Source: Phycisphaera sp.
GTDB taxonomy: Bacteria > Planctomycetota > Phycisphaerae > Phycisphaerales > SM1A02
Assembly (NCBI GenBank): GCA_016124975.1
Contig: WGMP01000031.1
Location: 1-64,000 of the forward strand
DNA: 64,000 nucleotides
Reading direction: 5' to 3'
The notes beneath the pieces are model-generated. The model was not told the origin of the DNA. It worked only from the letters and a program-made list of their open reading frames with translations, and searched no databases. Below, piece by piece: positions 1-64,000 of the stretch (positions within the stretch are counted from its first letter, which is position 1; every line of letters starts with the position of its first letter). The position numbers and the translations under genes are program-made.

Positions 1-141
1 AGACCAAAGAAGCGCGCGGCGCCCGGATGGCAAGGAGGCGAAACGAAGCTGTATCCGCAGCGATACAGCGAGTTGAAGCCGACGCCGCCAGCCGGGATGC
101 CGCGCGATTCGACGTCCGGGGATCCGTCAGACAGAACCTAG
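1..141 (+). CDS. Possible 3' end of an unidentified gene
   Basis: Reading frame 1 stays open from the window edge for 46 codons and ends at a TAG at 139-141. The tail is rich in Pro, Lys and Thr (it includes KLYPQRYSELKPTPP). Third-position GC is lower than in neighbouring genes, and an open stretch this short in GC-rich DNA is weak evidence. If real, it converges on uvrC with a gap of about 15 nt. I do not recognise the family. Confidence 0.3.
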   Translation, partial: RPKKRAAPGWQGGETKLYPQRYSELKPTPPAGMPRDSTSGDPSDRT

Positions 142-156
142 GCGTGCCGAGCGGAC

Positions 157-1725
157 TCAGGCCTGATCGGGCGCGCCGCGCTCATCCTCGAGCTTCCTGA
201 TCGCGCGCTTTTTGCGGACCTTCGACGCCGTCTCGCCGAGCAGGCTCTTCTCGCGCAGGAGGTGGTGGTAGTGCTGCGCGAAGCGGTGCGCCTCGTCGCG
301 GATCGCCTGGCAGAGGCGCAGGCCGAGATGCTCGCGCCCGAGGCGGATGGGATCGGGGCTCGCCGTCGTGTAGATCAGTTCTTCCTTCTTCGCGAGCGAA
401 ATCACCCGCGGCGGCTGCACGCGCAGCTGCGCGAACGCCTCGAGCGCCGCGTTGAGCTGCCCGATGCCGCCGTCGATCAGGATGAGGTCGGGATAGAGCT
501 CCTGCCCGTCGCCCGCCTCGCGGTAGCGTCGGCTGACGACCTCGCGCATGGCGCTGTAGTCGTCGTTCGTGACGCTCGTGATCCTGTAGCGGCGGTAGCC
601 CTCCTTGAACGGCTTCCCGTCGATGAAGCACACCTTCGACGCCACCGTCTCGCCGCCGCGGAGGTGCGCGATGTCGATCGCCTCCATGCAGCGGATCGGT
701 TGGTCCGCGCCGAGCGCGCGCGCAAGGCTCCGCGCGCCCGCGGCGGGGTCCTGCACGAATCCCGTGGCCTCGGGCTGCCAGTCGAACTCGGCGTCGTCGC
801 CACGGGCGCTGCCGCGCGTCTCGCGCTCGTCGAGCTTCTCGATCGCCTTGATCTGGTCGCGCAGCACGGCGGCGCGCTCGAACTCGAGCCGCGCGCTCGC
901 GGACTCCATCTCCTCGCGCATCTCGCGCAGCATCGCGCTCCGCTTCGAGCCGAGGAAGCGGACGAAGCGGTCGATGTCGGCGCGGTACTCGTCCTTCGTG
1001 ATGCGCGCCGCGCACGGCGCCGTGCACTGGTTGATCGCGGCCAATAGGCACGGGCGGAAGAGCCTGTTCTTCGGATCGCCGTCGATGATTTCAAGCTCGC
1101 AGGTGCGGTACTTGAAGACCCGCTGCAGGAGCTGCATCGCGTGGCGCAGCGCCCCGACCGACACGAACGGCCCGTAGATGCGCGCGCCCTTGAAGCGCTC
1201 GTTCGCGGGGTCGCGCGTGATGTAGACGCCCGGGAAGTCGTCGCGCATCGTGACGGCGAGGTACGGGAAGGTCTTGTCGTCCTGCAGGCGGTCGTTGAAG
1301 GGCGGATGGATGTCCTTGACGAGGCGCGCCTCCATGAGGAGCGCCTCCCACTCGCCTTCGCATGGGATGAAGTCGAAGTCCTCGACCGCGTCGAGCATGG
1401 GATGCTTGCGGGGCCCGAGGTCGGCGGAGGGAATGAAGTAGCTCGAGACGCGGTTCGGGAGCACCGACGCCTTCCCCACGTAGAGCACCGCGCCCGCGCG
1501 GTCCTTCATGAGATAGACGCCCGGCACGTCGGGCAGCATGCGGGCCTTCCGGAGGAGCCGCGCAAGGCGCTCCGCGCGCGTCTCGTCGGCGCCCTGAGCC
1601 CCCGCCGGGTCCTCGGAGCCGCCGCTCCCGCCAACGCGAGGTGCGCCCGCACCACGAAGCGCCTCACGATCGGAGCCCTCCGAACCGGGGCCGTTGGGGG
1701 GCGGAAAGTCCGCTGGAAGAACCAT
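157..1725 (-). CDS. uvrC: Excinuclease ABC subunit C, lacking the C-terminal HhH domain
   Basis: UvrC makes the two incisions on either side of a lesion in nucleotide excision repair, acting with UvrB. The GIY-YIG nuclease starts near residue 68 (PGVYLMKD then VLYVGKA). It is followed by a Cys-containing linker, a UVR motif that binds UvrB (LEFERAAVLRDQIKAIE) and the RNase H-like nuclease with its acidic motifs (EAIDIAHL, LILIDGG). The protein stops about 20 residues after EAHRFA, so the tandem helix-hairpin-helix region of typical UvrC (about 600 residues) is missing; this one has 522. A Gly/Pro-rich extension of about 60 residues precedes GIY-YIG. I chose ATG 1725 because a TACATT box ends 8 nt upstream; a TTG at 1734 is in frame but lies in the -10/start spacer. 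uvrB is at 61188. Confidence 0.93.
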   Translation of the reverse strand: MVLPADFPPPNGPGSEGSDREALRGAGAPRVGGSGGSEDPAGAQGADETRAERLARLLRKARMLPDVPGVYLMKDRAGAVLYVGKASVLPNRVSSYFIPSADLGPRKHPMLDAVEDFDFIPCEGEWEALLMEARLVKDIHPPFNDRLQDDKTFPYLAVTMRDDFPGVYITRDPANERFKGARIYGPFVSVGALRHAMQLLQRVFKYRTCELEIIDGDPKNRLFRPCLLAAINQCTAPCAARITKDEYRADIDRFVRFLGSKRSAMLREMREEMESASARLEFERAAVLRDQIKAIEKLDERETRGSARGDDAEFDWQPEATGFVQDPAAGARSLARALGADQPIRCMEAIDIAHLRGGETVASKVCFIDGKPFKEGYRRYRITSVTNDDYSAMREVVSRRYREAGDGQELYPDLILIDGGIGQLNAALEAFAQLRVQPPRVISLAKKEELIYTTASPDPIRLGREHLGLRLCQAIRDEAHRFAQHYHHLLREKSLLGETASKVRKKRAIRKLEDERGAPDQA

Positions 1726-1733
1726 GAAGGGCA

Positions 1734-1739
1734 AATGTA
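1734..1739 (-). promoter_or_regulatory. -10 box of uvrC (leaderless-type)
   Basis: TACATT on the minus strand ends 8 nt before ATG 1725, and there is no Shine-Dalgarno sequence. Transcription starting 6-8 nt after the box would begin at or next to the start codon. No clear -35 box is visible. Confidence 0.45.
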
Positions 1740-1915
1740 GGCGGAATCGTTCCTCAAATCCTCATGATCGGACCTCATCCGAAGCCCGTTGTTCAGGTAC
1801 ACTCGCGACTCGTGAACCCTTGGCTCGGCTCTGTCGAAGTCACGCGTCCACAGCCGCCCTCGGATGGTCTGAAGGCGGCACTCGCAAGACCCGCGTGTTG
1901 CGGGAGTACGAACCC

Positions 1916-1929
1916 TGTCTGGCCAGACA
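1916..1929. promoter_or_regulatory. 14-bp perfect palindrome, candidate operator
   Basis: TGTCTGGCCAGACA lies 41 nt upstream of the Cys-rich lipoprotein start. Its core GTCTGGCCAGAC matches 11 of 12 bases of a second palindrome at 53240-53251, upstream of a secreted ClpP-like gene. A role as a regulator-binding site is inference. Confidence 0.35.
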
Positions 1930-1970
1930 CTGGACCCGACACGCGGCACACAGAAGAAGGAGACTCCTCA

Positions 1971-2375
1971 ATGAAGAAGATCGCTACCCTCGCTGCCCTC
2001 TCGGCCATCGCCTTCCTCGGCGCGTGCGCCAGCACGCAGGAAACCGCCGCCCCCGGCGCCGTCGGCACGACCAAGTCGGGCTGCTGCGCCGCGAAGGCCG
2101 ACAACTCGGCCGCCCCTGGCGCGGTTGGCGGAAAGTCGGACTGCGCCTCGAAGTGCTCGTCGGCTGCTGCCCCCGGCGCCGTCGGCGAGAAGAGCTGCGG
2201 CACCAAGGCTGACTGCTCGGCCAAGGCTGCCCCTGGCGCTGTCAGCGGCAAGTCGGACTGCTCGACGAAGACCGACTGCTCCGCCACGAAGGCTGCCCCT
2301 GGCGCCGTCAGCGGCAAGTCGGACTGCTCGGCCAAGTCGAGCTGCGCTTCGAAGTGCCCCGCGACCAAGGGTTGA
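1971..2375 (+). CDS. Cys-rich repeat lipoprotein (APGAVxxKSxC repeats)
   Basis: This small secreted lipoprotein has 134 residues. The signal peptide MKKIATLAALSAIAFLGAC ends in a lipobox with the acylated Cys at residue 19. The rest is built from five imperfect repeats that begin APGAVG or APGAVS and continue into KSDC, KSGCC or KSC, with linkers such as TDCS and SKCS, giving about fifteen Cys. The start is supported by AGAAGGAGA 8-9 nt upstream of the ATG. The last two codons and the TGA stop are supplied by the first unit of the 14-bp tandem repeat that follows. Function is unknown; metal binding or a disulfide-linked envelope component are guesses. A strong terminator lies downstream. Confidence 0.85.
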   Translation: MKKIATLAALSAIAFLGACASTQETAAPGAVGTTKSGCCAAKADNSAAPGAVGGKSDCASKCSSAAAPGAVGEKSCGTKADCSAKAAPGAVSGKSDCSTKTDCSATKAAPGAVSGKSDCSAKSSCASKCPATKG

Positions 2376-2476
2376 TGTCCAAGGGTTGATGTCCAAGGGT
2401 TGATGTCCAAGGGTTGATGTCCAAGGGTTGATGTCCAAGGGTTGATGTCCAAGGGTTGATGTCCAAGGGCTGATTT
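2365..2476. repeat. 14-bp tandem repeat, seven perfect units and one degenerate
   Basis: Unit CCAAGGGTTGATGT repeats exactly at 2365, 2379, 2393, 2407, 2421, 2435 and 2449, with a degenerate copy at 2463. The first unit overlaps the lipoprotein stop codon. There are no spacers, so this is a VNTR-like array and not CRISPR. It accounts for much of the gap between the lipoprotein and the DUF4920 gene. Confidence 0.95.
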
Positions 2477-2597
2477 CCCTGGTCTGACCCCGAGAGGGTC
2501 CACACCCTCCTGCCAGACGCCTCGGCGATGAGCCAGGCATCTGGAACTCGGATGAGACCTCCGCGCCTCGGCGCAGAGGAACCCAACCAAGTACTCG

Positions 2598-2630
2598 CAG
2601 CGCCCGGCCAATCGGCCGGGCGCTGTGTTT
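2598..2630 (+). terminator. Intrinsic terminator after the Cys-rich lipoprotein
   Basis: A perfect 12-bp stem (CAGCGCCCGGCC at 2598-2609 with its complement at 2614-2625) closes an AATC loop and is followed by TGTTT. Confidence 0.85.
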
Positions 2631-2660
2631 CATGACCCCGCCGCGCACCGCGCGATTTCC

Positions 2661-2666
2661 TATCAT
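2661..2666 (+). promoter_or_regulatory. -10 box of the DUF4920 lipoprotein gene (leaderless-type)
   Basis: TATCAT ends 7 nt before ATG 2674 and no Shine-Dalgarno sequence is present. This favours ATG 2674 over the in-frame ATG at 2632, which lies upstream of the box. Confidence 0.5.
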
Positions 2667-2673
2667 CGCGGCC

Positions 2674-3276
2674 ATGCTTGCACGAACCCTGCGCTCCACC
2701 GCGCTTCTCGCCGCGGCCTCGTCGATGGCCCTCCTGCTGTCGGCGTGCCAGAAGCCCACGCGCGCCCAGTACGACGCCACGCACGGCTGGACGGTCTACG
2801 GCAACCTCGTCGAGACCGCCCGCGGGGTCCACCCCGAGATCGTCGCGTCCGATGTTCCCGAGTGGGCCGGCATCCCGAAGCGGATCGTCCTGAGCGGCAC
2901 GGTGGCCGATGTCTGCCGCACCATGGGCTGCTGGCTCGAGATCGAGGACGAAACCGGCACCCGCGCGATGGTGATGAATCTGAACCACGCGTTCTTCATT
3001 CCTCGCAACGCACGCGGACGCAATGTCCACGCCATCGGCTGGGTGGTCGAGGAAGAGCACTCGGTCGACATGCTGAAGCATCTCGCGATGGACGCAGGCA
3101 AGTCGCAGGCGGAGATCGACGCGATCTCGGAGCCCGCGAAGCGCTTCATCTTCATCGCGGAGTCGGTCATCCTGCCTCCTGGCGGCCTCGAGAAGCCCGT
3201 CGAGCTTCTTCCCGCCGAAGAAGAGCTCCCCGCGGTCGACACGGCCATGACGCCCGCCGCGGAGCCGGCGAAGTGA
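2674..3276 (+). CDS. DUF4920-like lipoprotein
   Basis: Exported lipoprotein of 200 residues with a signal peptide and lipobox LLSAC (Cys near residue 25). The mature part holds VYGNLVE, then IVLSGTVADVCRTMGCWLEI, the GxVxxVCxxxGCW signature of DUF4920-type domains with two conserved Cys, and later NVHAIGWVVEEE. A Pro/Glu/Ala-rich tail closes the protein. The function of the family is not known to me; the paired Cys suggests metal or redox chemistry outside the cytoplasm. The stop overlaps the GTG start of dihydroorotase (GTGA), so translation is probably coupled. Confidence 0.8.
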   Translation: MLARTLRSTALLAAASSMALLLSACQKPTRAQYDATHGWTVYGNLVETARGVHPEIVASDVPEWAGIPKRIVLSGTVADVCRTMGCWLEIEDETGTRAMVMNLNHAFFIPRNARGRNVHAIGWVVEEEHSVDMLKHLAMDAGKSQAEIDAISEPAKRFIFIAESVILPPGGLEKPVELLPAEEELPAVDTAMTPAAEPAK

Positions 3277-4598
3277 GCCGCGGATCGATCCTCTTCAGGC
3301 AGGGTCGCATCCTCGATGCGGCGCAGTCCATCGACGCGGAAGGCGACCTTCTCGTCGTCGACGGGCGCGTGGCGAAGATCGCGCCGGGCAGGCGGATCGA
3401 CGCACCAGAAGGCGCGCGCGTCGTCGACTGCGGCGGCATGTTCGTCGCCCCGGGCCTCATCGATCCGCATGTCCACCTGCGCGAACCAGGCGGCGAGGCC
3501 AAGGAGACGGTGAAGACGGGCACCGCGTCGGCGGTCGCGGGCGGGTTCACCACCGTCTGCTGCATGCCGAACACGAATCCCGCCATCGACACGGTCACCA
3601 CCGTGCGCTATGTGCTGCAGGCGGCGCGCGAGGCCGCGAGCGCGCGGGTATTCGTGGTGGCGGCCGCGACGGTCGGCCGCAAGGGCGAGCAGCTCGCCCC
3701 GATGCACGCGATGCGCGACGCGGGCGCCGTGGCGTTCTCCGACGACGGCGAGTGCATCATGAACCCCGCGATGATGCGGCGCGTGCTCGAGGTGTGCGCG
3801 TCGCTCGGCAAGACCTTCATGCAGCACTGCCAGGACCATGTCCTGAGCGAGGGCGGCGTGATGAACGAGGGCGCCGTCGCCACGCGCCTTGGGCTTCTCC
3901 CGTGGCCGCGCGAGGCGGAGGAGATCATCGTCGAGCGCGATGTGCGGCTGAACCGCGGAATCGGCGCGCACTACCACGCGCAGCACCTCTCCTCGGGCGG
4001 CAGCGCTGCGATCTTGCGGCGCGCGCGCGCCGAGGGAATCCGCTGCTCGGGCGAGGCGAGCCCGCACCACCTCCTGCTCACCGACGAGGCATGCGAAGGC
4101 TACGACACGCAGGCGAAGATGAATCCCCCGCTGCGCACGCGTCGCGACATCGCCGAACTGAAGGCGGCGATCGCCGACGGCACGATCGATGTCCTCGCCA
4201 CCGACCACGCACCGCACACCGCGGCCGAGAAGGCGCGCGACTTCGCGAGCGCGCCCTTCGGCATCATCGGGCTCGATTGCGCGCTGCCGCTCTACGCGAA
4301 GGCGCTGGTCGACGACGGCGTGATCGGCTGGCCGCGCATGATCGAGCTGATGACGCGGACGCCCGCGAAGCTGTGCGGCCTCGACGCGCACGGGCTCGGC
4401 TCGCTCGCAGAGGGTTCGCCCGCCGATGTGACCGTGATCGACCCGAACCTCGAGTGGACGATTCAGGCGTCGCAGTTCGCCTCGAAGAGCCGCAACTGCC
4501 CGTTCGACGGCTGGAGCGTGCGGGGCCGCGCGGTCATGACCGTGATCGCGGGGCGGGTACACCTCGACCGACATGCTGAACTCTGCGCGCAGCGCTGA
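3273..4598 (+). CDS. pyrC: Dihydroorotase
   Basis: Catalyses reversible cyclisation of N-carbamoyl-aspartate to dihydroorotate, the third step of pyrimidine synthesis, in the cytoplasm. The 441-residue amidohydrolase has the metal-binding HxH in DPHVHLREPGG (residues 64-74), the substrate-binding CMPNTNP, further metal-site histidines in the MQHCQDH and HYHAQHLS regions, and the late metal-ligand motif ATDHAPH. This pattern fits the longer class I enzymes found with separate aspartate transcarbamoylase. GTG at 3273 overlaps the preceding stop by 4 nt and gives the normal family N-terminus. Other pyr genes are not in the window. A different cyclic amidohydrolase (hydantoinase type) is less likely because of the HLREPG motif. 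Confidence 0.93.
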   Translation: MSRGSILFRQGRILDAAQSIDAEGDLLVVDGRVAKIAPGRRIDAPEGARVVDCGGMFVAPGLIDPHVHLREPGGEAKETVKTGTASAVAGGFTTVCCMPNTNPAIDTVTTVRYVLQAAREAASARVFVVAAATVGRKGEQLAPMHAMRDAGAVAFSDDGECIMNPAMMRRVLEVCASLGKTFMQHCQDHVLSEGGVMNEGAVATRLGLLPWPREAEEIIVERDVRLNRGIGAHYHAQHLSSGGSAAILRRARAEGIRCSGEASPHHLLLTDEACEGYDTQAKMNPPLRTRRDIAELKAAIADGTIDVLATDHAPHTAAEKARDFASAPFGIIGLDCALPLYAKALVDDGVIGWPRMIELMTRTPAKLCGLDAHGLGSLAEGSPADVTVIDPNLEWTIQASQFASKSRNCPFDGWSVRGRAVMTVIAGRVHLDRHAELCAQR

Positions 4599-4640
4599 GC
4601 GCGCGGAAGGCCGTGCTCAGCCCACCTCACGGTCGACCGC

Positions 4641-6662
4641 TTACTGCGGGCATGTTCCCCACGCGCTGAGGAGCGCAGCGAGGTCGGACGCACCCACAGT
4701 TCCATCGCCATCGAGGTCGAAGGCCGCATCCGGGCCGCCCCACGCACTCAGGATCGCGGCGAGGTCTGCGGCGCCCACTGTGCCGTCGGAGTCAAAGTCC
4801 GCCGCGCACGCGGGCGGCGCGACGGGCTCGAAGAGGTCCATCGAACGCGCATGGGCGCGCTCTGCGGCCTTTGAGCCAAGGACGCGCCCCGGGTAGTCGT
4901 CGAAGTAGGGATGGATGCCCCCGAGGATGCGGGACTGCCCTGAATTGTCGGCCGCGTCGTAGTAGGTGGCCCACTGGAAATCGAAGGTCTCGCTCGGTCC
5001 GTCCTCGAAGACGAGGAACTGGTTCTGCACGCAGGTGTAGACACCCATGCCACCCGGGAAGTACTCCGTGCCCGTCAGGCGCTTCAGGGTCTCAGCACCC
5101 GCCCTGCTGTAGGTCGAGTGGCCCGATACATAGCCCGCGAACGGCGGCGAGACGAAGCTCGGCCGCTGATACGGCACCCAGTTTCCGCCGAGCATCCACT
5201 CCACGCCCGAGTACTGGCTCGGCGGGTCGGCGGGTGCACCTGGCCAGCTCCTGATCGCGATCAGACCCTCGTAGCCTGCGAGGTCCTCGTGACGCTCGCC
5301 AATCGCGGTGGTGGCCTGCGTGATGACCTCAACCAGTCCCGGCACCAGCTGAATGCCGTTCGGGTGGTACGACGGAAGGCTCGGGTCCGAGCACTGTCCG
5401 TTCTGAACGAGGTGGCGGATCGCCGTGATCGGGCGGCTGGCGTCGTAGAAGCCCTTGACACCCCACGCGCAGATGGCTGCGTCGTGCAGTGAGCCGTTCA
5501 GGGCGACATACATCTTCACATCCCACTCAAGCGGGTCGAGCTCGGGGCCCGTCCCGCCCATGCGGCGTTCGAACGCAGGGTGCTCGACCACATGGTTGGC
5601 GATCTCGTTCCAGTGGCCCGGGGGGGTCGTCGAGCTGGGCCCGTCCGCCCAGAACTCCGCGAGGCAGCGCGCCCAGTCGCCGCGCTTCACGATGTTCGGC
5701 TCGTAGGGCTCGCCCGTGGCGGGGTTGATGGTGCGGCCGGGGTTCGTGTCCGCTCCGAGCGGATTGTTTCCCATCGAGAGGGGCGAAATGTCGATCATCA
5801 CGCCATCGTCGGGGGTCAGCCACGAGCTCAGGAGGAGGACCTGCTGGTGCCCGTCGCGATAGGTCGCGTCGTCGAACCCGTTGAGGATCGGACACGGCGG
5901 CGGATTGAAGTACACGCCACCGCGGCTCGGATCCATGTCGCCCGAGAGGAGCCCGTACGGGCGCACGAAACCCCAGAAAGGGGCGAGCTTCGGTGGGAAT
6001 CCGCCTGGAATCACATTCCCGTTCTGGTCGATGAAGAAGTCGAGGACGAGCGGCTGGTAGCGGCTCGGATCCGACACGGTGGGATTGAAAGGCAGCGCCA
6101 CCACGAGCGGCTCGTTGACATCGGGATAGGTGCCGGCCGCGGTTGCATGGTCGAACTGCTCGCGCGAATTGTCGGTGAGCGCCCAGGCGATCAGCTGCGC
6201 TGCGATTCGGTTTCCGACAGCAGCCGGCGTGTCGCCGACCGTGGTGGTGACGGTCGTCGGATATCCGAGGGCAGCCATGCGCGCATCGAGGATCGGGTTG
6301 ATGATGGCCACGTTCGGGCTCGTGGCGAAGCGATGCCGCATGACGCGGTACGCGGCGTAGGAGACGGACTCGCGCCGCGCGGCTTCGATGTCGTTTGCGG
6401 CGATCTTCTCCGTGAAGAGGTAGCCTTTGGCGGTCGGCTCGTAGGCTGCCCAGGCGTCGTACATGGCGACGGAGGCATGGAAGAGGTTCCGCGCCTGAAC
6501 AGGAGGCCGCACGCGATCCTTCTTGATCGAGTTCAGCATCGTGTCGTTCCATTGACGCGCGACCGACTGCCCCCCGTCTGCGAGGGCGAAGTCCGGGCCG
6601 CCCGCGACAGCGAGTCCAACGACGGCCGCAAGCACGGCAACGCTCCCAGAACGCATCTTCAT
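4641..6662 (-). CDS. Secreted vanadium-dependent haloperoxidase-like protein with dockerin-like tail
   Basis: This 673-residue exported protein starts with a signal peptide (MKMRSGSVAVLAAVVGLAVA). It carries the three vanadate/phosphate-binding motifs of the vanadium haloperoxidase/PAP2 fold: Lys and RP in VKGFYDASRP, SGH at about 513-515 (PPFAGYVSGHS), and SR-x5-H-x3-D in SRILGGIHPYFD (about 577-588). Members oxidise halides with hydrogen peroxide, or act as phosphatases. The last 51 residues hold two Ca-binding repeats (DSDGTVGAADLAAILSAWG and a second copy), the planctomycetal dockerin-like tail. GGAG lies about 9 nt upstream of ATG 6662; an in-frame ATG at 6671 is the alternative. A full-length paralogue is at 10659-12683. 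Substrate cannot be told from sequence. Confidence 0.88.
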   Translation of the reverse strand: MKMRSGSVAVLAAVVGLAVAGGPDFALADGGQSVARQWNDTMLNSIKKDRVRPPVQARNLFHASVAMYDAWAAYEPTAKGYLFTEKIAANDIEAARRESVSYAAYRVMRHRFATSPNVAIINPILDARMAALGYPTTVTTTVGDTPAAVGNRIAAQLIAWALTDNSREQFDHATAAGTYPDVNEPLVVALPFNPTVSDPSRYQPLVLDFFIDQNGNVIPGGFPPKLAPFWGFVRPYGLLSGDMDPSRGGVYFNPPPCPILNGFDDATYRDGHQQVLLLSSWLTPDDGVMIDISPLSMGNNPLGADTNPGRTINPATGEPYEPNIVKRGDWARCLAEFWADGPSSTTPPGHWNEIANHVVEHPAFERRMGGTGPELDPLEWDVKMYVALNGSLHDAAICAWGVKGFYDASRPITAIRHLVQNGQCSDPSLPSYHPNGIQLVPGLVEVITQATTAIGERHEDLAGYEGLIAIRSWPGAPADPPSQYSGVEWMLGGNWVPYQRPSFVSPPFAGYVSGHSTYSRAGAETLKRLTGTEYFPGGMGVYTCVQNQFLVFEDGPSETFDFQWATYYDAADNSGQSRILGGIHPYFDDYPGRVLGSKAAERAHARSMDLFEPVAPPACAADFDSDGTVGAADLAAILSAWGGPDAAFDLDGDGTVGASDLAALLSAWGTCPQ

Positions 6663-6951
6663 CGTGCACACTCCGCTCGGGTGTCAGCTACGGCGCGGCC
6701 AGACGAGGCCGGGCCCTCACGACGGGCAGTCAGAAAGGTAACCCCGAATGGTTCGTTCGCAACAGGGCCGCGAGAAATCCGCGACGCCCCCCGCTCGCAC
6801 AGGGCATGCAGACGGCGCCACCGGCCGCCCGGCCACCGTACACTTGGGGCCGCGCTGGGGCCGAATCGGCCCTCCCGCGCTGAAAACGGGGTCGGCGCGG
6901 CGGACCGCGAGATAGGGCGGACACCGCCAGCGCTCCCACCAAGTTCCCGCC
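6663..6951. other. Divergent intergenic region
   Basis: These 289 bases separate the minus-strand haloperoxidase-like gene from the plus-strand aminotransferase, so both promoters should lie here. I see no convincing -35/-10 pair, RNA gene or repeat. Confidence 0.5.
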
Positions 6952-8397
6952 GTGACCACCCACTCTCGCTTCAATCTCAAAGCACTTCTTGAAAGCAATG
7001 CCGGCCTTGGCCATGAGCTCCACGCCGCGCATGTGAACCCGCGCTTCGCGACGGTGCTCCGCACGATCGGCTACGACCGCGACTATGTCCGCGCCGAGGG
7101 TGCGCACCTCTTCGACCGCGCGGGCCACCGCTATCTCGACTTCCTCGGCGGTTACGCCGTGTGCAACTTCGGACGCAACCATCCGACGATCCGCCGCGCG
7201 CTCGAGGACGCGCTGTCGCTCGACCTCGCGAGCATGGTGCAGTTCGAGGCGCCGCTCCTCTCGGGGCTCCTCGCCGCAGAGCTCAAGCGCCGCATCGGAC
7301 GCGGCCTCGACCATGTCTTCTTCACGAACTCGGGCACCGAGGGCGTCGAGGCTGCGATCAAGTTCGCGAAGTGCGCGACAGGCCGCCCTGCCCTTCTCCA
7401 TGCACCGAAGGCGTTCCACGGGCTTTCGTCAGGCTCTGTGTCGCTGAACGGCTGCGACAGCTTCCGCCAGGGCTTCGCGCCGTTCCTGCCTGGGTGCAGG
7501 CAGGTTGCGTTCAACGACCTCGCGGCGCTCGAGCGCGAGCTCGCCAAGGGCGATGTCGCCGCCTTCGTGATCGAGCCGATCCAAGGCAAGGGCGTCAACA
7601 TCCACTCGCCAGGGTACCTCGCGGAGGCGTCGCGGCTCTGCCATCGGTACGGCGCGCTGTTCGTGGCGGACGAGGTGCAGACGGGCCTTGGCCGCACGGG
7701 GTCGTTCCTCGCGATCGATCAGGAGGATGACGCCAAGGGCCCGGTGGAACCCGACATGGTGATCCTCTCGAAGGCGCTCTCGGGCGGCTACGTGCCCGTC
7801 GGCGCGGTGCTCGTGAAGGGCGAGGTCTGGCGCAAGGTCTTCACCACGCTTGACCGCGCGATCGTGCATTCGTCGACCTTCCACCAGGGCGCGCTCGCGA
7901 TGACCGCGGGGCTCGCGAGCCTTGCCGCCTACGACGAGACGAGCGCGGCGGAGAACGCGCGAAGGATGGGCGCGCGCATCAAGGCGGGCGTCGAGGCGAT
8001 GAAGCCGCGCTTCGAGATGATTCGCGAGGTGCGCCAGCGCGGGCTGATGATCGGGATCGAGTTCGGCCCGCCGAAGTCGCTGCTTCTCAAGGCGAACTGG
8101 GCCGCGACCCACGCGATGGACAAGAACCTCTTCGCGCAGGCCGTGGTGGTGCCGCTCATGGAGGACCACCGCATCCTCTGCCAGGTCGCGGGGCACAACC
8201 AGGATGTCGTGAAGCTGATCCCCCCGCTCGTGATCGACGACGCGGATGTCGATTGGTTCCTGCGTGCGTTCGAGAGCGTGATGACGAGCCTGCACAAGCC
8301 GACCGCGACGGTCGGGCTGCTCGCGCGCCTCGGCAAGAACGCGCTCTTCGGCCAGCGCCGCGAGAGCGGTGAGCCGACAGAGGCCGCGCAGCCGTGA
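6952..8397 (+). CDS. Class III PLP-dependent aminotransferase
   Basis: Transfers an amino group using pyridoxal phosphate. The 481-residue protein has the fold-type I class III signatures: HVFFTNSGTEGVEAAIK (phosphate-binding Ser/Gly/Thr) near residues 121-137, FVADEVQTGLGRTG with the PLP-ring Asp, and SKALSGGYVPVGAV with the Schiff-base Lys. Relatives include ornithine, acetylornithine and putrescine aminotransferases and the HpnO aminotransferase of hopanoid synthesis; the substrate is not clear from sequence. The start is a GTG with no evident Shine-Dalgarno sequence, so the N-terminus is uncertain. Its stop TGA overlaps the ATG of the RND exporter, suggesting that the enzyme product and the exported substrate are linked. 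Confidence 0.88.
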   Translation: MTTHSRFNLKALLESNAGLGHELHAAHVNPRFATVLRTIGYDRDYVRAEGAHLFDRAGHRYLDFLGGYAVCNFGRNHPTIRRALEDALSLDLASMVQFEAPLLSGLLAAELKRRIGRGLDHVFFTNSGTEGVEAAIKFAKCATGRPALLHAPKAFHGLSSGSVSLNGCDSFRQGFAPFLPGCRQVAFNDLAALERELAKGDVAAFVIEPIQGKGVNIHSPGYLAEASRLCHRYGALFVADEVQTGLGRTGSFLAIDQEDDAKGPVEPDMVILSKALSGGYVPVGAVLVKGEVWRKVFTTLDRAIVHSSTFHQGALAMTAGLASLAAYDETSAAENARRMGARIKAGVEAMKPRFEMIREVRQRGLMIGIEFGPPKSLLLKANWAATHAMDKNLFAQAVVVPLMEDHRILCQVAGHNQDVVKLIPPLVIDDADVDWFLRAFESVMTSLHKPTATVGLLARLGKNALFGQRRESGEPTEAAQP

Positions 8398-10643
8398 TGC
8401 GACGGCTCGCTGCGCTCGTGACGGGCTGGCCGCGCGCGGTCGTCGCTGCGTCGGTCGTGCTCGCCGCACTCGGCGCGTGGCTGGGCGTGTTTCATCTCAG
8501 GATCGACAGCGACACAGACTCGCTCATCGCGCCCGACAGGCCGTTCATGGCCGACTACCGCGCGTTCCTCGCGGAGTTCGGCGACCTCGAGGGCGCGGTC
8601 ATCGTGGTCGACCCGAAGGGCGACGACGCGGCGGCTCGGTCCGCGGTCGACGCGCTCGCTGCGGCGCTTGATCTCGGCGACGAGAAGCCGCTCGTCGGAC
8701 GCTGGGCCGCGACGATCTCGCCCGGGGAGCAATGGCGCCTCGCCTCATGGGCCGCGAGCGACGCGGAACTGCGCGCCATGGCGATGGAAGCGGACGCGAT
8801 CGCAGCGGTCGCGCGCGGCGACACGCGGGGCCATCCCGTGGTCGCGGCGGCGCTGTCAGCCGAACGCTCCGCCGAGTACCTGCAGGCGCCCGGCGGAAGG
8901 CTCTTCTTCGTCGAGGTGAGCCCGCTCAAGGACTTCACGGCGCTCGACCCGTTCCGGCCATCGCTCGACTTCGTGCGCGTCGCCGTCAGGGAGGTCGCGG
9001 AGGATCACCCGACGGTCGAGATCGGCCTCACGGGCAAGCCCGTACTGATGGACGACGAGATGCGCACCGCGAACGCCGACATGGCGCGCGCGAGCCTCGT
9101 CTCCGTGACCATCATCACCGTCCTCTTCATCGTCGTGTTCCGCGGCGTGCGGCGGCCGCTGCTGGCGCTCGTCGCGTTCGCGGTCGCGACGGGCTGGACC
9201 TTCGGCGCGGCGACGCTCCTCGTCGGGCATCTCAACCTCCTGTCGACCGTCTTCATGCTCGTCCTCGTCGGCGCGGGGCTCGACTATGGCGTCCATGTCG
9301 TGAGCCGTTACGGCGAGTATCGCCGCGCGCGCCCCGCCGCCGAGGCGGTCGCGCTCGCCGTGCGGCACATCGGCCCCGGAACGCTCGCGGGCGCCGCGGG
9401 CTCGGCCGCCGTCTTCTTCGGCGCGATCTTCACCGACTTCGGAGGCTTGCGCGAACTCGGCGTCATCGCGGGCGCCGGGCTCCTCCTCTGCGCGCTCGCG
9501 ATGGTCACGGTGCTGCCCGCGCTTCTCGTGCTGCTCGACGCGAAGGGCGCGCCGACGGCCGTCGCTCCGAGCGTCGACCCCACGACCACGCCAAGACCGC
9601 GCTGGCTCGCGCTCGCAGCCGCCCTGGTTCCGATCGTCGCCTGCCTGCCGCTGATTCCCGCAGGACTCCGCTTCGAATCGAACCTGCTCGAGCTTCAGTC
9701 GCCGTCGCTCGCAAGCGTGCAGTGGGAGAAACGCATCTTCGCCGACAGCGCCAGCGCCTCGTGGTTCGCGGCGTCGACGGCGCGCGACTTCGACGAGATC
9801 GCAGCGCTCCGCGAGCGGGCGGCACAGCATCCCGAGATCCTTCGCTCCGAGAGCGTGCTCGATGCGGTTCCGCGCGAGACGCCCGAGCGCGCGGCGCTTC
9901 GAGCCAAGGTCGCTGCGGCGGGCGCGGGCATCGAGCAGCCCCCGATCGGCGCGCCGCCCGCCATGCGCGCGGCGTGGGAGATCGCGGCGGGCGCCGCGCT
10001 TCCGCTGCGCGCGGCGCTTCCCGAGGCGATCGCCCCGCGGCTCGTCTCGCCGAACGGAGCGTTTCTCGTGCGCTTCATTCCGCGCGACGACGCGTGGGAG
10101 GAAGAGGCGCTCGCGCGCTTTGTCGGGGCCGTGCGGGCGGTCGATCCGCGCGTGACGGGCGTCCCGATCACGCAGCTCGAGTCGATCCGCGACATGCGTC
10201 AGGCGTTCATCGACTCGAGCATCTGGGCGCTGGTCGCGGTCACCGTGATCGCTGCGATCTCGTTCCGCGCAGTCTGGCCAGCGCTTCTCGCGACGGCGAC
10301 CGTGGTGGCGGGCGTCGCGATGACGCTCGCGCTCCTGCCCCTCTTCGGGTCGCACCTCAACCTCGCGAACTTCTTCGCGGTCCCCATGCTCATCGGGCTC
10401 GGGATCGACAGCGCGATCCACATCATCCACCGCTTCCGCAGCGACCCAGCGAACACGGGCCCCACGCTGCGCGCGGTCGCGTTCACGGCGCTCACGACGG
10501 CGATCGGCTTCGGAGCGCTCGTGTTGGCGGAGCATCGCGGCATGCAGTCGCTTGGCCTGGCGATGGCGGTCGGAAGCCTCGCGTGCATGTATGCCGCGTG
10601 CGTCGTCCTGCCGCTCTTCCTGCGCGCGCGCATCGGCGCGTGA
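8397..10643 (+). CDS. RND/MMPL-family transporter (HAE3/HpnN-like)
   Basis: A 748-residue inner-membrane proton-driven exporter with the two-half RND layout: TM1 near residues 12-30, an extracytoplasmic loop, a block of TM helices, then the same again. The repeated MMPL signatures are clear (GAGLDYGVHVVSRYGEYR and GLGIDSAIHIIHRFR), each with a conserved Asp inside the membrane. No periplasmic adaptor or outer-membrane channel gene is nearby, as is usual for HAE3/HpnN-type proteins that move lipids or other hydrophobic molecules. ATG 8397 overlaps the aminotransferase stop by one base; GTG 8394 is an alternative. It converges on the second haloperoxidase-like gene with a 15-nt gap. Confidence 0.88.
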   Translation: MRRLAALVTGWPRAVVAASVVLAALGAWLGVFHLRIDSDTDSLIAPDRPFMADYRAFLAEFGDLEGAVIVVDPKGDDAAARSAVDALAAALDLGDEKPLVGRWAATISPGEQWRLASWAASDAELRAMAMEADAIAAVARGDTRGHPVVAAALSAERSAEYLQAPGGRLFFVEVSPLKDFTALDPFRPSLDFVRVAVREVAEDHPTVEIGLTGKPVLMDDEMRTANADMARASLVSVTIITVLFIVVFRGVRRPLLALVAFAVATGWTFGAATLLVGHLNLLSTVFMLVLVGAGLDYGVHVVSRYGEYRRARPAAEAVALAVRHIGPGTLAGAAGSAAVFFGAIFTDFGGLRELGVIAGAGLLLCALAMVTVLPALLVLLDAKGAPTAVAPSVDPTTTPRPRWLALAAALVPIVACLPLIPAGLRFESNLLELQSPSLASVQWEKRIFADSASASWFAASTARDFDEIAALRERAAQHPEILRSESVLDAVPRETPERAALRAKVAAAGAGIEQPPIGAPPAMRAAWEIAAGAALPLRAALPEAIAPRLVSPNGAFLVRFIPRDDAWEEEALARFVGAVRAVDPRVTGVPITQLESIRDMRQAFIDSSIWALVAVTVIAAISFRAVWPALLATATVVAGVAMTLALLPLFGSHLNLANFFAVPMLIGLGIDSAIHIIHRFRSDPANTGPTLRAVAFTALTTAIGFGALVLAEHRGMQSLGLAMAVGSLACMYAACVVLPLFLRARIGA

Positions 10644-10658
10644 GGGTTCAGGATGGCG

Positions 10659-12683
10659 TCACTTGCATGCGCCCCACTGCGCGAGCAGCACGGCGAGGTC
10701 GCCGCCGCCGACGAGTCCATCGCCGTCGAGATCCGCCGAGACCGTCGTGGTTCCCCACAGGACGAGGAGCTGGCCGAGATCGTGCCCGTCGACAAGCCCA
10801 TCGCCGTCGAGGTCGCCCGCGCACGGCGGCGCGGGATCGATCGGATCGAAGAGCGCGAGCGAGCGCTCGTGGCTGCGCGTCGCGACCTGATGCCCCAGCA
10901 CGCGGCCCGGGAAGTCATCGAAGACCGGATGGATGCCGCCGTAGATGCGTGACTGCCCTGCTGCGTCCGCCGCGTCGTAGTAGGTGGCCCACTGGAACTC
11001 GAGGTCCTGGCTCGGACCCGCCTCGAACACCAGGAAGTCGTTGGCTTCGCAGGTGTAGGTCGCGAGGCCACCAGGGAAGAACGCGCTGCCTGTGATGCGC
11101 GCGAGCACCTCCGCCGCCGTGCGGCTGAAGGTCGAGTGGCCCGACACATAGCCCGCGAACGGAGGCGTGACGAAGTTGGCGCGCTGGTACGGCACCCACT
11201 CTCCCGCGAGGATCCACTCGACGCCGGAGTGCTCGGTCGCTGGATTCGCGGGGACGCCCGGCCAGCCGACGACCGCGATCGCGCCGACATGGTCTGCGAG
11301 ATGCGCGTGGCGCTGGCCCGGCGCCGCGGTCGCCTCCGTGACGAGCTCGACCACGCCCGGGAGCAGGTTCACGCCGTCGAGGTCGAACGACGGCAGCGAC
11401 GGATCGCTGCACTGGCCGTTGCCCGCGAGGTGTCGGATCGCCGTGATCGGCCGGCTTCCGTCGTAGTGCGTCTTCACGCCCCACGCGGTGATCGCCGCGT
11501 CATGCAGCGCTCCGTTGAGCATGACATACATCTTCACATCCCACTCGAGCGCGTCGAGCTCGGGGCCATCGCCGCCGATCCTGCGCACGAATCCAGGGTG
11601 GTCGACGACCGCGTTCGCGATCTCGTTCCAGTGCCCTGGCGGCGTCGACGACTGCGGGCCGTCGGCCCAGAACTCGGCGATGCAGCGGGCCCAGTCGCCC
11701 CGCAGGACGATGTTCGAGGGATATGGCGCGCCCGTCGCGGGGTTGACGGGGTGGCCCGTCCCCGTGTCAGCGCCGAGCGGGTTGTTGCCGATCGCGGAGG
11801 GCGAGATGTCCATCGTCACGCCGTCGTCGGGCGTGAGCCATGCGGTGCGGCGCAGGACATCCTCGTGCCCTGCGCGGAACTCGGCATCGCCGTCGCCGTT
11901 CAGAAGGGGCACTTCGGGCGGATCGAAGTAGACGCCGGGGCGCGACGGGTCCATGTCCCCCGCAAGAAGTCCGAACGGCTGCACGAAGGCCCAGTGCGGC
12001 GCAAGGCGCTTCTGCACGGTCCCCGGCACCGCGTTTCCCTTTGGATCGAATGTGTAGCTCAGCGCCAGCGGCTGCCAATGCGAGGCATCGACGAGCGTCG
12101 GGTTGAACGGGAGCCCGACGATGAGCGGCGGGTTGACGGGCGGATAGGAGCCCGACTCGGCCTGGTAGCCCTGGGCCTCGCGCGACCCGTCGTCGAGGGA
12201 GGCCGCGATCAGCTGCGCAGCGAGACGGTTGCCCACGGCCGCGGGCGCGTTTCCTTCGGTCGTCGTCACAGAGATCGGATAGCCGAGCGCCGCCATGCGC
12301 GCGTCAAGCGCAGCGAGCGTGAGCGCCGCATTCGGGCTCGAGGCGAAGCGATGCCGCAGAAGGCGGTACGCCGCGTAGGAGATCGTCTCGTGCTGCGCGG
12401 CGGCGCGGTCGACGGCCGCATGCTTCTCCGCGAAGAGGTAGTGCCGTGCGGTCGGCTCGTAGACCGCCCACGCGTCGTACATCGCGACGGAGAGGTGGAA
12501 GAGGTTGCGCGCGTGGACGGGCGGACGCGGCGTGTCCTTGCGGATCGCGGCGAGGACGGCCTCGTTCCAGCCCCGCGCCACGGAGTCCGCGGCCCATGCG
12601 GCGTCCGACGCGCCGAGGACGGCGGCGGCAAGAGTGGTCACGACAGCCGCGCCGAGGCGGCCCCTGCGGAAGATCTCGTGCAT
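10659..12683 (-). CDS. Secreted vanadium-dependent haloperoxidase-like protein with dockerin-like tail (paralogue 2)
   Basis: This 674-residue paralogue aligns with the protein at 4641-6662 along its whole length. The signal peptide runs to about residue 30 (VLGASDAAWAAD). All three active-site motifs are kept: VKTHYDGSRP, PPFAGYVSGHS and SRIYGGIHPVFD. The C-terminus carries two dockerin-like Ca-binding repeats (DLDGDGLVDGHDLGQLL and DLDGDGLVGGGDLAVLL), less regular than in the first copy. ATG 12683 follows GGAGAAG at normal spacing; a longer in-frame opening to 12878 is ignored because it would bury the signal peptide. Two such paralogues flanking a plus-strand aminotransferase/exporter pair suggest duplication and divergence. 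The substrate (halide or phosphoester) is unknown. Confidence 0.88.
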   Translation of the reverse strand: MHEIFRRGRLGAAVVTTLAAAVLGASDAAWAADSVARGWNEAVLAAIRKDTPRPPVHARNLFHLSVAMYDAWAVYEPTARHYLFAEKHAAVDRAAAQHETISYAAYRLLRHRFASSPNAALTLAALDARMAALGYPISVTTTEGNAPAAVGNRLAAQLIAASLDDGSREAQGYQAESGSYPPVNPPLIVGLPFNPTLVDASHWQPLALSYTFDPKGNAVPGTVQKRLAPHWAFVQPFGLLAGDMDPSRPGVYFDPPEVPLLNGDGDAEFRAGHEDVLRRTAWLTPDDGVTMDISPSAIGNNPLGADTGTGHPVNPATGAPYPSNIVLRGDWARCIAEFWADGPQSSTPPGHWNEIANAVVDHPGFVRRIGGDGPELDALEWDVKMYVMLNGALHDAAITAWGVKTHYDGSRPITAIRHLAGNGQCSDPSLPSFDLDGVNLLPGVVELVTEATAAPGQRHAHLADHVGAIAVVGWPGVPANPATEHSGVEWILAGEWVPYQRANFVTPPFAGYVSGHSTFSRTAAEVLARITGSAFFPGGLATYTCEANDFLVFEAGPSQDLEFQWATYYDAADAAGQSRIYGGIHPVFDDFPGRVLGHQVATRSHERSLALFDPIDPAPPCAGDLDGDGLVDGHDLGQLLVLWGTTTVSADLDGDGLVGGGDLAVLLAQWGACK

Positions 12684-12822
12684 GATGGTTCTCTTCTCCC
12701 GAGCGCGAAGGTAGCCCTGAACGGGTGCGCTGCAAGCGTGGAGAGCCGAGTTCAGCGGGAAACAAACACGCGGCGTGCGGCGCGAAGTCGCTCTCGGACC
12801 CACCGTCGCGCGCGCCGAGCGT

Positions 12823-14814
12823 TCAGACCCGATCCAACGCCACGCCCTCGGGCAGTGCGTCGAGGAAGCGCTTTCCATACGACTTCGTGACGATCCGCGG
12901 GTCGAGCACCACCACGCGGCCCGCGTCGCTCGCGCTGCGGATCAGGCGCCCCACGCCCTGCTTGAACCGCAGCACGGCGCGCGGCAGCTGGTCGTCGCGG
13001 AAGCTGTTTCCGCCGAGCGACTCGATGCGCTCGTGGCGCGCCTGGATCAGCGGATGGTCGGGCACATCGAAGGGCAGCTTGGTGATGATCACATTGCGGA
13101 GCGCGCGACCCCGCACATCGACGCCCTCCCAGAAGCTCGCGGTGCCGAAGAGGACGGAGTGCTCGTGCTCGCGGAAGCGCTTGAGGATCTGCCCGCGCTC
13201 GCCGTCCTCGCCCTGGATGAAGACGGGGTGCCCCGCCGCACGCAGGACGGGCGCGCAGCGCTCCGCGACCTCGCGCAGCGTGCGGAAGCTTGTGAAGAGG
13301 ACGAACGCGCCGCCGCCCGTCTCGTCGATCTGGCGGAGGATGCGCGGCACGAGCTCGCGCACGGCTTCGGGCGACTCGGGCGGCGGCATGCCGCGGTCGA
13401 TGATCACGCGCATCTGGCTCGCGTAGTCGAACGGGCTTCCGAGCGCGAGCGTCTTCGCGCCGTCGCAGCCGAGGCGGCCGACCACATGCGAGAAGTCGTC
13501 GCCCGATGCGGCGAGCGTCGCGCTCGTCATCGTGATCGACACATCCATCGAGAAGAGATGCTCCTGCAGCACGGGACCGACGTCGATCGTGGCGCCCGAC
13601 AGCGTGATCGAGGGACGACGGCTTCCATGGAGCGGCTTTCCTCGCTCGACCCAGTAGACGCAGCCGGGGACGCCTTGCCCGATGAAGAGGTCGATCTCTG
13701 CGCCGAGCGCGACCACGCGTTCGGACGCGCTCCCGAGGTCGAACTGCACCGACTCGTCGGTGGCGCGCTCGCGCAGCAGCTTGAGCGCGGAGGAGAGGTC
13801 GCCGAGCGCGGGCGAGAGAGTGTTCGAGAAGGCGTCGGGCGCGGAGACCCGACCGCTCGAGGGCGATGCGCCCTTGCCCGCGGCAACGGCCCGATGCACC
13901 TCGTCGAAGAAGTCCTCTGCGGCCCCCTGCGCCTCGATCACGAGGTTGATCACCCCGTCGACCTCATCGGCGGGAAGGCCCGACGCCTCGATCCCCGAGA
14001 GCGTGCCTCGGCTCGTCGACGGGTTGTAGAGGGTCCGCAGCAGGTGGCGCACGCGGTACTCCGAGATGCGGAGCCCGAAGTGCCCGCTCGCCACGTCCTC
14101 GAGGTGATGAGCCTCGTCGAAGATGACATGGTCGTAGGACGGCAGGAAGGCCGCGCCGCGCACGCGCAGCGCGAGGTCGCTGAAGAAGAGCGCGTGGTTG
14201 CAGATCAGGAGATCTGCGTTCTCCATGCGGCGCCGCGCCGACTGATAGAAGCACTTGTCGTAGGTCGGGCAGCGTCGTCCCATGCAGTTGCCCGCGTCGC
14301 TCTCGACATGCTCCCAGACGCCGCGGCGCGGCAGCTGCGGCAGCGTCGCGAGCGAGCCGTCGGTGGTGGCGTACGCCCAGTCCTCGATCAGCTCGAGCGA
14401 GTGCTCCTCTTCCTCGTTGTGGCAGATCTTGGACTTCTTCTCGCTCGCGATGCGCATGCGCCGCAGCGACAGGTAGTTCGCGCGCCCCTTGCAGAGCACC
14501 GTCGTAAACTCATCGGGAATCACGGCCTTGAGGAGCGGAACATCCTTGTCGAAGATCTGCTCCTGGAGCGAGATGGTGTGCGTGCACACCACCACGCGTT
14601 CGCGTCGCTCCAGGATGCGGCGGATCGCAGGCACCAGATAGCCGAAGCTCTTGCCGACCCCCGTGCCTGCCTCGACGAGGAGCCGCCCCTTCGACTCGAG
14701 GTTGGCCTCGACCGCCTCGGCCATGCGAAGCTGCTCGGGCCGCGACTCGAAGCCCGCGATCCGACGCGCGAGCGGGCTTTCCGGCCCGAGAAAGAAGGCG
14801 GGGTGCAACGACAC
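12823..14814 (-). CDS. DinG/XPD-type ATP-dependent DNA helicase
   Basis: A 663-residue superfamily 2 helicase of the Rad3/XPD/DinG group, which unwinds DNA 5' to 3' and resolves unusual structures such as R-loops. Walker A is EAGTGVGKS (residues 48-56) and Walker B is DEAH (233-236). Four Cys at about 108 (LCKGRANYL), 177, 182 and 188 (NCMGRRCPTYDKC) match the iron-sulfur cluster of this family. C-terminal helicase motifs include TSATLA, FGTASFWEGVDV and QGVGRLIRS. The GTG start gives the family N-terminus; TACCCT ends 8 nt upstream and there is no Shine-Dalgarno sequence, so the mRNA may be leaderless. No nuclease domain is fused. Confidence 0.9.
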   Translation of the reverse strand: MSLHPAFFLGPESPLARRIAGFESRPEQLRMAEAVEANLESKGRLLVEAGTGVGKSFGYLVPAIRRILERRERVVVCTHTISLQEQIFDKDVPLLKAVIPDEFTTVLCKGRANYLSLRRMRIASEKKSKICHNEEEEHSLELIEDWAYATTDGSLATLPQLPRRGVWEHVESDAGNCMGRRCPTYDKCFYQSARRRMENADLLICNHALFFSDLALRVRGAAFLPSYDHVIFDEAHHLEDVASGHFGLRISEYRVRHLLRTLYNPSTSRGTLSGIEASGLPADEVDGVINLVIEAQGAAEDFFDEVHRAVAAGKGASPSSGRVSAPDAFSNTLSPALGDLSSALKLLRERATDESVQFDLGSASERVVALGAEIDLFIGQGVPGCVYWVERGKPLHGSRRPSITLSGATIDVGPVLQEHLFSMDVSITMTSATLAASGDDFSHVVGRLGCDGAKTLALGSPFDYASQMRVIIDRGMPPPESPEAVRELVPRILRQIDETGGGAFVLFTSFRTLREVAERCAPVLRAAGHPVFIQGEDGERGQILKRFREHEHSVLFGTASFWEGVDVRGRALRNVIITKLPFDVPDHPLIQARHERIESLGGNSFRDDQLPRAVLRFKQGVGRLIRSASDAGRVVVLDPRIVTKSYGKRFLDALPEGVALDRV

Positions 14815-14822
14815 GGTCCGAG

Positions 14823-14828
14823 AGGGTA
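14823..14828 (-). promoter_or_regulatory. -10 box of the DinG-type helicase gene (leaderless-type)
   Basis: TACCCT on the minus strand ends 8 nt before the GTG start at 14814. No ribosome-binding site is visible. Confidence 0.4.
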
Positions 14829-14900
14829 GCGCGGAGTCCGCCGCCGACGGCCTGCTCGACCGCTTTCGCGCGGCGTGCGCCGCAACAGGCCCTTCGCGTG

Positions 14901-14906
14901 TATAGT
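14901..14906 (+). promoter_or_regulatory. -10 box of tRNA-Ser(GCU)
   Basis: TATAGT lies 13 nt before the first base of the mature tRNA, leaving room for a short 5' leader that RNase P would remove. No recognisable -35 box is present in the GC-rich DNA upstream. Confidence 0.5.
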
Positions 14907-14919
14907 GCCGTCCCCCATT

Positions 14920-15010
14920 GGACAGGTGCCCGAGAGGCCGAAGGGGACGGTTTGCTAAACCGTTGTACGGGGAATTCCCTGTACCGAGGGTTCGAATCCC
15001 TCCCTGTCCG
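14920..15010 (+). tRNA. tRNA-Ser, anticodon GCU (codons AGC/AGU)
   Basis: The acceptor stem GGACAGG (14920-14926) pairs with CCTGTCC (15003-15009), with discriminator G at 15010. The anticodon loop TTGCTAA places GCT at 14954-14956. A long variable arm (TGTACGGGGAATTCCCTGTACC region) marks a class II tRNA, and GGTTCGAATCC forms the T loop. No CCA is encoded, consistent with the need for the CCA-adding enzyme encoded at 53453. Confidence 0.97.
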
Positions 15011-15025
15011 TTGTTTGAGCGCTCG

Positions 15026-15237
15026 GCGCGTATCTTGAGCGGGCGCCGCGTATCTTGAGCGTGCGCCGCTGCGGCGGCGCCCTTTGGTGCTGGGGCGCTG
15101 CGTGACTTGAGCGATCGCCGCGTATCTTGAGCGGGCGCCGCTGCGGCGGCGCCCTTTGGTGCTGGGGCGCTGCGTGATTTGAGCGGGCGCCGCGTATCTT
15201 GAGCGGGCGCCGCTGCGGGGGCGCCCTTTGGTGCTGG
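15026..15237. repeat. Three copies of a 72-bp direct repeat with hairpins
   Basis: The motif GCGCCGCTGCGG recurs at 15063, 15135 and 15207, exactly 72 bp apart, with the element CGCGTATCTTGAGCG between copies. Each copy holds an inverted repeat (GGCGCCGC-TGC-GGCGGCGCC, imperfect in the third) followed by CCCTTT, so it could fold as a GC-rich hairpin and might end the tRNA transcript. The 350-base stretch 15011-15360 holds only this array and the terminator at 15303-15340; no gene is convincing there. Confidence 0.85.
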
Positions 15238-15302
15238 CCTGCCGCTGTTGCGGTTCGCGTGATGCGCGGCGGGGTTTCTGGCTTCGGTTTCGATGGGCGA
15301 GA

Positions 15303-15340
15303 TGAAACGGCGCGGATGCCCATCGGAGGCACCCGCGCCG
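15303..15340 (-). terminator. Terminator of the PEP-CTERM-like gene
   Basis: On the minus strand a 13-bp stem with one G-U pair (arms 15328-15340 and 15308-15320) is followed by GTTTCA, 20 nt after the stop codon at 15361. Confidence 0.6.
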
Positions 15341-15360
15341 GTCGTCGATGCACCCGAAGC

Positions 15361-15972
15361 TCAGTCGCGACGGCGTCGGCCTGCGAGGCCCGCGAGGCCG
15401 AGGAGCGCGATGGCCCCTGGCGCGGGCAGATTGCTGACATAGGTCGCCACGCCCGCGTCGGTCTCGTACGCGAGCGCGTCGAGCCGCGCCCAGCCCGTCG
15501 GGTGGATGTTGATCATGCCCCAGCCGTAGTGCGTCGCGCCGTCGATCGTGAAGCGGAATCCGAAGTAGTTCGTGCCCGAGACGCGCCACTCGCCTGCGCC
15601 TGTTCCAAAGACCACGCTGCCCGCGCCGTAGGAGCCCGACGCGTCGACGACAGAGCCTGCTCCTCCCGCGAACCGCCCTGCCGATGGTCCCGAAGAGGCC
15701 GGGAAGCGAAGCAGGTTCAGGGCGCCCTCTGGCCCAGTGAGCGAGAGGTCGCCCGTCAAGCCCACGATGTTCAGGTCCCAGCCCGCCATGGCGGTGGTGC
15801 TTGTCGTGAAGCCATTGTCGATGTCGACATACAGCCCGCCGCCCGTCGAGGGAATCGCCGCCTTGATGTTGCCGTTGTAGACCATCGCAGCGCCCGCCGA
15901 TCCGCCCGCTCCAAGCGGGGCAATGACGGCGACAAGCGCGAGCGATCCGACGCAGTTCGAGAGAGAGTTCAT
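15361..15972 (-). CDS. Secreted protein with PEP-CTERM-like sorting signal
   Basis: Exported protein of 203 residues that I do not recognise beyond its sorting signals. An N-terminal signal peptide (about residues 1-28) is followed by a Gly/Ser-rich body with NGNIKAAIPSTGG, YVDIDNGF and NYFGFRFTIDG, reminiscent of secreted beta-rich proteins. The C-terminus PAPGAIALLGLAGLAGRRRR is the PEP-CTERM-type anchor: a Pro-containing motif, one hydrophobic helix and a basic end, used by exosortase systems. The start ATG 15972 is preceded by AAAGGA at good spacing; the longer open frame to 16044 lacks support. The exosortase is not in this window. Confidence 0.75.
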   Translation of the reverse strand: MNSLSNCVGSLALVAVIAPLGAGGSAGAAMVYNGNIKAAIPSTGGGLYVDIDNGFTTSTTAMAGWDLNIVGLTGDLSLTGPEGALNLLRFPASSGPSAGRFAGGAGSVVDASGSYGAGSVVFGTGAGEWRVSGTNYFGFRFTIDGATHYGWGMINIHPTGWARLDALAYETDAGVATYVSNLPAPGAIALLGLAGLAGRRRRD

Positions 15973-16214
15973 GCCTTCAGTCCTTTCGTGAAGCACCCGT
16001 CGCTCGGACCCGTCCCACACGGCGCGGGGCGTTCTCCGATGCACGCGTCTTCGTCAGAGCATGCGAAAGATCCGGCGTGCGGCTGTCACGCAGGCGCGCG
16101 CCGCGCGCGGTTGTTCCTCGGATGTCCCTGCATCGACTGACGCCGCGATCACCTGGCTCGCGCCCGACGGGCCACGACCGTCCGAGACTTGCGGCAACTC
16201 GGGAAATCCCGTCG

Positions 16215-16235
16215 ATTCCGCGCATCGCGCGGAAT
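16215..16235. promoter_or_regulatory. Inverted repeat at the sucC promoter, candidate operator
   Basis: Perfect 9-bp arms ATTCCGCGC (16215-16223) and GCGCGGAAT (16227-16235) are separated by 3 nt. The repeat ends 13 nt before the sucC -10 box and so covers the -35 position, where a repressor or activator could act. Confidence 0.4.
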
Positions 16236-16248
16236 CCGCGCGGGCTGT

Positions 16249-16254
16249 TATCCT
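16249..16254 (+). promoter_or_regulatory. -10 box of sucC (leaderless-type)
   Basis: TATCCT ends 10 nt before ATG 16265. No Shine-Dalgarno sequence lies between them, so the transcript would start within about 4 nt of the start codon. Confidence 0.45.
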
Positions 16255-16264
16255 GTCCGCCCCT

Positions 16265-17470
16265 ATGAAGATCCACGAGTTCCAGGCCCGTCAGTTGCTC
16301 GCGCAGGCGGGCGTCGCAGTCCCAGCCTTCGCGGTCGCCGAGGATGTCGCCACCGCCGTCGCTGAGGCGAAGAAGCTCTTCGACGCAGGCCACAAGGAGA
16401 TCGTCATCAAGGCGCAGGTCCACGCGGGCGGCCGCGGCAAGGCGGGCTTTGTGAAGCTCGTGTCGAGCCTCAAGGACGCAGAGGCCGCCGCGACCTTCAT
16501 GCTCACGAACAAGATGGTCTCGTACCAGACGGGCCCCGAGGGCCTCGTGGTGCGCAAGCTCCTCATCGCCGCCGCCGAGCAGATCGCGAAGGAGTACTAC
16601 CTCGCGATCACCATCGACCGCGCGCGCCGCACAGCCACCCTGATCGCAAGCGCCGAGGGCGGCGTCGAGATCGAGGTCGTCGCCGAGAAGAACCCCGCGG
16701 CCATCGTCAAGGTGCCGCTCCATCCGCTGCTCGGACTGCAGGCCTTCCAGGCGCGCGAGCTCGCGTTCCGCCTCGGCTTCAAGGGGAAGCAGGTCGGCCA
16801 GGCCGTCGACATCATGATGAAGGTGGCGAAGGTCTTCCGCGACACCGACGCAAGCCTCGTCGAGATCAACCCGCTCGTCGTCACTCCCGCCGACGAGAAG
16901 AACCCAGACGGCCGCGTGCTCGCGCTCGACGCCAAGTTCCAGTTCGACGACAACGCGCTCTTCCGCCACCCCGACCTCGAGAAGATGTTCGACCCGACCG
17001 AGGAGAACCCCGCCGAGATCCGCGCCCACGAGTTCGGCCTCTCCTATGTCGCGCTCGACGGCAACATCGGCTGCCTCGTGAACGGCGCGGGCCTCGCGAT
17101 GGCGACGATGGACATCGTCAAGCTGCACGGCGGCGAGCCTGCGAACTTCCTCGATGTGGGCGGCAGCGCCAGCGAAGAGGCTGTCACCGAGGCGTTCCGC
17201 ATCATCCTCAGCGACCCGAGCGTGAAGGGCATCCTCGTCAACATCTTCGGCGGCATCATGCAGTGCGACAAGATCGCGCGCGCCATCGTGACGAGCGCCA
17301 AGAATGTGGGCTTCAAGGTTCCGCTCGTCGTGCGCCTCGAGGGCACCAACGTGGCGGCCGCGCGGCAGATCCTCGCGGATGCGCAGAAGGAAATCCCCGC
17401 GATGCAGCCTGCGACCGACCTCACCGACGCGGCGACCCGCATCGTGGAAGCCGTGCGCAAGGCCGGCTGA
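16265..17470 (+). CDS. sucC: Succinate-CoA ligase (ADP/GDP-forming) beta subunit
   Basis: The beta subunit carries the nucleotide-binding ATP-grasp domain of succinyl-CoA synthetase in the TCA cycle. The 401-residue protein begins [16 protein letters not shown] and has the ATP-grasp lysine/glycine stretch [16 protein letters not shown] (near residues 42-57), [11 protein letters not shown], and the C-terminal domain with [12 protein letters not shown] and [10 protein letters not shown], which contacts the alpha subunit. Length is normal for the family. The catalytic alpha subunit gene sucD, usually directly downstream, is absent; the next gene is a HAD phosphatase 6 nt away. ATG 16265 is set by the family N-terminus and by the -10 box just upstream. 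Confidence 0.95.
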
Positions 17471-17476
17471 CCCCGC

Positions 17477-18178
17477 GTGAGCCCGCACGCGCGCAACCTC
17501 GTCCTCTTCGACATCGACGGCACGCTGCTGCGCACCGAGGGCGTGGGCGTGGCCGCGATGCTTCGGGCGTTCACGAGGCTCCACGGCGAGCGCGGCTTCA
17601 GCTTCGAGGGGGTCGAGATCGCGGGCGCGCTCGACGGACTCCTCTTCGCGCGCATGATGGCGCAGCACGGGCTGCCGGCAGACGACGCCGCGCACGCCGA
17701 GTTCCAGCGCGTCTACGGCGACGAGCTCTCGCGCGCGCTCACCCCGTCGGTGACGCGGCGCATGGCGGGAACCCTCGAGCTCGTCGCGGCGCTGCGCGAG
17801 GCGGGCGCGGCGGTCGGGCTTCTGACAGGAAACTACGAGCACACCGCGCACCTCAAGATCGGGGTCGCAGGCTTCGAAAGCGCCCACTTCCCGTTCGGTG
17901 CCTTCGGTGCGGACGGCCCATCGCGGCGGCACCTCACGCCCGTCGCGATCGACCGCGCATCCGCCCACCTCGGGCGCCCGTTCGACCCCGCGCGCGTGAC
18001 GATCATCGGCGACACCCCGCACGACATCGACTGCGCCAAGGCCCACGGCTGCCGCGCGATCGGCGTCGGAACAGGGCCGTACGCCCCCGAGCGCCTCCGC
18101 CAGGTCGGGGCGGACCTCGCCGTCGCCGACCTCTCCGAGACGGCGCAGATCCTCGATTTCATGCTCGGCGCCGCGTAG
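17477..18178 (+). CDS. HAD-family hydrolase (phosphoglycolate phosphatase-like)
   Basis: A 233-residue cytoplasmic HAD phosphatase. Motif I is LFDIDGTLL (nucleophile Asp near residue 13), followed by an alpha-helical cap (residues about 20-95), motif II in GLLTGNYE, and motif [18 protein letters not shown] with Mg-binding Asp residues. The fold and cap resemble Gph and related phosphatases; substrate specificity cannot be read from the sequence. It starts with GTG 6 nt after the sucC stop, so it is probably co-transcribed. Confidence 0.82.
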
Positions 18179-18239
18179 CGCGGCTCGGTGGACAACCCGT
18201 CGATTGCAGGGCCGCGCTGCAACCGCGCGGCCGATCCGC

Positions 18240-18245
18240 CACAAT
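18240..18245 (+). promoter_or_regulatory. -10-like box before the gene at 18255
   Basis: CACAAT ends 9 nt before ATG 18255. The same hexamer sits 7 nt before the EamA gene start at 31633. Confidence 0.35.
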
Positions 18246-18254
18246 GCAGGCGCA

Positions 18255-18992
18255 ATGACGGCCCTCGGCGCATTCTGCAGCGACTTCTACGTCAACCAGA
18301 AGCTCGCGCTCAAGCTCGATCTTCCCGAGCGGCGCGAGACCGTGCTCGATCTCTTCGACCGCGTGCGTCGCGCCTTCCCGCGGCTCTCCACCTTCCAGCG
18401 CTACGACGGCGAGGTCGCGCTCGAGTCCGACAGCACCGAGCGCGAGTGGCAGTGGGTCGCGCTCAGGCAGACCACGATCCGCTCTGGCCATGTGAACCCC
18501 GCCACACTCGCCGACACCTACAACTTCCACAAGGCGCTCCTCGAGGTCGCGCCCTACTTCCTCTCGATCTCGCCGCTCGACATCGACATGCTCGAGGTCG
18601 TCTTCGGCTTCGACTTCGAGACCGAGCTCGACCGCGACGCCGTCGTGTTCGAGGCGCTGCTCGAGTCGACGCCGCTTGCGCACCTCCTCGGCGACGCCTC
18701 CGAGCGCGTGATCGACGCCCAGCCGTCGCTCGGGATCTCGCTCGGCGAGCGCGGCGACCTGCAGGCGAGCTTCGAGGTCCGCACCCGCCCGCGCGTCCCC
18801 GTCGCGGGCGAACGCGGCGGCGACCCGATCTCGGTGTTTCTCACCGTGCGCAAGTTCGGCCCGCTTGGCTCGCTCGACGACCTGAAGGGCGCGTTCGGCG
18901 CCGTGGTCGGATATGCGGAGCAACTGGCGGAGACCCGCGTGGTCCCGCATCTCGTGGTGCCGATCCACGAGGTGCTTTCCTCGCGAGGATGA
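18255..18992 (+). CDS. Conserved hypothetical protein
   Basis: I do not recognise this 245-residue protein. It has no signal peptide or membrane helix, is rich in acidic residues, and has an even mix of predicted alpha and beta segments. Visible segments are FYVNQKLALKLDLPERR at the N-terminus, TFQRYDGEVALES, YNFHKALLEVAPYFLSIS, and a C-terminal SVFLTVRKFGPL. The middle EVVFGFDFE followed by a run of hydrophobic beta strands suggests a compact cytoplasmic domain. Codon use matches the neighbours. The start is supported by a -10-like box 9 nt upstream. It may be a lineage-restricted planctomycete protein. Confidence 0.7.
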   Translation: MTALGAFCSDFYVNQKLALKLDLPERRETVLDLFDRVRRAFPRLSTFQRYDGEVALESDSTEREWQWVALRQTTIRSGHVNPATLADTYNFHKALLEVAPYFLSISPLDIDMLEVVFGFDFETELDRDAVVFEALLESTPLAHLLGDASERVIDAQPSLGISLGERGDLQASFEVRTRPRVPVAGERGGDPISVFLTVRKFGPLGSLDDLKGAFGAVVGYAEQLAETRVVPHLVVPIHEVLSSRG

Positions 18993-19026
18993 TCGCCGAC
19001 AGCGCGGAGTGCGCCGCAAGGCCGCA

Positions 19027-19032
19027 TACCAT
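19027..19032 (+). promoter_or_regulatory. -10-like box before the gene at 19039
   Basis: TACCAT ends 6 nt before ATG 19039, the shortest spacing of the leaderless-type boxes in this window. Confidence 0.35.
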
Positions 19033-19038
19033 GCGCGG

Positions 19039-20220
19039 ATGCTCGGTTTCCCTTTGTCCGTCGATCGCTGCATGAAGCCCCCATCGCTCCGCAGCGCTCT
19101 TCTCGCGATCTGCTGCGTCGCCGCCACCGAGGTCGCGCCCGCGGCCCGCGCCGCTCTCTTGGAGCCCCCTGTCGAGCCACCCGTCGCGACGCCCACCGCG
19201 ACGCCCGTCGAGCCCATGCGCGAGGACCCGGCGCTTGCCGCCGACCTCGCGATCCTTGCGCGCTTCGATGTTCCCTTTCCCGAAACGAAGTCCTTTCGTG
19301 AGGCGACCGCCCGCGAGGTGATCGACGCGGCCGCCAAGGCGGCGGGACACGCGGTCGAGATCGACGGCCAGATCGTGGGCGACTCGGGCGGTTGGGAACT
19401 CATCCAGCTCAGCTGCGATGCCCGCACGCCGCGCCAGGCGCTCGACGCGGTCGCGCGGGCGATCTCGACGAGCTACAGGCGGATGGAGCTCGAAGTCGTT
19501 GCTGGAATTCCCGTCTTCAGCGAGTACTCGCGCGCAACGCGGCTCGTCGCGCTCAAGCGCTACGACCTGCAGGCGATCCTCTCGCGCATGGCCGCGGATC
19601 GCTCCGAGGACACCACCGACGACGAGCGCGCCGTGACGATCACCGACCTCCTGACGGAGGGCGTCGATCCCGAGGGATGGGTCGATCTCGGCGGCAACAT
19701 CTCGCGCTTCAGGGTGATCGGCCGCACGCTCATCGTGTGGACGACGCCGTCGCGACATCACGCGATCAAGCGCCTTCTCGAGGAACTCGAGCGGGCGCTG
19801 CCATCGCCGACCCAGGTCTGGCGCATCCGCGTGGCGGAGATCGCGGCCGAGGCGAACCCGGAGGCGATTGAGGCCGCGCTCGGCTCGGCTGCGGGTCTCG
19901 ACGCGCTCCTGGCGGCGAACGGCGCATCGCTGGTCGCCGCGCCGAAACTCGTCGCGCTGCGCGGGAAGGAGGCCTCGATCGCGGTCGGAAGCGATGACGA
20001 AGCGGTCGATGTGCGCATCTCTCCGACCGAAGCGCGCGATGCGTCGCTCGTCGAGGTCCGCCGCCGCACGAACGCGGGCAACCTCGCGGTCACGCTCCGC
20101 GCCGTCGAGCGGGTCCGCGGCGCGGGCATCGTCTCCGCAGGAAACCGATCGCTTCTCGTCGAGGTGCTCTGCGAGGAGGAGAAGGCGGAAAGCGCTGGGC
20201 AACCCGCCGCGAGGCCGTGA
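19039..20220 (+). CDS. Exported protein with secretin-N/STN-like region
   Basis: A 393-residue exported protein. A hydrophobic signal segment (residues about 15-34, SALLAICCVAATEVAPAARA) is followed by a Pro/Thr-rich linker and paired small alpha/beta domains. The segment SREDTTDDE to TPSRHHAIKRLLEELERAL resembles the N-domain repeats of planctomycete secretin-like proteins, in which a line of the type WxDLGGxxxRxRVIGRTLIVWTTPxxH precedes a helix. No secretin pore domain is present, so it may be a periplasmic partner of a secretion or pilus system; this is inference. ATG 19039 is chosen from the upstream box; ATG 19072 (MKPPSLRSALL) would give a more standard signal peptide. Confidence 0.6.
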   Translation: MLGFPLSVDRCMKPPSLRSALLAICCVAATEVAPAARAALLEPPVEPPVATPTATPVEPMREDPALAADLAILARFDVPFPETKSFREATAREVIDAAAKAAGHAVEIDGQIVGDSGGWELIQLSCDARTPRQALDAVARAISTSYRRMELEVVAGIPVFSEYSRATRLVALKRYDLQAILSRMAADRSEDTTDDERAVTITDLLTEGVDPEGWVDLGGNISRFRVIGRTLIVWTTPSRHHAIKRLLEELERALPSPTQVWRIRVAEIAAEANPEAIEAALGSAAGLDALLAANGASLVAAPKLVALRGKEASIAVGSDDEAVDVRISPTEARDASLVEVRRRTNAGNLAVTLRAVERVRGAGIVSAGNRSLLVEVLCEEEKAESAGQPAARP

Positions 20221-20307
20221 CATCGAGGCGGGCGACCCCGAATCGCCGGCAGACGACACAACCGCCGCCGAGGGTCCGGCGTGGTGCGAACCAAGCGCAG
20301 GGTGAGG

Positions 20308-20628
20308 TCAGCCGACCTTCTTGAAGTCGAGGTGCTCGGCCACGCTTGCGATGTCCTTCGCAAGCTGCGGGGTCACCTGAATCGTGAAGCTCTGCCCAGG
20401 CGCCACGCGCACGAGGCGCGTGCATCGCGCGCGGACGAGCCACATGCGGCCCGCGCGCGGACGACGCTCGTTGAGCTCGTTGACGCGGGTCTTCTGCAGC
20501 TTCTTGAGCGTGCGCTGGGCGCCGCGCTCGAGGCGCATGAGCCGCTCGATCGTGCGGAACCCACCGTCGGTCAGGGGGACAGACTTGAGCGTGAAGGTCA
20601 CAGTGCCAGTGGTGGGGATCGTGCTCAT
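20308..20628 (-). CDS. Small conserved hypothetical protein
   Basis: A basic 106-residue protein starting MSTIPTTGTVTFTLKSVPL. The middle (ERLMRLERGAQRTLKKLQ) looks like an amphipathic, positively charged helix. The C-terminal half (MWLVRARCTRLVRVAPGQSF then IQVTPQLAKDIASVAEHLD) looks beta-rich followed by a helix. No signal peptide or membrane helix is present. ATG 20628 is chosen over 20652; a TACATT box lies 24 nt upstream at 20653-20658. I do not recognise the family. The basic helix would suit nucleic-acid binding, but that is a guess. Confidence 0.6.
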   Translation of the reverse strand: MSTIPTTGTVTFTLKSVPLTDGGFRTIERLMRLERGAQRTLKKLQKTRVNELNERRPRAGRMWLVRARCTRLVRVAPGQSFTIQVTPQLAKDIASVAEHLDFKKVG

Positions 20629-20734
20629 GCGCGGCTCGCTTTGAAGAGCCAAGCAATGTACCCAAACTCACGGCAGGCCGCAAGGCGCTTGTCTCAAACC
20701 CTGCCGTCGCTTCTCGGACTTTGCTCGCGCACCC

Positions 20735-21745
20735 CTACTTCCCCGAGACAGCGGACGGGTTCGCGTAGAGGAGATAGAGCCCCTGCGTCCCGAGTCGCCC
20801 GCCGCCTGCGGCGAGCAGCGCCTCGTAGCGGCCGCGCGCGAGGCGGACGGCCGGGAGATCGAGGCCGAGCTCGGCGGCCTCTTCCTCCGCGATTCGGAGA
20901 TCCTTGACGAGGTGCTCGACGAGGAAGCCGGGGGCGAAATCTCCCGAGAGGACGCGCGGGGCAAGCACGGAGATCGACCAGGACGCCGCCGCCCCGCCGC
21001 CGACCGACGCAAGCACCTGCTGGGGGTCGAGTCCCGCGCGGACCGCGAGGTGGAGCGCCTCGCACATCCCGAGGGTGCTGGCCGCGACGAGCACCTGGTT
21101 CACGATCTTCGTGCGCTGCCCCGCGCCAGCGCCGCCCTGATGGACAACGGTCTTTCCGAAGGCCTCGAAGAGCGGCCGCGCGTGCTCGAACGCGGTCTCG
21201 GCGCCCCCGACCATGATGGACAGCGTGCCATTGCGGGCGCCGATGTCGCCGCCCGAGACAGGCGCATCGAGGCTCTCGGCGCCGACCGCGCCGGCGGCCT
21301 CCGCGATGCGCCGCGCGAGGCTCGGCGGAGAGGTGCCGAAGTCGATGACGATCTGCCCGCTGGAAAGGGCGCCCGCCACCCCGCGATTCCCGAACATGAC
21401 CTCCTCGAGCTCCGCAGGAAGACCCACGTTCGTACAGACGAAGTCCGCGCCGCACGCCGCGAGCGCGGGCGAGTCCGCCCACGCAGCCCCCTCGTCGAGA
21501 AGGGCCGCGCAGCGCGCCTTCGTGCGCGAGTGCACGGTGACGGCGTGACCGGCGCGAAGGAGATGGCGCACCATCGACGAGCCCATGATGCCCGCGCCGA
21601 TCCAGCCGACGCGCGCCTTCGGGCCATCGGCCGTTCGGCCGCTCGCGGCCTGGGTCGATGACTGAATCGACGACTGATTCGATGCCTGCTTCGGCGCCTG
21701 CTTCGATGCCTCGCGCGCCGCTTCGCCTTGCCGTGGATCGGTCAT
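20735..21745 (-). CDS. NAD(P)-dependent beta-hydroxyacid dehydrogenase
   Basis: A 336-residue oxidoreductase of the 3-hydroxyisobutyrate dehydrogenase/tartronate semialdehyde reductase family. A low-complexity N-terminal extension (residues about 8-40, repeated KQAS/QSS) precedes the Rossmann motif GWIGAGIMGSSM. The substrate-binding motif is DAPVSGGDIGARNGTL and the catalytic Lys is in GQRTKIVNQVL. The C-terminal helical domain ends in LVKDLRIAEEEA, typical of the family. ATG 21745 has the ribosome-binding site GAAGGAG upstream. The exact substrate is unknown; an enzyme of the GLYR1/glyoxylate reductase type is also possible. Confidence 0.87.
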   Translation of the reverse strand: MTDPRQGEAAREASKQAPKQASNQSSIQSSTQAASGRTADGPKARVGWIGAGIMGSSMVRHLLRAGHAVTVHSRTKARCAALLDEGAAWADSPALAACGADFVCTNVGLPAELEEVMFGNRGVAGALSSGQIVIDFGTSPPSLARRIAEAAGAVGAESLDAPVSGGDIGARNGTLSIMVGGAETAFEHARPLFEAFGKTVVHQGGAGAGQRTKIVNQVLVAASTLGMCEALHLAVRAGLDPQQVLASVGGGAAASWSISVLAPRVLSGDFAPGFLVEHLVKDLRIAEEEAAELGLDLPAVRLARGRYEALLAAGGGRLGTQGLYLLYANPSAVSGK

Positions 21746-22033
21746 GTTCAAGCGCTCCTTCTCGTGGACGCGTCCGCGAAAGACTGGATCATGCCCGATC
21801 CGCGCCGATTCGTCACGCCCGCCCCGCGAAAGCGCGCTGCAGCCGATTTCATGCACGCGTATCCAGGGCCGCACACGCGGGACACCGTTTCGCGGACACT
21901 GCGCCGCACGCGGCCGCAACCGCCGCGGTCGGACGGAAACGCGCGCTCCGCGCATCCTGCCCACCGCCTCTCGGTTGCATCCGCCCGACCGAGAGAGCAC
22001 CCGAGACACCAGACCGAAGAGGACCTTCGCATC
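21746..22033. other. Divergent intergenic region
   Basis: These 288 bases lie between the minus-strand dehydrogenase and plus-strand moxR and must hold the Bat operon promoter. I find no confident promoter, RNA or repeat. A purine-rich AGAGGAC precedes the moxR ATG. Confidence 0.5.
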
Positions 22034-23032
<999 letters not shown>

Positions 23033-23097
23033 GCGGCGGACTTCAGGCGCCGCCGAGCGAGCGCCCGTCACCCGAGAGCACCCAAGCGAATGAAACG

Positions 23098-23991
23098 ATG
23101 CTGACGCCCGAGATCCGACGCAAGATCAGGGACATCGAGATCCGCGCGAGCCACCTCGTCAACGATGTGCTCGCGGGCCAGTATCGCTCCGCATTCAAGG
23201 GCCGCGGCATGGAGTTCGAGGAGGTGCGGCCGTATCTCTTCGGCGACGATGTCCGCGCGATCGACTGGAACGTCAGCGCGCGCATGGGCGACCCGCATGT
23301 GAAGGTCTTCCGCGAGGAGCGCGAGCTGACCGTGATCCTCGCCGTCGATCTGTCGGGCTCGCTCGGCTTCGGCACGCGCGTCGAGGAGAAGCGCGAGCTC
23401 GTCGCGGCCGTCGCGGCCACGATCGCCTTCAGCGCCATCCGCTCGAACGACCGCGTCGGAATGCTGCTCTTCACGGACCGCGTCGAGAGCTTCGTCCCGC
23501 CGAAGAAGGGCGCGAGGCATGTGCTGCGGATCGTGCGCGACCTGCTCGCGTTCGAGCCCGAGGGCCGTGGAACCGACATCGGCCGCGCGCTCGATGAACT
23601 CGCGCGCAATCTCTCGCGCCGCTCGGTCGTGTGCGTCGCCAGCGACTTCATGCAGCCTGCGGGCGGCGCGTCGTGGGAGACGGCGCTCGCGCGCTTCCGC
23701 AGGCGGCACGACCTGATTCCGATCGTCGTGACCGATCCGTTCGAGCGCTTGATTCCCAATGTCGGCATCGTCGAGCTCGAGGACCTCGAGACAGGCGCGC
23801 GCCGCGTGTTCGACACCTCCTCGCGCTGGGTGCGCGAGGCCTGGCGCGAGATCGCCGACGATCGCACCGCGTCGCGCGATCGCCTGTTCCGACGCGCGCG
23901 CCTCGAGCCGCTGTCGCTCGAGACGGGCGCCGACTTCATAGCGCCGCTACGCAGCTACTTCGCGCGGCGCGAAGCGAGGACGGCGCGATGA
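23098..23991 (+). CDS. DUF58 domain protein
   Basis: A 297-residue protein of the DUF58 family, a VWA-like fold usually encoded next to moxR. The core motif GRGMEFEEVRPYLFGDDVRAIDW (shown in part by FGDDVRAIDWNVSAR) sits near residues 40-65, and the VWA-type metal site is AVDLSGS. A second segment, SDFMQPAGG, is also characteristic. No membrane helix is evident, so it is likely cytoplasmic. The stop overlaps the next start (ATGA). Confidence 0.92.
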   Translation: MLTPEIRRKIRDIEIRASHLVNDVLAGQYRSAFKGRGMEFEEVRPYLFGDDVRAIDWNVSARMGDPHVKVFREERELTVILAVDLSGSLGFGTRVEEKRELVAAVAATIAFSAIRSNDRVGMLLFTDRVESFVPPKKGARHVLRIVRDLLAFEPEGRGTDIGRALDELARNLSRRSVVCVASDFMQPAGGASWETALARFRRRHDLIPIVVTDPFERLIPNVGIVELEDLETGARRVFDTSSRWVREAWREIADDRTASRDRLFRRARLEPLSLETGADFIAPLRSYFARREARTAR

Positions 23992-25019
23992 GCGCGACGA
24001 CCGCCACACGCTGCGTTCCGCGCACGCTCGCGCTGCTTGCCGTCGTGGCGGTTGCGCTCTTCGCCGCCGCACGCGCGTCGGCTGCGCAATCGCCGCCCGA
24101 CGCCGTGCGCACGGAACTCGACGGGCTTGTGGCCGTCACATCCCTCGCGCGCGGCGAAGGCGGCGACGCGCGCGAGCTCGAGGTGGGGCAATCCATCGAG
24201 ATCCGCGTGCGCCTCGAGGGCGCAGCCGCCGCGAGGGCCACGATCGAGACGCCGCGCACGCTCGGCGACTTCGATGTCCTGTCGGCGACGCAGCCCGTGC
24301 GCGTGGCGGACGGGGTGTTCGAGGCGACGATCGTCGTGTCGACGCTCGAATCGGGAGAGCGCACGCCGCCGGCGCTGCCGCTGCGCTGGCTCGTCGATGG
24401 CTCGCTGAGGCGAGGCGAGGCCGCGCTTCCCGCGCTCGCGATCGCGAGCCTCGTCGGCGATGAGTTCGACCCCGCGGGCTTTCGCGACATCGCGGGCGAG
24501 CTGCCTCCGCCGGGCACGGGGCCTCCATGGGTCGCCCTTGCGGTCATCGCGCTCTTCCTTCTCGCCGCCGTGGGCGCGATCCTGTGGGGAGTGCTTCGCC
24601 GCGGGCCCGCCGCGCCACCTGAACCCGATGCGTGGGCGCTCGCCGAACTTGCGCGTCTCTCCGCGGAAGGCCTGCCCGCGCGGCGCGAGTACGGCCGCTT
24701 CGCGGACGCGCTGAGCGGAATCGTGCGGCGATATGCGGCGCTTCGCTTCGCGATTCCCGCGGAGAAGCTGACCACGCGCGAGTTCGTGCGCGCGGCGGAG
24801 TCGCATGCCGAGTTCCCCCCCGACGAGACCGTGCGTCTCCGCTCACTCCTGACGCTCGCCGACCTCGTGCGCTTCGCACATGCCGAGCCCGACTCCTCCG
24901 AGTGCGACGCGCAGCTTGCAGAGGCCCAGCGCCTCGTCGAGGCGACCAGGCCGCGGCCGGAGACAGGCGATGGCTCCGTCGCTGCGCCCCCGGCCGCCCG
25001 CACGGAGGTCGGACGATGA
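23988..25019 (+). CDS. DUF4381-like membrane protein of the Bat operon
   Basis: This 343-residue protein has a signal peptide (about residues 1-32), an extracytoplasmic beta-rich domain resembling BatD domains (about 40-165), one membrane helix (PPWVALAVIALFLLAAVGAI, near 180-203) and a cytoplasmic helical domain with YGRFADALSGIVRRYAALRF and FVRAAESH. The helix-plus-YxxxxxxIxRRY pattern is that of DUF4381-type proteins found in moxR-VWA operons. It overlaps its neighbours on both sides by ATGA, so translation is coupled. The precise role is unknown. Confidence 0.75.
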   Translation: MSATTATRCVPRTLALLAVVAVALFAAARASAAQSPPDAVRTELDGLVAVTSLARGEGGDARELEVGQSIEIRVRLEGAAAARATIETPRTLGDFDVLSATQPVRVADGVFEATIVVSTLESGERTPPALPLRWLVDGSLRRGEAALPALAIASLVGDEFDPAGFRDIAGELPPPGTGPPWVALAVIALFLLAAVGAILWGVLRRGPAAPPEPDAWALAELARLSAEGLPARREYGRFADALSGIVRRYAALRFAIPAEKLTTREFVRAAESHAEFPPDETVRLRSLLTLADLVRFAHAEPDSSECDAQLAEAQRLVEATRPRPETGDGSVAAPPAARTEVGR

Positions 25020-26101
25020 CCTTCCATCCTGACAGCGTGTGGGTGCTTCTCCTGCTGCCGCTCGCGGCGCTGCCCCTCCTCCGGCTTCGTCGCCGCTCGC
25101 GCCGCGCCACGGTCTCCTTCAGCGCGCTCGACGCTGTGTCGGGCGCTCCCCGCGGCCGCGCCGTGCGGCTTCTCCCGCTTCTTCCCGTCCTCAGGGCGCT
25201 CGCCATCGCGCTCGTCATCGTCTCGATCGCACGCCCCGTCGTCCCGAATGAGCGCACGCGCACGCTCGTCGAGGGCGTCGCCATCAACCTCGTCGTCGAC
25301 CGCAGCGACTCGATGCGCGCGCTCGATTTCACGCTCGAAGGCAAGGAGACGAACCGCCTCGATGCGCTCAAGGACATCGCCTCGCGCTTCGTGCTCGGCG
25401 GTTCCGGCTTCCGTGGACGCCCGAACGACCTCGTCGGCGTGGTCGCCTTCGCGGGATACGCCGACAGCGTGGTGCCGCTCACGCTCGACCACGAGGTCGT
25501 CGCCGACGCGCTCAGGCAGGTGCGCTTCCCAGAGGGCGCCCTCGAGCAGGGAACCGCGATCGGCGACGCCGTGGCGCTCGCCGTCGAGAAGCTCGTCGAC
25601 GCGGCGGACCGCGCCAACCGCGACGGAACCGTGCGCATCGCCTCGAAGGTCGTCATCCTCCTCACCGACGGCGAGTCGAACGTGGGCGAACTCACCCCGC
25701 AGGAGGCCGCGCAGCTCGCCGTCTCGACGGGCGTGCGCATCTACGCGGTCGGCCTCGGACGCGAGGGATTCGCGCCCGTTCCCGTGCGCACGCCCTTCGG
25801 CGTGCAGCTGCAGAACGTCCCCGTCTCGATCGACGAGGAGACGCTCACGGAGATCTCCGAGGCGACGGGAGGCCGCTACTTCCGCGCCACAGACAGCGAC
25901 AGCCTCGAGCGCATCTACGAGACGATCGACGGACTCGAGAAGAGCTCGATCGAGGAGACGAAGCTCGTGCGCTACCGCGACCTCGCCGTCGAGCCGCCGC
26001 TCGGCGACGGCACGGCGCTGCCACCCGTCCTCGCGATCGCGCTGCTTCTCCTCGCCGCGGAGACGCTTCTCTCGACGACGCTGCTCCGGAGGGTCGCGTG
26101 A
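25016..26101 (+). CDS. batA: BatA-like VWA-domain membrane protein
   Basis: A 361-residue protein with two N-terminal membrane helices (about residues 8-24 and 56-72), a VWA domain and a C-terminal helix (PPVLAIALLLLAAETLL). The metal-ion-dependent adhesion site is complete: DRSDS at 95-99, a downstream Thr in GVVAFAGYADS context, and LLTDGESN. The arrangement is that of BatA (Bacteroides aerotolerance) proteins. It lies between the DUF4381-like gene and a second VWA gene, overlapping both. Confidence 0.88.
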   Translation: MTFHPDSVWVLLLLPLAALPLLRLRRRSRRATVSFSALDAVSGAPRGRAVRLLPLLPVLRALAIALVIVSIARPVVPNERTRTLVEGVAINLVVDRSDSMRALDFTLEGKETNRLDALKDIASRFVLGGSGFRGRPNDLVGVVAFAGYADSVVPLTLDHEVVADALRQVRFPEGALEQGTAIGDAVALAVEKLVDAADRANRDGTVRIASKVVILLTDGESNVGELTPQEAAQLAVSTGVRIYAVGLGREGFAPVPVRTPFGVQLQNVPVSIDEETLTEISEATGGRYFRATDSDSLERIYETIDGLEKSSIEETKLVRYRDLAVEPPLGDGTALPPVLAIALLLLAAETLLSTTLLRRVA

Positions 26102-27213
26102 TGCCGATTCCACCGACGATGGCGCTCGCGGAGGTCGCCTTCACCGAGCCGATGGGCTTCCTCTGGCTCGCCGCCGTCGCGGCGGCGGTCGTGCTTGTCC
26201 TCCTCGACGCGCGATGGCGCCGCGCCGCGCTCCGCCGCCTCGCCGATGCGAACCTCCTCGGCCGCATCGCGCCGAGCGTGATCGGCGCGCGCACGGTGCT
26301 TCGCGCGACGCTCGTCCTCGCGGCGATGGCGCTCCTCGCCGTCGCCCTCGCGGACCCGCGCGGCGCGGAGTCGCGCGAGGAGGTCGAGCAGCGCGGCGTC
26401 GACCTCATGGTCGTCGTCGATGTCTCGCGCAGCATGCTCGCCGAGGATGCCGCGCCGAACAGGCTTGCACGCGCGCGGCAGTTCGCGGCCGACCTCGTCG
26501 AGGAACTCGGCAGCGACCGCGTCGGGCTCGTCGAGTTCGCGGGAGTTCCCGCCGTCCGCTGCCCGCTCACCTTCAACCACCGCACCTTCCTCTCGCAGCT
26601 CGCGCTGCTCTCGCCGAAGTCGACGGTGCGGGGCGGCTCGATGCTCGGCGACGCGATCCGCCTCGCAGCGGAGTCCCTCGACGGAGAGGGCGCGGGGCGC
26701 GCGATCATCGTCCTCTCGGACGGCGAGGACATGGAGAGCGACCCCGTCGAGGCCGCTGCCACCGCCTACCGCGACCGCGGCGTCCGCACCGTCACGATCG
26801 GTCTCGGCGACGCCGCCGAGGGCGCGCGCATCCCCGTCGTCGAGGGTGGCGCGAGACGCTTCCTCGTCCACGAAGGCGAGGAGGTCTGGACCCGCATGGA
26901 CCCGACGCTGCTTGCCGCCGTCGCCGAGCAAGGCGGAGGCTTCTTCGTCGAGGCTGGAACATCGCAGGCCGACATGGGCGATGTCGCGCGCGCGCTCACG
27001 GCCATGCTCGAGGCGAGCACGCGCGAGCGCGGAACCGTCGCGGCGCGCGAGCCGCTCTTCCAGTGGTTCGCGTGCGCGGCGCTACTTGCGCTCCTCGCCG
27101 AGGCGACGCTGCGGCCACGCGGCGCCACGCGCGCGACGACGGCTGCGCTCGTGCCAGAGCCACGCGAGCGACGGCGGGAGCGGCGCGCAACCGCGCAGGG
27201 AGGATCGACATGA
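26101..27213 (+). CDS. batB: BatB-like VWA-domain membrane protein
   Basis: A 370-residue paralogue of the preceding protein: two N-terminal membrane helices (about 20-36 and 66-84), VWA domain with MIDAS motif DVSRS (107-111), and VLSDGEDMES further on, then a C-terminal membrane helix (FQWFACAALLALLAEATL). After that helix comes a basic Arg-rich tail of about 35 residues. ATG 26101 overlaps the preceding stop by one base; GTG 26098 is possible. BatA and BatB usually occur as a pair in this operon type. Confidence 0.88.
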   Translation: MPIPPTMALAEVAFTEPMGFLWLAAVAAAVVLVLLDARWRRAALRRLADANLLGRIAPSVIGARTVLRATLVLAAMALLAVALADPRGAESREEVEQRGVDLMVVVDVSRSMLAEDAAPNRLARARQFAADLVEELGSDRVGLVEFAGVPAVRCPLTFNHRTFLSQLALLSPKSTVRGGSMLGDAIRLAAESLDGEGAGRAIIVLSDGEDMESDPVEAAATAYRDRGVRTVTIGLGDAAEGARIPVVEGGARRFLVHEGEEVWTRMDPTLLAAVAEQGGGFFVEAGTSQADMGDVARALTAMLEASTRERGTVAAREPLFQWFACAALLALLAEATLRPRGATRATTAALVPEPRERRRERRATAQGGST

Positions 27214-28088
27214 TGCGCAACGACACGCGTACGCGGCTGCGCGACCTCGCGCCCGCCCCGCTCGCCATGGCCCTTGTGCTTGGCCAGGCGGCCACGCAAC
27301 CTGCGGACGAGACGAGCGCCCCGCCGCCCGAGGTCCGCTACAACGAGGGAGTCGCGCTCTACCGCCAGGGCCGTCTCGATGAGGCCAGGGAGCGGTTCAG
27401 CGAGGCCGCTGCGCGCGCACGCGCAGAGCTGGCCGCGCGCGCCCTCTACAACGGCGGCACGACGCGCTACGCGGAGGTGCTGCCGCTCGTAGCGGAAGAC
27501 CAGACCGAGGAGGCGCGCGCCGCAGCGCGGCCGCAGGCGATCGCGCAGCTCGAGGACGCGCTGAAGACCCTGAAGGACGCCATGCGCGCGGATCCACGGA
27601 ACAGGGATGCGCGCGTCAACGCAGAACTCGCCCATCGGCTCCTCAAGAAGTTACGCGAGGAGGAAGAGCAGCAGCAAGATCAACAACAGCAGCAGGACCA
27701 GCAGCAGCAGGACCAGCAGCAGCAACAGGATCCGCAGCAGCAGGATCCGCAGCAGCAGGATCCGCAGCAGCAGCAGCAACAGGACCAGCAGCAGCAACAG
27801 GACCAGCAGCAACAGGACCAGCAGCAACAGGACCAGCAGCAACAGGATCCGCAGCAGCAACAGGACCAACCGCAACAGGCCCAGCAGCAGAACCAGGACC
27901 AGCAACAGGACCAACAGCAGCAACAGTCGCAACCGCAAGATCAGCAACAGCCGCGCGAGCCGCAGAAAATGAGCCGCAACGAGATCGAGCGGCTTCTGCA
28001 ACGGGTTCGCGAGCGCGAACGCGCGAGGCTCGAGCAACTGGCGTCGCGCACGCGAGGGCAGACCTCCCCCGCTCCGCGCGACTGGTAG
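27210..28088 (+). CDS. batC: BatC-like TPR protein with long Gln-rich tract
   Basis: A 292-residue protein. A weak N-terminal signal or anchor segment is followed by TPR-type helices (about 43-150: YNEGVALYRQGRLDEARERF and others), then a run of about 95 residues (154-248) made of Gln with Asp and Pro spaced every three to six residues. The C-terminus MSRNEIERLLQRVRERER returns to a charged helix, which also occurs in BatC-like proteins. The tract is encoded by CAG/CAA with GAC/GAT, a microsatellite-like stretch prone to length change. It overlaps batB by ATGA. TPR-plus-low-complexity is the usual BatC build, though the Q tract is long. Confidence 0.82.
   Translation: MMRNDTRTRLRDLAPAPLAMALVLGQAATQPADETSAPPPEVRYNEGVALYRQGRLDEARERFSEAAARARAELAARALYNGGTTRYAEVLPLVAEDQTEEARAAARPQAIAQLEDALKTLKDAMRADPRNRDARVNAELAHRLLKKLREEEEQQQDQQQQQDQQQQDQQQQQDPQQQDPQQQDPQQQQQQDQQQQQDQQQQDQQQQDQQQQDPQQQQDQPQQAQQQNQDQQQDQQQQQSQPQDQQQPREPQKMSRNEIERLLQRVRERERARLEQLASRTRGQTSPAPRDW
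27669..27953 (+). repeat. CAG/CAA-rich microsatellite coding for Gln/Asp/Pro tract
   Basis: About 285 bp of nearly uninterrupted CAG and CAA codons separated by GAC, GAT or GATCCG. Triplet periodicity keeps the frame, so copy-number change would alter only tract length. Confidence 0.9.
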
Positions 28089-28104
28089 TCTTCGACGCCC
28101 GAAG

Positions 28105-29964
28105 ATGGACGCCATGCACGCAACCGTCATCCATCTCCGCCACGCGACCCGCGGCCTGCAGAGGCTGGCGATGCTGCTTGTTCCGCTCGTGGCCGCGATC
28201 CTGTGCAGCATGGCGCACGCGCAGCGGGTCACGGCCGAGATCGGCTCCCGCGAGCTCTTTCTCGACGAACCCACGCGCGTGGTCGTGCGCGTCGACGATG
28301 CTGCGGAGTTCGACGGCCCGATCCTTCCGGCCGCGACCATCCTCGAGGCGGCCGGTCTCGAGGTCGTGCGGCTCCCCGGGGAACAGACCTCGCGAAGCGT
28401 GCAGATCATCAACGGGCGCCGCACGGAGCGCTCGACGGTCGCGGTCACCTTCGAGGTCACTCCGCGCAGGCTCGGCGAAACCGAGATCCCGCCGTTCATG
28501 GTCACGGTCGCCGGGAAGGAGCTCCGCACGACGGCGATTCCCGTCTCGGTGGCGCGATCGGAGACGGGCGACCTGATGCGCGTCGCCGTGCGCGCTTCGC
28601 CCGACCCGATCTTCGTCGGGCAGGAAGGCGTGCTGCGGCTCGAACTCGCCGTGAAGCGCTACCGCGACGCGGAGTTCGGCATCACGCTCGACGAGGGTTC
28701 GATCTGGTCGCTCATCGACCGCGAAGGATCCGACTGGGGCGTCTTCAACAACGCGCTCATGCGCCTCCTCAGCGAAGGCCGCCGGCCGCGCGGCGAGGTT
28801 CGCGAGATCGATGGCTCCGAGTACATCGTGTTCGCGATCGACCGCCCGTTCGATCCGATCACCGCGGGCGCTCCTGAGCTTGGCGAGATCCGCCTGCGCA
28901 TGGACTATCCGACGCGTCTTCGCCGCGGAAGCGGGTTCCTCGGCGACAGCCGGCTCACGCTCGGCGCCTCGCGGCCGATCAGCGGACGCGTCGGCGAGGT
29001 CGCCGTCGATGTGCGCGCCGTCCCGACCGAAGGCGCGCCGCCTTCGTGGAACGGCGCAGTCGGCGAGTTCGACCTCGCGGTCGAGGCGAGGCCGACGAGC
29101 GTCTCGGTCGGAGATCCGATCACGCTCACGATCACGGTGACCGACCGCTCGGGAGGCGCGTCGCTCGGCGGCCTGCAGGCGCCGCCCCTCGCGGACGCGC
29201 CGGCGCTCGTCGACCGCTTCCGCGTCGCGCGCGACGCGGCGGCGGGCGTCGTCGAAGGCAGGCGCAAGGTCTTCACGCAGACAATCCGCGCGGTCAGCGA
29301 CACGGTCGAAGAGATCCCTCCGATCGAGCTCGCCGCCTACGACCCGGCGACGGGTGCGTTCCGCGTGGTGCGGAGCGCGCCGATCCCGATCGTGGTCCGC
29401 CCGAGCGCCATGGTCCGCGCGATCGAGCCAGCGGCCGTCGAGGCTTCGAGTTCCCCCGCGCCAACGGCGCGCGCCGAGTTCACTCGCGTTGAGGGCGGTC
29501 TCCTCGCGAACGCCTCGATTGAAGAATGCACCACGCGAGGCTCGCTCAAGCCCGCGCAACTTGCCCTCGGCGCGGTTCCGCTCGCGCTGGCGCTTGCAGC
29601 GCCGTTCGTCGGTCGACTCGCACGGTCGCGCGGAGAGTCGAGCGAGACGCGCCGCCGCCGCGCACGCGGAGAAGCGGAGCGCGCCATCGCGGCCGCCGCA
29701 TCGGGCGACGCGGTCGAGGAGGCGCTTCTTCGCTTTGTGGCCGCGCTCTGCGACGCCGACGCGGCGGCGCTTTCGCGAAAGGACGCGGGCGCGGTCCTCG
29801 CCGGCGCGGGTGTTCCCGACGACCTGATCGCGCGCCTCGACGAGCATCTCAGGCGGTGCGAGCGCGCGCGCTACACCGGCGACGCAGTCGACAGCCGCGA
29901 GGCTCGGGACTTGGTCCGCGCGCTCGAGGACGCCGTGGTCCGCGCGGAACGGAGGACACCATGA
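28105..29964 (+). CDS. batD: BatD-like membrane protein
   Basis: A 619-residue exported protein with signal peptide (about residues 18-39, ending SMAHAQ), several extracytoplasmic beta-sandwich domains, and one membrane helix near 490-510 (LALGAVPLALALAAPFVGRL), then a cytoplasmic helical domain. The N-terminal line RVTAEIGSRELFLDEPTRV and later VSVGDPITLTITVTD are the BatD (oxygen tolerance) pattern of repeated strands. The start lies 16 nt after batC; TAGTCT occurs 13 nt upstream of the ATG and might be an internal promoter. It overlaps batE by ATGA. Confidence 0.85.
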   Translation: MDAMHATVIHLRHATRGLQRLAMLLVPLVAAILCSMAHAQRVTAEIGSRELFLDEPTRVVVRVDDAAEFDGPILPAATILEAAGLEVVRLPGEQTSRSVQIINGRRTERSTVAVTFEVTPRRLGETEIPPFMVTVAGKELRTTAIPVSVARSETGDLMRVAVRASPDPIFVGQEGVLRLELAVKRYRDAEFGITLDEGSIWSLIDREGSDWGVFNNALMRLLSEGRRPRGEVREIDGSEYIVFAIDRPFDPITAGAPELGEIRLRMDYPTRLRRGSGFLGDSRLTLGASRPISGRVGEVAVDVRAVPTEGAPPSWNGAVGEFDLAVEARPTSVSVGDPITLTITVTDRSGGASLGGLQAPPLADAPALVDRFRVARDAAAGVVEGRRKVFTQTIRAVSDTVEEIPPIELAAYDPATGAFRVVRSAPIPIVVRPSAMVRAIEPAAVEASSSPAPTARAEFTRVEGGLLANASIEECTTRGSLKPAQLALGAVPLALALAAPFVGRLARSRGESSETRRRRARGEAERAIAAAASGDAVEEALLRFVAALCDADAAALSRKDAGAVLAGAGVPDDLIARLDEHLRRCERARYTGDAVDSREARDLVRALEDAVVRAERRTP

Positions 29965-30776
29965 CGCGCGCCGTGCGGATCACGGTCGCGGCAGTGGTTC
30001 TGCTCGCGACGATGGTCGTCGCCGTGGTCATCGGGCGTGGACGCGCCGCCGGCATCGACGCGCTCGCCGTGGAGCCGGCGGAGGCGGCCTATGCCGACGG
30101 GCTCGCGCTCGCGAAGGACGACCCCGCCGCTGCGAGGGCCCGCTTCCTCGAGAGCGCGGCGATCCTCTCGGAGGCGAGTCGGGGAGAACCTACCGCGGCG
30201 CTTCTCTACAACAGGGCGAACGCCCTCGCCCGCGCAGGCGAGGTCGGACCTGCGATCGCCGCCTACCGTGCCGCGGCGGCGCTTTCCCCCGCGGACGGGC
30301 GGATCGCCGCGAATCTCGCGGAGACACGCGCGAGCATCGCGCGCAGGATCCCTCCCCCGCCTCCGTCCTTGCTCGAGCGTGCATCCTCGGTCTGGGGAGT
30401 CCTCGACGAGTCGTCCCGCTGGATCGGAGCGGTTCTTCTCCTCGGAGTCGGCGCGGTTCTTCTCATCGTGACCGAACGACCGCGCCACGCCGCGCCCGCA
30501 GCGGCCGCGATCGTCGCGCTCGCGACCGCATCGCTTCTCGCCTCCACGGTGCTCCTCGACCAATGGCGCCGCGCCGAAACGGCGCGCATCGTGGTGCTCG
30601 CGGAGCCGACGACGCTGCGAAAGGGCAACGGCGAAGGCTTCGAGCCGGCGCTGCTCGAGCCGCTGCCCGCGGGAACAGAGGCGCTCCGCACCGAAGCCCG
30701 CCCCGGCTGGCTTGCCGTCACCCTCGGAGACGGCACCACAGGCTGGATCCTCGAGGCCGCCACCGCACGCCCTTGA
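29961..30776 (+). CDS. batE: BatE-like TPR/SH3 membrane protein
   Basis: Last gene of the operon, 271 residues. An N-terminal membrane helix (about 5-26) is followed by TPR helices (LLYNRANALARAGEVGPAI), two further membrane helices (IGAVLLLGVGAVLLIV and APAAAAIVALATASLLAS), and a C-terminal SH3b-like domain (TLRKGNGEGFEP, LPAGTEALRTEARPGWLAV, GTTGWI). This TPR-TM-SH3 order is the BatE pattern. A bidirectional terminator follows at 30848-30885. Confidence 0.85.
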   Translation: MTRAVRITVAAVVLLATMVVAVVIGRGRAAGIDALAVEPAEAAYADGLALAKDDPAAARARFLESAAILSEASRGEPTAALLYNRANALARAGEVGPAIAAYRAAAALSPADGRIAANLAETRASIARRIPPPPPSLLERASSVWGVLDESSRWIGAVLLLGVGAVLLIVTERPRHAAPAAAAIVALATASLLASTVLLDQWRRAETARIVVLAEPTTLRKGNGEGFEPALLEPLPAGTEALRTEARPGWLAVTLGDGTTGWILEAATARP

Positions 30777-30847
30777 CGGCACTCGCAGCGGCGTGGTCCG
30801 CGCCATGCACGACCCGCCGCGCTGCGCCGCAACCATCTCCGCGAATG

Positions 30848-30885
30848 AAAAAGCCCGTGCTCGCCGAAGGCGACCACGGGTTTTT
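30848..30885. terminator. Bidirectional intrinsic terminator
   Basis: AAAAAGCCCGTGCTCGCC and its near-perfect complement surround a short GAA loop, with A and T runs at opposite ends. It can stop the Bat operon from the left and the tRNA-Ser(CGA) transcript from the right. Confidence 0.88.
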
Positions 30886-30892
30886 CATGAAG

Positions 30893-30980
30893 CGGAGAGG
30901 GTGGGATTCGAACCCACGAGTAGGATGAACCCACTACTAGTTTTCGAGACTAGCTCCTTCAACCGCTCGGACACCTCTCC
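30893..30980 (-). tRNA. tRNA-Ser, anticodon CGA (codon UCG)
   Basis: On the minus strand the acceptor GGAGAGG (30974-30980) pairs with CCTCTCC (30894-30900) with discriminator G. The anticodon stem CTAGT/ACTAG encloses the loop CTCGAAA with anticodon CGA. A long variable arm and T loop GGTTCGAATCC are present, typical of a class II serine tRNA. No CCA is encoded. Confidence 0.97.
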
Positions 30981-31117
30981 ATGGGGCACCGCCCTTTCGG
31001 GCTGAGCGGGGTCGGAAGTATCGCCAAATCGTCGCTCCGTGTCCACCCGATTCCCGCAGGATCGGCACGGAAAGATGGCGGCGCGTTCGGTTATCCCCGA
31101 CCTGCCGCGACCGCGCG

Positions 31118-31633
31118 TCAGCCCTGCCCGGAACTGGGTGCCGCAGGCGCATGCGCCTCCCCCGGGGCGCTGCGGGAGCCGCCTGTCGTCAGCAGAACCA
31201 CGCCGGCCACGATGAGGCCGACCGCAGCCGCCTTGCGCAGGTCCATCGACTCGCCAAGGACCAGCCACCCGAGCAGCACGCCCACCGCGGGCGCGATCGA
31301 GAAGGCGATGGGCTTCACCACGGAGACTTCGCCGAGCGAGAGCGCGATGTAGAACGAGATCATCGCCAGCGCCCCCGCGACAAGGCCCGACCCGAGCACG
31401 AGTTTGGCCCAGGTCGCGCGATCCGCGTCGAGGAGCGCGGGTTCCACGCGCAGTCCGCCCACGCCGCGGGTCATGAGCACGAAGACGAGAACAAGCAGCG
31501 GAATCGCGACAAGCGAGCGCACGGTGATCGCACCGATCGGCCCGACCTTCCCAGCATGCAGCGCGCTGCGCGTGCACACTTCGCCCACACCCCAGCACAG
31601 GCCCGCAACGATCGCGAAGAGAATCGGCTTCAT
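31118..31633 (-). CDS. EamA/DMT-family single-domain membrane protein
   Basis: A 171-residue inner-membrane protein with about five hydrophobic helices, consistent with one EamA repeat: MKPILFAIVAGLCWGVGEV at the N-terminus, then SLVAIPLLVLVFVLM, GSGLVAGALAMISFYIAL, IAFSIAPAVGVLLGWLVLGE and a last helix AAAVGLIVAGVVLL. The GExSVVKPIAFSIAPAVGVLLGWLVLGE pattern is the EamA signature. Single-domain forms are thought to work as dimers; the substrate is unknown. A Gly/Ser/Ala-rich tail follows. CACAAT ends 7 nt upstream of the ATG. Confidence 0.85.
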   Translation of the reverse strand: MKPILFAIVAGLCWGVGEVCTRSALHAGKVGPIGAITVRSLVAIPLLVLVFVLMTRGVGGLRVEPALLDADRATWAKLVLGSGLVAGALAMISFYIALSLGEVSVVKPIAFSIAPAVGVLLGWLVLGESMDLRKAAAVGLIVAGVVLLTTGGSRSAPGEAHAPAAPSSGQG

Positions 31634-31640
31634 GACGCGG

Positions 31641-31646
31641 ATTGTG
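31641..31646 (-). promoter_or_regulatory. -10-like box of the EamA gene (leaderless-type)
   Basis: CACAAT on the minus strand ends 7 nt before ATG 31633, with no ribosome-binding site between. Confidence 0.35.
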
Positions 31647-31741
31647 CCATGCGCCCGATGCCCTTGCGGGGCCTGGAGACGCAACGCGGATCACGCGGCG
31701 ACGGCGATCAGCCCGCGACGGGGATCAGCCCACGACGCAAC

Positions 31742-33421
31742 TCAGCCCCACGCGCTGAGAAGCTGCGCGAGATCCGCGGCGCCGACGACGCCGTCGCCGT
31801 TCAGGTCCGCTGGGCCTCCCGTTGCGCCCCAGGCGCCGAGGAGAATCGCCAGATCCTGCGCGTTCACGGCGCCGTCGTCGTTGAGATCCTCAGGCCGTCC
31901 CTGCTCGCAGATGTCGGCGGTGCCGTTTCCGTTCAGATCGCCGCATGTGGTGCCTGGCCCAAACCAGGTCGCCCCCGCCTCGAGCGCCTGCTCTTCCGTG
32001 AGGATGAGGCAGAAGCCCGTCGGGAAGCACGAGGCTCCCGTCGGCTCGGGGCAAAGTCCTGCCGAGCACTGCGTGCCGTTTCCCTGGAAGATGCCGTTCT
32101 GCGCCGCACACGCCGCAGGGCTCACGCCCGGCAGGCACGACCCGTCGGGAAGGCAGCAGGCGCCGATCGGGAAGCAGACATAGGTCGCGCACGTCTGGCC
32201 GGCAGGGCCAGCGACGCCTCCCGCGGCCGCGCAGCTCGCCGCCGAAAGAGTGAGGCAGCCGCCCGTCGCCTGGAAGCAGCACGGAACAAGCGCGTTCGAG
32301 CAGGTGTTGGCCCCGCAGGTGGTGCCTTCACCGATGAAGTTCCCTCCCAGAACGGCGCAGTTCGCCTCGGTCAGGCTCTCGCAGGAACCGCTCGGCAGGC
32401 AGCACGCGCCCGCGACCTGGCAGTTGGTCGGCGTCCATGTGACGCGCATGACCCAGTCGCCCGACGGGCGGCAGAGCGCAGGCAGCTGCTGGAAGCTCGA
32501 CCATCCCGCGGGGCAGCCGAACGCGCCGCAGTTGATCGCGAAGAGCCAGTTGCGCGTCGGCGCCTGCAGCCCGCCCACATCGGTCGTCGGGAACGCATTC
32601 GCGCCGCTCGGGGGCGCGACGAGGCACGGGTTCGAGGTCTGCAGGTTGTGGTCGTCGATGCGGTAGCCGATGCTGAAGGTCTGGGTGCCGTTGTCCTGGA
32701 TGATCATCTGATCGGGGTCGGACGGATCGATGCCGAACTGGATGTTCGTGCCGTTCGTCCCGGGCTGCATCACGAGGTGCGGAAGATCGATGCCGTTCGA
32801 CGAGAAGACATACTTCAGCGTGCCAGTCGCGGGCGTCCCCTCCCAGACGAGCACCGACCACTTCGTCGTGGTGGTGACGGTCGTGTTGCTCGTCGCGAAG
32901 ATCATCTCGCAGAGATCGATGCGCAGCGGGAAGTCCGCGGCGCTCACGGTGTAGGACGCGGCCGCAATCTCCTGCTCGGCGAAGCCCGCCTGCACGATGA
33001 ACTGGCCGCCCTCGAAGTTCGCGTTCGTGTGGGTCGACACGACGGGCGGGCACTGGCCACCGCCGCCCGCGACGCCGCCCTCGCCGTCGCCCGATCCGTC
33101 ACCGCCGCCTGCGCCGTCGACGCGCGGCATCGCGGACATGAACTCGTTGTCGCGGACGCCCACGAGTTCCTCGAAGTCGCTGCGCCCAAGCCCCGAGCTG
33201 CGCGTCCCCGCGAAGCCAGCGTCAATCGTCTCCTTCGCCGCGACCTTCGCGGCCTGTACGGCACCCTTCGGCGCGACCACGCGGGTACTCGGCTCCTTTC
33301 CGCGCGACTGGGGCGCCGACGCAGGCACAGAAGCGGCGAGCGAGGGCGCGGCAAGCGCGAGGGCAACAAGACCCATCGATCCGAGGAATCGGGCGCGGAA
33401 CGGCTGAGGACGCGAAGGCAT
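31742..33421 (-). CDS. Secreted Cys-rich protein with dockerin-like tail
   Basis: A 559-residue exported protein with signal peptide (about residues 10-35). The middle holds a long domain I do not recognise. From about residue 350 come at least four Cys-rich repeats of the type GACCLPSGSCESLTEANC, with GTTC or GTQC at each end; such repeats are common in large secreted planctomycete proteins. A spacer (DLNGNGTADICEQG) and two dockerin-like repeats (DLNDDGAVNAQDLAILLGAWG and DLNGDGVVGAADLAQLLSAWG) close it. ATG 33421 has GGGAGA upstream. A surface or extracellular location is likely; function unknown. Confidence 0.8.
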   Translation of the reverse strand: MPSRPQPFRARFLGSMGLVALALAAPSLAASVPASAPQSRGKEPSTRVVAPKGAVQAAKVAAKETIDAGFAGTRSSGLGRSDFEELVGVRDNEFMSAMPRVDGAGGGDGSGDGEGGVAGGGGQCPPVVSTHTNANFEGGQFIVQAGFAEQEIAAASYTVSAADFPLRIDLCEMIFATSNTTVTTTTKWSVLVWEGTPATGTLKYVFSSNGIDLPHLVMQPGTNGTNIQFGIDPSDPDQMIIQDNGTQTFSIGYRIDDHNLQTSNPCLVAPPSGANAFPTTDVGGLQAPTRNWLFAINCGAFGCPAGWSSFQQLPALCRPSGDWVMRVTWTPTNCQVAGACCLPSGSCESLTEANCAVLGGNFIGEGTTCGANTCSNALVPCCFQATGGCLTLSAASCAAAGGVAGPAGQTCATYVCFPIGACCLPDGSCLPGVSPAACAAQNGIFQGNGTQCSAGLCPEPTGASCFPTGFCLILTEEQALEAGATWFGPGTTCGDLNGNGTADICEQGRPEDLNDDGAVNAQDLAILLGAWGATGGPADLNGDGVVGAADLAQLLSAWG

Positions 33422-33615
33422 GGAAGTCTCCCAAGATCGGGGCGCGCGAGAGCGCGCATCGGGCGCAAGAGATGAAGCGGCGATCCGTCGCCGCGGGGGC
33501 CCGATTCGTAGCCTACCCCGTGTTTGGCGCGTGCAAAGCGGAATCCCTCCCCGTGGGGCCGTTCGGACACTTGGATGCGTGGTCGGTCGCGGATCTCGCC
33601 GGCGGACGCTCGGAT

Positions 33616-34275
33616 TCAGCGAGCCGCGCGTCCGCGAAGTGCATGGGCGACCGCGTCGAGCAGGTCGTCCGGTTCGGGCAGACGCCCTGGTCCGACCGCG
33701 CGGCACGCCTGCCAGCCGCTGGCTGGGTCGAGGATGGCGAAGCCGTCGCCGCGGAGGATGGCGAGGTTGCGCTGCGTCGCAGGCTGCCGCCACATCGCCT
33801 CGTTCATGCTCGGCGCCAGGAGGACGGGTGTGCGCGCACGGTCAATCGAAGCCGCGAGGAGCGACACGGCGTCGTCGCAGCGGCCGCTTGCCAGGCGCGC
33901 CAGCATGTCCATCGTGCAGGGCGCGATGAGGCAGAGATCGAGGGCGGATGCGATCTTGATGTGCTGCGGATCCGCAGGCGACGCGCTCTCCCACGGCGAG
34001 GCAATCACCGGGCGCCCCGACAGCGACTGGAAGACGAGCGGCGTGACGAACCGCTGCGCATCCGAGGTCATGGCCACGGTGACCTCCGCTCCGCACTGGG
34101 CGAGCGCGCTGACGACCGAGCAGACCTTGTAGGACGCGATCCCCGCGCAGACCCCGATGGCGATCGAGCGGCCGTCGACAACGGGACGAAGCGCCGCGAG
34201 ACGCTGCGCGCGCGCGACATCGGTCTGCGCGAAGGGCGACGGATCGCCGAAGCCAGGCTCGCGGAGGTCAGACAT
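33616..34275 (-). CDS. coaC: Phosphopantothenoylcysteine decarboxylase (CoaC), stand-alone
   Basis: FMN-dependent enzyme of coenzyme A synthesis that decarboxylates phosphopantothenoylcysteine. The 219-residue flavoprotein has the flavodoxin-like start GRSIAIGVCAGIASYK, catalytic His105 in DPQHIKIASALD, the PxMNxxMW motif (PSMNEAMW, 155-162) and a Cys-containing flap near GWQACRAVGPGR. In most bacteria CoaC is fused to CoaB, the synthetase that makes its substrate; here the protein ends after the decarboxylase and no CoaB gene lies next to it. It follows rpoZ by 35 nt, the usual rpoZ-coaBC order. Confidence 0.88.
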   Translation of the reverse strand: MSDLREPGFGDPSPFAQTDVARAQRLAALRPVVDGRSIAIGVCAGIASYKVCSVVSALAQCGAEVTVAMTSDAQRFVTPLVFQSLSGRPVIASPWESASPADPQHIKIASALDLCLIAPCTMDMLARLASGRCDDAVSLLAASIDRARTPVLLAPSMNEAMWRQPATQRNLAILRGDGFAILDPASGWQACRAVGPGRLPEPDDLLDAVAHALRGRAAR

Positions 34276-34310
34276 GGCTTGATTTCCAGCGGATCCGGCT
34301 GGATCCACGC

Positions 34311-34550
34311 TCAGCGCTTGCGCGACGGGGTCCCGCGCATCTTCTCGATGTGCTCGGGATCGATCTCAAGGGTGATCTTCTCCTGCATGATCTCCTCGAT
34401 CACCACCTCGAGGTCGGAACGGCCGTTGCGGTCGACAAGCGGTCGCGCGCCGTCGATGATCTCGGCGAGACGGCGCTGGATCAGCGCGGTCAACTTGAAT
34501 CGGCCGCCAAGCTTCTCGACGATATGGTCGCTCTTCAGTGCTTCGATCAT
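34311..34550 (-). CDS. rpoZ: DNA-directed RNA polymerase omega subunit
   Basis: A 79-residue protein that helps assemble RNA polymerase by binding beta prime. It has the family pattern: N-terminal IVEKLGGRFKLTALIQRRLAEI, the residues that form the conserved helices, then ARPLVDRNGRSDLEVVIEEI. ATG 34550 has AGAGGCAG upstream. The in-frame opening continues upstream through the 14-bp repeats and is ignored. The coaC gene downstream is likely co-transcribed. Confidence 0.88.
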   Translation of the reverse strand: MIEALKSDHIVEKLGGRFKLTALIQRRLAEIIDGARPLVDRNGRSDLEVVIEEIMQEKITLEIDPEHIEKMRGTPSRKR

Positions 34551-34575
34551 GGATGCTGCCTCTGGCCCTTCGTTC

Positions 34576-34645
34576 CTGAACCCAACCGTCTGAACCCAAC
34601 CTCCCGAACCCCACCGTCCGAACCCCACCGTCCGAACCCAACGAC
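34576..34645. repeat. 14-bp tandem repeat, five imperfect units
   Basis: Units of the type CTGAACCCAACCGT / CCGAACCCCACCGT begin at 34576, 34590, 34604, 34618 and 34632. The third and fourth are identical. The array lies in the 5' region of rpoZ, between rpoZ and the divergent clc gene. Confidence 0.9.
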
Positions 34646-34774
34646 GCTCGGCCTTTCGACCGACGGGCGCTTCGGGCTCGGAGGGGCCGAATCGACGGAT
34701 CCGCGCGGCTCAAGCCGCTCGGAGGAAGGGGATTAGTATAGCACCTCGTCCGCGGCTCCACGCCGCCCTTTCCG

Positions 34775-36709
34775 ATGGCTGATGCGCCCCCCCCACCCCC
34801 CGACCCCGCAACGCGAGGCCGTTCCAAGCGCCCGCGCGACCCGCTCGGGCGCGTGGCGGCGGCTGCGGAGGCGCAGGAGCCTACGACGGGCCGCGCCGCG
34901 GGGCTTTTGAGCGCGGTACGGCGGCAGGCCGACCGATGGCTCAGCCGCATCGGGCTCACCCGCGACCGAAGGCTGCTCCTCTGGGCCGCTGTGACGGGGA
35001 TGACGCTGGCCGTGATCGCCCTCGCGTTTATCCGCCCCATTCTCTGGATCGAGCATCGCGCGGGCGAGTGGGCCCTGTCGAACCCGGACAAGGTCGTCAT
35101 CGCCGTCGCGATCGTTCCCGTCCTCGGCGCGATCCTGTGCGGCGTCATCCAGTCGCTCTTCCCCGTGAGGCTTCGGGCACACGGTGTCTCGAGCGTGCTC
35201 TACGCGATCCACCGCAAGCGCGCGCAGCTGCCGCCCACCCTCGCGATCAGGACCTGGCTTGGCTCGACGGCCATCATCTCGACGGGCGGTTCCGCAGGAC
35301 CCGAAGGGCCGATCGTCACGATCGGCGCCACGCTCGGGTCCGTGATCGCGCGCTTCCTCCGCGTCGACCCGAAGACGGCGACGACGCTCGTCGGCTGCGG
35401 CGCAGCGGCGGGAATCGCAGCGGTCTTCAACGCCCCGATCACGGGCATCTTCTTCGTTCTCGAGGTCCTGCTGCGCGACTTCTCGCTGCGCACCTTCACG
35501 CCGATCGTGATCGCGTCCGTGTTCGCGGCGGCCACGGTGCAGACGGTGCTCGGCACGCAGGAGCCGCTCTTCGGCGTCGGCGCGGAGATCTTCGCGGGCG
35601 CGGGCGGAAGCCTGACGATCGCGACGGCGCCCGCGTTCGCGCTCCTCGGCATCGTGTGCGGCATCGCGAGCGTGTTCTTCGTCCGCACGCTGCAGGCCTC
35701 GGAGCTCGCCTTCTCCAAGATCCCCGTGTCGCGTTGGATGCTTCCCGCGACGGGTGCCGCGATCCTCGCCCTTCTCGGCGTGCTCCACGCCGTCTTCGCC
35801 AAGGATGTCCTCAACCTCGGAAGCGGCGCCATCCCGCCCTTCTACGGCAACGGCTATCCGCTCGCGCGCGAGATCCTCAGGCCCGAGTTCTACGCGAAGG
35901 AGACGGCGCTCCTCGTCGCGGCGCTGCTGATCGGCCTCGCGGTCGTCAAGTGCGTGGCCACAAGCCTCACGCTCGGCTCGGGAGGCATCGGCGGCCTCTT
36001 CGCGCCCGCGCTCCTCGTCGGCGCGCTCGTCGGTGGCGCCTACGGGAGCCTCGGCGAGCTGGTTCCGTTCGTCGCGGAGGTCGGCCCCGCGAGCCTCGCG
36101 CTCGCGGGCATGGCGGGCGTCGTCGCGGGAACGACCCACGCGCCCCTCGCGGGCGCGCTCCTCGTCTACGAACTCTCGCGCGAGCCGTCGATCCTGCTTC
36201 CCGTGATCCTCGTGGCCGCGCTGGCGACGATCGTGGCGCGCCTCCTCGAGCGGCACAGCCTCTACACGGCGGAGCTGGCCGCGCTCGGCGTGCGGCTCGG
36301 ATCGGGCACCGACCTCTCCGCCCTGCGCAGGCTTCGCGTGCGCGATGTTCCGCTCAAGCCCGCCGTGCTCGTGCGCGGTTCTGCGTCGGCGGCCTCGCTC
36401 GTCGAGCTCGCGGGCGGCGGCGAGTCGTTCGTGGTGCTCGACGACGACGGTCGCCTCGAGGGAATCGTCGGCCCGCGCGACATGCGCATCGCGCTCATGA
36501 ACAGGGAGGCGCTGCCGCTGCTCCAGGTGCGCGACCTCGCGCGCACGCGCACCCGCGTGCTCGACCTCGATGTTCCGCTCGACCACGCACTCGACAGAAT
36601 CGAGCGCGGCGCGCTTCCCGTGCGCGACGAGAAGGGCACGATCATCGGCGTCCTCACACGCGCGAGGCTGATGCGCGTCTGGCGGCGCCACATGGAAGGC
36701 GACCGATGA
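34775..36709 (+). CDS. CLC-type chloride channel with C-terminal CBS domains
   Basis: A 644-residue inner-membrane protein with a proline-rich N-terminus of about 65 residues, a CLC core of many helices, and a CBS pair from about residue 510. The external gating Glu is kept in GSAGPEGP and the second pore segment is GSGGIGGLFAPALLVG. In the segment NAPITGIFFVLEVLLRDF the position of the internal proton-pathway Glu of E. coli ClC (IEEM) is Val, as in CLC channels, so it may conduct Cl- without proton exchange. TAGTAT at 34734-34739 could be its -10, giving a leader of about 29 nt. The stop overlaps rnpA. Confidence 0.9.
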   Translation: MADAPPPPPDPATRGRSKRPRDPLGRVAAAAEAQEPTTGRAAGLLSAVRRQADRWLSRIGLTRDRRLLLWAAVTGMTLAVIALAFIRPILWIEHRAGEWALSNPDKVVIAVAIVPVLGAILCGVIQSLFPVRLRAHGVSSVLYAIHRKRAQLPPTLAIRTWLGSTAIISTGGSAGPEGPIVTIGATLGSVIARFLRVDPKTATTLVGCGAAAGIAAVFNAPITGIFFVLEVLLRDFSLRTFTPIVIASVFAAATVQTVLGTQEPLFGVGAEIFAGAGGSLTIATAPAFALLGIVCGIASVFFVRTLQASELAFSKIPVSRWMLPATGAAILALLGVLHAVFAKDVLNLGSGAIPPFYGNGYPLAREILRPEFYAKETALLVAALLIGLAVVKCVATSLTLGSGGIGGLFAPALLVGALVGGAYGSLGELVPFVAEVGPASLALAGMAGVVAGTTHAPLAGALLVYELSREPSILLPVILVAALATIVARLLERHSLYTAELAALGVRLGSGTDLSALRRLRVRDVPLKPAVLVRGSASAASLVELAGGGESFVVLDDDGRLEGIVGPRDMRIALMNREALPLLQVRDLARTRTRVLDLDVPLDHALDRIERGALPVRDEKGTIIGVLTRARLMRVWRRHMEGDR

Positions 36710-37134
36710 GCGCACCGCCGCGCCTTCGCCTCGGGCGGGACAGGAGCCTCCGCGGCCAAGGCGCGTTCAAGCGCGTCCTCGACGGCCGCGCGCGCGTCGA
36801 GACGCCTGACTTCGCGCTGCACATGCGCCCGAACGACGGGCGCGAGACGAGGCTCGGGATCTCGATCGGCAGGCGCTTCGGCTGCGCCGCCCGGCGAAAC
36901 CGCGTCCGACGGCTGCTTCGCGAGGCGTTCAGGCTCTCGCAGGCGGTCCATCCGCACGGCGCGCCCGCACCCTACGACATCGTGATCGTGGTGCGGCCCC
37001 ACGAGGCGCGCGCCCTCGAGGCGTATCGCGCGCCGCTCGTCGCGGCGATGGAGGAACTGCACGCCGTGTGGTCGCGTCGCGCCGCGCGCCGCGCGACCGA
37101 GCCACAGCGCCCGCCCGAGGACGGCGCCGCATGA
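36706..37134 (+). CDS. rnpA: Ribonuclease P protein component
   Basis: A 142-residue basic protein that binds the RNase P RNA and helps cut 5' leaders from tRNA precursors. The conserved RNR motif is RRNRVRRLLREAFR, with the family's KRVLDGRARVET and IGRRFG segments before it. It overlaps the CLC gene by ATGA and its own stop overlaps yidD. The ribosomal protein gene rpmH, almost always just upstream of rnpA, is missing here. Confidence 0.9.
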   Translation: MSAPPRLRLGRDRSLRGQGAFKRVLDGRARVETPDFALHMRPNDGRETRLGISIGRRFGCAARRNRVRRLLREAFRLSQAVHPHGAPAPYDIVIVVRPHEARALEAYRAPLVAAMEELHAVWSRRAARRATEPQRPPEDGAA

Positions 37135-37400
37135 ACGCGCCGCGCCCGTCCGCCGCCGCACGCGCGTGCATCGCGCTTGTCCGCGGCTACCAGATGCTGC
37201 TCGGCCCGCTGCTCGGCGGGCACTGCCGCTTCTCGCCCTCGTGCTCGCACTACTCGATCGACGCCTTCCGGCTGCACGGCGCGCGCCGAGGCCTTCGGCT
37301 CACGCTGTCGCGCCTCGGGCGATGCCACCCCTGGGGCGGCGAAGGGCACGACCCCGTGCCGCCCGAAGAGTCCGCTACGCCTCGCGAACGCGATTCCTGA
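37131..37400 (+). CDS. yidD: Membrane protein insertion efficiency factor YidD
   Basis: An 89-residue protein with the YidD core: an N-terminal amphipathic helix (ARACIALVRGYQMLLGPLLGG), the Cys pattern CRFSPSCSHYSIDAFRLHG and RCHPWGGEGHDPVP. It aids YidC-dependent membrane insertion. It follows rnpA as usual, but yidC does not come next; the 3' end instead overlaps the convergent fumarylacetoacetase-like gene by 26 nt. Confidence 0.93.
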   Translation: MNAPRPSAAARACIALVRGYQMLLGPLLGGHCRFSPSCSHYSIDAFRLHGARRGLRLTLSRLGRCHPWGGEGHDPVPPEESATPRERDS

Positions 37401-38031
37401 TCGCTCCGACGCGCTCGATGCGCACCTCGACGAGGTCGCCGTCCTTCAGATAGACGGGCGGCTTTCGTCCCGCGCCGACGCCCGCGGGCGTTCCCGTGAG
37501 GACGATGGTCCCGGCCAGCAGCGTCGTCCCCTTCGAGAGCTCCGCGACGAGGTACCGCACACCGAACACCATGAGCGAGGTGCGCGCGTGCTGCATGCGC
37601 TCGCCGTTCACGAGGGTCTCGATCTCGAGATCCTGCGGATCGGGAACCGCCGCGGCGGAGACGAGCGGCCCGAGCGGGCAGAAGGTGTCGAAGCTCTTGC
37701 CGCGGCAGAACTGCCCGCCCGAGCCTGTCTTTTGCCACCAGCGCGCGCTCACATCGTTGGCGACGCGGTAGCCCGCGATCGCGGAGAGGGCGTCGGCCTC
37801 GGCGATATCGCGGCAATCGCGCGCGATCTCGAAGGCAAGCTCTCCCTCGAAGTCGACCTGCGGTCCGCCGTGCCTGCAGATCGGCGGAATCACGATCTCA
37901 TCGCCGTCGCCGCACACCGACGCGGGGTTCTTCATGAACACCATCGGAAGCTCGTCGGTCTTGCCGCCCATCTCGGCGGCGTGGTCTGCGTAGTTTCGGC
38001 CGATGGCGATGATCGCTGGAGGTACGCGCAT
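37375..38031 (-). CDS. Fumarylacetoacetate hydrolase-family protein
   Basis: A 218-residue enzyme of the FAH fold (FAHD1/acylpyruvase or 2-hydroxyhepta-diene-dioate isomerase type). The N-terminal IAIGRNYADHAAEMG, the metal-binding glutamates in QVDFEGELAFEI, VANDVSARWWQKTG and SFDTFCPLGP, and the C-terminal LTGTPAGVG are all family hallmarks. Reaction specificity cannot be told. ATG 38031 is 6 nt after TACAGT, with no Shine-Dalgarno sequence. Confidence 0.9.
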   Translation of the reverse strand: MRVPPAIIAIGRNYADHAAEMGGKTDELPMVFMKNPASVCGDGDEIVIPPICRHGGPQVDFEGELAFEIARDCRDIAEADALSAIAGYRVANDVSARWWQKTGSGGQFCRGKSFDTFCPLGPLVSAAAVPDPQDLEIETLVNGERMQHARTSLMVFGVRYLVAELSKGTTLLAGTIVLTGTPAGVGAGRKPPVYLKDGDLVEVRIERVGAIRNRVREA

Positions 38032-38037
38032 CGCGGC

Positions 38038-38043
38038 ACTGTA
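38038..38043 (-). promoter_or_regulatory. -10 box of the FAH-family gene (leaderless-type)
   Basis: TACAGT on the minus strand ends 6 nt before ATG 38031. Confidence 0.45.
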
Positions 38044-38086
38044 GCGAAGCGCCGCCCACCGCCGCGGAGCGGCCATCGCGCAGCGA

Positions 38087-40072
38087 CTACCTCCGCTGCG
38101 CCTCGGACCGCGTCGACTCCTCGGCCTCGCGCGCGCGCCGCGCAGCCATCTCCGCGAGCCTGCGGCGAGCCTCCTCGATGCCGGGCGGCTCGGGAAGCGC
38201 CTGCTGGAACGCGAGGCCCGTCGCCGCCAGCCTGCTCGCCGCGAACTCGGCCTCGAGCACGGGGCGCACGCGGTCGTAGACGAGCGCGCGCACATCCTCG
38301 GGCGCCTTGCGGTAAATCACGAGGCGGTCGAGGAGCGGCTGCGAGTTGTCGAGGAGCACCTTGGTGAGCACCGCGGGAATCGACTCGTCGAGCTGTCCGA
38401 TGAGGTCCTTCATGCGGCCCTCGCCGAACTTGTTCACGAAGTCGTTGTAGCGGACCTCGCGGAAGAAGCGCGTGAGGTCGCGGGCGAAGGTCAGCGCCTC
38501 CTCGAGCACCTTCTCGTTGTCGAGGAGCAGCCCCTCGCGGAATCCGCGCTCGAGCACCGAGTACACGTCGCTGCGCGCCACCTCGGGCTGCATCTCGTAC
38601 TCGCCGAAGGTCACGCGCTGGACGAAGTCGTCGAGCGGCAGTGCGTAGTCGGTGTTCGGGATGATCGCGCCGCTCCCGTACAGGCTGTCGAGCCTGTCGA
38701 GGATCTCCTGCGCGCCCGCCACGTCGCCCGTGCGGTAGAGCTCGCGCACCGCCTGCTTCATGAAGTTCTGGTGGAAGTTCATGAAGGTCTCGCCGCCCGC
38801 GCCGCGCGTGTCGTAGTGCTTCGTGTAGAGCGTGTTGAAGTAGCGGTCGATGACCTTGATCCAGCGCGGGTCGTTGAGGCGCGTCACGTTGTCGCCGCTG
38901 AACGGGTCGAACGACACGTAGCCCGAGCGCGCGAGGGCCTGCATGGCCTGGATCTCGGTGCGGTCGTTGTTCACGATCTTCGCGACGTCAAGCTCGTCGG
39001 TCACGCGGTGCTCGCCGAGCTGTGAGCCGCGGCGCGCCCAGTAGAGCGCGTGCGCCGCGGGGTGACGCCAGTCGAGCGGACCCGTGTCGCGCGTGAACTC
39101 GTACATGAGCTGCGGGTCCATGTTGTATTCGTCGAGGAGGACGCGCTTGCGCATGAAGGCGAGCAGCGCGTCTGCGGCGGCGCGGCGCTCCTTCGCGGCG
39201 GGACTCTCGTCCTTCGGGTCGACGCCGAAGACAGACTCAAAGACGCCCACGAGGGTCGCTGCGTCCTCGTCCATGGCGCGGATCCCGAGCATCTGCGCGT
39301 ACGGCGACGCCTGGCGCGCCGCCCACTCGCCATAGAGAAGGAGGAACCGCTTGTCTGCGGCGAAGGCATAGCGGCCGCCGAGCGGCGCGAGGCGCTTCTC
39401 GAGGTCCTCGACGAGCCCCTTGGTGGCGGGGACCTGCGCGTAGAGCTGCGGCAGCGTGTCGGGCGCGTCGGCGATGGCCTTGATCCACGCGATGCGCACC
39501 TCGTGGTCGACGGGCGGCACGCCGAGCACGAGATGCCACTCGCGCGCGAACTGGCGCTTGTAGTAGAGGTGCGCGTCGTCGGCGAGGCCGTCGATCTTGT
39601 GCGAGAACCAGAACGCGAGCTCCTTGCAGAGCTCGAGGTCGTTCGGGTTGTAGCGGATGCCCCGCTCGCGCACGAGCGAGATGCCAGCGTTCACCCACGC
39701 CCATCGCTCCTCGGGCGTGTTGGTCATCACCGAGATGTTGTAGGCGAGGTTGTGGCCGTGGAACGACCACACCTCGGGGAAGCGCGGCTGCAGCTTCGTG
39801 ATGAGGTCGGCGTCGGCCATCACCTCGTAGAGAAGCCCCTTCTCCTTCTGGATCGTGACCTTGAGCCACAGGTAGTCGACGATCAGCCCGCGCAGCGCGC
39901 CGATGGCCGTTCCGATCGCAACGATCGGCGGCGCACCCTTCACCGACTCGTCTGTGTAGCGCAGCTGCTCGCGGTCGGAGATCTCGAGCATTCTCGGCTG
40001 CAGGAAGCCCGCGCCCGTCACTCCGAGTGCGAGCACAGCCATCGCGCCGATCTGGATGAAGCGGTCGCGCAT
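38087..40072 (-). CDS. Conserved membrane-anchored protein of the ABC-2 locus
   Basis: A 661-residue protein I do not recognise by name. One N-terminal helix (residues about 8-26) could be an anchor or signal; the rest is helical and rich in Trp and acidic residues. Segments such as GLIVDYLWLKVTIQKEKG, WSFHGHNLAYNISV, RWAWVNAGISLVRERGIRYNP and DDAHLYYKRQFAREW look like repeated helical hairpins. The gene sits 1 nt after the stop of the ABC-2 permease and is probably co-transcribed with it and the ATPase. A soluble domain outside the cytoplasm serving the exporter is possible, but this is inference. Confidence 0.7.
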   Translation of the reverse strand: MRDRFIQIGAMAVLALGVTGAGFLQPRMLEISDREQLRYTDESVKGAPPIVAIGTAIGALRGLIVDYLWLKVTIQKEKGLLYEVMADADLITKLQPRFPEVWSFHGHNLAYNISVMTNTPEERWAWVNAGISLVRERGIRYNPNDLELCKELAFWFSHKIDGLADDAHLYYKRQFAREWHLVLGVPPVDHEVRIAWIKAIADAPDTLPQLYAQVPATKGLVEDLEKRLAPLGGRYAFAADKRFLLLYGEWAARQASPYAQMLGIRAMDEDAATLVGVFESVFGVDPKDESPAAKERRAAADALLAFMRKRVLLDEYNMDPQLMYEFTRDTGPLDWRHPAAHALYWARRGSQLGEHRVTDELDVAKIVNNDRTEIQAMQALARSGYVSFDPFSGDNVTRLNDPRWIKVIDRYFNTLYTKHYDTRGAGGETFMNFHQNFMKQAVRELYRTGDVAGAQEILDRLDSLYGSGAIIPNTDYALPLDDFVQRVTFGEYEMQPEVARSDVYSVLERGFREGLLLDNEKVLEEALTFARDLTRFFREVRYNDFVNKFGEGRMKDLIGQLDESIPAVLTKVLLDNSQPLLDRLVIYRKAPEDVRALVYDRVRPVLEAEFAASRLAATGLAFQQALPEPPGIEEARRRLAEMAARRAREAEESTRSEAQRR

Positions 40073-40073
40073 G

Positions 40074-42128
40074 TCAGCCTCCCTGCCCGCTGTAGATGGC
40101 GAGTTCCTTGCGGCGGAACACGAAGAACGAGACGAGGAGGAGGACACCGCTCCAGGCCACGCCGATCACGGCGAAGGTCTGGAACACGGCGCCCCATGGC
40201 ACGAGCCTTCCCTCGACGAGCGGGCCGCTTGCGCGCGCCTCGCCGAAGCTGCGCACCGCGAACTCGGTGCCGCTCGCGATGCCGCGCACGACGGCCTCGA
40301 AGCCCTTGAGCACGCTCGAGTCGGTGCGGATGCGGTACTCGTCGATGCTCGTCGCGAGGTACGGCGCCGCCGAGCCCGCGATGAAGATCGTGAACACCAC
40401 GAGGCACGCCACGGGGAAGCTGAGGAACGAGGAAAGCGTCACGGCGAGCATGGAGACGAACGAGAGCTTGAGAAGGTTCACCAGCTGCGCACGCAGAAGG
40501 TTCCCGCCGAACTCTCCCGTCCTGTAGAGGAGCTCGAGTCCGTCGGGGTCGAACGCGATGCTGGCGTCTCCCGGGCTGAACTGCATCTCGGCGGGCGCGT
40601 CGGGATTGAACCGGACGTTCGCGATGCGCAGGACGAGCGTGCCGTCGGGCCTGATCGCGCTTGCAGGAACGGGCACCACGTTCGACTGCGCCGCGATGAA
40701 CTGGCGGTCGACCCAGGTCGCGCCCGCGTCCTCGCCGAAGATGAAGATGACGGGGTAGACGGAGTGCGGGTCGCTTTCGCCCGCGTAGAACTTGTAGCGC
40801 AGCGACATCGGCGCCCCCGCCTCGCGCGCCGCCGCCAGGCCCTCGAAGCGGTAGGTCCGCTCCTGCCCGGGGCCGATCGCGCGCTGCTGCTTCAGGTACT
40901 CGTCACCGATCGCCCGGGCGAGCGTCTTCTGGATGTCGAGCTCGGTGCGTCGGCCCTCGCGCATGTCAGCCTGCGCGTTCGGATCGGCGCGGATCGCCTC
41001 CTCGACCGCATTGCGCAGCTCGTTCGGTGGAAGCGGTTCGAAGCGCGGAAAGCCGCCCACGCGCGCCACGAGAATCTCGTTGCGCACGGCCGATGCGTCG
41101 AGCGGGTCGAGCGCGGGCCGGGTGCGCATCTGCGCGAGGAACGCCACCATGGCGAAGGTGCAGACGCCGAGGATCGCGGCGTTCAGGCACACGACGCCGA
41201 GCCACTTGCCCGCGAGCCACGAGAGCCGCGAGACGGGCTTCGTCAGCGTGATCCACGCCTGGCGGTCGCGGATCTCGAACGCGACGGTGGCGCAGCCGAA
41301 GAAGACGGTGAGGAACGCGCACACCACGTACATGATGTCGAGCGAGCGCGAGAGGAAGGTCTGGATCTGGTAGCGCAGCGGCGTGGTCGGGTCGATCCAC
41401 ACGGGAAGGAGCGGGATCGCCGCGATGGCCACGGCGGCGAAGACGACAGCGATCCGCAGTCGCATCGCCTCGCGCACCACGCCGCCCGCGACAGCGAGCA
41501 TCGGCGACGCGCGGTCGAGCCCGATGAGGATGAGGCGGATGAGCAGCGCGAAGAGGAAGAGGAACGACGGCACCGCTGCGAGGCTCGCCGCGAGGTCGGG
41601 CTGCCCCCTCCAGAAGAGGACGGCCGCGACGGTCGAGGCAAACACCGTCACCCCGACGAGCGGGACCGCAAGGCCCGTGAAAGCCGCGAAGTTCACGACC
41701 GCGAGCGCCGCCGCCCCGAGGAGCAGGAGGAGCGACGGATCGTTTGCGAATGCGATCGGCATCCACACGGGGCGCTCGACGCCGATGAGGCGGTTCGACG
41801 CCTCCGCGATGCGCTCGATGCGGCCGTTCTCGCCGAAGGTCCGCTGCATGGCCGTGGCGAGGCTCTCGTCGCCGATCTCGCGGCCATCGACGAGAAGCGT
41901 GCCCTTCTCGGAGAGCTGCACGGCGGCGGGATCGCGCTTCGAGAGGTCAAGTTGCGAGAGGATCTCGGGCACGCGCGTCGTCAGGCGCTGCAGGTCAGAC
42001 GCCGTCGCGTAGTAGAACGAGACCGTCGCGATCAGCGCGACAGAAAAGAGGACGGCCACCGCGATGCGGAAGGCCGGCTTCCGCTCGAGGCGCGCGAGGT
42101 GCTCGCGGATGGCGTCGAGAAGGCTCAA
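40074..42128 (-). CDS. ABC-2 type transporter permease with large extracytoplasmic domain
   Basis: A 684-residue membrane protein with a helix near residues 20-40, further helices around 132-260 and 275-345, and a C-terminal set around 560-680. Between the last sets lies a large domain. The cytoplasmic loop EIRDRQAWITLTKPVSRLSWLAGKWLGV carries the KPVSR motif also found in the permease at 48662 and marks ABC-2 exporters. The start is taken as TTG overlapping the ATPase stop (TTGA); no ATG gives the N-terminal helix. The ATPase is directly upstream. Substrate unknown. Confidence 0.8.
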   Translation of the reverse strand: MSLLDAIREHLARLERKPAFRIAVAVLFSVALIATVSFYYATASDLQRLTTRVPEILSQLDLSKRDPAAVQLSEKGTLLVDGREIGDESLATAMQRTFGENGRIERIAEASNRLIGVERPVWMPIAFANDPSLLLLLGAAALAVVNFAAFTGLAVPLVGVTVFASTVAAVLFWRGQPDLAASLAAVPSFLFLFALLIRLILIGLDRASPMLAVAGGVVREAMRLRIAVVFAAVAIAAIPLLPVWIDPTTPLRYQIQTFLSRSLDIMYVVCAFLTVFFGCATVAFEIRDRQAWITLTKPVSRLSWLAGKWLGVVCLNAAILGVCTFAMVAFLAQMRTRPALDPLDASAVRNEILVARVGGFPRFEPLPPNELRNAVEEAIRADPNAQADMREGRRTELDIQKTLARAIGDEYLKQQRAIGPGQERTYRFEGLAAAREAGAPMSLRYKFYAGESDPHSVYPVIFIFGEDAGATWVDRQFIAAQSNVVPVPASAIRPDGTLVLRIANVRFNPDAPAEMQFSPGDASIAFDPDGLELLYRTGEFGGNLLRAQLVNLLKLSFVSMLAVTLSSFLSFPVACLVVFTIFIAGSAAPYLATSIDEYRIRTDSSVLKGFEAVVRGIASGTEFAVRSFGEARASGPLVEGRLVPWGAVFQTFAVIGVAWSGVLLLVSFFVFRRKELAIYSGQGG

Positions 42129-43411
42129 CGCTTCTCACCTCCGCCGCGCCCGTCCGCGGGCTTGTCGGAATCGGACAGGAGCGAGTCGATCAGGCCAGAG
42201 TCGATGTCGCCGCGCGGCTTGTCCGCAGCTGCGTCCTTGCGGACGGCTGGCGCCACCGCTCGGGGTGCTGCGGGCGCTCCGGCGGCCTCCGCCTTGGATG
42301 GGTCGACCAGCGCGTCGAGCACGCTGCGATCCGCGCCCGACGGTCCCGCGGGGGCGGGCTGCGGCGACGACGCACGCGACATGGAAGGCGCCACGGGCCG
42401 CTCTGCGGCGCGCACGAGCTCGTCGACGACCGCTGCGCCGCCCTCTCCCGCGTCTGCAGCCTCGGACTGGAGGAACGACGCGATCTTGCCGCCCGCCTGG
42501 GCGCCGCTCGTCGCCAGCTGCTCGGCGCGCGCCTTCTCGACGATGTCGAGGAAGAGCGCCTCGAGCGACTGCCGCGGAGTCTCGACGCGCTCGATGCCGA
42601 CGCCCTGGGAGGCGTGCAGCGCCTTCTCGACGGCGGACACGGCCGCGTCGGTGAGTCGCGGCGTCCGGATGAGCGTGTGATGGCTGTCCGCGAGGAGCTG
42701 CTCGCTCGTTCCTTCCGCGCGGATGCGCCCGCCGTAGAGGATCACCATGCGGTCGCAGACATCCTCGACATCCGCGAGAAGGTGCGAGGTCAGCAGGATG
42801 GTCTTTCCACGCCGTCCGAGCTCGAGGATGAGGTCCTTCACCTGCCGCGTGCCGAGCGGGTCAAGGCCCGAGGTCGGCTCGTCGAGGATCAGGAGCTCTG
42901 GGTCGTTCACGAGCGCCTGCGCGAGACCAAGGCGCCGCGCCATGCCCTTCGAGAACTCGCCCGCGGGACGGTGCGCGACCTGGTCGAGGCCGACCATCTC
43001 GAGAAGCTCGCCCGTGCGGCGCGCGCGCGTGCGGCGGTCGAGGCCGAAGAGCTTGCCGTAGTAGTCGAGCGTCTCGGTCGGGTTGAGGTAGCGGTAGAGA
43101 TAGGTCTCCTCGGGCAGGTAGCCGATCTTGCGCTTCACGGCCACATCGCTCGGGTCTCGACCGAAGACGACGAGGCGCCCGCGCGTCTTGTGCAGCAGGC
43201 CGAGGATCATCTTGATCGAGGTCGACTTGCCCGAGCCGTTCGGCCCAAGCAGGCCGAAGATCTCGTGGCGATCGATGTGGAAGTCGATCCCGTCGACGGC
43301 CTTCGCGGTCGAACGCAGCCAGAAGTCCGTGAAGGTCTTCGTGAGACCGACGGCGTCCACGATGCGCTCGCGGGAGTCGTGTCGCGTGGAACCAGTCTCT
43401 CGGACGGACAT
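42125..43411 (-). CDS. ABC-2 exporter ATPase with long C-terminal extension
   Basis: A 428-residue ATPase. The nucleotide-binding domain (about 20-245) has Walker A GPNGSGKST, the signature FSKGMARRLGLAQAL, Walker B LLILDEPTSGLDP and the H-loop SHLL. It is followed by a regulatory-type region up to about 320 and a Pro/Ala-rich tail of about 110 residues that ends in acidic and basic clusters, not normal for the family. ATG 43411 has AAGAGAG upstream. It forms an operon with the permease at 40074. Confidence 0.92.
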   Translation of the reverse strand: MSVRETGSTRHDSRERIVDAVGLTKTFTDFWLRSTAKAVDGIDFHIDRHEIFGLLGPNGSGKSTSIKMILGLLHKTRGRLVVFGRDPSDVAVKRKIGYLPEETYLYRYLNPTETLDYYGKLFGLDRRTRARRTGELLEMVGLDQVAHRPAGEFSKGMARRLGLAQALVNDPELLILDEPTSGLDPLGTRQVKDLILELGRRGKTILLTSHLLADVEDVCDRMVILYGGRIRAEGTSEQLLADSHHTLIRTPRLTDAAVSAVEKALHASQGVGIERVETPRQSLEALFLDIVEKARAEQLATSGAQAGGKIASFLQSEAADAGEGGAAVVDELVRAAERPVAPSMSRASSPQPAPAGPSGADRSVLDALVDPSKAEAAGAPAAPRAVAPAVRKDAAADKPRGDIDSGLIDSLLSDSDKPADGRGGGEKR

Positions 43412-43556
43412 GGAGGACTCTCTTTCGTTCAGGCTGCGCCTTCGGGGCGCGATGCGTGGGATGGTTCGTGCGGTACTGACCGCGGGGCGTCTCGGTTCGC
43501 GGCTGCGGTCGCGCGCGGACCCGCGGATCGGGTCCTCTTCACGCGCCCCGCCTCCA

Positions 43557-45017
43557 TCAGTCCTTCCCGAGCGCCCCGCTCGCGTCGCGCTTCAGCTGGC
43601 GCCCCGCGCGGTCGATGGCGATCTGCTCGCTGTTCGGCGCGAAGAACGAGCCAGACCCTTCGGCCGCCTGCTGCGCGCGCTTGCGGTTGATCTCGGCGTT
43701 GCGGCGCGACTGCATGATCTCGCCCGAGCTTGTGAGCCGCAGCGAGATCATGCCAAGCGAATTCGGGCCCGCGTAGATCTCGGATTGCGGGTTCTCGAGC
43801 ACCTCGCGCACGGCGTCAAGCCAGAGCTGGCGGACGACCTGCGAGCCCGGCTCGCGGAAGCTCGGCCAGAGGCCTTCGAGGCGGCGAAGTTCGCGCTCGA
43901 GTTCCGCGCGCAGCGCGGCCTCCGAAGCCTTCGCACGCGCGACGATCGCGGCCACCTCGCCGCCGACATCGTCCGCCTCCATGCGCTTGCCGAGTTCGAT
44001 GAGCGTGCTCTCCGCGTCCTCGGTGCGGTTGGCGCCGAGCTCCTCCTCATAGCGGCGGATCAGGGCGAGCAGCTCCTCATGGACATCCCCGCCCGCGACC
44101 TGCGTCAGCGAGGTCCTCGCCTCGCCGCTCGCCTTCTCGACGATCGCCTTCCCGTTCTCGCGCGCCGTCTGGACATCGCGGTAGCGGTTCTGGATCGCAA
44201 GCGGCGCCATGCGACGACGGGCGGACACGCCCGCGAGCTCGATGCCGACATCGAGCCTGTCGAGCGTCCGCTGCGCGCGCTCTGCGATCGCAGGCCCGAG
44301 CAGGTCGCGCGTCGTGTCGATGATCTCGGCAAGCGTCAGCGTGCTCGCGGCCTCGACCGCGGCCTGGCGCACGGCGGCGCGCACGATCACCTCGGCGTTG
44401 CGCGGATCGGTGGCGCGGAGAAGCCGCACGGCGTCGACCACGTCGTAGCTGAACTCGAGTTCGGCGTGGGCGATGTCGCCCTCGACGGTCAAGAGCGACC
44501 CGTCTCCGATGCCGACGGGCCCGGGCTTGAGGCCGAAGTCGGCCGCAGCCGTATCGATCTGCTCCTCAAGCGTCTTCTCGCGCTGATCGCCCTGGTTGCG
44601 CCGGCGCGGCCAGAAGTCGTCGGACATGACCACGGTCTTCCGGCTCTGCTCGAACACGACGAGGTCGCCGATCGGGTACGGCCAGAACGGCTGCAGGCCC
44701 GGCGTCAACTGTTCCTCTCCCTCGGCTCCTGCGATGGCACCGAAGAGGGTCTTCACGCCCGTATCGCCTTCCTTCACAGAGCGGAAGCCCGAGACGAGGA
44801 ACACCGCCACGAGCGCGACGATGCCGAGCTGGAGAATGCGGTACGAGAGCTTGAGCGCGTCGCCGAGCGAGCTCGTCGCGGGGTCGAGCGCCTCGCGCAG
44901 CGACTCCTCGCCGCCTGAGCCCACGTCGAAGCGGGCGCTGGCGGCGCGGCGCGGCGCCTCCTGCGGGAATCCAGCCTGTTCGTCGCGAGGCGACGGAGCG
45001 TTTGGATCGGCGCTCAT
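43557..45017 (-). CDS. SPFH-domain protein (HflK-like, divergent)
   Basis: A 486-residue protein with an acidic N-terminus, a membrane helix (residues about 61-79, LQLGIVALVAVFLVSGF), and an SPFH/prohibitin-type domain. GLQPFWPYPIGDLVVFEQ resembles the HflK signature. A helical region with coiled-coil character follows (about 230-420). SPFH proteins form ring-like membrane scaffolds that restrain proteases such as FtsH. It overlaps the preceding HflC-like gene (ATGA), so the pair is coupled. The normal HflK is shorter and better conserved. Confidence 0.8.
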   Translation of the reverse strand: MSADPNAPSPRDEQAGFPQEAPRRAASARFDVGSGGEESLREALDPATSSLGDALKLSYRILQLGIVALVAVFLVSGFRSVKEGDTGVKTLFGAIAGAEGEEQLTPGLQPFWPYPIGDLVVFEQSRKTVVMSDDFWPRRRNQGDQREKTLEEQIDTAAADFGLKPGPVGIGDGSLLTVEGDIAHAELEFSYDVVDAVRLLRATDPRNAEVIVRAAVRQAAVEAASTLTLAEIIDTTRDLLGPAIAERAQRTLDRLDVGIELAGVSARRRMAPLAIQNRYRDVQTARENGKAIVEKASGEARTSLTQVAGGDVHEELLALIRRYEEELGANRTEDAESTLIELGKRMEADDVGGEVAAIVARAKASEAALRAELERELRRLEGLWPSFREPGSQVVRQLWLDAVREVLENPQSEIYAGPNSLGMISLRLTSSGEIMQSRRNAEINRKRAQQAAEGSGSFFAPNSEQIAIDRAGRQLKRDASGALGKD

Positions 45018-45991
45018 CGGCCGCCCTCCTCCGTGGCGCCCTCGGCCGCGCCCGCGGAAACCGTCGACTTGGCGGCGGCCTCCTCGGCGGGCTGCGGAAC
45101 GCCGCGCGCGTCGACCGCGGCGCCGAAGTCAAGGAGATGGAACGGCGCGCGCGTGGTGTCGCCGATGAAGGTGGTCGATCCGCGCAGGCCCGCCCGCATC
45201 GCGTCGAGCCATGCGAGGAAGGTCGCGAGCTCCGAGTACTGCTTCATGCGCTCGTAGTAGGCGGTCGCCTCCTCGCTGCCGCGGCCCTCGATGCGCGATG
45301 CCCACTGGTTCGCGAAGGCGACGATGGTGTCCGACTGGCTCTTGGCCTGGCTGCGGAGCGCCTCCGCGGCCGAGTTGGCCTTGGCGTTCTCGAGCTTGGC
45401 GAGCGTGTTCTGGACCTCGCTCATGCGCGAGAGGACACTGACGGTCGTCTTCTGCGGGAGCACGATCTGCGAGAGACCGACCGCGACGGGCTCGACGCCC
45501 ACCTTCTGGGCACCCGCGACGCCCGCGAGGATCGCCTTCTCCGCGTCCTCGAGCTTGGCCTTCGGGCCGACGAGATCCTCGAAGCGGAATCCGCCGACCG
45601 CCTTCACGGCGCCTGCGAGCGTCTGCTCGAGATCGGAGTTCGCGCTCTCGAGCGAACCTCCGTAGCTCACGAAGAAGTCCTGCGCCTCCTTGTCCGAGTC
45701 CTTCACCTTCCAGAAGAGGTAGGCGCGCACGACGACCTGCAGGCCGTCGCTTGTCTGGACGGTCTGCAGCGGACTCTCAGCGAACTGAAGGCGGCGGTCG
45801 ATCTTCGTGACCGAGTCGATGAAGAACGGGAACTTGAAGTGAAGTCCCGCCTCGCGCTCGACGCCCGCGGGGACGCCGAAGCGCGTGCGGATCGCAAACT
45901 CGTGGAAGTTGACCGTGTAGGTCGTGCTGTAGAGGACAAGCACGAGGACGATCGCGATTCCGAGGGCAAAGGCTGATGTACGCTTGTTCAT
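45014..45991 (-). CDS. SPFH-domain protein (HflC-like)
   Basis: A 325-residue protein with an N-terminal membrane helix (MNKRTSAFALGIAIVLVLVL) and SPFH domain: TVNFHEFAIRTRFG, GLHFKFPFFIDSVTKIDRR and VRAYLFWKVKD follow the HflC pattern. The C-terminal half has an Ala/Gln-rich helix (about 190-260). The start is preceded by GGAAG. It is the most typical of three SPFH genes in a row; HflK/HflC together regulate FtsH and shape membrane domains. FtsH itself is not in the window. Confidence 0.88.
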   Translation of the reverse strand: MNKRTSAFALGIAIVLVLVLYSTTYTVNFHEFAIRTRFGVPAGVEREAGLHFKFPFFIDSVTKIDRRLQFAESPLQTVQTSDGLQVVVRAYLFWKVKDSDKEAQDFFVSYGGSLESANSDLEQTLAGAVKAVGGFRFEDLVGPKAKLEDAEKAILAGVAGAQKVGVEPVAVGLSQIVLPQKTTVSVLSRMSEVQNTLAKLENAKANSAAEALRSQAKSQSDTIVAFANQWASRIEGRGSEEATAYYERMKQYSELATFLAWLDAMRAGLRGSTTFIGDTTRAPFHLLDFGAAVDARGVPQPAEEAAAKSTVSAGAAEGATEEGGR

Positions 45992-46074
45992 GGCTATCTT
46001 CCGTCTGTCGGCGCGTTGCCGGTTCGTGTCGTTGGTTCGGTGTTCCCGATCGATCCTCGCGAACGCCCCCGCGT

Positions 46075-48297
46075 TCACTCTTCCTTGGTCTCGAGGTAGT
46101 CGCCGATGTTGAGGCCCGTCGTCGGCTCCTGCATCTCGATGTCGACGCTGATGCGCTCGTTGTCGGGAAGCAGGATGTACTTGACGCGCACGAGCGAAAG
46201 GGCCTCGCCGAGCGCCTGCATGGTCTTTCGGGTCCTGTAGAGCTCGGGGTCGACGTTCCACGCGGCGCTCTGCCCAAGCACCTCCTGCGCGATCGTCTGC
46301 GCGTCCATGAGCGTGTTCCAGCGGTTGGCGCGGGCGCCCGAGATCACGCTCGCGACCTGCGCGCGCGACTCGATGACCATCTGCTCGAGACGGGCCTGCA
46401 GCGCAGCGACGCGGCCGGCGAGCTCGGCATCGGACTCGGCGCCGCCCTTAGCGGAGAGCTCGCGCTCGAGCGCGGACAGCTCGCCGATGCCGCGCACGAT
46501 CTCCTCGGCGCGCACGGGGTCGCCCACGAGCATGCTGAGCGCGGTCGACACCGTGCTCTGCTCGGCCTCGAGCTGGCGACGGCTGTTCTGGCGTGCGATC
46601 GAGAGTTCCTCGAACTTGCCGCCCTCCGTCCCGGGCGGGCGGAGCCTCGGCACGCTGACGCCGACGACCTCGACGCCGCACTCGGCTGCGTCGAAGGCGG
46701 CCTGGATGCGGCGCGCGAGCACGTCGACGAAGGGCGCGTCGACGGGCGGCGACAGCACCTCGTCGAGCGAACGCGTGCTCATCACGCGGGTGACCTCGCG
46801 CATGGCGATCGCCTTCAGCGCGCGCTCGCGCATGTCGCTCTGATCGCGGCGCGAACGAGCGTCGTTCGAGAAGCCGAGATAGCGCGGAAGCGCACCGTCG
46901 CGCACGCGGTACTGGAGCACGATGTCGGCCTCGACGAGGGCGAACTGGTCGGTCGCCTGCTGCTCCGCGGCACTCGCACCGAGCATCGAGCCGAGCGCAC
47001 GCGGCGCCTCCGACAGGAGACTCGAGGAAGAGGAGGAGGAGGAACCCACCGCCGAACGCGCGCTGGCTCCGACGAGGAACAGGTTCGTGTTCGTGCTGAC
47101 CTCGATGTTCTCGCCGCCCCAGACCACGACATCGTCCTTGGTCACGGGCGTGACGACGCCGAGCGGCAGGTCGCGCACCCTGTTCACATCCTCGACGATG
47201 GCCTCGTCGATCGGCCACGGCATCTTGGCCATCGGGCCGCCCTGGTAGACATCGCCGACGACCTTGCCGAAGCGCAGGCGCAGCGCCTGCTCCTGCGGCT
47301 GCACGACCACAAGCGTCGTGAGCGCGAGGACGACCACGGCACCGACGCTGAGGAGGCGCACGAAGTTCCGCAGCAGGAGCTGATAGCCCCAGGAGCTCGT
47401 GATGTCGAAGCCGAACTGGTAGTTCACGGCCTCGTTGATCGAGCGCACGATCGAGTCGGGCGCGGCGAGCAGGCTGAGGATGCGCGAATCGAACGCAGGA
47501 CGAGGCACCTCGCCCGGGCGGCGCGGGCGGTAGAGGTTGAGCAGGAAGTTGAGGACGGTCTCGGCCGCGACCGCGATCATGAAGACCGCGAGGCCCCACG
47601 CGACGCCGCGCAGCACCGTGTCGGTCTTGGCGGGGTCTTCCTCGAGCATGCGGAAGACCGTGCCGACGCCGATCGCAGCCGCCACGAGCGCGTTGCCGAC
47701 CATGACCGCAGCACCGCCGCGCAGGTTCGCCCACGCCTTCTGAAGCGCCATGCCCGCGACGAAGCGCGAGAAGATGAAGCACACGAGCGCCGCGCCGAAC
47801 GCGACCGCGAGCTGCCAGCCAGGATGCGCCGTGACGGTGAAGTCGCCGTAGTCGGTTCCCGAGCGCTGGATCACGCCGAACCACCAGATCACGCCCCACG
47901 CGAACCCGACGAGCAGCGCCGCATAGGCGAGGCTCATCACGGGCATCAGCACGGAATGCATGAGCTCGAGCCGACGCCGCGCCACGCGCGCCTCGTCGGT
48001 GGCGAAGAGCCTGCCCTCATCGTCGACGCGCGGCCCCGCCTCGAACTCAAGCGCCTCGAGGCGCTCGAGCCTGTGCTGGTGGAACAGCAGCACGAGTCCG
48101 AGCCAGACGATGGTGCCCGCGAAGGCCCAGCTCGAGGCGATGACCGTGGCGGAGTCGCTCAGCGACGCGCCGTCGGCGCCCGCAGGCCCCGTCGTCTTGC
48201 CGAAGACGAGCAAGAGCAACGCGATCGCGATCTGGACGAAGAGCCCTGCGGCGGCGACGCCCGTGGCCCTCTGGTAGGCATGGTGATCGATGCGCAT
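46075..48297 (-). CDS. SPFH-domain protein fused to about seven membrane helices
   Basis: A 740-residue protein. The N-terminal 330 residues hold about seven hydrophobic segments (for example 10-33, 49-72, 112-142, 158-183, 226-253 and 307-333), which ordinary HflK lacks. The SPFH domain follows the last helix (VVQPQEQALRLRFGKVVGDV, PWPIDEAIVEDVNRVRDLPLG), interrupted by a Ser-rich insert (eight Ser near 445), and ends in coiled-coil and a tail EERISVDIEMQEP-like region. The PWPI and RDLPLG motifs match HflK. It is the first gene of the three-SPFH run, 83 nt before the HflC-like gene. An HflK-type core with added transmembrane domain suggests a lineage-specific scaffold. Confidence 0.85.
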   Translation of the reverse strand: MRIDHHAYQRATGVAAAGLFVQIAIALLLLVFGKTTGPAGADGASLSDSATVIASSWAFAGTIVWLGLVLLFHQHRLERLEALEFEAGPRVDDEGRLFATDEARVARRRLELMHSVLMPVMSLAYAALLVGFAWGVIWWFGVIQRSGTDYGDFTVTAHPGWQLAVAFGAALVCFIFSRFVAGMALQKAWANLRGGAAVMVGNALVAAAIGVGTVFRMLEEDPAKTDTVLRGVAWGLAVFMIAVAAETVLNFLLNLYRPRRPGEVPRPAFDSRILSLLAAPDSIVRSINEAVNYQFGFDITSSWGYQLLLRNFVRLLSVGAVVVLALTTLVVVQPQEQALRLRFGKVVGDVYQGGPMAKMPWPIDEAIVEDVNRVRDLPLGVVTPVTKDDVVVWGGENIEVSTNTNLFLVGASARSAVGSSSSSSSSLLSEAPRALGSMLGASAAEQQATDQFALVEADIVLQYRVRDGALPRYLGFSNDARSRRDQSDMRERALKAIAMREVTRVMSTRSLDEVLSPPVDAPFVDVLARRIQAAFDAAECGVEVVGVSVPRLRPPGTEGGKFEELSIARQNSRRQLEAEQSTVSTALSMLVGDPVRAEEIVRGIGELSALERELSAKGGAESDAELAGRVAALQARLEQMVIESRAQVASVISGARANRWNTLMDAQTIAQEVLGQSAAWNVDPELYRTRKTMQALGEALSLVRVKYILLPDNERISVDIEMQEPTTGLNIGDYLETKEE

Positions 48298-48661
48298 CGG
48301 TGAAGCGTTTGCAAACGGACTCGATCAAACCCGGCTGCTCGCCGACGGCACGCTGGACGGCCATCGACACCGGGCGTAAGAAATGACCCGTCCAAGAGAA
48401 CCCTCACAGCCCTGGACGGGCGCGGTACTGTAAGGTACCGACGCGATCCGTGCCGAAGTTCGAACATCTTTCGAACAGAACGCGTTGGATCGGCCGTTCA
48501 TCTCATTTCCGCGTGCGCACCGCAGGACGCGCCCTTCGCCCCCAGACGAGGCCGCCCGCGCGCATCGGGCTCGTCGGGCCGCGGGTCCGGCCCGCCCGCG
48601 CCCTCGGGCGGCGGCCAAAGCGCCAGACCTCAGCCTGCACGCCCATCGGGCGGAGCCAACC
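48298..48661. other. Divergent intergenic region with inverted repeats
   Basis: This 364-base gap separates the SPFH operon from the plus-strand permease and holds no convincing gene. It contains a perfect palindrome CGTTTGCAAACG at 48306-48317, an inverted repeat CCCGTCCA / TGGACGGG (48387-48394 and 48413-48420), and two direct copies of TTCGAACA (48459-48466 and 48470-48477). The right part is very GC-rich and could form hairpins. Confidence 0.6.
48306..48317. promoter_or_regulatory. 12-bp palindrome before the SPFH operon
   Basis: CGTTTGCAAACG lies 8 nt upstream of the ATG at 48297 on the minus strand. The form is similar to operators of LacI-type regulators, but no such regulator is in the window. 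Confidence 0.35.
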
Positions 48662-49693
48662 ATGCCGTTCCTCGAGCAGCTCTTCGCCATCACCCGCAAC
48701 ACCTTCCTCGAGTCGATCCGCCAGCCGATCGTCCTGGTCGTCGCCGCGGCCGCGACGCTGATGATCGTGATGTGCAATCCATTCAGCGCGTGGACCATGC
48801 GCGACGACCAGCGCATGTTCATCGACCTCGGGCTCGCGACGGTCTTCCTGGCGACGGCCATCCTGGCCGCGTTCATCTCGACGAATGTCCTTGCGCGCGA
48901 GATCGAGAACCGCACGGTGCTGACCGTGGTGTCGAAGCCCGTGTCGCGGCCGGTGTTCATCGTCGGAAAGTACGCGGGCGTCTCGCTCGCCATGCTCCTC
49001 GCGCTCGCGGCGCTCGGGCTCGTCTACATGCTCGTCGAGATGCACGGCACCCTGCAGACCGCGCGCGACCCGCTGCACATGCCCGTGATCCTCTTCGGCG
49101 GCGGCGCGCTGATCGCGGCCGTCCTCGCGGGCGTCTGGATGAACTACTTCTACGGCCGCAGCTTCGCGTCGTGGACGATGTCGCTCGCGGTGCCCTTCCT
49201 CGGGCTCGCCTACCTCCTCGCGCTCTTCTTCGACGCAGAGTGGAACTCCGTGCCGCTCTCGAGGCAGTTCGAGGGCGAGATGTGGAAGGCGCTCCTCCTG
49301 ATGGGGCTCGCGACGCTCGTCCTGAACGCGGTCGCCATCGCGGCCAGCACCCGCCTCGGGCAGGTGCTCACGCTCACGGTGGTCGTCGGCGTCTTCTTCC
49401 TCGGGCTCCTCTCCGACTGGATGCTGGGCTCGCGCCTCGCGGAGGCCGCCAAGGAAGGCGCCGTGATGAACGAGTCGCTCCTCGCGGCCGACGGCCCCAT
49501 CGCCCACGCGTTCTTCTCCGTCTGCCGTGCCGCGCTCCCCAACTTCCAGGTCTTCTGGCTGTCCGATGCGCTCACGCAGAAGAAGTCGATCCCGTTCGAG
49601 TACATCGCCTACGCGGTGCCCTACTCGCTCGCGCTGGTCGCGGCGCTGCTGGCGCTCGCGACGATCTTGTTCCAGCGCCGCGAAGTGGGCTGA
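48662..49693 (+). CDS. ABC-2 type permease (KPVSR family)
   Basis: A 343-residue inner-membrane protein with about six helices (near 16-40, 58-80, 102-125, 145-170, 190-215, 305-330). The cytoplasmic loop EIENRTVLTVVSKPVSRPVFIVGKYAGV is closely similar to the loop in the permease at 40074, so both are ABC-2-type export permeases. It is transcribed away from the SPFH run. GCGGAG precedes the ATG. No ATPase is adjacent, so it may borrow the one at 42125. Confidence 0.8.
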   Translation: MPFLEQLFAITRNTFLESIRQPIVLVVAAAATLMIVMCNPFSAWTMRDDQRMFIDLGLATVFLATAILAAFISTNVLAREIENRTVLTVVSKPVSRPVFIVGKYAGVSLAMLLALAALGLVYMLVEMHGTLQTARDPLHMPVILFGGGALIAAVLAGVWMNYFYGRSFASWTMSLAVPFLGLAYLLALFFDAEWNSVPLSRQFEGEMWKALLLMGLATLVLNAVAIAASTRLGQVLTLTVVVGVFFLGLLSDWMLGSRLAEAAKEGAVMNESLLAADGPIAHAFFSVCRAALPNFQVFWLSDALTQKKSIPFEYIAYAVPYSLALVAALLALATILFQRREVG

Positions 49694-49711
49694 GGACCGC
49701 ACGCCACGCCG

Positions 49712-50377
49712 TCACGCAACGGGCGCGCTCGACTTCCACGACTCCACGTCGGCGCGCACATGGCCGCGCGTCAGGACGAAGAGCATGGCGATCGGCCAGA
49801 CCGAGAAGACGAGCGTGAAGACGACCAGCATGCGGATCGCGCTCGCCTCCGCGTCCTCGCGGTCAGGGATGGGTGGGATCGCGTTCGCGGGAATGTCGGG
49901 ACGCGCCTGCATCTGCTCGCGCATCAGGACGGCGCTCTCGATCTGATAGTCGACGTTCGGACGGAGCGTGGCGAGCCCAAGCCCGAGCCCGACGACGACC
50001 ATCACGAGCCGAGCCACAGCCCAAGCGCCCACGAGCCTTGCGCCGAGCGCCTTCCGCTGCGTGAGCATCAGCGACCCGATGATGAGCAGTACCCCGAGGA
50101 CGAAGAGCACGGAGGCCTGCGCGAAGCCCGCCCACTTCATCGCGGCGGGCATCGGCGGCATCTCGAAGCCGCTCATGCTCACGAGCTGCTCGGAGAAGAG
50201 CGATCCGATCGCGCCGAAGCCCTGCAGGCACATCCCGAACAGCCCGTACACCGCGGAAAGCACTCCGAAGATCACGGGCCAGCGCGACTGCCGCGCTGCG
50301 CGGTCGTCGGGATAGGCCGCATAGGGGTCGGCTGGGGCGGACTGCATCTGTCCGGAAGCGGGTGCCTCGTCGTTCAT
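49712..50377 (-). CDS. Four-helix membrane protein, hypothetical
   Basis: A 221-residue protein with an acidic N-terminus and four probable membrane helices (about 34-58, 87-106, 117-140, 184-206). I do not recognise the family. The hydrophilic loop between helices 3 and 4 has MQARPDIPANAIPPIPDREDAE. ATG 50377 is preceded by CATGAT at a 6-nt distance. It converges on the permease at 48662 with an 18-nt gap. Confidence 0.65.
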   Translation of the reverse strand: MNDEAPASGQMQSAPADPYAAYPDDRAARQSRWPVIFGVLSAVYGLFGMCLQGFGAIGSLFSEQLVSMSGFEMPPMPAAMKWAGFAQASVLFVLGVLLIIGSLMLTQRKALGARLVGAWAVARLVMVVVGLGLGLATLRPNVDYQIESAVLMREQMQARPDIPANAIPPIPDREDAEASAIRMLVVFTLVFSVWPIAMLFVLTRGHVRADVESWKSSAPVA

Positions 50378-50403
50378 CGCCGCATCATGGCCACGGCGCG
50401 TCG

Positions 50404-50436
50404 AAAAAGAAAGCCGCCCCCGGTGTCGGGGGCGGC
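50404..50436 (-). terminator. Intrinsic terminator after the ClpP-class gene
   Basis: On the minus strand a perfect 10-bp GC stem (arms 50427-50436 and 50413-50422) with an ACAC loop is followed by TTTCTTTTTC. Confidence 0.92.
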
Positions 50437-50473
50437 CTGGATGCATCTTGGTGCGGTCGTCGGGTGCGGTCGC

Positions 50474-51793
50474 TCAGCGCGTCGCCTTGCGCATCCGCGC
50501 CACCTCGCGCTTGAGGCGCTCGAGCTCCTCCTCAAGGATCTTCTTGTCGGGCGGCAGGTTCGGCGCCTCGTACACCATCACGGGGTAGCAGCGGTCATAC
50601 CACTTGAGGATCTCGGTGATGGCGCGGATCTGGTTGCCGGCCCGCACGATCGGATCGGAACCCGCGGGGTTCTGGTAGTCGTTCATGAGGAGCGGCTTGG
50701 CGGCCATCGCCTCCTTGATCGTGCGCTGCCACCGCGCGTGCAGTCGGCGCCCCTCGTCGCTCGCTTCGCGCCACTCCTTCAGCTGGAGCAGCTTGGCAAG
50801 TTCCTCGACCGTGTCGGCCGTGCCGTCAGAGAACTTGGAGTGCTCCGCGTTCTCCGCGTTGAGCGTCAGGTTCTCAGTCGCGTCGGACAGGTCGTACTTG
50901 CCCTCCATGGTCGAGTACCAGGTGATGTTGCCGTTCTCATCGCGGTCGTAGCTGCACTCGATCGGATTCGTCACCATCGCCTGACCGACGACCGCGGGGC
51001 GTCCGCCCATGCGGCACACTTCGCCGACCTTCTCGAGCCATGCGGCGAGCTCTGCGCCTTGGATCGACTGGGTGCCGGCAAACATGGTGATGGCACCGAG
51101 CGCACCGACGCGCATGAAGTAGATCTCGTCGCAGTGGAGCGCGGTGAACGCGCCCGCGGAGATCGCCTTCTTGATCCACGCGACCACGCGGTGGCGCTTT
51201 TTCAGATCCTTGATCGTCTCGTGGATCTTGTCGCCCTCGATCACGAGGCCGCCGGGCGAGTCGATGAGGAGGACAATGATCTGGCCGGGGCCGTACTTGT
51301 CTGCGTACTTGCCGATCTCCTCGATCTCGTCGTGGCGGGCGCCGATGCCGACGGTGCCCTCCCACGGGAGGACGATGATGTTCGGAACCTTCTTGTCCTC
51401 GGCCGTGGCGGCGCTCGCGCCACCCGCAGCCGTGGAACCCGTGGCGGCGCCCGCACCAGGCGCCGTCGCACCGGCGGCGGCCGTCTTGGCGTCGATCGTC
51501 TCGAGCTTCTTCAGGTCGAAGTTCACGATCGTGCGGCGGACGGCGCGTCCACCCTCATCGATCTCGATCACGATGAGCGACTTGTCGATGCGCACCACCG
51601 TGCCTTCGATGGTCACCTCGCGGTTGCCCTGCGTGTAGGTCGCGCGGACCTGCGCGCCTACCTCGCCGCGCCACACGGCGCCGTTCGGCAGCTTCACATC
51701 GGCTGCGAAGGCGGGAAGTGAAGCACCGAAGGCAAGCGCGAGCGCAAGGGTCGCGCTGGCCGCGGTTCGGACGAGCGATCGTGTCTTGTTCAT
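50474..51793 (-). CDS. Secreted ClpP-class serine protease (NfeD/SppA-like), active-site intact
   Basis: A 439-residue exported protein. The signal peptide ends near residue 31. A small beta domain (about 34-100) is followed by an Ala/Gly linker and a ClpP-fold domain (about 138-280). The oxyanion-type motif IDSPGG is at 177-182, the putative nucleophile Ser212 is in ISAGAF, and Lys255 in AWLEKVGE is a candidate base, the arrangement in NfeD/SppA-type Ser-Lys proteases. A helical C-terminal part shares SDGTADT and other lines with the next gene. GGAG lies upstream of ATG 51793. Periplasmic proteolysis of membrane proteins is the likely role; specificity unknown. Confidence 0.8.
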   Translation of the reverse strand: MNKTRSLVRTAASATLALALAFGASLPAFAADVKLPNGAVWRGEVGAQVRATYTQGNREVTIEGTVVRIDKSLIVIEIDEGGRAVRRTIVNFDLKKLETIDAKTAAAGATAPGAGAATGSTAAGGASAATAEDKKVPNIIVLPWEGTVGIGARHDEIEEIGKYADKYGPGQIIVLLIDSPGGLVIEGDKIHETIKDLKKRHRVVAWIKKAISAGAFTALHCDEIYFMRVGALGAITMFAGTQSIQGAELAAWLEKVGEVCRMGGRPAVVGQAMVTNPIECSYDRDENGNITWYSTMEGKYDLSDATENLTLNAENAEHSKFSDGTADTVEELAKLLQLKEWREASDEGRRLHARWQRTIKEAMAAKPLLMNDYQNPAGSDPIVRAGNQIRAITEILKWYDRCYPVMVYEAPNLPPDKKILEEELERLKREVARMRKATR

Positions 51794-51866
51794 GGTTCGA
51801 ACTCCGTCTCGGTCAGTCAGGTCTTGGCCATCGCCTCGCGAAGCCTCGACCACATGTCGTGCACGC

Positions 51867-51951
51867 AATCCTGGTGGGCTTTCAATCCTGGTGGGCTTCC
51901 AATCCTGGTGGGCTTCCAATCCTGGTGGGCTTCCAATCCTGGTGGGCTTCG
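51867..51951. repeat. 17-bp tandem repeat, five units
   Basis: Unit AATCCTGGTGGGCTTCC starts at 51867, 51884, 51901, 51918 and 51935; the first and last have one mismatch. The array lies between the start of the intact ClpP-class gene (51793) and the stop of its paralogue (51997). Confidence 0.93.
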
Positions 51952-51996
51952 GACGCCGCCCGTGCGGTGCGGCTTCCCTCAGCTCGCGCGGGCCTC

Positions 51997-53220
51997 TCAG
52001 GTGCCGCGTCGTCCGCCCATGCCGCCGCCGCCGAGGCCCGGCCGACCCGAGCCGCCGCCGCCGCCGCCGTTGTTGCGGTTGCCGCGCTCTGCCTCGCGGA
52101 TGCGCTGGATGTCCTTCTTGATGTTGTCGATCTCGATCTCGATCGCGGTCTGGTTGATGCCGCGGCGACCGAGGCGCGCCTCGATCGCGGGGTACTGCTT
52201 CAGCGCAGCGAGCATTTTCTCGAGCACGGCGCGGCGCTTGCCGAGCCCGACCGTGCCCGGGTCGTCGATCTGCTCGAGGTCGGTCAGCCACTCCTGCACG
52301 CGCTCGAAGGCCTTGCGCCAGTCGTTGACGTACTGCTCGGCGAGCTTCGGGCCCGACTCGACCTGCGAGAACTCGCGGTAGCCGAGGAGGAACATCAGGT
52401 CGTCGAGCGTGTCGGCGGTTCCGTCGGAGAGGAGGACATCCTCCGCGAGCGTGGCGTCGAAGTTCGCGGTCGCGTCGCCGCTGCCGTCGACGATCCACAC
52501 GCCCGTCGTGTTCTCGAGCCACTCGACCTCACGGCCCTTGAATCGCACGGAGAGCTGCTTGTCGGGGAACATCATCGCGTCGCCGAGGACGAGGTTGTAG
52601 CCGCCCTGCTGCAGGATGCCCTTGCCGATGCCCGTCCAGGCCGTCTCCATCTTGCTCTTCACATCGGGGTCTTCCCAGCCCTGCGCCATGCTCGCCACCC
52701 GCGAGAGGCCCCAGAGGCGCGCGTCGCTCTTCATGTAGAGATCGGGCCAGCCGAGGGCGACCAGCGAGGCGAATCCGACCGAATCCTCGACCCACATGAT
52801 CTGCGGGATGTCGCGGAGATCCTCGTGGAGCCGCTTCACCATGTCGCGGTACTCCTCGATCGCGGGCATGCCGAACTCCTCGCGGTCGTCGTTGCGGAGG
52901 TAGTTGTTGCGGTCGATGTCGGCGCTCTTGAGGTGATAGACGATGATGTCTGGCTTCTGCTTCCTGATGTCCTCGACCATGATCTCGACGAGCTGCTTCG
53001 AGACATCGGTGCCCATCTGGCCCGACATCGGGAAGACATAGACCTTGGGCGACGCGTTGGTCGAGGGCAACTTCGCGTTCTGAGGCGCGGCGGGCGCAGG
53101 CGCCGCGATGGCGCTTGGCGCGGCCATGACCCCGGCGACGAGCGCCGTGAAGCCCGTGAGAACCCCGACCTGGACCGCGCGCGTGAGACCGACATTGATC
53201 GAGTGGCGAGCGTGACGCAT
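51997..53220 (-). CDS. Secreted ClpP-class paralogue with lost catalytic residues
   Basis: A 407-residue exported protein, paralogous to the preceding gene product: KPDIIVYHLKSADI aligns with QIIVLLIDSPGG, MWVEDSVGFASLVAL with AWIKKAISAGAFTAL, and SDGTADTLDDLMFLL with SDGTADTVEELAKLL. In this alignment the nucleophile Ser212 is Gly149, Lys255 is Ile198 and IDSPGG is LKSADI (97-102), so no proteolysis is expected. The signal peptide runs to about residue 40. A Gly/Arg-rich tail (GGGGGG, GGMGGRR) ends the protein. ATG 53220 follows AGAGGTG. A pseudo-enzyme partner or scaffold of the intact protease is the simplest guess. Confidence 0.78.
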   Translation of the reverse strand: MRHARHSINVGLTRAVQVGVLTGFTALVAGVMAAPSAIAAPAPAAPQNAKLPSTNASPKVYVFPMSGQMGTDVSKQLVEIMVEDIRKQKPDIIVYHLKSADIDRNNYLRNDDREEFGMPAIEEYRDMVKRLHEDLRDIPQIMWVEDSVGFASLVALGWPDLYMKSDARLWGLSRVASMAQGWEDPDVKSKMETAWTGIGKGILQQGGYNLVLGDAMMFPDKQLSVRFKGREVEWLENTTGVWIVDGSGDATANFDATLAEDVLLSDGTADTLDDLMFLLGYREFSQVESGPKLAEQYVNDWRKAFERVQEWLTDLEQIDDPGTVGLGKRRAVLEKMLAALKQYPAIEARLGRRGINQTAIEIEIDNIKKDIQRIREAERGNRNNGGGGGGSGRPGLGGGGMGGRRGT

Positions 53221-53237
53221 GGGAAGCACCTCTGTTT

Positions 53238-53253
53238 CAGTCTGGCGAGACTG
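53238..53253. promoter_or_regulatory. Inverted repeat before the ClpP-class paralogue
   Basis: CAGTCT-GGCG-AGACTG begins 18 nt upstream of ATG 53220. Its core resembles the palindrome at 1916-1929. Confidence 0.35.
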
Positions 53254-53452
53254 CGTGTCCTGGAAATCGAGCCACGATCACGGCGGATCGGGCGTCGTCA
53301 TGGCTACGAAGATCCGCGCGGCGAGGGGTGTACGCCCCGCGGGCGCGCGAGGATTGCATCTTACGCGCCACACGCCGCCGGTTGCGCCTCCGGCGGCACC
53401 TCTTCGTGAGAAAGGGACCAAGAAACCGAGCGCCCGTCCGAGCATGTCGCGC

Positions 53453-54793
53453 TCAGGCTCCCCCGCCGCGACCGTCGCCTTCCGCCGCGGCGGTTGCCAC
53501 GAGCTGCAGCGCCTCCTCCGTGGAGCGCACGCGCCCCTCGAGCTGGGCGTCCATCGCGAGGTCGAGCCACCGCTTGAACCGCGGCCCGGGCCGATAGCCT
53601 GCCCTGACCAGCGTGTCGCCGTCGACGAGCGGCGGAGGAAGCGCCCTTGCGGGGAGTTCACGGTCGGCCTCCGCGGCGAGTGCGGCGCCGAGGCCTGGGT
53701 CCTCGGCCGCCACGAGCGCGAGCGCGGCGTCGAAGCCCGCACGGGCGATCAGGCGGGCGCGGAACGGGATCGACCCCGTCCTGAACGGCCCGAGCAGCGC
53801 CTCGCGGCAGTCGAGCGCAGACGCGAACGCGTCGGACTCGTGGTTCGAAAGGACGAGCCGCCTGCGCAGGCCCCGCTCCATCTCGGCGCGTGTGGCGGCG
53901 ACGGGCAGGGCCTCTGCCCCCTCGCCCGCGGCTCGATCGAGCCACCACGCCGCAAGGACGGTTGTCCATCCGCCTGCGGGAACCGCGGCACCGTGCGCGG
54001 AAAGCGCATCCACGCGCCGCCGTGACGCCATCGGCGCGCGCGACCCGAACACGGCGCCGTCGAGCCCGAGCGCCTCGATCAGCGCCACCGCACGGCCCCT
54101 GGCGTGGTGCGCGAGCATGCGCCGCAACTCGTCGCCGACGCGCTCGGGGCTGACCGACGCGAGTTCATCCGCGTGGGCTCGGATCGCCTCGGCGGTGCGC
54201 GGCTCGAGCTCGAAGGCGAGGCGCGCGGCGAAGCGCGGCGCACGCAGCATGCGAAGCCTGTCTTCGCGGATCCGCTCGTGCGGATCGCCGATCGCGCGCA
54301 GGAGGCGCGCGGCGATGTCCGCGCGACCCTCGACGAAGTCGACCACCTCGCCCGTGCGCGGATTCTCGAACAGTCCGTTCGCCGTGAAGTCTCGCCGCAG
54401 CGCGTCCTCGCGGGCCGTCGAATAGCGAACCTCCGACGGCCTGCGCCCATCGTGATAGGGACCGTCCTCGCGGAAAGTCGCGACCTCGAAGGAGTGCCCG
54501 CCGTGGCGCACGAGGACGACGCCAAACGCCTCGCCGACGCCGCGCGCCTTGGGGAAGATGCCGCGGATCTCGTCGGGGAGCGCCGCGGTCGCGATGTCGT
54601 AGTCCTTCGGCTCCGCGCCGAGCAGCCTGTCGCGCACGCAGCCGCCCGCGAAGTAGGTCTCGAAGCCTGCGTCGAGGATGCGGCCCGCCACGGCGCGCGC
54701 AGCGTCGGCGAGGGGAAGCCGCTCGCGTGGCTCTGCGCGCAGGGCGTCGCCGGCCGCCTCGCCCGACCCGTCGCGCGGCGCGTGGTCGTTCAC
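53453..54793 (-). CDS. cca: CCA tRNA nucleotidyltransferase / poly(A) polymerase family
   Basis: A 446-residue class II nucleotidyltransferase. The fold's nucleotide-binding motif GGCVRDRLLGAEPKDYDIAT (shown in two parts in the sequence near residues 45-64) carries the two Mg-binding Asp. RRDFTANGLFENP and RIREDRLRMLRAPRFAARL follow the CCA/PAP family. The two tRNA genes in the window lack encoded CCA, so such an enzyme is needed. The start is GTG, overlapping the plsC stop by GTGA. A poly(A) polymerase role cannot be excluded. Confidence 0.88.
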   Translation of the reverse strand: MNDHAPRDGSGEAAGDALRAEPRERLPLADAARAVAGRILDAGFETYFAGGCVRDRLLGAEPKDYDIATAALPDEIRGIFPKARGVGEAFGVVLVRHGGHSFEVATFREDGPYHDGRRPSEVRYSTAREDALRRDFTANGLFENPRTGEVVDFVEGRADIAARLLRAIGDPHERIREDRLRMLRAPRFAARLAFELEPRTAEAIRAHADELASVSPERVGDELRRMLAHHARGRAVALIEALGLDGAVFGSRAPMASRRRVDALSAHGAAVPAGGWTTVLAAWWLDRAAGEGAEALPVAATRAEMERGLRRRLVLSNHESDAFASALDCREALLGPFRTGSIPFRARLIARAGFDAALALVAAEDPGLGAALAAEADRELPARALPPPLVDGDTLVRAGYRPGPRFKRWLDLAMDAQLEGRVRSTEEALQLVATAAAEGDGRGGGA

Positions 54794-55533
54794 GCCACTT
54801 CCTCCGCCGTGGGGCGCGCCGCCGGGGCCGCGGGCGGCTCCGTTCCGCGCCAGCGCGCCAGTTCGACGCGCGCCTCGTGGTGCGCGCGGGACACGCCGTC
54901 CCACATGGCCGCGAGCGCCTCGTCGCCGCCCATCGCCGCGAGCGCCGCCCCGTCGAGCGGCTCGCCGCACGCGCAGACCACCCTCCCCGAGAAGCGTGGC
55001 AGCTTGCGCCCGCGCGGCCAGGCATCGAACGCGCCCTCGACTCCCATCGGAAGCACCGTCGGCTTCACCTTCTTCACGAGGAGAAGCACGCCGCGCTTGA
55101 ACTCGAGCATGTCCCCCGTCTCCGAGCGCGTGCCCTCGGGGTAGAGAATGACCACGCGGCCCGCCTCGAGCTCGGCGATCGCCGCCTTCATCGCCTCAAG
55201 GTCGCCGCCCGAGCGCTTGATCGGGCGCGCGCTGACGGAGCGGAGCACCCAGCCCCACGCTCCCACGAAGAGCGTGTCGCGCGCGAGCGCCGTGAACTGC
55301 CGCTCCCACACCGTGACGCCGTTGATCATCGGGTCGAGGAACGACTGGTGGTTCGAGATGACGAGGATCGCGCCCGTGCGCGGGATGCGCTCACGGTGGA
55401 TGCGGCGCAGGCCGTAGCAGATCTTGAGCGCGCTCCAGCAGAGGAAGGCGCAGAAGTCCCACCATGCGGTGCGCACGAACCCGCGGCCTGGAACGCGGCG
55501 GCGGAAGGCGAAGGGATTCGGGAACGGGCTCAC
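54790..55533 (-). CDS. plsC: 1-acyl-glycerol-3-phosphate acyltransferase (PlsC family)
   Basis: A 247-residue membrane-associated acyltransferase of phosphatidic acid synthesis. The catalytic HX4D motif is NHQSFLDP (near residue 63), with the glycerol-phosphate-binding YPEGTRS motif later. A hydrophobic N-terminal segment (WWDFCAFLCWSALKICYG) probably anchors it. The GTG start overlaps the cmk stop by GTGA, the common cmk-plsC arrangement. Confidence 0.88.
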   Translation of the reverse strand: MSPFPNPFAFRRRVPGRGFVRTAWWDFCAFLCWSALKICYGLRRIHRERIPRTGAILVISNHQSFLDPMINGVTVWERQFTALARDTLFVGAWGWVLRSVSARPIKRSGGDLEAMKAAIAELEAGRVVILYPEGTRSETGDMLEFKRGVLLLVKKVKPTVLPMGVEGAFDAWPRGRKLPRFSGRVVCACGEPLDGAALAAMGGDEALAAMWDGVSRAHHEARVELARWRGTEPPAAPAARPTAEEVA

Positions 55534-56288
55534 GGCGCGGCGGCCCCGCCGTCGGCGCCACGCACGCCGCGCGACGACGCCGACGCGGCGAGCGCATCGC
55601 CTGCGCGCGCGCGCACGAGCTCCGCGAGCCTGTCGATCACGGCGCCGACCTCGAGGTCGCTGGTGTCGACGACATCGGCGCCGCGCGGGCAGACGAGCGG
55701 CCCGTCGCGTCGAGTCGAGTCGATGCGGTCCCGCTCGAGGATCTGCGCCAGGACCTCGGCCTCGTTCGTGACGATTCCCTTGAGGGAGAGCTGCTCGACG
55801 CGGCGCCGCGCGCGCACCTCGGGGCGTGCGTCGAGATAGATGCGCACGTCGGCGTCGGGGAAGACCACGGAGCCTTGGTCGCGGCCCTCCGTCACGAGGC
55901 GCGGATGGCGCGACGCGATCCCCCGCTGCGCGCGCACCATCTCGGCGCGCACGGTCGGGTTCGACGCCACGAGCGAGACGGCGCGCGTCACCTCGGGCGT
56001 GCGGATCCGCTCGCCCACGGGGCGGCCGTCGGCAAACAGCTCGGGCGGGTCGCTCGTCCAGTCGAAGGCGAGGTCGAGCTCGCGCACGAGCTGCGCCACG
56101 CACTCGCCGTCGGCGGGGTCGATGCCCCGCTCGAGCGCGGACAGTGCGGCGGCGCGATACATGGCGCCGGTGTCGAGGAACTCAAGCCCGAGCCGCTTGG
56201 CGAGCCAGTGGGCCACGGTTGACTTGCCCGTCCCCGCCGGGCCATCGATCGTGACGATGAATCGCAGCGAGACGGGCACGGCGAGCAC
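55530..56288 (-). CDS. cmk: Cytidylate kinase
   Basis: A 252-residue kinase that phosphorylates CMP and dCMP. The P-loop is DGPAGTGKST (near residues 15-24), followed by LDTGAMYR, RTPEVTRAVSLVA and VTEGRDQGSVVFPDADVRIYL, all typical. The C-terminus is extended by an Ala/Ser-rich segment. The start is GTG directly after the stop of the upstream gene. It begins the cmk-plsC-cca run. Confidence 0.92.
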   Translation of the reverse strand: MLAVPVSLRFIVTIDGPAGTGKSTVAHWLAKRLGLEFLDTGAMYRAAALSALERGIDPADGECVAQLVRELDLAFDWTSDPPELFADGRPVGERIRTPEVTRAVSLVASNPTVRAEMVRAQRGIASRHPRLVTEGRDQGSVVFPDADVRIYLDARPEVRARRRVEQLSLKGIVTNEAEVLAQILERDRIDSTRRDGPLVCPRGADVVDTSDLEVGAVIDRLAELVRARAGDALAASASSRGVRGADGGAAAP

Positions 56289-57167
56289 TCATTCCTCCTC
56301 GTCCTCGAGGGCCATCTCGGCCTCGACGGTCGCAAGTTCGAGAAGCGTCCTCGCGCGATCGATGTCGGCCACGATGTCGTCGGCCGTGATCTTGCGCGCG
56401 GTCTTGCGGCCACCCGTGGCGGGAGCGGGCGCGGCCGCCGCGACAAGGTCGAGCGCAAGCGTGTTGCCGTAGCCCACGCTGCGCACGCTGTCGACGCACG
56501 CCTCGAGGCTGTAGTCGATGTGCGTGCCGTCCTTGGCGAACCCGCGGACGCTGGCGGCGATCGCGGGCGCGTACGGCGCGAGCTTGCGCAGCGTGTTCTC
56601 GAGGTCGCCCGACTCGAACGCATGCTCGAAGCTCGGATAGCTTCCGATGCGGAAGCCGCCGACCTTCTTGATGAGCTCCGTCAGGCGCTGCGCCACGAAG
56701 GTGATGCCGGGGGCGGGCGCGAGGAGCAGATTGAGGTCGTAGCGCTCGATCTCCTTCACGGCGGCCTTGACGCCCGCGGCGGTGGCCTCGAAGCGCTCCT
56801 CGCTGTCCTCTCCGCGCGCGCGCACTGCGATCGCGGGGCAGCCGAGGCGGTTCGCGGCGACGGCGACGCGCTTGATGCGGTCGAGCGACTTGGCCCACGC
56901 GGGGCCACGCTCGGCGAAGTCGATGGGAGCCTCTTCGCTGAGGAGAAGCACAGGGCAATGCGCGCGATCCGCCGCGTCGCGCAGGCGATCGAGGTCCATC
57001 AGACCGAAGCCCGCGAGGAGGTCCGTGGGCAGGTTGAGCCCGCGCAGCTGCAGGTCCGTCGCCACGAACTGCGGCACGGCAAGGATGTCCGGGCAACGGG
57101 GATCGCGTGCCGCGAGAAGCGGCCGCACGGACCCCGCTGAAAGCGTGAGGAGGATCTCTGGTTGCAC
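56289..57167 (-). CDS. Sugar phosphate isomerase/epimerase-like TIM-barrel protein
   Basis: A 292-residue protein with a TIM-barrel-like pattern of strands and helices (VLLLSEE, VAVAANRLGCPAIAVRA, NLLLAPAPGITF, GFRIGSYPSFEHAFESGDL), resembling xylose isomerase-type/AP-endonuclease-2 family proteins, though metal ligands are not obvious. The GTG start gives MQPEILLTLSAG; a longer open frame upstream has no family similarity. The C-terminus has an Ala/Pro linker and KITADDIVADIDRARTLLELA. Its reaction is unknown. It ends directly before cmk and is likely co-transcribed. Confidence 0.6.
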   Translation of the reverse strand: MQPEILLTLSAGSVRPLLAARDPRCPDILAVPQFVATDLQLRGLNLPTDLLAGFGLMDLDRLRDAADRAHCPVLLLSEEAPIDFAERGPAWAKSLDRIKRVAVAANRLGCPAIAVRARGEDSEERFEATAAGVKAAVKEIERYDLNLLLAPAPGITFVAQRLTELIKKVGGFRIGSYPSFEHAFESGDLENTLRKLAPYAPAIAASVRGFAKDGTHIDYSLEACVDSVRSVGYGNTLALDLVAAAAPAPATGGRKTARKITADDIVADIDRARTLLELATVEAEMALEDEEE

Positions 57168-57332
57168 GGACGGTCGCAGGCGGCGGAGGGTTGAGGTTCC
57201 TGGCACGGGGGACGACCGGCCATCGGACGCGCGCGACCTCCTGCGCCCGCGTTCCGTTGAGTCTATCAGGTTGCGGGCGCGGAGAGTTCGGCACTGAACG
57301 GCGAAGCCGCCGAAGCGGCCCGCCGCCGCCGT

Positions 57333-57338
57333 TATGAT
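57333..57338 (+). promoter_or_regulatory. -10 box of gcvH
   Basis: TATGAT lies 77 nt upstream of ATG 57416, with GC-rich DNA at the -35 position. The long leader contrasts with the leaderless-type genes. Confidence 0.35.
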
Positions 57339-57415
57339 CGTCGCCTCGGCTCGGCCGCGGAACGCCCGCACCCAACCGAAGCGACTGGAACCTTCCCCCC
57401 GCAAGAGAGCTCAGC

Positions 57416-57796
57416 ATGGCCACCCCCTCCGACTGCCGCGTTTCCGACACCCACGAGTGGTTCCGCGTGAACGGCACCACCGTCACGATGGGCATCACCC
57501 AGCACGCCGCCGACGCGCTCACCGACATCACCTACGTCGAGATGAAGCCCGTCGGAACCACCGTCGGCGCGGGCGGCTCCGTCGGAGAGGTCGAGAGCGT
57601 GAAGACGACGAGCGAGATCTACTCGACGGCCGCGGGCAAGATCATCGAGGTCAACGCCGACGCCGTGAAGGATCCATCGCTCCTCAACAGCGACCCATGC
57701 GGCAAGGGCTGGCTCGTGAAGCTCGAGGTGGCGGACGCATCCGCGATCCTCGCGCTGCCGAACGGCGCCGAGTACGACAAGAAGCACGGCCACTGA
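57416..57796 (+). CDS. gcvH: Glycine cleavage system H protein
   Basis: A 126-residue carrier protein of glycine decarboxylase. The lipoyl-Lys is in VESVKTTSEI, inside the usual context GEVES...SEIYSTAAGKIIEVN, and the C-terminal half has NSDPCGKGWLVKLEV. AGAGAG precedes the ATG. The genes for the P, T and L proteins are not in the window, so the complex is encoded elsewhere. Confidence 0.95.
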   Translation: MATPSDCRVSDTHEWFRVNGTTVTMGITQHAADALTDITYVEMKPVGTTVGAGGSVGEVESVKTTSEIYSTAAGKIIEVNADAVKDPSLLNSDPCGKGWLVKLEVADASAILALPNGAEYDKKHGH

Positions 57797-57849
57797 GCCC
57801 GCGCCGACCGCGCGCGGGCCGTGCGCCTACGCTCGAGACCCAGCGAACC

Positions 57850-58635
<786 letters not shown>

Positions 58636-61170
58636 GACCGCGCTCCTCATCGCCGCGGTCGCGCTCGCGTCGAGCCTCGTCGTCGCCGTGACGAGCGGCA
58701 TGCGCACGGCGCAGTCGAACCTCGAGGCTGCGATCGCCCGCGCCATGGGCGCGACCGACGTGCGCATCGTGCACCGCTACGCGCAGCCGTTCGACGCCTC
58801 GCTCCTCGAGGAGGTGCGGGGTTGGTCGGGCGTTGCGCGCGTCGCGGGCCGCCTCGGCGGATCCATCACGCTTGCCAACGACCTCGCGACCGACGACGCG
58901 GGACGCCCCCGCCGCGCGACCGTGCAGGCGCGCGGCGTCGACCCGAACGAGGATGCGTTCTTCCGCGAGGTCGAGATCGAGGCGGGACGGCGCATCGCGG
59001 GCCCGCGCGAGATCGTGCTCGATCCCGCGAGCGCGCGCGCACTGAAGGCCGATGTCGGCGGCACGCTCCGCATCGAGCGCTTCGGAAAGCCGCTCGAGAT
59101 CGCCGTCGTCGGGATCTATAAGCGCCCCGTGCTCGGCGCGCTGCAGCGGCCGCTCGTCGAGATCGACCTCCCCACCCTCGCCGACGCCACGCGCCGCGAG
59201 GGCAAGCTCACGGCGATCGCGATCGCGCTCGACGAGGGCGTCGACCCGGAGACCTTCGCAGCCGCACGCGCCGAGACGCTCGTCGACCCGATGCTGTGCG
59301 AACCCGCCGAGCGCGTGCGCACGGGCCTCGACAGGCAGGTCGCGGGCGGCGAACTCTCGGTGCTCATCGCCACCGTGATCGCGTTCCTCTCCTGCGCGGC
59401 GATCGTCGCCACGGGCATGACGACGGCGGTGCTCGACGAACTCCGCGAGATGGGCATCGCCCGCGCGATCGGCGCGTCGCGGCGCCAGCTCTTCGGCGCG
59501 CAGCTCGTCATCGGCGGCGCGATTGGCTCGATCGGCGGGCTCATCGGGATCCCGCTCGGCATCGCGCTCGTCTCGGCGCTCGCGGCGATCTACGCCGAGT
59601 ACATCCCCGCGGGCCCCGCGTTCGAGCCGCGCGGCGCGCTCCTGGCGCTCGCGGGCGCCGTCCTGAGCGGCATCCTCGGCGGGCTCTTCCCGGCGATCCG
59701 CGCGGCGCGCATCTCGCCGCTCGAGGCGATCGCGATCCGCGCGCGCCCCCCGCGCGCGGCGCTCGTGTGGCTTGCGCTTGCCGCAGGCTTCGCAGGAATC
59801 GGCATCTGGGCCCTCGGCCTGCTCCCCGAGTCGCGCGACACGCGGTTCTGGATCTATGTGCTCGGAACGCTGCCCGTCCTGCATGTCGCATGGTTCCTCC
59901 TGAGCGTCCCCATCACCGTCGTCGTCGGACGGCTCGCAAGCCCCGTCCTCGAGCGCGCGCTCGGGCTCCCGCGCGGGCTCCTCGCGGGAAGCGTGGCGCG
60001 CATGCCCTGGAGGCTCGGCTGCACCGCGGGCGCGCTCATGGTCGCGGTCTCGATCCTCGTCAGCACGCGATCGAACGGCGACGCCATCATCCGCGACCTC
60101 CGCGAGCGCGTGCGCTTCGCGGACGGCTTCGTCTTCTCGACCTCGGGGCTCTCGCCCGACGAACAGTCGCGCATCGGCCGCCTCGAGGGCGTCGACCGCG
60201 CGCTGCCGATCGGCTACCTGCCGCTCAAGATCGCGGGAGAGCAGATCTTCGGGGTCGAGGGCCTCGGGCCGAGCAACGTGGTCTGCGTCGGCTTCGAGCC
60301 GAGGCCTTTCCTCGAGATGAACCGCCTCGACTGGATCGAGGGCTCGCCCGAGACCGCGATCCCTCGGCTCGAGCAGGGCGACGCGATCCTCGTCGCGCCC
60401 GAGTTCCTCGTCGCGCGGGGCCTCGGCGTCGGGTCGACGCTGCGGCTCGGCTCGGGAAAGCACGAGGCCGACTTCGAGATCGTCGGAGTGGTCACCGCGG
60501 CGGGCCTCGACATCGCCACGCAGACCTTCGGAATGCGCCAGATCTACATGGAGCAGGCCGTGAGCTGCGTCTTCATGAGCTTCGACGCGGTCGCCGACCA
60601 CTTCGACACGCGCGAGGCCTACATCATGCAGCTGAAGCTCGCCGCGGGCCTCGACGAGGACGGCGAGGAGGCGCTCGGCCGCGCGGTGGCCGATGCGGTC
60701 CCCGGCGCCGTCTTCTCGAGCGGCCGCGCGATCCGCGGCTTCGTCGACGAGATCGGCGGCACCATCCTCGCGGTCACGGGAACGGTGGCGCTCGCCGCGC
60801 TCGCCCTTGCCGCGATCGGCGTGGGCAGCGTCGTCGCAGCGGGAATCGCCGCGCGCACGCGCGAGTTCGGCGTGCTGCGCTCGATCGGCGGCTCGACGCG
60901 CGTCCTCGTCGCGCTCGTCCTCGGCGAGACCGTGGTCCTCGCGCTCGCGTCGCTCGTCTCGGGCACGGGGCTTGGGCTCCAGCTTGCGTGGATGGGCGTG
61001 GCGCTCTACCGCGACTTCGCGGGACTGCGGCTCGCATGGGTCGTTCCGTACGCGGCGCTTGCGGTCGGCGCGACAATCGTCGTCGCGGTCGCGCTCCTCG
61101 CGGCCACGCCCGCGGTCATGCGCCTCGCGCGCAAGCCCGCGCGCGCGCTCCTCGCCTCGAGCTGACCGCA

Positions 61171-61176
61171 TACGCT
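61171..61176 (+). promoter_or_regulatory. -10 box of uvrB (leaderless-type)
   Basis: TACGCT ends 11 nt before ATG 61188 and immediately follows the permease stop. The same hexamer occurs before the ATPase gene (57827-57832, 17 nt from its ATG). Confidence 0.4.
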
Positions 61177-61187
61177 CCCCCCTCGCG

Positions 61188-63311
61188 ATGCACGACGACG
61201 CGTTCATCCTCCAGAGCCCGTTCCAGCCCATGGGCGACCAGCCCCAGGCGATCGACGAGCTCTGCGACTCGATCCGGCGCGGCCGCCGCCACCAGGTGCT
61301 CCTCGGCGCGACGGGCACGGGCAAGACCTTCACGATGGCGAACGTGATCGCGCGGACGAACCGCCCCACGCTCCTCGTCTCGCACAACAAGACGCTCGCC
61401 GCGCAGCTCTACGAGGAGATGAAGGAGCTCTTCCCGAAGAACGCGGTGAGCTACTTCGTCAGCTACTACGACTACTACCAGCCCGAGGCCTACATCCCGC
61501 AGCGCGACATCTACATCGAGAAGGACGCCTCGCGCAACGCGGACCTCGACCGCCTGCGCCTCGCGGCGACGAGCCAGCTCCTCTCGCGCCGCGACACGAT
61601 CGTGGTCGCGAGCGTCTCGTGCCTCTACGGCCTCGGCAGCCCGAGCGAGTACCGCAACAAGACGATCTTCATCGAGCGCGGCATGAAGCTCGACCGCCGC
61701 GCGTTCCTGCTCGGGCTCTCGGCGATGCAGTACTCGCGCAACGAGACGGCGCCCGCGCGCGGCAACTTCCGCGTGCGCGGCGACTGCATCGAGGTGTATC
61801 CCGCCTACGAGCAGTACGCGATCCGCATCGACCTCTTCGGCGACGAGGTCGACGCGATCCAGCTCTTCGACCCGACGAGCGGCGAGCTCCTCGCCGACGA
61901 GGAGAAGACCTTCATCTTCCCCGCCGTCCACTACGTGATGCCCGACGAGCAGAAGCAGGTGGCGATCCAGTCGATCCGCGCAGAGCTCGACGCGCGCGTC
62001 GCCGAGCTGCGCGGCGAAGGGAAGCTGCTCGAGGCGCAGCGCCTGCTTGCGCGCACAAAGCACGACCTCGAGATGCTCGAGGAGACGGGCTTCTGCAACG
62101 GGATCGAGAACTACTCGCGGCACTTCGACGGGCGCCCGTCGGGAGCGCGCGCATGGACGCTCCTCGACTACTTCCGCCAGGCCCCCGGCGGCGCGGGCGA
62201 GGACGACTGGCTCGTCATCATCGACGAGTGCCACGTCACGATCCCGCAGATCCGCGGCATGTACTTCGGCGACCGCGCGCGCAAGCAGACGCTCGTCGAC
62301 CACGGGTTCCGGCTGCCGAGCGCGCTCGACAACCGCCCGCTCAAGTTCGAGGAGTTCGTCGAGCTCGTGCCGCAGGTCGTGCACGTGAGCGCGACGCCTG
62401 GCCCGTGGGAGCTCGAGCAGGCGCAGGGAGTCGTCGCCGAGCAGGTGATCCGCCCGACGGGACTCGTCGACCCGCCGATCGAAGTGCGCCCTGCGCGCAC
62501 GCAGGTGCCCGACCTCCTGAAGGAGGCGCGCCTCCGCGCCGAGAAGGGCGAGCGCACGCTCGTCACCGCGCTCACGAAGCGCCTCTGCGAGGACCTCACC
62601 GCGTACCTCCACAAGGAAGGGATGCGCGTCCGCTACCTCCACAGCGAGATCGAGACGCTCGAGCGACTCGAGTTGCTGCGCGACCTGCGCGAGGGCGCGT
62701 TCGATGTCCTCGTGGGCGTGAACCTCCTGCGCGAGGGCCTCGACCTGCCCGAGGTCAGCCTCGTCTGCATCCTCGACGCCGACAAGCAGGGCTTCCTGCG
62801 CAGCCAGTCGAGCCTGATCCAGACGATGGGCCGCGCCGCGCGCAACGCGAACTCGCTCGCGCTCCTCTATGCCGACGAGGTCACCGAGGAGATGCAGAAG
62901 GCGATCGACGAGGTCGAGCGGCGGCGGCGCAAGCAGCTTGCCTACAACGCCGAGCACGGCATCGTGCCGAAGACGATTCAGAAGGCGATCCGCCGCGGCA
63001 TCGAGCTCGAGCTCGCCGCGCACCGCACCGCGCGCCGCGCCGCGGGTGCGACCGACGACGCCGACGACGAGAACGCGCTCGACCGTGAGGAGCTCCTCGG
63101 CCAGCTGCAGGCGGAGATGATGGAGGCCGCCGAGCGCCTCGAGTTCGAGAAGGCCGCGCGACTCCGCGACGAGATCAACAAGCTGAAGTCGCTGCCCGCC
63201 GATGCGCGGCCCGGCGGCGGTCGCGGCAAGAAGCCGGGGGCGTCGGAGCGGCAGCCCTCGAAGGCGGGCATGCCCGGGACCCGCGCCGGCCGCGGCCGCA
63301 AGCGGCGATAG
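61188..63311 (+). CDS. uvrB: Excinuclease ABC subunit B
   Basis: The damage-verifying helicase-like subunit of nucleotide excision repair, 707 residues. Walker A is GATGTGKTF (near 43-51), the beta-hairpin that inserts into DNA is YFVSYYDYYQPEAYIP, and the DEAD-box motif is IIDECHVTIPQIRGMY (DECH where DESH is common). The C-terminal helicase motifs include VGVNLLREGLDLPEVSLV and QTMGRAARN, followed by a UVR motif (LQAEMMEAAERLEFEKAARLRDEI) and a Lys/Arg/Gly-rich tail. Length is normal. The -10 box 11 nt upstream suggests a very short leader. Its partner uvrC is at 157-1725. Confidence 0.96.
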   Translation: MHDDAFILQSPFQPMGDQPQAIDELCDSIRRGRRHQVLLGATGTGKTFTMANVIARTNRPTLLVSHNKTLAAQLYEEMKELFPKNAVSYFVSYYDYYQPEAYIPQRDIYIEKDASRNADLDRLRLAATSQLLSRRDTIVVASVSCLYGLGSPSEYRNKTIFIERGMKLDRRAFLLGLSAMQYSRNETAPARGNFRVRGDCIEVYPAYEQYAIRIDLFGDEVDAIQLFDPTSGELLADEEKTFIFPAVHYVMPDEQKQVAIQSIRAELDARVAELRGEGKLLEAQRLLARTKHDLEMLEETGFCNGIENYSRHFDGRPSGARAWTLLDYFRQAPGGAGEDDWLVIIDECHVTIPQIRGMYFGDRARKQTLVDHGFRLPSALDNRPLKFEEFVELVPQVVHVSATPGPWELEQAQGVVAEQVIRPTGLVDPPIEVRPARTQVPDLLKEARLRAEKGERTLVTALTKRLCEDLTAYLHKEGMRVRYLHSEIETLERLELLRDLREGAFDVLVGVNLLREGLDLPEVSLVCILDADKQGFLRSQSSLIQTMGRAARNANSLALLYADEVTEEMQKAIDEVERRRRKQLAYNAEHGIVPKTIQKAIRRGIELELAAHRTARRAAGATDDADDENALDREELLGQLQAEMMEAAERLEFEKAARLRDEINKLKSLPADARPGGGRGKKPGASERQPSKAGMPGTRAGRGRKRR

Positions 63312-63401
63312 CGGCCCCTCTTCCTTGGAGGCCGCGAACGCAGGAATCTCCGAGGCGCACGATCCGCGGAAGCCGCCGCGAGCGCGCGGCGATCACCCTT
63401 C

Positions 63402-63407
63402 TACAAT
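63402..63407 (+). promoter_or_regulatory. -10 box of the DJ-1/PfpI lipoprotein gene (leaderless-type)
   Basis: TACAAT ends 10 nt before ATG 63418, with no ribosome-binding site. Confidence 0.5.
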
Positions 63408-63417
63408 CGCCTCCGCC

Positions 63418-64000
63418 ATGCACACGACCACCACGCAGCGACTCCGCGCGCTTCTCCTTCCCTGCCTCGCGCTCCTCGCCTCGATTGGCTGTGCGACGAG
63501 CCCCGACCCGACCTCAGACGCGGCGCCCGCGCCCGGCGCGAAGCGCGTGGCGATCGTGCTCACGAATCACGCGCAGCTCGGCGACACGGGAAAGCCGACG
63601 GGCTTCTACCTCTCGGAGGCCACGCACCCCTACGAGGTGTTCCACAAGGCGGGCTACGAGATCGACTTCCTGTCGCCGAAGGGCGGCGAGGCGCCGATGG
63701 ACGGGGTCGATCGCAACGACCCGATCAACGCCGCGTTCCTCGACGACGAAGCGCTGCTCGCGCGCACGAAGTCGACGACTCCGATCGCAAAGGCGATGTC
63801 GGTTCCCTACGACGCGGTCTTCTTCGCCGGCGGCCACGGCACGATGTGGGACTTTCCGAACGATGCGGGCGTGCAGGACCTGATCCGCACGGTCTACGAG
63901 CGCGGCGGCGTGGTCGCGGCCGTGTGTCACGGTCCTGCGGCGCTCGTGAACGCCCGTCTGTCGAGCGGCATGTACCTCGTCGCAGGCAAGGAGGTCTCCG
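63418..64000 (+). CDS. DJ-1/PfpI-family lipoprotein (3' end outside the window)
   Basis: The open frame runs off the window after 194 codons. A signal peptide with lipobox SIGC (Cys near residue 25) is followed by a type 1 glutamine amidotransferase-like domain. The family Glu is in GFYLSEATHPYEVF and the nucleophile Cys is in VVAAVCHGPAAL; GGHGTMWDFP precedes it. This pattern resembles Hsp31/glyoxalase III-type members of the DJ-1 superfamily, which handle glyoxals or damaged proteins. An exported lipoprotein form is less usual. Promoter just upstream suggests an independent gene. Confidence 0.85.
   Translation, partial: MHTTTTQRLRALLLPCLALLASIGCATSPDPTSDAAPAPGAKRVAIVLTNHAQLGDTGKPTGFYLSEATHPYEVFHKAGYEIDFLSPKGGEAPMDGVDRNDPINAAFLDDEALLARTKSTTPIAKAMSVPYDAVFFAGGHGTMWDFPNDAGVQDLIRTVYERGGVVAAVCHGPAALVNARLSSGMYLVAGKEVS

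Follow-up and report, generated by a model that had tools for sequence, protein, structure and literature searches.

Several described systems resemble parts of the locus analysed here. ClpP carries a Ser-His-Asp triad inside one subunit and works with an AAA+ partner, and in ClpP/ClpR and ClpP1/ClpP2 paralogous ClpP-fold subunits form mixed rings. SppA of E. coli (protease IV, 67K type) contains two ClpP-fold units, the lysine unit first and the serine unit second; Kim et al. are said to have described its Lys209 and Ser409 in 2008 as a dyad across the domains. In the E. coli K-12 SppA sequence, residue 209 in the first unit is K and residue 409 in the second unit is S, and by eye a Q stands at the Ser place of the first unit. 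In the octamer of B. subtilis SppA, according to passages of PMC7568657, the active site is built by residues from two adjacent monomers, and the K199A variant is inactive. For PH1510-N of Pyrococcus horikoshii (PF25145), passages of PMC3795559 state that the S97A and K138A variants have no activity and that in the K138A dimer both residues at position 138 are very close to each other. The fold and the chemistry are already known, as are the SppA dyads to which two domains or two monomers contribute. A similar working principle, with a fold and a reaction unrelated to those of the present locus, is given in PMC3663545 for the deoxyhypusine synthase heterotetramer of trypanosomatids, in which an impaired enzyme and a dead paralogue yield an active complex.

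In the 64-kb window, i.e. the whole stretch of DNA that was analysed, two adjacent open reading frames, A and B, are located on the minus strand with A upstream of B (Table 1). An earlier note had recognized them as tandem homologous genes of the ClpP class, and this was confirmed, as a single-sequence search with either protein retrieved the other from the same genome (E 7.4e-10 and 1.4e-9). Their identity is low, with 24% over A residues 130 to 379. B possesses the motif IDSPGG and, within ISAGAF, Ser212; the corresponding places of A are taken by LKSADI and Gly149, and A ends in a Gly-rich tail, all as described before. Window B matched PF25145 (NfeD1b_N) in Pfam at 2.1e-18 and SDH and Clp proteases weakly, with CLP_protease at 20.4 bits barely above the cut-off of 20.2. 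Its scores remained far below the cut-offs of the NCBIfam clpP model (14.4 bits vs 308.6) and of the SppA model TIGR00706 (40.8 bits vs 155.45). Window A did not match TIGR00706, and no Pfam or NCBIfam family was found for it below E 0.08.

Table 1. Location and layout of the two genes and of the codons at the putative catalytic positions in the window
Feature	Position	Strand	Remarks
Gene A	51997..53220	-	407 aa; P0002; stop 51997-51999; lysine half
Layout of gene A			N-terminus resembling a signal peptide, followed by the ClpP-fold domain, a helical C-terminal region and a Gly-rich tail
Lys190 codon of A	52651..52653	-	PH1510 Lys138 position; K in 99/99 A rows
Gly149 codon of A	52774..52776	-	PH1510 Ser97 position; Ser lost
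Gene B	50474..51793	-	439 aa; P0001; serine half
Layout of gene B			N-terminus resembling a signal peptide, followed by a small beta-rich domain, an Ala-rich linker, the ClpP-fold domain (PF25145 NfeD1b_N) and a helical C-terminal region; domains as modelled for the homologue L094
Ser212 codon of B	51158..51160	-	PH1510 Ser97 position; S in 100/100 B rows
Gly181-Gly182 codons of B	51248..51253	-	SPGG, presumed oxyanion loop; GG in 101/101 rows filed as B
Ala247 codon of B	51053..51055	-	PH1510 Lys138 position; Lys lost

Both window proteins start with a basic stretch and a hydrophobic run, which by inspection and in a hydrophobic-run test resembles a signal peptide. Among the homologues, whose start codons are uncurated, one rough test found such a start in 48 of 99 A rows vs 68 of 70 B rows, and a second one in 66 of 93 vs 41 of 43. 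It had been claimed that both proteins carry signal peptides and act outside the cytoplasm; the starts of the window proteins agree with this, and an extracytoplasmic location is likely on their account, with such starts seen in only a part of the A family. A further membrane-like segment (19-residue stretch with a mean hydropathy ≥ 1.9) was present in the body of none of 99 A and none of 70 B rows.

The catalytic columns were located with a profile built from 18 homologues that carry both residues and do not belong to A-B pairs. It contains five invariant columns (G108, G109, S138, G159 and K177), with Ser and Lys 39 positions apart, and retrieved three PH1510-N sequences from the PDB set (E 7.5e-28, 1.9e-26 and 6.6e-26). 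K177 corresponds to Lys138 of PH1510-N and S138 to its Ser97; in the K138A entries and the S97A entry, respectively, these positions are occupied by A. MAFFT, the profile-profile alignment with hhalign and the PDB profile search all gave the same assignment, with Ser212 of B and Gly149 of A in the Ser column and Ala247 of B and Lys190 of A in the Lys column. In window A the two columns are 41 residues apart, equal to the distance from Ser97 to Lys138. The pair is like PH1510-N in its fold, its Ser and Lys columns and the SPGG-like motif. It differs in that PH1510-N has both residues in one chain, which is part of a longer membrane-bound protein; here, window B has the Ser only and window A the Lys only, both starts are signal-peptide-like, no NfeD domain was found in A or B by the Pfam scan, and neither the NfeD C-terminal part nor the membrane segments of PH1510-N were seen.

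These columns do not agree with the view that B is an intact protease using Lys255 and A its catalytically dead paralogue, in the manner of ClpP and ClpR. Lys255 is K in only 14 of 46 homologues and takes rank 417 of 449 in conservation among 100 B rows, and was rejected as the catalytic lysine. The actual Lys column of B is position 247, which drifts (rank 375 of 449 in the same rows). In A, Lys190 is the sole invariant among 394 positions of 99 rows. As judged from the alignments, each chain is one half of a dyad, so that B is not intact and A is not simply dead.

The most probable explanation, for which the sequences speak strongly and to which we assign a probability of roughly 0.7, is that A and B together make up a single extracytoplasmic Ser-Lys protease related in kind to PH1510-N and SppA, each contributing one half, and that this protease is an obligate heteromer. 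B would supply the nucleophile Ser212 and, with Gly181-Gly182, the oxyanion loop, a role which we presume by transfer from ClpP. A would supply the general base Lys190, which would activate Ser212 of B. The dyad would form in trans at the A-B face, probably in a pseudo-symmetric A:B dimer or a larger ring, and the mirror site consisting of Gly149 of A and Ala247 of B would be dead. Neither A nor B would be active alone, as is expected from the lack of activity of PH1510-N S97A and K138A. The contact between Lys190 of A and Ser212 of B is proposed because SppA sites lie between monomers or domains and because the same split occurs in A and B in the same order. It is thus likely that A and B bind each other, that the Ser and the Lys come into proximity and that the assembly has protease activity. 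E. coli SppA differs as a tandem repeat in one polypeptide from A and B, which are encoded by two genes and apparently exported each alone, and B. subtilis SppA as a homo-oligomer in which each chain carries both residues. By profile, A and B are nearer to the PH1510 branch than to SppA.

Structure prediction of window A with AlphaFold (43-row alignment) reached a pLDDT of 88.6 and a pTM of 0.82, and the best match of this model was PH1510-N (3bpp, Z 16.6, 186 residues, rmsd 2.7). A joined A-B model of a homologue from the same genus (L094; 38 paired rows) had a pLDDT of 81.5 and a pTM of 0.72, and its B part matched PH1510-N as well (3viv, Z 21.6, 192 residues). Both window A and the B part of the homologue therefore show the ClpP-type fold of PH1510-N. 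The joined model was matched to both domains of E. coli SppA (3bf0_C) with Z 13.7 over 317 residues; with an rmsd of 6.5 this match is loose, and the Foldseek rows for the joined model have alignment lengths of one domain. The predicted similarity to the two-domain SppA fits an A:B heteromer, but loosely. When the A profile alone was compared with solved structures, mainly its own helical and Gly-rich end was matched, and PH1510 appeared only at E 0.85. Several ClpP1/2 entries were also among the structural matches of the joined model.

An unlikely alternative is that B is a self-sufficient protease with another base, and A a pseudo-subunit of regulatory or structural function comparable to ClpR. 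The likeness to ClpP/ClpR and ClpP1/ClpP2 consists in paralogous ClpP-fold subunits and mixed assemblies, and such mixed rings are a known precedent; Ser and GG are present in every B row, the two genes are adjacent, and two homologues outside the pairs have only the Ser of the dyad, with no partner found (see below). On the other hand, an invariant K or H does not exist in the 100 B rows, and a His column conserved in at least 80% of them was not found either. The one-subunit Ser-His-Asp triad of ClpP, which together with the AAA+ partner distinguishes ClpP/ClpR from A and B, is accordingly not conserved in the B rows. The conserved basic positions K198 (K in 67 and R in 27 of 100 rows), R200 (R 53, K 26) and R202 (R 91) are unlike a lysine base, the poor conservation of Lys255 likewise speaks against this alternative, and a regulatory A would not need a catalytic lysine as its sole invariant residue.

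The complementary halves were found throughout the collected pairs. In all 97 adjacent A-B pairs the Lys is present in A and the Ser in B, and 92 pairs are fully complementary, with Lys only in A and Ser only in B. The remaining five have K in B (two), Ser in A (one) or no Ser column of A (two, L121 and L167). An intact Ser in the second protein, which would have contradicted its loss, is absent from 98 of 99 A rows; the Ser column contains Ser once (L199), G in 88, A in five and F in two rows, and otherwise Q, V or D. All 100 B rows have S in the Ser column, and two of them have K in the Lys column. A second collection (106 rows, 53 of them new; one was too short to be placed, and L338 is the B of a broken locus of genome G003) gave Gly and Lys in 25 of 25 A rows and Ser in 27 of 27 B rows, of which 24 follow the rule and three have K at the Lys column (L319, L324 and L326). 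Together with L007 and L097, K thus occurs at this column in 5 of 127 B rows. Since A is one clade and B is one clade, these counts are not independent events, and the complementary pattern, as read from the sequences, rests on about two origins and long conservation.

Some rows were assigned individually. L074_5195 was placed in A by hand, L077_5027 is a third gene (B2), and L166 and L167 are two pairs in one genome. L248 had been scored as B and was moved to the outside-pair group, as it possesses both residues and no adjoining A; L114_3367, counted as A by the script, was removed, and its partner L114_4793 was omitted from the outside group. The loci L129 (broken), L267, L043, L244 and L022 (duplicates or a fragment) were left out, rows shorter than 150 residues (L127, L126 and L111) were dropped, and the columns of L173 and of one L252 fragment, both outside the pairs, were unreadable.

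The distribution of the pair was followed in 61 genomes (the own genome and 60 relatives), in a class sample of 396 genomes, in a phylum sample of 149 and in 51 genomes from a single family. Among the 396 genomes of the class sample, B was detected at E ≤ 1e-60 in 78, and all 78 also contained A at E ≤ 1e-30, so separate occurrence of the two paralogues is not the rule. In G172, A was found (8.2e-66) but no B, and in G103 and G118 the sequences that reach E 1e-30 with the A profile are homologues carrying both residues. Outside the class, the phylum sample yielded two weak matches (E 6.8e-20 and 1.7e-17). The 54 named contigs that were recovered belong to uncultured genomes, labelled largely Planctomycetota, Phycisphaerales or Phycisphaerae.

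The 97 loci with both genes belong to four families (f1 to f4) of one order, and in each of them the genes lie on the same strand with A upstream; the B profile match begins a median of 61 nt after the stop of A. Such a conserved adjacent pair can be expected to form a mixed assembly, and to this extent the proposal of a protease/pseudo-protease complex in the earlier note stands, except that A would not be a mere dead partner. Four loci have only A (L126, L127, L173 and L178) and three only B (L119, L120 and L266), and the lone gene is located at a contig end in L126, L127, L173 and L266. A same-frame read-through from A to B was considered and rejected, because both genes share one frame in 39 of 97 pairs, about the one third expected. 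In genome G003 (L129) the end of A runs into B within a single 861-aa ORF, in which no signal peptide of B is evident; its A half is broken and the Lys region is missing, possibly due to an error of the draft assembly.

In 30 of 32 loci the pair is adjoined by a pcnB-like gene, a member of the poly(A) polymerase/tRNA nucleotidyltransferase family. SPFH (HflK/HflC-like) genes were rejected as a fixed partner, as the single-sequence search detected them near the pair in only 10 of 32 loci, two where present, and beyond a gene on the opposite strand. According to PMC3795559, a stomatin (SPFH) protein is cleaved by PH1510. By analogy, an SPFH substrate of the pair is conceivable in the genomes with nearby SPFH genes, a linkage that is not general. 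The genome from which the window comes also contains tandem true ClpP genes on contig C40, and its contigs C7 and C26 carry other PF25145 homologues; the pair therefore adds to the usual enzymes and does not replace them.

Outside the pairs, 58 homologues have both columns readable, and 51 of them have kept Ser and Lys. Three have lost both residues and four have kept the Ser and lost the Lys. Two of the latter lie beside other copies (L179_2997 and L255_3399); for the other two, L082 and L265, no partner was found, so that the state of B also occurs alone. Homologues lacking the Ser and having no partner in the fetched stretch have lost the Lys as well in six of six cases (L076, L118, L123, L272, L275 and L276, including three rows of family f6). 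These six rows need four changes on a quick tree, and well-supported branches make two of these changes unavoidable. A Lys without a Ser is thus kept, in the sample examined, only beside a Ser-bearing neighbour or at a contig end.

Another adjacent pair was detected in 4 of the 51 searched genomes of family f6 (G057, G398, G434 and G435; loci L268-L271), all of genus g37; a fifth g37 genome (G436, 70% complete) gave no match in this search. Gene 1 of this pair has the Ser and, in the four genomes, D, P, G or G in the Lys column. Gene 2 has F, F, A or A in the Ser column and K in the Lys column. The gene order is opposite to that of A and B, with the Ser half first and the Lys half second. In the main tree, which was built without the two trait columns, A (support 100/97) and B (99/95) are separate clades, and the eight f6 rows form a clade of their own (99/92) among the homologues with both residues. 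A single clade of all Lys halves was rejected by the AU test (p 0.00012), as was one of all Ser halves (p 0.00016). In a quick tree to which six divergent rows were added, support drops to 64 for A and 89 for B. Because of the separate f6 clade and the rejection of shared clades, the split of Ser and Lys most likely arose at least twice independently.

A further explanation, a little less probable again than a self-sufficient B, is that neither A nor B is now a protease and that both form a binding or scaffold complex in which Ser and Lys owe their conservation to some other role. The 92 pairs without a complete dyad in either chain would suit this explanation, and the AlphaFold models speak to the fold only. 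It is opposed by the finding that the catalytic Ser with the GG and the Lys are among the most conserved positions and became split between partners twice, and by the loss of the Lys in all six Ser-less homologues for which no partner was found. An alignment artefact or plain drift, with misaligned columns or decaying copies, could at most appeal to the low identity of A and B and is very improbable, because three alignment methods and the mutant PDB entries agree on the columns, the rows of the second collection obey the rule and drift is incompatible with an invariant Lys190.

Among the titles and beginnings of abstracts listed by searches of the open-access full-text literature, with most subscription papers outside this range, no description was found of two separately encoded products which each carry one catalytic residue and evolved twice. 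Returning to the two-halves protease, it is probable, though slightly less so than the reading of A and B as halves, that such pairs constitute an obligate secreted two-gene protease which would be active only where and when both products meet, and that the split arose at least twice independently within one bacterial order, by complementary loss after duplication and with opposite gene orders. On this reading, annotation that relies on one catalytic motif gets both genes wrong, calling one an intact protease and the other unrelated or dead. If the proposed function is true, the pairs would represent a clear natural case of complementary degeneration leading to an obligate two-gene enzyme, seen twice, for which the homologues with both residues outside the pairs remain as comparison.

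Beside the A-B pair, in which A is the Lys half and B the Ser half, the genome of the window also possesses true ClpP genes (Table). Genes for SPFH (Band_7) proteins were found close to the A-B pair at 10 of the 32 loci, and the larger SPFH gene product of the window comprises 740 aa, with a long N-terminal part preceding the SPFH domain. The pcnB-like gene adjoins the pair at 30 of the 32 loci within the order. A and B are separated by a repeat of the 17-bp unit CAATCCTGGTGGGCTTC, present in five near-perfect copies. When a 27-base piece of this repeat was searched with up to two mismatches, four overlapping matches were obtained there and no site elsewhere in the genome.

Coordinates of the features
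Feature	Location	Remark
Two SPFH (Band_7) genes	window 45014-48297	
Repeat	window 51866-51950	between A and B
pcnB-like gene	window 53456-54796	adjoins the A-B pair
Two true ClpP genes	G000:C40 4751-5921	tandem; same genome, apart from the A-B pair
Joined frame	L129 7270-9852	genome G003
A, B, B2 triple	L077 5027-8862	
Third homologue	L179 2997-4040	immediately follows an A-B pair
Tandem copies	L255 2165-4589	

Residues are given below for the columns of PH1510-N Ser97 and Lys138, in this order. In PMC2636767, the name SPFH protein is given to PH1510 and the name NfeD protease to PH1511; PMC3795559 assigns the two the other way round.

Both Ser and Lys are absent from the homologues L272, L275 and L276 of family f6, in which a second split pair of reversed order occurs in four genomes, and from L076, L118 and L123; no partner gene was found for these six within the fetched stretch. 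At L129, the C-terminal part of A continues into B within a single open frame, with no evident B signal peptide and with a broken A half without the Lys region. This frame represents either a real fusion or an error of the draft assembly.

In the triple of L077, the middle copy B retains Ser, and the extra copy B2 has lost it (G/E). The third homologue of L179 is highly divergent (S/E). L255 carries two copies in tandem, one Ser/Lys and the other Ser/Glu, and this arrangement possibly represents an earlier stage of the A/B-type division of residues.
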